Shown here in pieces: positions 1-12,239 of a stretch of DNA of 12,239 nt. The stretch covers positions 1-12,239 of the forward strand of contig NW_001915191.1 in NCBI RefSeq assembly GCF_000208925.1, written 5' to 3'. Made by a program: the position numbers and the translations under genes. Numbering within the stretch: position 1 is the stretch's first letter; each line of letters begins with the position of its first letter. This DNA comes from Entamoeba histolytica HM-1:IMSS (Eukaryota; Evosea; Mastigamoebida; Endamoebidae). Below the pieces are notes generated by a model. It saw nothing but the letters and a program-made list of their open reading frames with translations. It did not search any database and was not told the origin of the DNA.

Positions 1-1045
1 GTAAAATGATTAACTATTATTTTATTATTGAAAAATATCTTACTCTTTTTTATGTCCATTATTTATTTTTATTTCTGCATCATGATGTTTATTATATGAT
101 CAATCATATGTGTTATGCTATTATAACATATAATAAGTGATAAAATATAAATGAAAATGATATGAATATATGATATACAATATAAAACAAAAGAATAATA
201 AGAATAAATGATAAATAAAACGAGAAATGATAATAAATGATATAATAATAAATAAAAAGTATAAAAGATAAAATCAATATTAATATAAATCAAAAGAGAA
301 TAAATATAAAATGAAAATAGATATAAATGATAATAATATAAAAGATGAATAAGATGAATAAACAAATAATAAAATACATTTAAATATAAAAGAATAACAA
401 GAAGAAAATCTAAATAATATAAACATAAATAATAAAATAAGAAAAATATAATAATATATAGATAATAAGAAGAATACAATGATATAAATAATATAAACAG
501 AGAAATAAATATAAAAATACGATAGATAAATAACATATAAAGAAAAGAATAAAAAGAATAAAAATAATTAAATATGAATAATCAAATAATCTCCTTCATT
601 AATATTTCATACAGAATACAAATGATTATAAAATATAAACATAAATATTTATATATTCTGTATTTATCATACTTTTTATTTTTTTATTTTTATTTTATGA
701 GTAAAATATAATAAATGGAAAATTCTAATTATGCAAATTTTTTTGCATCTTTTTTCTTTTTTGTAAATTATTTAGACGCATTTTTTCTTTGCTTATTTTC
801 GTACCCCATTTAAATAATATCAAAACATAAATATTAAAAATATATAAACATATTAATTACATATTTTAATGAATTTGATTCAATTGATTTTAGTAATCCT
901 CATAAATATAATTTACAAAAGAAATTAAGAAATAATAGAGAAATAATACATGTTATATTAACAATAAATTGATTAATTCACAAAGAGTTAGTAAGGAGAT
1001 TAAAAACACTGAAATCTTTAAATATAAATGGTTTATAACCCATTG
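1..1045. other. A/T-rich gene-free flank, possibly host DNA
   Basis: This stretch lies outside the left inverted terminal repeat and is extremely A/T-rich. The only long open frame (69-536, minus) translates to a monotonous I/Y/L/F/S string typical of random A/T sequence, so I call no gene. Small structures are present: a 10-bp inverted repeat ATACAGAATA at 609-618 with its complement at 654-663, and a 7-bp hairpin ATGCAAA/TTTGCAT at 731-748 followed by T-runs to about 770. No tRNA, rRNA or virus-like protein is visible. It could be host chromosome next to an integrated copy, or an assembly chimera. No matching flank exists on the right, so a target-site duplication cannot be tested. Confidence 0.6.
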
Positions 1046-1063
1046 TGATAGATGACGTCAGCA

Positions 1064-1215
1064 GTCACAAAAATTACTATATTACTTATTGTCACAAATA
1101 TTTATAGTCACAAATATTTATAGTCACAAACGCGCGTAGCGCGTTATTGACCCTTCGGGTCAATTGTGACTATAAATATTTGTGACAATAAGTAATATAG
1201 TAAATTTTTTGTGAC
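1064..1215 (+). repeat. GTCACAA iterons, candidate Rep-binding sites in the ITR
   Basis: GTCACAA occurs on the plus strand at 1064-1070, 1091-1097, 1107-1113 and 1123-1129. Its complement TTGTGAC occurs at 1164-1170, 1180-1186 and 1209-1215. The middle copies are spaced 16 nt apart, about one and a half helical turns. CRESS and parvoviral Rep proteins bind short iterated sites near their nick site, so these are natural Rep-binding candidates. The heptamer ATATTAC, the 3' part of the geminivirus nonanucleotide TAATATTAC, lies at 1079-1085 and in complement at 1192-1198 in the same stem. The same set recurs in the right ITR. Confidence 0.6.
1129..1163 (+). other. Two G/C-rich cross-arms of the left ITR
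   Basis: Arm one pairs AACGCGC (1129-1135) with GCGCGTT (1139-1145) around a GTA loop. Arm two pairs TTGACCC (1147-1153) with GGGTCAA (1157-1163) around a TTC loop. Both stems are perfect 7-mers, and these are the only G/C-rich bases in an otherwise A/T-rich terminus. The right ITR holds the same arms in reverse complement (12122-12138 and 12140-12156), so both ends are in the same flip/flop state. Confidence 0.85.
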
Positions 1216-1292
1216 TGCTGACGTGGCAATCACAATTTATAGTAAATAATTAATAGTAAAAATACTATTTATTATTATACTTGATATGAGGT

Positions 1293-1320
1293 CATTACTT
1301 ATTGTCCCAAATATTTATAG
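1293..1320 (+). repeat. Degenerate internal copy of an ITR stem segment
   Basis: These 28 nt match the ITR stem at 1079-1106 at all but two positions, in the same orientation. One change turns the GTCACAA iteron into GTCCCAA; the ATTACTTATTG block is kept. It lies 69 nt inside the ITR and starts the subterminal region. It may be an extra Rep-binding or origin element, or a scar of terminal recombination. Confidence 0.7.
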
Positions 1321-1457
1321 GTGTTTCACGTATGAAAACGGGATTTCATTCGTAATGAACACCTTGAGTGGAACAAGTCCAAAGAATAGTTAAATCAACT
1401 ATTAAGAATAATACTATACTAATATTTAATGACCCTACCATCTAGATATGGTCATTA
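1320..1457. other. Series of subterminal hairpins before the first gene
   Basis: Three inverted repeats follow one another. (1) 1320-1337 pairs imperfectly with 1344-1363 around a 6-nt loop, with GGTGTT/GAACACC at its base. (2) AATAGTT (1385-1391) pairs with AACTATT (1397-1403) around 5 nt. (3) TAATGACC (1427-1434) pairs with GGTCATTA (1450-1457) around 15 nt. The third lies between a weak TATTTAATG box (1423-1431) and the first start codon, so it could be an operator or sit at the mRNA 5' end. Packaging or replication roles are equally possible. Confidence 0.6.
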
Positions 1458-1466
1458 GATCAAGCG

Positions 1467-1856
1467 ATGTATGGCACTACAAACACCACGAGAGTTAGAT
1501 TCAACAGTGACAGTGATACGGTAATCGATAAAAGAAATATTACAATCAACGATTTTATAGATTTATTAAGCGGCATTAACGGTATTAGTGAAAAGTGTCA
1601 TATACTAAGCGGGGGAACACGTTTAACATTTGGAAATAGCCCATTAAAGTGCTTCAATTTGGTTATTTTAAAGCATATAGAAATTATAGATGAAATATAC
1701 GAGATCATAGAGGATTTCAAAAAGAATAACAGACTTATTCTCTCCGAATTGAAAGAAGAAAAAGAAAGAGAAGAAAGAGAGAAGCGAATTGATGAAGCAG
1801 AGAAGAAGAAACAAGAAGAGACCAAACCAGAGAGAAGAAAGACTAGACCTCTCTAG
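1467..1856 (+). CDS. Small protein with charged C-terminal tail, unknown function
   Basis: A 129-aa protein I do not recognise. Residues 1-90 look folded and mixed in character (T/N-rich start, then ITINDFIDLL and an ILKHIEIIDEIYEIIEDF helix). Residues 91-129 form a highly charged tail of E/K/R runs ending in arginine- and lysine-rich sequence, predicted helical then disordered. It is the first gene inside the left ITR and points inward. The start follows the third subterminal hairpin, with a weak TATA-like TATTTAATG 44 nt upstream. It converges on the next gene. The EETKP-plus-basic tail resembles the tail of the 107-aa protein at 6497, though composition alone could explain that. Nucleic-acid or partner binding by the tail is a guess. 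Confidence 0.75.
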   Translation: MYGTTNTTRVRFNSDSDTVIDKRNITINDFIDLLSGINGISEKCHILSGGTRLTFGNSPLKCFNLVILKHIEIIDEIYEIIEDFKKNNRLILSELKEEKEREEREKRIDEAEKKKQEETKPERRKTRPL

Positions 1857-1919
1857 TCTAATTTAATTTAATTAATTTTAAAATTTTGTTATTTATTTTT
1901 GTTATTCAAAATTTTAAAA
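1840..1919. terminator. Gene 3' end with hairpins, between convergent genes
   Basis: A perfect 8-bp hairpin (AGACTAGA at 1840-1847, TCTAGTCT at 1852-1859, loop CCTC) spans the stop codon of the 1467 gene. Next comes AATTTAATTTAATT at 1860-1873, a 14-mer also found just past the 2500 gene (2852-2865). Then a perfect 13-bp inverted repeat, TTTTAAAATTTTG (1876-1888) with its complement at 1907-1919. The position between convergent genes suits transcript 3'-end formation. The mechanism in this host is unknown. Confidence 0.45.
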
Positions 1920-1927
1920 ATAAAACA

Positions 1928-1984
1928 ATTTGTTATTTAAACAATAAGCAATAAAAACAATAAAGGAATAAAAAGCATTCAATT
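1928..1984 (+). promoter_or_regulatory. Inverted copy of the promoter of the 1979-2287 gene
   Basis: AATTTGTTATTTAAACA at 1928-1944 on the plus strand repeats, in opposite orientation, the promoter of the neighbouring minus-strand gene (complement at 2309-2325). GCAATAA and GCATTCAAT follow in both copies (here GCATTCAAT is at 1975-1983, overlapping the gene's stop codon). The gene is thus bracketed by inverted promoter-like copies. If active, this copy would transcribe antisense through the gene; only a very short frame (ATG at 1988) lies downstream. Confidence 0.55.
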
Positions 1985-2287
1985 AAAATGATCAATATCA
2001 GGAATATACCTGCCAGAATAAAGTGTATTAAGCAGGAATAAAAGAGGACCACAATCCATAACAGTGGAATAAATATCCACCATTATGTAGTCGAGCCATT
2101 TATTCATTTGGTCCGAGTACTTTAAATGGTACTTATGATCCCAAACTCGGAACCAATAAATTAAACCATATAATACTATTTCAGTATTAGTATCTTTGGC
2201 TCGACTAAGTTGGGACTTTACTTCCCTGGCAATAGCCGAGAGTAGTACAGAAAGACGTGTCCTTCTAAAAGTACCACCAAAAGACAT
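1979..2287 (-). CDS. Small helical protein, paralogue of the 2929-3204 product
   Basis: A 102-aa protein of unknown function. It has a basic, amphipathic start (FRRTRLSVLLSAIAREVKSQL) and a hydrophobic/aromatic middle (VLYGLIYWFRVWDHKYHLKYSD). The pattern LLS-I ... L-Y---Y--R ... YSD ... LL-LL recurs in the 91-aa product at 2929-3204, suggesting an old duplication. The start is supported by TATTTAAAC on the minus strand at 2318-2310, 31 nt upstream, and by ATTCA directly before the ATG, which resembles the Entamoeba initiator AAAAATTCA. A branched inverted-repeat structure lies inside the coding region. Tiny regulatory proteins are common in viruses, but nothing here identifies a role. Confidence 0.7.
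   Translation of the reverse strand: MSFGGTFRRTRLSVLLSAIAREVKSQLSRAKDTNTEIVLYGLIYWFRVWDHKYHLKYSDQMNKWLDYIMVDIYSTVMDCGPLLFLLNTLYSGRYIPDIDHFN
2088..2207. other. Nested inverted repeats (three-way junction) inside a gene
   Basis: An outer 11-bp perfect stem (2088-2098 with 2197-2207, TAGTCGAGCCA and complement) encloses two hairpins: TTGGTCCGAGT (2108-2118) with 2145-2156, one bulge; and TAATACT (2171-2177) with AGTATTA (2183-2189). The fold could form in ssDNA, as a cruciform, or in the mRNA. The paralogous gene has a comparable structure at 3008-3180. Confidence 0.6.
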
Positions 2288-2309
2288 TGAATGCTAAAAT
2301 ATTATTGCT

Positions 2310-2318
2310 GTTTAAATA
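2310..2318 (-). promoter_or_regulatory. TATA-like TATTTAAAC of the 1979-2287 gene
   Basis: On the minus strand it reads TTTGTTATTTAAACAG, with the box beginning 31 nt before the ATG. The same TTTGTTATTTAAAC string stands before the 2929-3204 gene. It matches the Entamoeba TATA consensus core TATTTAAA(G/C). Confidence 0.65.
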
Positions 2319-2334
2319 ACAAATTAAATGGCTG

Positions 2335-2355
2335 ATATGAGGTAGCATATGAGGT
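2335..2355 (-). promoter_or_regulatory. Tandem ACCTCATAT pair, candidate regulator-binding sites
   Basis: ATATGAGGT occurs at 2335-2343 and 2347-2355 on the plus strand, so ACCTCATAT is read twice on the minus strand with a 12-nt period, upstream of the TATA box of the 1979-2287 gene. The same arrangement, ACCTCATAC twice with a 12-nt period, lies upstream of Rep at 3343-3363. A single copy occurs at 1284-1292. Confidence 0.5.
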
Positions 2356-2411
2356 GATGATTGACTTTTATACTATACTTATAATAAAAATATAATATAA
2401 TAAAAATAGAA

Positions 2412-2451
2412 AATGTCTGTTTTGTCTCTCCAACTGTCTGAATGTCTGTTT
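2412..2451 (+). promoter_or_regulatory. Direct repeats TGTCTGTTT upstream of the 2500 gene
   Basis: AATGTCTGTTT occurs at 2412-2422 and 2441-2451, with a further TGTCTG at 2435. The 9-mer TGTCTGTTT recurs on the minus strand at 3264-3272 and 3371-3379, in the control region between the 2929 gene and Rep. Shared, repeated placement next to promoters suggests a transcription-factor site. Confidence 0.4.
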
Positions 2452-2459
2452 CATCTAAA

Positions 2460-2468
2460 TATTTAAAC
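2460..2468 (+). promoter_or_regulatory. TATA-like TATTTAAAC of the 2500 gene
   Basis: TATTTAAACTATTTA starts 40 nt before the ATG at 2500 and is the same 15-mer found before the 6497 gene. CATACC follows in both, close to the start codon, so the leaders would be only a few nucleotides long, as is usual in Entamoeba. Confidence 0.65.
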
Positions 2469-2499
2469 TATTTAAGAAATAAGAATACCATACCAAACA

Positions 2500-2847
2500 A
2501 TGGATAGCGAAGACAGAGTAGAAACAATTGAAATAGAAAATATTAATATTCAAGATTTAAAAGATTATTTTATCGCATTGGATGAATTAGAAGACGTCTG
2601 CGATGATCTTGTTGAATGTTACAAGAAAGAGCAAATATACTATTTAGAAGAAGATAAATTTAATATGCTATTAGAAGAGGAGAGTGAATTAGTCGAAGCT
2701 CTATTTGAAATGTCTTCTGATATTAAAACGAAGTATAAAGATATTTTGGATGCCTTCAGAATTAGAGCAATAGAAAGACAAAGAAGAAGAAGAGTGGAGA
2801 TATCCAAAGAATTATCAAAGAAGCCAAGAGCTCCTAAAGATAATTAA
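2500..2847 (+). CDS. Acidic helical protein with basic tail, unknown function
   Basis: A 115-aa protein without a recognised family. Residues 1-85 are strongly acidic and leucine-rich (DLKDYFIALDELEDVCDDLVE, then FNMLLEEESELVEALFEM), probably a helical bundle or coiled coil. Residues 87-112 switch to a basic tail with RQRRRR at 94-98 and KKPR near the end, which could bind nucleic acid or act as a nuclear signal. It has its own promoter, shared in type with the 6497 gene, and a 3' AATTTAATTTAATT element at 2852-2865. It faces the 2929 gene convergently. Start choice: first ATG after the TATA box, in the context AAACAATGG. Confidence 0.78.
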   Translation: MDSEDRVETIEIENINIQDLKDYFIALDELEDVCDDLVECYKKEQIYYLEEDKFNMLLEEESELVEALFEMSSDIKTKYKDILDAFRIRAIERQRRRRVEISKELSKKPRAPKDN

Positions 2848-2851
2848 AATT

Positions 2852-2865
2852 AATTTAATTTAATT
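2852..2865 (+). terminator. Putative 3'-end element AATTTAATTTAATT
   Basis: This 14-mer lies just after the stop of the 2500 gene and is followed by CTTTTTAAT. The identical 14-mer lies just after the 1467 gene (1860-1873). Both sit between convergent gene pairs, consistent with mRNA 3'-end formation, though in such A/T-rich DNA a chance match is possible. Confidence 0.35.
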
Positions 2866-2928
2866 CTTTTTAATATTATTTTGTTTATTAATTAAAAATA
2901 AATAAAATAAAAAATAGTAAATTAACTA

Positions 2929-3204
2929 TTATTCCAAATCATTATTGAAATGGAAATTCTCTAATAACTCTAATAAACCTCCTAGTTTATTAAATCGCTG
3001 ATCCTTAGTGCAAGAATCGACGAAACCTGTAAGGTAATAAAATAAAACATCACTATAATTATAGTGAGTCTCCTCGAACCTCCTCATAAAATAGAGGATG
3101 GAATAGATTAGACACTTAGATTCCAAATCTAAACCATCACTCTCGAGGAGACCTTTACAGGTTTCGTCGATATCTTGCACAATAGAAGATAAGAGAGGGA
3201 ACAT
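2929..3204 (-). CDS. Small helical protein, paralogue of the 1979-2287 product
   Basis: A 91-aa protein of unknown function. The frame stays open upstream to a GTG at 3273, but the ATG at 3204 is preferred: TATTTAAAC (3236-3228, minus) lies 32 nt upstream, the same spacing as for the 1979-2287 gene, and the extra upstream residues would include the promoter. The body reads FPLLSSIVQDIDETCKG then LIYSILYFMRRFEETHYNYSD, aligning with LLSAIAREV ... LIYWFRVWDHKYHLKYSD of the 102-aa protein. The end is L/E-rich. A strong nested inverted repeat occupies the middle of the gene. Confidence 0.65.
   Translation of the reverse strand: MFPLLSSIVQDIDETCKGLLESDGLDLESKCLIYSILYFMRRFEETHYNYSDVLFYYLTGFVDSCTKDQRFNKLGGLLELLENFHFNNDLE
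3008..3180. other. Long nested inverted repeat inside the 2929 gene
   Basis: The outer stem pairs 3008-3035 with 3151-3180: about 28 matched bases with only two small bulges (GTGCAAG at the base, ACCTGTAA near the tip). Inside are a perfect 16-nt palindrome CACTATAATTATAGTG (3051-3066), a stem GTCTCCTCGA (3068-3077) with TCGAGGAGAC (3143-3152), and a small hairpin TTAGAT/ATCTAA (3116-3132). This is far beyond chance for coding sequence and parallels 2088-2207. It could be a DNA cruciform, a packaging or replication element, or an mRNA structure. Confidence 0.75.
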
Positions 3205-3227
3205 CGAATAAAATAAAAAGTATTCCA

Positions 3228-3236
3228 GTTTAAATA
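3228..3236 (-). promoter_or_regulatory. TATA-like TATTTAAAC of the 2929-3204 gene
   Basis: On the minus strand this reads TTTGTTATTTAAACTGGAATA, closely matching the promoter of the paralogous 1979-2287 gene, 32 nt before the chosen ATG. A TGTCTGTTT copy (3264-3272, minus strand) lies further upstream. Confidence 0.65.
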
Positions 3237-3342
3237 ACAAATGAAACGTGTAAACAACACAACAAACAGACACTTAAAGAGGCATTTATAAATTAATTGA
3301 ATTATAACTTTATTATTCTTTATAGTTTAAAAATCATTTTCT

Positions 3343-3379
3343 ACCTCATACATTACCTCATACAGTCAATAAACAGACA
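3343..3379 (+). promoter_or_regulatory. Rep control region: tandem ACCTCATAC and a TGTCTGTTT site
   Basis: ACCTCATAC stands at 3343-3351 and 3355-3363 with a 12-nt period, and AAACAGACA (TGTCTGTTT on the minus strand) at 3371-3379. A sequence close to the Entamoeba initiator, AAAAATTCC, follows at 3386-3394. No clear TATTTAAAC box is present; TATAGTTTAAAAATC at 3321-3335 is the nearest A/T-rich candidate. These suggest Rep is controlled by factors shared with the small genes. Confidence 0.45.
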
Positions 3380-3441
3380 AAATAGAAAAATTCCAAGGGT
3401 AATAAATAGTTCAACTCGTTACTATCAAATCATCCAACAAC

Positions 3442-3471
3442 ATGTCAGAACCTCAAAAAAAAATACTATGA
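3442..3471 (+). other. Nine-codon frame with an A9 run just before Rep
   Basis: An ATG at 3442 opens a short frame that crosses nine consecutive A residues (3455-3463) and stops at TGA 3469-3471, 10 nt before the Rep ATG. It is in a different frame from Rep. The Rep frame itself stays open back to 3386 but has no ATG before 3482. A one-base shift in the A-run would give Rep a short extra N-terminus. This may be a sequencing or assembly indel, transcriptional slippage, or simply an upstream ORF. Confidence 0.4.
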
Positions 3472-3481
3472 ATTCAAAGCC

Positions 3482-4876
3482 ATGCACGGCTATGTCACTA
3501 TCAATTTAAAAAATAATACTCCAATCCCTTCAAAAGAAACAATTAAAAATATGATTGAACAGTGGTGTACTACTAGAAGTAAAAGGGCTCAAATAAAATA
3601 TTTAGCACTGAGTAAAACAACAAAAGGACCTAATAGACATGTTCATGCCTTCTTTGAATTGGAAGATGTAAGTCACGTAAGAAAGAGACCATTTACACAA
3701 TTAAACAAGGAACAGCATTTTATGAAATTTGAAAAGATTACAGAGAACGAAAACTACGATGGAAGTTTCAAAACAATTATTGATTACTTAAAGAAACAAG
3801 GAGAAAAACATCCAGAAAGTGGAGCCATATTTGAAGAAATCGGCAAAATGGAAAACAACAGAGGAAGATTAGGTGACATCGATTTGGGTAGAGCTTTAAA
3901 GATGCCAGACTTAGAAGAGGCACATGCTTACTTGAAAGGAATAAGTGTAAAGGGATTTATGAATATTGGACAAAAATTTGATTCTTTGTGGAACCAAGAA
4001 CACAGTAGAGATAATTATAACAGAATAAGAATCAAACTTCAACCTTGGAAAGAAAATAATCCAGTAGTCAAAAACAGTAGAATATGGTTGAATTCAGCAT
4101 TGAGTGGAAAGAGCAAAAGAATTAAAACACTAGTAATAGTTAGTGATACCAAAATGGGTAAGACTGAATTTATAAATGATTTACTTAAAGATCTTAAAGT
4201 AGATGAATTCCGAGGTAGATTTATGATGGATGGTCATAATGAAAACTTGAAATATGATATCCGTCTATTTGATGATGCCAATTTAAATGACATCATTTGG
4301 CCGGAATTTAAATCTTTAATAAGTACCAGAGGAGAACAGATAACCATAAATGTAAAGTACTCTCACGCCAGAGTTACATCAATTCCGACTATTTTAGTAC
4401 TTAATCCAGGTAGTTGGAAAGCTTTGCAACAAACAGCCAAGGAGTTTGAAGACTTCGATTGGTTAGAGAAAAACACAGTAGTGCTCCAGACAAAAGAAAA
4501 ATTGTACATTGAACCACCACCTAAGGAAGAAGCAGTACGGGATAAAAGTAAATATGATGGATTAGATCCAAAACTAGTAGAAATGCTTTTGGAGAATGAA
4601 GTTGAAGAAGATGTTAGTTTAGATGATATGGGAGATAACACAATAGATGATTTAAATGATATAATAGAAGAATTGGAAGAAGAAAGCATGCCTCCTCCTG
4701 TAACACTTGAAGAGCCAATGTCAGTAGAAGAAAACAGAGAGAAAAACAAGTCTTTAATATTATCTCTATTAAAAGAGAATGATACACCATTAGTACCACC
4801 TAAAGAACCAGACGTTGAATTAACTCAACAAGCTAGAGAACTAGCAAATAGGTGGTTAGGTGGAAATTTTAATTAA
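3482..4876 (+). CDS. CRESS-type Rep: HUH nickase plus SF3 helicase
   Basis: A 464-aa replication initiator, expected to nick the origin, stay covalently bound through tyrosine, and unwind DNA in the nucleus. HUH domain: motif I YVTINL (4-9), motif II RHVHAFFEL (52-60; metal-binding H53 and H55), motif III DYLKK (101-105; catalytic Y102). Helicase: Walker A SDTKMGKT (221-228; K227, T228), Walker B DIRLFDDAN (259-267; D264/D265), motif C ILVLNPG (304-310; N308). The first Walker A residue is Ser where Gly is usual. Residues 330-464 form a long acidic, proline-containing extension unusual for CRESS Reps, ending in a basic/aliphatic segment. Motif I sits very close to the N-terminus, so the true start may lie upstream across the A9 run. 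It is followed 36 nt later by the 505-aa gene on the same strand. Confidence 0.93.
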   Translation: MHGYVTINLKNNTPIPSKETIKNMIEQWCTTRSKRAQIKYLALSKTTKGPNRHVHAFFELEDVSHVRKRPFTQLNKEQHFMKFEKITENENYDGSFKTIIDYLKKQGEKHPESGAIFEEIGKMENNRGRLGDIDLGRALKMPDLEEAHAYLKGISVKGFMNIGQKFDSLWNQEHSRDNYNRIRIKLQPWKENNPVVKNSRIWLNSALSGKSKRIKTLVIVSDTKMGKTEFINDLLKDLKVDEFRGRFMMDGHNENLKYDIRLFDDANLNDIIWPEFKSLISTRGEQITINVKYSHARVTSIPTILVLNPGSWKALQQTAKEFEDFDWLEKNTVVLQTKEKLYIEPPPKEEAVRDKSKYDGLDPKLVEMLLENEVEEDVSLDDMGDNTIDDLNDIIEELEEESMPPPVTLEEPMSVEENREKNKSLILSLLKENDTPLVPPKEPDVELTQQARELANRWLGGNFN

Positions 4877-4912
4877 CTAATTTTTGGTTTATCTTTTATT
4901 TTTATTTTAATA

Positions 4913-6430
4913 ATGAGTTATTGGTATAGACCAAATGTATTAAAACGAAAATGGGGAAGTTATGGAAATATTCATAACAATCAATACTATGATAATTATG
5001 ATGATTATTCATTTAACAATGGTTTAAATACTACTTATGATCCAGACAATGGAGAAGATGAATATTTTGAAGAAGATGATGTAGATTTACATCCAGATAG
5101 TTATCAATCAAATAATTACTTTGATCCAGACAATGAACCAGAAAGAGTAAATAAACCAGACTTGATTAATGAAGAATTTAGTAAGACAGAAGAATCAATA
5201 TTTGATGATCCAGATTATGAAGAATATACTAAAGAAATGAATATTAATGAAGACTCAATTAAAGAAGGAGAAGAAGAGAATAGTAATGATGAAGATAACA
5301 ATACAAATATATATGAAATAGTAAATCCAAATAAACCAGAAGAAATACTTACATATGATAACAATACACTCAAAATATTAGAAGATATAATTGATATTAA
5401 TGATCCACAACAATTAGGAAATGAATTAGCTATAATTCAACAAGAAATAATAGAAAACAATAATAAAATAGAACAAGAGAATAATAATGTAGAAGATACT
5501 ACTATACCATTAATATTAACAAATGAAAATAATGATATAATACTAGCAGATAATGTAGAAGAAGATAAAATACCACAACTACTTGAAGAAATAAAAGATA
5601 AAGCAATGGAAGAAGAAATAGAAATACATAAAGATGAAAAAGAACCAGATAGAAATATTATACTACCTAGACCACCAAGAGAGAATAGAAATACTATCAA
5701 ACAATGGATAGATAAAAATAGAGATAATTCCAAAAGAAAACATCATTTAGAAGATACTAATGAATATCAAGAAAAGAGAGATTTTGAACGAGGAATAAAA
5801 ATAGAAGAATTACAACAGTTCTTACCTTTAGAAGAAAAAGAAGAAAGAGAAGAAGCAATAAATGAAACAAAAATAGAAATTCCACAAAATGAAGCATTGA
5901 ACGAAAAAGAAGAAGTTCAAAATGATGAAACAATGAATAATTCATTACCAAATGAAAAAATGCAAGAAAAAAGAGAAGAGAAAGAAGAAAAAAGAATTAA
6001 AAAACCAGTTATTGTTAAGAAAGAACGAAAACTCAAAGAAGTTAAGAAGATTGATTCTAAATTTAATTATAAAGAACTCTTCGGTGACGTTAAAAACAGA
6101 AAACATGAAGTTGATGAATTGGAAAAAAGATATAGATTACTTGCTAAAGACATATCACTCAATTATAAACCAACACAAAAGAAAGAAGAAAATGATTCCA
6201 AAAATATTCTACCAGAACAAATTAAACCAATAATAGAACAAGAAGAAGAAGATTTAAGAGTTGAAGACATTCCAAAAGAGTTAACAATACAAGATCAACA
6301 AAAATATTGGAATAACTTTAAACATAATGACGAAAACATCGAATTGAATGAAGATGAAGAAGAAATAGAAGAAGATATAGAAGAAGTAGAAGAACCAGAA
6401 ATAGAATATGAGTACGAGTATGAGTTCTAG
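4913..6430 (+). CDS. Large acidic, low-complexity, probably disordered protein
   Basis: A 505-aa protein dominated by E, N, K, D and I, with long E/K runs and an acidic end (EYEYEYEF). Most is probably disordered or single-helix; I recognise no domain. A DPDN motif repeats near the N-terminus (about 44-47 and 72-75). The first 20 residues are basic and aromatic and carry KRKWGSYGNI (11-20), nearly the same as KRRYGSYGSI (15-24) in the 496-aa protein on the other strand. That suggests a shared targeting or virion-incorporation signal. It begins 36 nt after Rep, preceded by TTAATTAACT and a T-rich tract rather than TATTTAAAC, so it may use a different (late) promoter or a joint mRNA. A scaffold or assembly role is a guess. 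Confidence 0.8.
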   Translation: MSYWYRPNVLKRKWGSYGNIHNNQYYDNYDDYSFNNGLNTTYDPDNGEDEYFEEDDVDLHPDSYQSNNYFDPDNEPERVNKPDLINEEFSKTEESIFDDPDYEEYTKEMNINEDSIKEGEEENSNDEDNNTNIYEIVNPNKPEEILTYDNNTLKILEDIIDINDPQQLGNELAIIQQEIIENNNKIEQENNNVEDTTIPLILTNENNDIILADNVEEDKIPQLLEEIKDKAMEEEIEIHKDEKEPDRNIILPRPPRENRNTIKQWIDKNRDNSKRKHHLEDTNEYQEKRDFERGIKIEELQQFLPLEEKEEREEAINETKIEIPQNEALNEKEEVQNDETMNNSLPNEKMQEKREEKEEKRIKKPVIVKKERKLKEVKKIDSKFNYKELFGDVKNRKHEVDELEKRYRLLAKDISLNYKPTQKKEENDSKNILPEQIKPIIEQEEEDLRVEDIPKELTIQDQQKYWNNFKHNDENIELNEDEEEIEEDIEEVEEPEIEYEYEYEF

Positions 6431-6458
6431 AATTGTACTCCGAAAAGAGATAAATTGA

Positions 6459-6483
6459 GTATTTAAACTATTTATTTTGAACT
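6459..6483 (+). promoter_or_regulatory. Entamoeba-like core promoter of the 6497 gene
   Basis: GTATTTAAAC (6459-6468) is an exact match to the Entamoeba histolytica TATA consensus GTATTTAAA(G/C). TTTTGAACTG (containing GAACT, 6479-6483) resembles its GAAC element AATGAACT. The ATG follows at 6497, preceded by AATCATACC. The box plus CTATTTA is shared with the 2500 promoter. Confidence 0.65.
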
Positions 6484-6496
6484 GTTTAATCATACC

Positions 6497-6820
6497 ATGA
6501 CTACAAGCATTAAAGACATCATTGCTGATTTCGCCTTAGGAAAATACAAAGAAATGGGCGATGAAGAACTGATAGAAACAATGAATAAGTTAATGTACAT
6601 AATCGATGATGAGACATCCACAGAAGAAAAAGTGGCATTAAAAAAGCCATACTGGTCTCTCGTCTATAGAATAGCCAATAAGAAAGGCTTAATGTGGAAT
6701 AAGCCACAGATTAAAAAAGTAAAGACACCAGAAGTACCAAAGAAAGAATACAAAACTAAATTTGTATTAAAAGATAAAAAGAAAGAAGAAGAAACTAAAC
6801 CAAAGAAAGAAGATAATTGA
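6497..6820 (+). CDS. Small protein with lysine-rich tail, unknown function
   Basis: A 107-aa protein. Residues 1-68 look folded and helical (IKDIIADFALGKY, EELIETMNKLMYIIDD, PYWSLVYRIANKKG). Residues 69-107 are a lysine/proline-rich tail (KKVKTPEVPKKEYKTKF then KDKKKEEETKPKKEDN) suited to nucleic-acid contact. It has its own promoter, and its TGA stop directly abuts the end of the opposing 6821-8311 gene with no spacer. The tail resembles that of the 129-aa product (1467). The family is unknown. The promoter class links it to the left-hand genes rather than to the surrounding structural genes. Confidence 0.78.
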   Translation: MTTSIKDIIADFALGKYKEMGDEELIETMNKLMYIIDDETSTEEKVALKKPYWSLVYRIANKKGLMWNKPQIKKVKTPEVPKKEYKTKFVLKDKKKEEETKPKKEDN

Positions 6821-8311
6821 TTATTTATTATAAAATTTAATTTTTCCATTTATTGTTTTAAAATGATTAATTTTATCATCATCAGGTGATACTCTAAGTA
6901 ATACCTTTTCATAATCAGCACGTTTATCACTTATTCCCCATTGTTTTAATTGTTTATAAACATTCTTCATTACTTCAAATCTATCTTGTCCGCTTTGTAC
7001 TTTATTAAAATGAGGTTGTTTATATAAATATTGATGTAATCCTCTTCTTTCAAAATCAGATGGTTTAAAGATAGTACCTTTATTATCACTTCTATTTGTT
7101 CTTGCACCAATATGAATTTTATGATAATAATCATCAGAAGAATGTGTACTAATAGCTTCTGGTACTGGAATATATTGCAAACTTTCATATCTTCTCATAA
7201 CATTTGGTTCAAATGCTACATTCTCGATTCTCTTCCATAATTCAGGTGGTAATACACTTCTAATATATTGTTGACTAAAATTCAATTGGTCTAAATCATC
7301 ATCCATTAATTTATGTTGATTAGTCAAATCATTTAATTTATCAACAACAATATCACTAATCGGTTTAATAGCATCCAAATACTTTTGTATAGCCAAAGGA
7401 GCAAGAACACCAGACATTTGATCTACAATTGATGAATCTAAACATTTTTCCCCTTCTGGTGTTGTTTTAAAACAATTTCCATTAACACGAATAACTTTTC
7501 CTTTATACAAAACGGGTAATGTCAAATTTATATCCTCAGGATGAGTAAGATAATACAAAGCTAATTCTTTCTCTCCAAAAATAGTAGAAATATATTTATC
7601 AACAATTTCAGGTCTATTCTGAATTGCCATCTTAATTAATTCAAGTGCAGTATTCTTCTCAAATAAATCTCCTTGTTTGTATCTCTTTTCCAAATATTTA
7701 TATAAATTGTTTCCTTTTATTGCCTCATTAAACTCTTTGAATTCTTTAATATTAAAAATGGAAGAAACACCAAAAGCTTTTGCAATATCAGTAAAATATC
7801 TCGAACCATATTTTTTATATCCATCAACAATCCCTCGAATCAATGAAACATCTAAACGAGCAGATGGATCAAAAAGACTCTTACCATCTGTCATTTCCCA
7901 AAATTTATCTTTTATAAAATCTTTAATAATTGTTACTGGTTTCTTCTCTTCAATAAAATTATCAACTACATCAATAACACCTTTTACTTTACTTTGTAAA
8001 TCTTCAGAATCAATTACTTTCTTTACATTTGGTAAAGATGGAATATACTTCTTTATTTTTTCTTTATCAAATATTTTCCCACCATCATACTTAGAAGTAC
8101 TAAATGGTTTATATTTTGAACTATCAACTCTCCTAGAATTATCAAAAGGACGAATACTTAGTGGATTAGTTCTGTTAGAAATACTAAAAGGATGATATTT
8201 CTGTTGAGTACTTCTTCGTATTCCATCATAATTAAATCGTATAGATCCATATGATCCATATCTTCTTTTATGAAGATTTAATCGTTGTTTTCTCTTCTTA
8301 ACCAAACACAT
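6821..8311 (-). CDS. Basic N-terminal protein, possible minor structural protein
   Basis: A 496-aa protein I do not recognise. Its first 40 residues are very basic (KKRKQR, HKRRYGSYGSI, IRRS) and contain the motif shared with the 505-aa protein. Residues 40-90 are S/N/K/P-rich. From about 90 to 260 it looks helical and folded (KGVIDVVDNFIEEKK, DVSLIRGIVDGYKKYGSRYF, ELIKMAIQNRPEIVDKYIS). Residues 330-496 mix charged helices and loops. No catalytic motif or membrane segment is obvious. It is the second gene of a minus-strand pair, 12 nt after the 74-aa membrane gene, with a T-rich leader (TTAATTAACTTTTTATTTTA) like that of the 4913 gene. The size, basic tail and position among capsid genes suggest a virion or DNA-associated protein; this is inference. 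Confidence 0.8.
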   Translation of the reverse strand: MCLVKKRKQRLNLHKRRYGSYGSIRFNYDGIRRSTQQKYHPFSISNRTNPLSIRPFDNSRRVDSSKYKPFSTSKYDGGKIFDKEKIKKYIPSLPNVKKVIDSEDLQSKVKGVIDVVDNFIEEKKPVTIIKDFIKDKFWEMTDGKSLFDPSARLDVSLIRGIVDGYKKYGSRYFTDIAKAFGVSSIFNIKEFKEFNEAIKGNNLYKYLEKRYKQGDLFEKNTALELIKMAIQNRPEIVDKYISTIFGEKELALYYLTHPEDINLTLPVLYKGKVIRVNGNCFKTTPEGEKCLDSSIVDQMSGVLAPLAIQKYLDAIKPISDIVVDKLNDLTNQHKLMDDDLDQLNFSQQYIRSVLPPELWKRIENVAFEPNVMRRYESLQYIPVPEAISTHSSDDYYHKIHIGARTNRSDNKGTIFKPSDFERRGLHQYLYKQPHFNKVQSGQDRFEVMKNVYKQLKQWGISDKRADYEKVLLRVSPDDDKINHFKTINGKIKFYNK

Positions 8312-8323
8312 TAAAATAAAAAG

Positions 8324-8548
8324 TTAATTAGGAATTAAAGTTTTTACTACTTCTAATACTTCTTCTACTGCATTCATAACATTCCCCTGTCTTCTACTTT
8401 CAAAAAATGCAAAGAAACAACTAGCTATTAATAATATACATGATAATAGAAGCATGACTATTTTACGGATAATATTCCATGTACTTTCTTTAAACACTTC
8501 TTCTGTACATTTAGACGAGTGATTAGAATCACTGGAGTCTGCACTCAT
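8324..8548 (-). CDS. Small single-pass membrane protein
   Basis: A 74-aa protein with a polar S/D/N-rich N-terminus (1-22), one strongly hydrophobic segment at about 26-49 (IIRKIVMLLLSCILLIASCFFAFF), then SRRQ and a short amphipathic helix (NAVEEVLEVVKTLI). The positive SRR after the membrane segment suggests the C-terminus faces the cytosol. Its ATG is only 3 nt from the divergent 8552 gene. Read on its own strand, upstream sequence includes GATGAACTG (GAAC-like) and ATATAAAG. A small viral membrane protein could act in entry, egress or lysis; nothing decides between these. Confidence 0.7.
   Translation of the reverse strand: MSADSSDSNHSSKCTEEVFKESTWNIIRKIVMLLLSCILLIASCFFAFFESRRQGNVMNAVEEVLEVVKTLIPN
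8518..8546. promoter_or_regulatory. Twin palindromes at a divergent gene start
   Basis: AGTGATTAGAATCACT (8518-8533) is a 7-bp inverted repeat around AG, followed by GAGT/ACTC (8535-8546). Both lie within the start of the 74-aa gene and immediately upstream of the 8552 gene. They may be an operator or just a feature of the serine-rich coding sequence (SDSNHS). Confidence 0.35.
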
Positions 8549-8551
8549 ATT

Positions 8552-9427
8552 ATGAATTATTCAGTTCATCTTTATATTCAAATGATCCGTTCTAGAAATA
8601 ACTGTCCTAATAATACACATGAAGTAGAATTTGTTTTTAATACCCCTATTGAAATTATATTAAATAAAGGAATGGGTGTATATACAACTTCTCTTTTTGA
8701 TTTACTCTTCAATAACACTAATTATAAATCATTCTGTAATTGTTTTAAAAGAGTTAAAATATTTAAAGCATTGATTAGTCTCTCAATAGGTGAAATAAAT
8801 GTAGAAGAAATAGGATTAAATTTTCCTATTGTTAGTACTACATGGTTTCCAACATATATTCGTTCCAATATTGATCAAGACACTGCTGATGACAAAGATA
8901 TAAATAAAGTAATTAATATGATTAATTCAAGTACTCATTTACAACAACAAGTCTATTATCCAGGTGGAGCATTTCAAATTAATAGTATTATTAAAGCTAT
9001 GACATTACAAGAACAAAACTATTATGGACCTACTAGAGTAGAAGGATATTGGAAATATGATTCACCTGAACTTCAACCATTTACAAATGAAAATGTAAGT
9101 ATTCCTTTTTATCCATGGTACTTCATAGGAATAGAAACACCAAATAACAATGATAATAAAAGTATTAAATTTAATTGTCAATGGTATATCACTGTTCATT
9201 TTGATAGATACATTATTACACCAACTGAATTAAAAGAAAATGAAGGAGAACCACCATTAGATTTACTTGATTTAAATGTCAATTTAACTAATGAAGAAAT
9301 CAAACAAAGAGAAACACTTACATATCAAGCAGAAAATAATTCAGCATATGAAAAAGTAACTATAGCATTTCCTGAAAAAGAAGAATCTACATTTATTTTA
9401 ATTATAAAAGATAAACAATTATATTAA
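8552..9427 (+). CDS. Second jelly-roll-like capsid protein
   Basis: A 291-aa protein. A GTG at 8519 would extend the frame into the divergent gene; the ATG at 8552 is preferred. The layout is that of a CRESS single jelly-roll coat protein: FKRVKIFKALISLSI (65-79), TTWFPTYIRSNIDQDTADD (97-115), YYPGGAF (135-141), LQEQNYYGPT (152-161), then YPWYFIGIET and WYITVHFDRY (187-220). The string YYPG ... LQE ... Y-PT also occurs in the 507-aa capsid protein, so the two are probably related. Unlike that protein it lacks an arginine-rich N-terminus, so it is less likely to contact the genome and may be a minor or vertex subunit. Residues 222-291 are an acidic tail. It is followed by the fibre-like gene 20 nt later. 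Confidence 0.7.
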   Translation: MNYSVHLYIQMIRSRNNCPNNTHEVEFVFNTPIEIILNKGMGVYTTSLFDLLFNNTNYKSFCNCFKRVKIFKALISLSIGEINVEEIGLNFPIVSTTWFPTYIRSNIDQDTADDKDINKVINMINSSTHLQQQVYYPGGAFQINSIIKAMTLQEQNYYGPTRVEGYWKYDSPELQPFTNENVSIPFYPWYFIGIETPNNNDNKSIKFNCQWYITVHFDRYIITPTELKENEGEPPLDLLDLNVNLTNEEIKQRETLTYQAENNSAYEKVTIAFPEKEESTFILIIKDKQLY

Positions 9428-9447
9428 TTAACTCTTTTTTATCATTC

Positions 9448-10221
9448 ATGTCTATCATTAACAAGACAACAAAACAAGAAACTTTAATAAAAAAAGATGA
9501 ATTAAATAAAAATACATTCAAAGTAACAGTAAATACAGATGATGTAACTATCGAAACAACTACAAATGGAACAACAACATTCACCAGTGAAAATTATATT
9601 AACAGTATTCAATTAATCACTCAAGTACCTGAACCAAAAATCCAAACAAAAGCAGTTACTATTACTGAAAATGGTTCATACACTATCAGTCCAGATGATA
9701 ACCTTGATGTACTTGATCATGTCTATGTCACTGCAAATGTACCACAATATAAAATAGATTCTATATCAGTATATCAAACCGGTGCTACAACATTAGCAAC
9801 AGTAGCAACAGAAATAATAAATATTACAGAAGACACTGATATTACAGACTTAATACCAGCAGATGGAAATTTACATAAAGTAGTAACTACCTCAACTGGT
9901 AATAAATACATAAAAATTACAAAAAAAGAAAATTGTCAATTTATATTATTTACACTTACTAATAGTGATGGTTTATTTATATATGAAATGGAAATAGAAA
10001 AAGAATTTATTATATACAATTATTTAATATATTATATATTGAAATTAAATACAGAAAGTCCGAATACTGGTATTTTTCGTTTTTGTAAAGGAACAACTGC
10101 AGAAGAAGCAATTGAACTAATTAGTTATGATTCAGTAAATATTGGTTCTGAAAAAAGTAATGCAAACTTTAAAATGTCATTGAACTCATCTCTACTTTCA
10201 GAAAACTTCCCAATACAATAA
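9448..10221 (+). CDS. Fibre/spike-like protein with phage-tail ITENG motif
   Basis: A 257-aa, T/N/S/I-rich, beta-strand-rich protein. Residues about 68-100 hold AVTITENGSYTISPDD followed by VLDHVYVTANVP, a form of the 'ITENGTYtp..GydG...V.VNVP' module I know from tail fibre, baseplate and other surface proteins of Firmicutes phages and their hosts. Residues 1-65 are strand-forming (FKVTVNTDDVTIETTTNGTTTF). The C-terminal half (115-257) is strand-rich with an aromatic core and could be the receptor-binding head. There is no signal peptide or membrane segment. It sits between the two capsid-like genes and converges with the 507-aa gene, 10 nt away. A surface spike acquired from gut bacteria or phages is the favoured reading. 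Confidence 0.6.
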   Translation: MSIINKTTKQETLIKKDELNKNTFKVTVNTDDVTIETTTNGTTTFTSENYINSIQLITQVPEPKIQTKAVTITENGSYTISPDDNLDVLDHVYVTANVPQYKIDSISVYQTGATTLATVATEIINITEDTDITDLIPADGNLHKVVTTSTGNKYIKITKKENCQFILFTLTNSDGLFIYEMEIEKEFIIYNYLIYYILKLNTESPNTGIFRFCKGTTAEEAIELISYDSVNIGSEKSNANFKMSLNSSLLSENFPIQ

Positions 10222-10231
10222 TTCAATTAAT

Positions 10232-11755
10232 TTAAGCACTAATAAGTTTTTGGTTATCATTTGAAAACAATCCAGTAACAAATGTTTTACTAACAAGTAC
10301 AACTGGATTCAATACTCCACCTCCAACTGTTCCAGCAACAACTGGTAATGCACCTGAAGCAATAGTAACTGCATTATCCACAATTGTTTCACTATAAGCA
10401 TATAAAAGAGATCCAATTACATCAGTTGATGAACCAGTAGTAGTTTTAACATTAATTTTAACTTCTGAATTACCACCAGTAGAAATATTAGGTAAGTTAA
10501 TTCCAAATATATCAAATTCATTACTTGCAATAACATAAGTACTAGCATCAGTAGCAATATTAACAGTATGTGCATTAGTATTAGCATTACCTAATAAATA
10601 AGCAGATATATTATATCCGTTTACTCCAGAACCAAGAGTACCAGCAGTAGCAAATACAACTAAACGTACTCTCATAACACTTGTACTACCTCCTCTAATA
10701 GTTAAACTTCCATCAGCGGTAGATGGTTGTAATATACCAAATTGATCAAAATTCAAATCTATAGCATTAACTTGTGAAATTCCTGCATTATAAAATACAT
10801 TATTCAAATACATCTTAAATGAATCAACTGTCCATGTATTAGATGAACCTGATAGTTGTCCACCCGTTGTTTGTACCATTGATGTATAAATTGGATTATC
10901 TGTAGTAACAACTCCTCCTTGGTTAGTTGTAGTCATACTAACAGGAATCATTGCATTATTTGTACCTGATGCAACTGTTCCAGCATTAGTATTAGCATAA
11001 CCAAGTGAATTAGCAGCAGGTGTTGGAATAACATCAAGTGTACTTTTTCTCAATCCTCTAAGTGAAACAACCCATGACCATGTTAAATTAAATACAAGTG
11101 TTTGACATGTAGCTGTTTGATTTCCTAAAAGAACAGAAAGTAAGAAATCAGGATTCCATGCTGCATATAAAGTAGATTCAGTTAATACTTCAGCAGTCTT
11201 TACTGTTGGAAGATAAATACTCTTCTCCTGTAATGAAGATGCAAAAGATCTTCTTGTAATACCCCATCTAGCTCCTGGATAATATGCTCTACTTACTGCA
11301 CTTGAATATGAACTCACTTGATAAGGACCTGGTACTATTGGTACATTACTTAATACACCTTGTCCTTCTTGTGTTACTTGACTTGCTACTGCTTTATCTA
11401 TACCATTTCTATCCCATGCAGTAATAACATTAGGAAATGTCATTGCAGCTTGACCAAATGTATTGTAAACAATTTCAGCTGACACTGACACTCCATCTAT
11501 TTTAAATTGATCATACATTCCAGCATAATATTGGAAGAATTCCATGCCGCAAAGTAATTTAGTAACATTCATTACAGTTGTAGCACCATTAGTATTTGCT
11601 GGAATAGCTAATTGTACTGTTTCAGTAGCATTCAACACTACTTGAGTTGAATCTCTTTGTTGAAAAGCAGCTTTTAAATTCCCAGCCATAGTACTTCTTA
11701 AATTTCTTCTAGTTGAAGTAGGTCTAGTAGTCGTGGCTCTTCTTGTACGTCTCAT
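10232..11755 (-). CDS. Major capsid protein, arginine-rich N-terminus and jelly roll
   Basis: A 507-aa coat protein. Residues 1-24 are arginine/threonine-rich (RRTRR, RPTSTRRNLR), the DNA-binding arm typical of CRESS capsids. The jelly-roll region covers about 35-240: FFQYYAGMYDQFKIDGVSVSAEI, FPNVITAWDRNG (108-118), AYYPGARWGITRRS (157-170), SLQEKSIYLPTV, and FNLTWSWVVSLRGL near the final strand. Residues 240-507 are T/S/N/G-rich with few charges and predicted strands, likely a surface projection domain; CRESS capsids are usually shorter. It is transcribed leftward from near the right ITR, with TGTTTAAAC 42 nt upstream. Codons are clean with no breaks. Confidence 0.85.
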   Translation of the reverse strand: MRRTRRATTTRPTSTRRNLRSTMAGNLKAAFQQRDSTQVVLNATETVQLAIPANTNGATTVMNVTKLLCGMEFFQYYAGMYDQFKIDGVSVSAEIVYNTFGQAAMTFPNVITAWDRNGIDKAVASQVTQEGQGVLSNVPIVPGPYQVSSYSSAVSRAYYPGARWGITRRSFASSLQEKSIYLPTVKTAEVLTESTLYAAWNPDFLLSVLLGNQTATCQTLVFNLTWSWVVSLRGLRKSTLDVIPTPAANSLGYANTNAGTVASGTNNAMIPVSMTTTNQGGVVTTDNPIYTSMVQTTGGQLSGSSNTWTVDSFKMYLNNVFYNAGISQVNAIDLNFDQFGILQPSTADGSLTIRGGSTSVMRVRLVVFATAGTLGSGVNGYNISAYLLGNANTNAHTVNIATDASTYVIASNEFDIFGINLPNISTGGNSEVKINVKTTTGSSTDVIGSLLYAYSETIVDNAVTIASGALPVVAGTVGGGVLNPVVLVSKTFVTGLFSNDNQKLISA

Positions 11756-12060
11756 TTATTTCAATAACTCAGTTGAATCTAAATTCAAGTTTAAACAGCT
11801 GAATCTTGTTTGATACATAATATATGATGGATAATGATATCCTGTATTAAAATGATGTATAGACCCGTAAGAAATTAAATAATCGTTTTAGTCGTAATCA
11901 TAAGGTGAAGAGGATCACAGTAACACAGTGAATGGGATGACTGAACCTGATTATGATTAAAAAAGATTTTTAATGCTAAAAGGGTCGTAAACTCCCATTA
12001 TCAATACATACACTCACAATATCATTAATCCATTATACATTGATTAAACTGTATTTGATG
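11756..12060. other. Right subterminal non-coding region
   Basis: About 300 nt without a supportable gene. It holds the capsid promoter, then a nested inverted repeat: TAATCATAA (11895-11903) with TTATGATTA (11951-11959), extended by AGGT/ACCT, and an outer GACCC (11862-11866) with GGGTC (11982-11986). The T-run after 11961 and the compact fold could mark a small RNA or a packaging/replication signal. It shares no obvious sequence with the left subterminal region. Confidence 0.5.
11789..11797 (-). promoter_or_regulatory. TATA-like TGTTTAAAC of the major capsid gene
   Basis: On the minus strand TGTTTAAAC begins 42 nt before the capsid ATG at 11755, one base off the TATTTAAAC box of the left-hand genes. 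CAACTGAG follows between it and the ATG. Confidence 0.45.
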
Positions 12061-12239
12061 ACGTCAGCAGTCACAAAAAATTTACTATATTACTTATTGT
12101 CACAAATATTTATAGTCACAATTGACCCGAAGGGTCAATAACGCGCTACGCGCGTTTGTGACTATAAATATTTGTGACTATAAATATTTGTGACAATAAG
12201 TAATATAGTAATTTTTGTGACTGCTGACGTCATCTATCA
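12061..12239 (-). repeat. Right inverted terminal repeat, T-shaped hairpin telomere
   Basis: This 179-nt block is, by eye, an exact reverse complement of 1046-1224, with the same two arms (12122-12138 and 12140-12156), iterons and 16-nt duplication. Here the stem extends 4 bp further (GATG at 12057-12060 with CATC at 12231-12234), leaving TATCA unpaired at the very end. The window stops at this base, consistent with a real molecular end or with assembly stopping at the hairpin. Confidence 0.93.

What the first reader, a model, noticed from the sequence alone, without database searches (positions are those of the whole stretch)
1046..12239. Linear ~11.2-kb virus joining a CRESS-type Rep and capsid to parvovirus-like T-shaped ITRs
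Both ends carry the same 179-bp palindrome with two short arms, 3-nt loops and a one-base spacer, the AAV-type telomere. Yet Rep has CRESS motifs (YVTINL, HVH, YLKK and an SF3 helicase), and the capsid proteins look CRESS-like. Known CRESS viruses are circular and mostly 1.5-6 kb; parvoviruses are 4-6 kb with a different Rep and capsid. I know of no named family with this combination. It would be an independent route from rolling-circle to hairpin-primed replication, and a much larger genome.
Basis: partly seen in the sequence, partly recalled or inferred. Interest (0 to 1): 0.95.

Follow-up and report, generated by a model that had tools for sequence, protein, structure and literature searches.

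The report
Amoeba provirus with T-shaped palindromic ends
The window is an 11-kilobase virus-derived element sitting in an Entamoeba genome; its replication and shell proteins look like those of viruses with circular genomes, yet both its ends carry T-shaped palindromes like those of the linear parvoviruses, which hints at a second, independent route to a linear virus genome.

Summary
The sequence observation holds. Window 1046-1224 and 12061-12239 are identical inverted palindromes that fold into a T with two 7-bp arms, 3-nt loops and a one-base spacer. The element is a provirus in an Entamoeba genome, most likely E. histolytica, with diverged copies. Rep is CRESS-type by fold; the capsid is a circovirus/tombusvirus-like jelly roll.

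New support: a second T type keeps 28 of 28 pairs; 9 of 28 are changed, each on both sides, loops unchanged. Arm order occurs both ways (4 and 2 of 6 readable ends), as in AAV flip/flop. All 14 GTCACAA sites of the window lie in the two palindromes.

Corrections: 12239 is a contig end. A 29-nt motif (1017-1045) lies outside the palindrome; its 7 genomic copies are all at element ends. So the palindrome is subterminal, unlike AAV, and flanks outside the motif are partly shared between ends. A linear genome copied through hairpin ends is the best reading (0.5); a circular form cut at a fixed site in an inverted-repeat origin is the main rival (0.33).

The parts
1..806 (.). Host: dispersed AT-rich repeat (not viral), sharp end at 806
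   Evidence: 44 matches listed for window 540-1050, most covering only up to about 806 (40 of 359 candidates scored); copies end at the same base followed by differing DNA. Possibly ERE1 or ERE2 of PMC2657916; not tested against their sequences
807..1016 (+). Host: truncated LINE 3' end, with an internal deletion
   Evidence: in C123 the same LINE holds RVT_1, E 9.6e-13
1017..1045 (+). Motif X, outermost sequence shared by element ends; can form a small hairpin (AATGG/CCATT, by eye)
   Evidence: 7 copies in the genome at up to 3 mismatches, all at element ends; reversed control 0
1046..1228 (+). Left T-shaped palindrome (stem from 1055 to 1224), seven GTCACAA sites, arms with loops GTA and TTC
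   Evidence: pair changes
1294..1320 (+). 27-nt copy of a palindrome-stem motif just inside the left end
   Evidence: 96% identity
1467..1856 (+). 129-aa protein, unknown
   Evidence: Homologous stretches in other copies at 42-56% identity
1979..2287 (-). 102-aa protein, unknown
   Evidence: 94-96% in C123, C189, C48; dN/dS 0.11-0.27; one stop in the C189 copy
2500..2847 (+). 115-aa protein, unknown
   Evidence: dN/dS 0.10-0.14 against C123 and C189
2929..3273 (-). 114-aa protein, unknown
   Evidence: 91-96% in C123, C189, C11, C48; dN/dS 0.13-0.24
3482..4876 (+). Rep: HUH nuclease plus SF3-type helicase, CRESS type
4913..6430 (+). 505-aa acidic protein, unknown; short N-terminal motif shared with the 496-aa protein
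   Evidence: 10 of 18 residues, E 0.003
6497..6820 (+). 107-aa protein, unknown
   Evidence: 63% over 70 aa in contig C142
6821..8311 (-). 496-aa protein, unknown, basic N terminus
   Evidence: 97-99% in contig C11, in two frames; no family
8552..9427 (+). 291-aa protein, possible diverged capsid-like protein
   Evidence: Weak profile match to the capsid alignment
9448..10221 (+). 257-aa protein, unknown
   Evidence: 92% in C189, 64-67% in C123, C48, C174
10232..11755 (-). 507-aa capsid protein: jelly roll about 35-242, further beta domain behind it
12057..12239 (-). Right T-shaped palindrome, cut by the contig end

Best explanation
An integrated copy of an Entamoeba DNA virus of about 11.2 kb with a CRESS-type Rep and a circovirus-like capsid, whose replicating genome is linear and bounded by inverted repeats (X plus T-shaped palindrome, about 208 bp). 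Proposed mechanism: Rep binds the GTCACAA sites in the palindrome stem; the palindrome folds; Rep's HUH domain nicks beside it and its helicase opens it, so that the end is recopied from a hairpin, which inverts the arm order and keeps the two halves complementary. Shown: the palindromes, conservation of the fold, both arm orders, confinement of the sites to them, Rep and capsid folds, diverged copies with Rep under selection. Inferred: linearity, Rep binding and nicking, hairpin transfer. Not explained: X outside the palindrome.
For: Exact inverted palindromes at both ends and again in C123. Two T types, 28 of 28 pairs kept, 9 changed on both sides, none on one side, loops unchanged. Arm order 4:2 over six readable ends, both orders at left and at right ends. 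14 of 14 GTCACAA in the palindromes. Seven ends in five contigs stop being alike at the same base outside X although two unrelated flanks follow. Head-to-head left-left inverted duplication at C48:1-1600, 95% over 425 columns, as hairpin-copied dimers would give, though a fusion of two proviruses explains it as well. CRESS Rep fold; Rep dN/dS 0.10-0.15.
Against: X lies outside the palindrome, so a 3' end at X could not self-prime as in AAV. Flanks beyond X are shared, inverted, between ends of different elements, so the true end may lie further out. No read evidence for free linear DNA. The pair-change test rests on two T types; three of its four rows are nearly identical, and arm-to-arm conversion could also keep the halves complementary. 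C189L, C48R and C11L have lost the palindrome or its arms and C189R has a decayed arm. An 11-kb genome is large for a circovirus-like shell (inference).
Confidence: 0.5

Rival explanations
1. The free genome is circular, as in other CRESS viruses, with one long inverted-repeat origin T-X-X'-T'. Rep nicks at the X/X' border and integration starts and ends there, in the manner of HUH transposons or origin-joined inserts, giving fixed ends with subterminal hairpins.
For: X outside the palindrome at a fixed place in 7 of 7 copies; CRESS Rep and capsid folds; the only Entamoeba CRESS viruses described are circular (PMC7493932, passages).
Against: No X-X' junction among the 7 copies of X in the assembly. 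Inversion of the arm order inside single palindromes is not expected without hairpin copying or cruciform resolution. The CRESS nonanucleotide occurs at chance level and not in the palindromes (5 found, 5.3 expected).
Confidence: 0.33
2. The inverted repeat is much longer than X plus T and the palindrome is an internal site of a transposon-like or protein-primed element; integration and ends lie outside the window.
For: The same flank (LINE piece plus dispersed repeat) at C69L, C123R, C189L, C189R, and another one at C48R and C11L, 90% over 737 columns.
Against: The flanks are a LINE and a dispersed repeat with many copies without the element; two unrelated flanks meet X at the same base; no polymerase or integrase was recognised in the window.
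Confidence: 0.12
3. The palindromes are an assembly artefact.
For: Two of the contigs (C69, C174) end inside a palindrome.
Against: Separate contigs with differing sequence; two-sided changes in 9 pairs; C123 carries both ends with flanks.
Confidence: 0.02
4. A true parvovirus relative: Rep and capsid of parvovirus descent.
For: Foldseek against the PDB lists AAV2 Rep68 first (E 1.6e-6, TM about 0.2), and B19 NS1 and AAV helicase domains match the helicase.
Confidence: 0.03

Closest known systems
Naryaviridae and Nenyaviridae, CRESS viruses of Entamoeba (PMC7493932, passages read)
   Same: Host genus; CRESS Rep and Cap; whole genomes integrated in Entamoeba
   Different: Those are circular with a nonanucleotide origin; no inverted repeats in the paper's main text (0 occurrences of 'inverted'). 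Kinship of Rep not tested
Redondoviridae (Vientovirus)
   Same: Rep nuclease domain and two-domain Rep among the best fold matches, 17-20% identity; a paper title links redondoviruses to Entamoeba gingivalis (PMC10094137, listing only)
   Different: Circular, about 3 kb (recalled)
Parvoviridae, AAV-type ends
   Same: T-shaped terminal palindromes with two short arms and both arm orders
   Different: Rep and capsid folds match CRESS first; X lies outside the palindrome; size about 11 kb against 4-6 kb (recalled)
Chimeric viruses of PMC11071296 (preprint, passages read)
   Same: Large viruses with CRESS-like Rep (adomaviruses 9-20 kb) and parvoviruses with an extra CressRep
   Different: Predicted circular, or parvovirus NS1 kept; no mention of Entamoeba (0 occurrences)
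Rep-like genes in Entamoeba genomes (PMC3198968, passages read)
   Same: CRESS-like Rep genes in E. histolytica, dispar, invadens
   Different: Described as Rep genes; passages read do not describe this element

Membership tests
Cressdnaviricota | Rep with CRESS-type HUH nuclease | tested here: met
Cressdnaviricota | SF3 helicase domain in Rep | tested here: met
   Walker A, Walker B and motif C conserved; fold rows include E1, AAV Rep40, B19 NS1, Vientovirus, but many other AAA+ proteins score alike
Cressdnaviricota | Jelly-roll capsid | tested here: met
Cressdnaviricota | Circular genome | not testable with these tools
   No reads; no X-X' junction in the assembly
Cressdnaviricota | Stem-loop origin with nonanucleotide | tested here: inconclusive
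   NANTATTAC 5 times, 5.3 expected, none in the palindromes; variant origins not excluded
Cressdnaviricota | Rep falls among CRESS families in a tree | not tested
   No reference sequences at hand; profile search returned 35 proteins, the named ones all Entamoeba
Parvoviridae | NS1-type Rep by family model | tested here: not met
   Parvo_NS1 not among the 12 Pfam families hit by 20 Rep relatives at E 0.1
Parvoviridae | Parvovirus capsid protein | tested here: inconclusive
   No parvovirus capsid in the 50 rows shown, which does not exclude it; PCV2 ranks first
Parvoviridae | Terminal palindrome is the outermost sequence and inverts on replication | tested here: inconclusive
   Both arm orders occur, but X lies outside the palindrome
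Parvoviridae | Linear ssDNA genome | not testable with these tools
   Only integrated copies were seen
Naryaviridae / Nenyaviridae | Rep clusters with these families | not tested
   Their sequences were not obtained

The most novel reading that the evidence does not exclude
A CRESS virus lineage of amoebae independently evolved a linear, roughly 11-kb genome replicated through its terminal palindromes (rolling-hairpin-like), with a new end design in which the T-shaped palindrome is subterminal to a 29-nt terminal motif. It would be a second origin of hairpin-copied linear genomes from rolling-circle ancestors, separate from parvoviruses.
Probability: 0.42. Interest if true: 0.92.

Novelty: new variant of a known kind. 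Interest (0 to 1): 0.74.

Why it matters
Parvovirus Reps are proposed to descend from CRESS-like ancestors (PMC11071296, passages), and parvoviruses gave up the circle; a second, independent case is not known to me. An element with CRESS Rep and capsid, conserved T-shaped palindromes and both arm orders makes that switch testable in an amoeba that is grown in the laboratory, and it gives E. histolytica a family of multi-gene DNA proviruses with intact genes.

Tried and rejected
Host by SSU rRNA was asked three times and not answered; the host is named from protein hits; actin genes show a eukaryote. Relatives in IMG/VR: none by Rep, capsid, their alignments, or a palindrome pattern; none in phage records by Rep. 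These may leave out records of the same genome, as the outputs say. Pfam, PHROGs and NCBIfam gave no confident family for the window's proteins; the 115-aa protein had a PHROGs match at E 5e-4 over 70 of 1940 positions, not used; Circo_capsid came at E 0.55. Pfam on 20 Reps gave only weak matches, REP_ORF2-G2P in 8, Gemini_AL1_M in 4, Gemini_AL1 in 2, PPV_E1_C in 2. PDB sequence searches: best E 0.34, none, 0.077, none, 0.61. Parvovirus nuclease domains are not among the 50 VIA rows, which excludes nothing. I first took spacing to mean that the 257-aa gene is absent from three copies (note); one search shows it present. One search compared some genes on the wrong strand and is replaced. The 8552/C174 line is out of register and not used. 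L015, L016 and L083 of the second lineage show no palindrome of this kind (exact arms of 14 or 12 nt only); most of those contigs was not read. Papers (open-licence library only): Entamoeba+CRESS+inverted terminal repeats 0 papers; Entamoeba+parvovirus+inverted terminal 2, unrelated by title; some searches listed 16, 20, 5, 8, 0, 12, 0 and 4 papers, none describing this element by title or abstract start.
Full report
Where it is. The window is a whole 12239-base contig (C69) of a 16.95-Mb, 392-contig genome. Of 27 Rep relatives the named ones are from Entamoeba histolytica, dispar and nuttalli; the rest carry no name. The capsid is 100% identical by BLAST to E. histolytica CL6EHI_154760 (one residue differs in the alignment). 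The host is therefore Entamoeba, most likely E. histolytica; rRNA could not be checked.

The ends. The inverted repeat 1046-1224 / 12061-12239 is exact and folds into a T. In contig C123 the same palindromes stand at 9370-9552 and 19607-19787. Outside them, on both sides, lies the same 29-nt motif X. A genome search with up to 3 mismatches finds X 7 times, at C69L, C123L, C123R, C189L, C189R, C48R and C11L, with 0 for the reversed control; all seven are element ends. Outside X the DNA differs: a LINE 3' end at C69L, C123L, C123R, C189L and C189R, ending where 37 of the 39 other LINE copies listed end (40 of 155 candidates scored), and an unrelated AT-rich stretch at C48R and C11L, 90% alike over 737 columns, X included; its next best match in the genome is 70% identical (40 of 44 candidates scored). 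At C69L, C123R, C189L and C189R the LINE piece has the same deletion and meets the same dispersed repeat. So flanks are shared, inverted, between different elements. Either recombination between ends carries flanks along, or the inverted repeat is longer than X plus T. I cannot decide.

Conservation of the fold. C174R carries a T palindrome of different sequence. Aligned with C69L, C123L and C123R, 28 of 28 pairs are kept in all four rows; 9 pairs differ in C174R, each on both sides, and loops and spacer are unchanged. 0 of 500 shuffles reach this, but three rows are nearly identical, so in effect two types are compared. C189R has a T of the second type with a decayed second arm; C48R and C11L have lost the arms; C189L has lost the palindrome between short repeats. 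Of six ends with readable arms, four (C69L, C69R, C123R, C189R) have one order and two (C123L, C174R) the other, so both orders occur at left and at right ends.

Candidate Rep sites. GTCACAA occurs 14 times in the window, 7 in each palindrome and none between. That Rep binds it is inference.

Mosaic. In the same contigs Rep is at dS about 1, capsid at 0.03-0.09, and the small left-hand genes at 0.06-1.7. The elements seem to exchange modules.

Other genes. For nine other reading frames a homologous stretch exists in at least one locus of another contig, among the 24 loci searched, which do not all span every gene. None has a confident family.

How it works. I prefer a linear genome whose ends are recopied through the palindrome, because that explains arm inversion and strict complementarity together. 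X outside the palindrome is the main difficulty; it fits a Rep cut at X, which a circular form with an inverted-repeat origin would share. I give 0.5 and 0.33; the rest goes to a longer inverted repeat (0.12), parvovirus descent (0.03) and artefact (0.02).

Known or not. Rep-like genes in Entamoeba were in print before 2011 (PMC3198968, passages), and circular CRESS viruses integrated whole in Entamoeba since 2020 (PMC7493932, passages). Host repeats were compared with PMC2657916 (passages and one section) by description only. Viruses of 9-20 kb with a CRESS-like Rep exist, predicted circular (PMC11071296, passages), so size alone is not new. I found no description of an 11-kb element with T-shaped ends in the searches named in Tried and rejected. 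Kinship with Naryaviridae and Nenyaviridae was not tested.

Noticed in passing
G000 contigs C88, C86, C72, C82, C49 (L015, L016, L082, L083): A second lineage in five contigs: CRESS-like Rep (24-26% to the window's), 325-aa capsid without the second domain, and a 477-aa neighbour; C88 and C86 are 97.7% alike over 3.8 kb. Ends not found.
   Followed up: partly
L062:3411-4160 (contig C189): A packaging-type ATPase gene (Pox_A32, E 1.3e-5, above the cut-off), with 10 matches in 9 contigs: probably another virus-like element in the same genome.
   Followed up: partly
L022:1-1600 (contig C48): Two left ends joined head to head as an inverted duplication (95% over 425 columns) with the terminal palindrome missing between them.
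   Followed up: partly
window 9448-10221: The 257-aa protein holds a stretch that recalls repeats of phage tail proteins (from memory); PHROGs matches only at E 0.07.
   Followed up: no
window 4913-6430 and 6821-8311: Two otherwise unlike proteins share a basic N-terminal motif, KRKWGSYGNI and KRRYGSYGSI.
   Followed up: no
L030:1130-1472 (contig C142): The dispersed repeat abuts a truncated capsid gene directly, so such repeats also lie inside or cut the elements.
   Followed up: no
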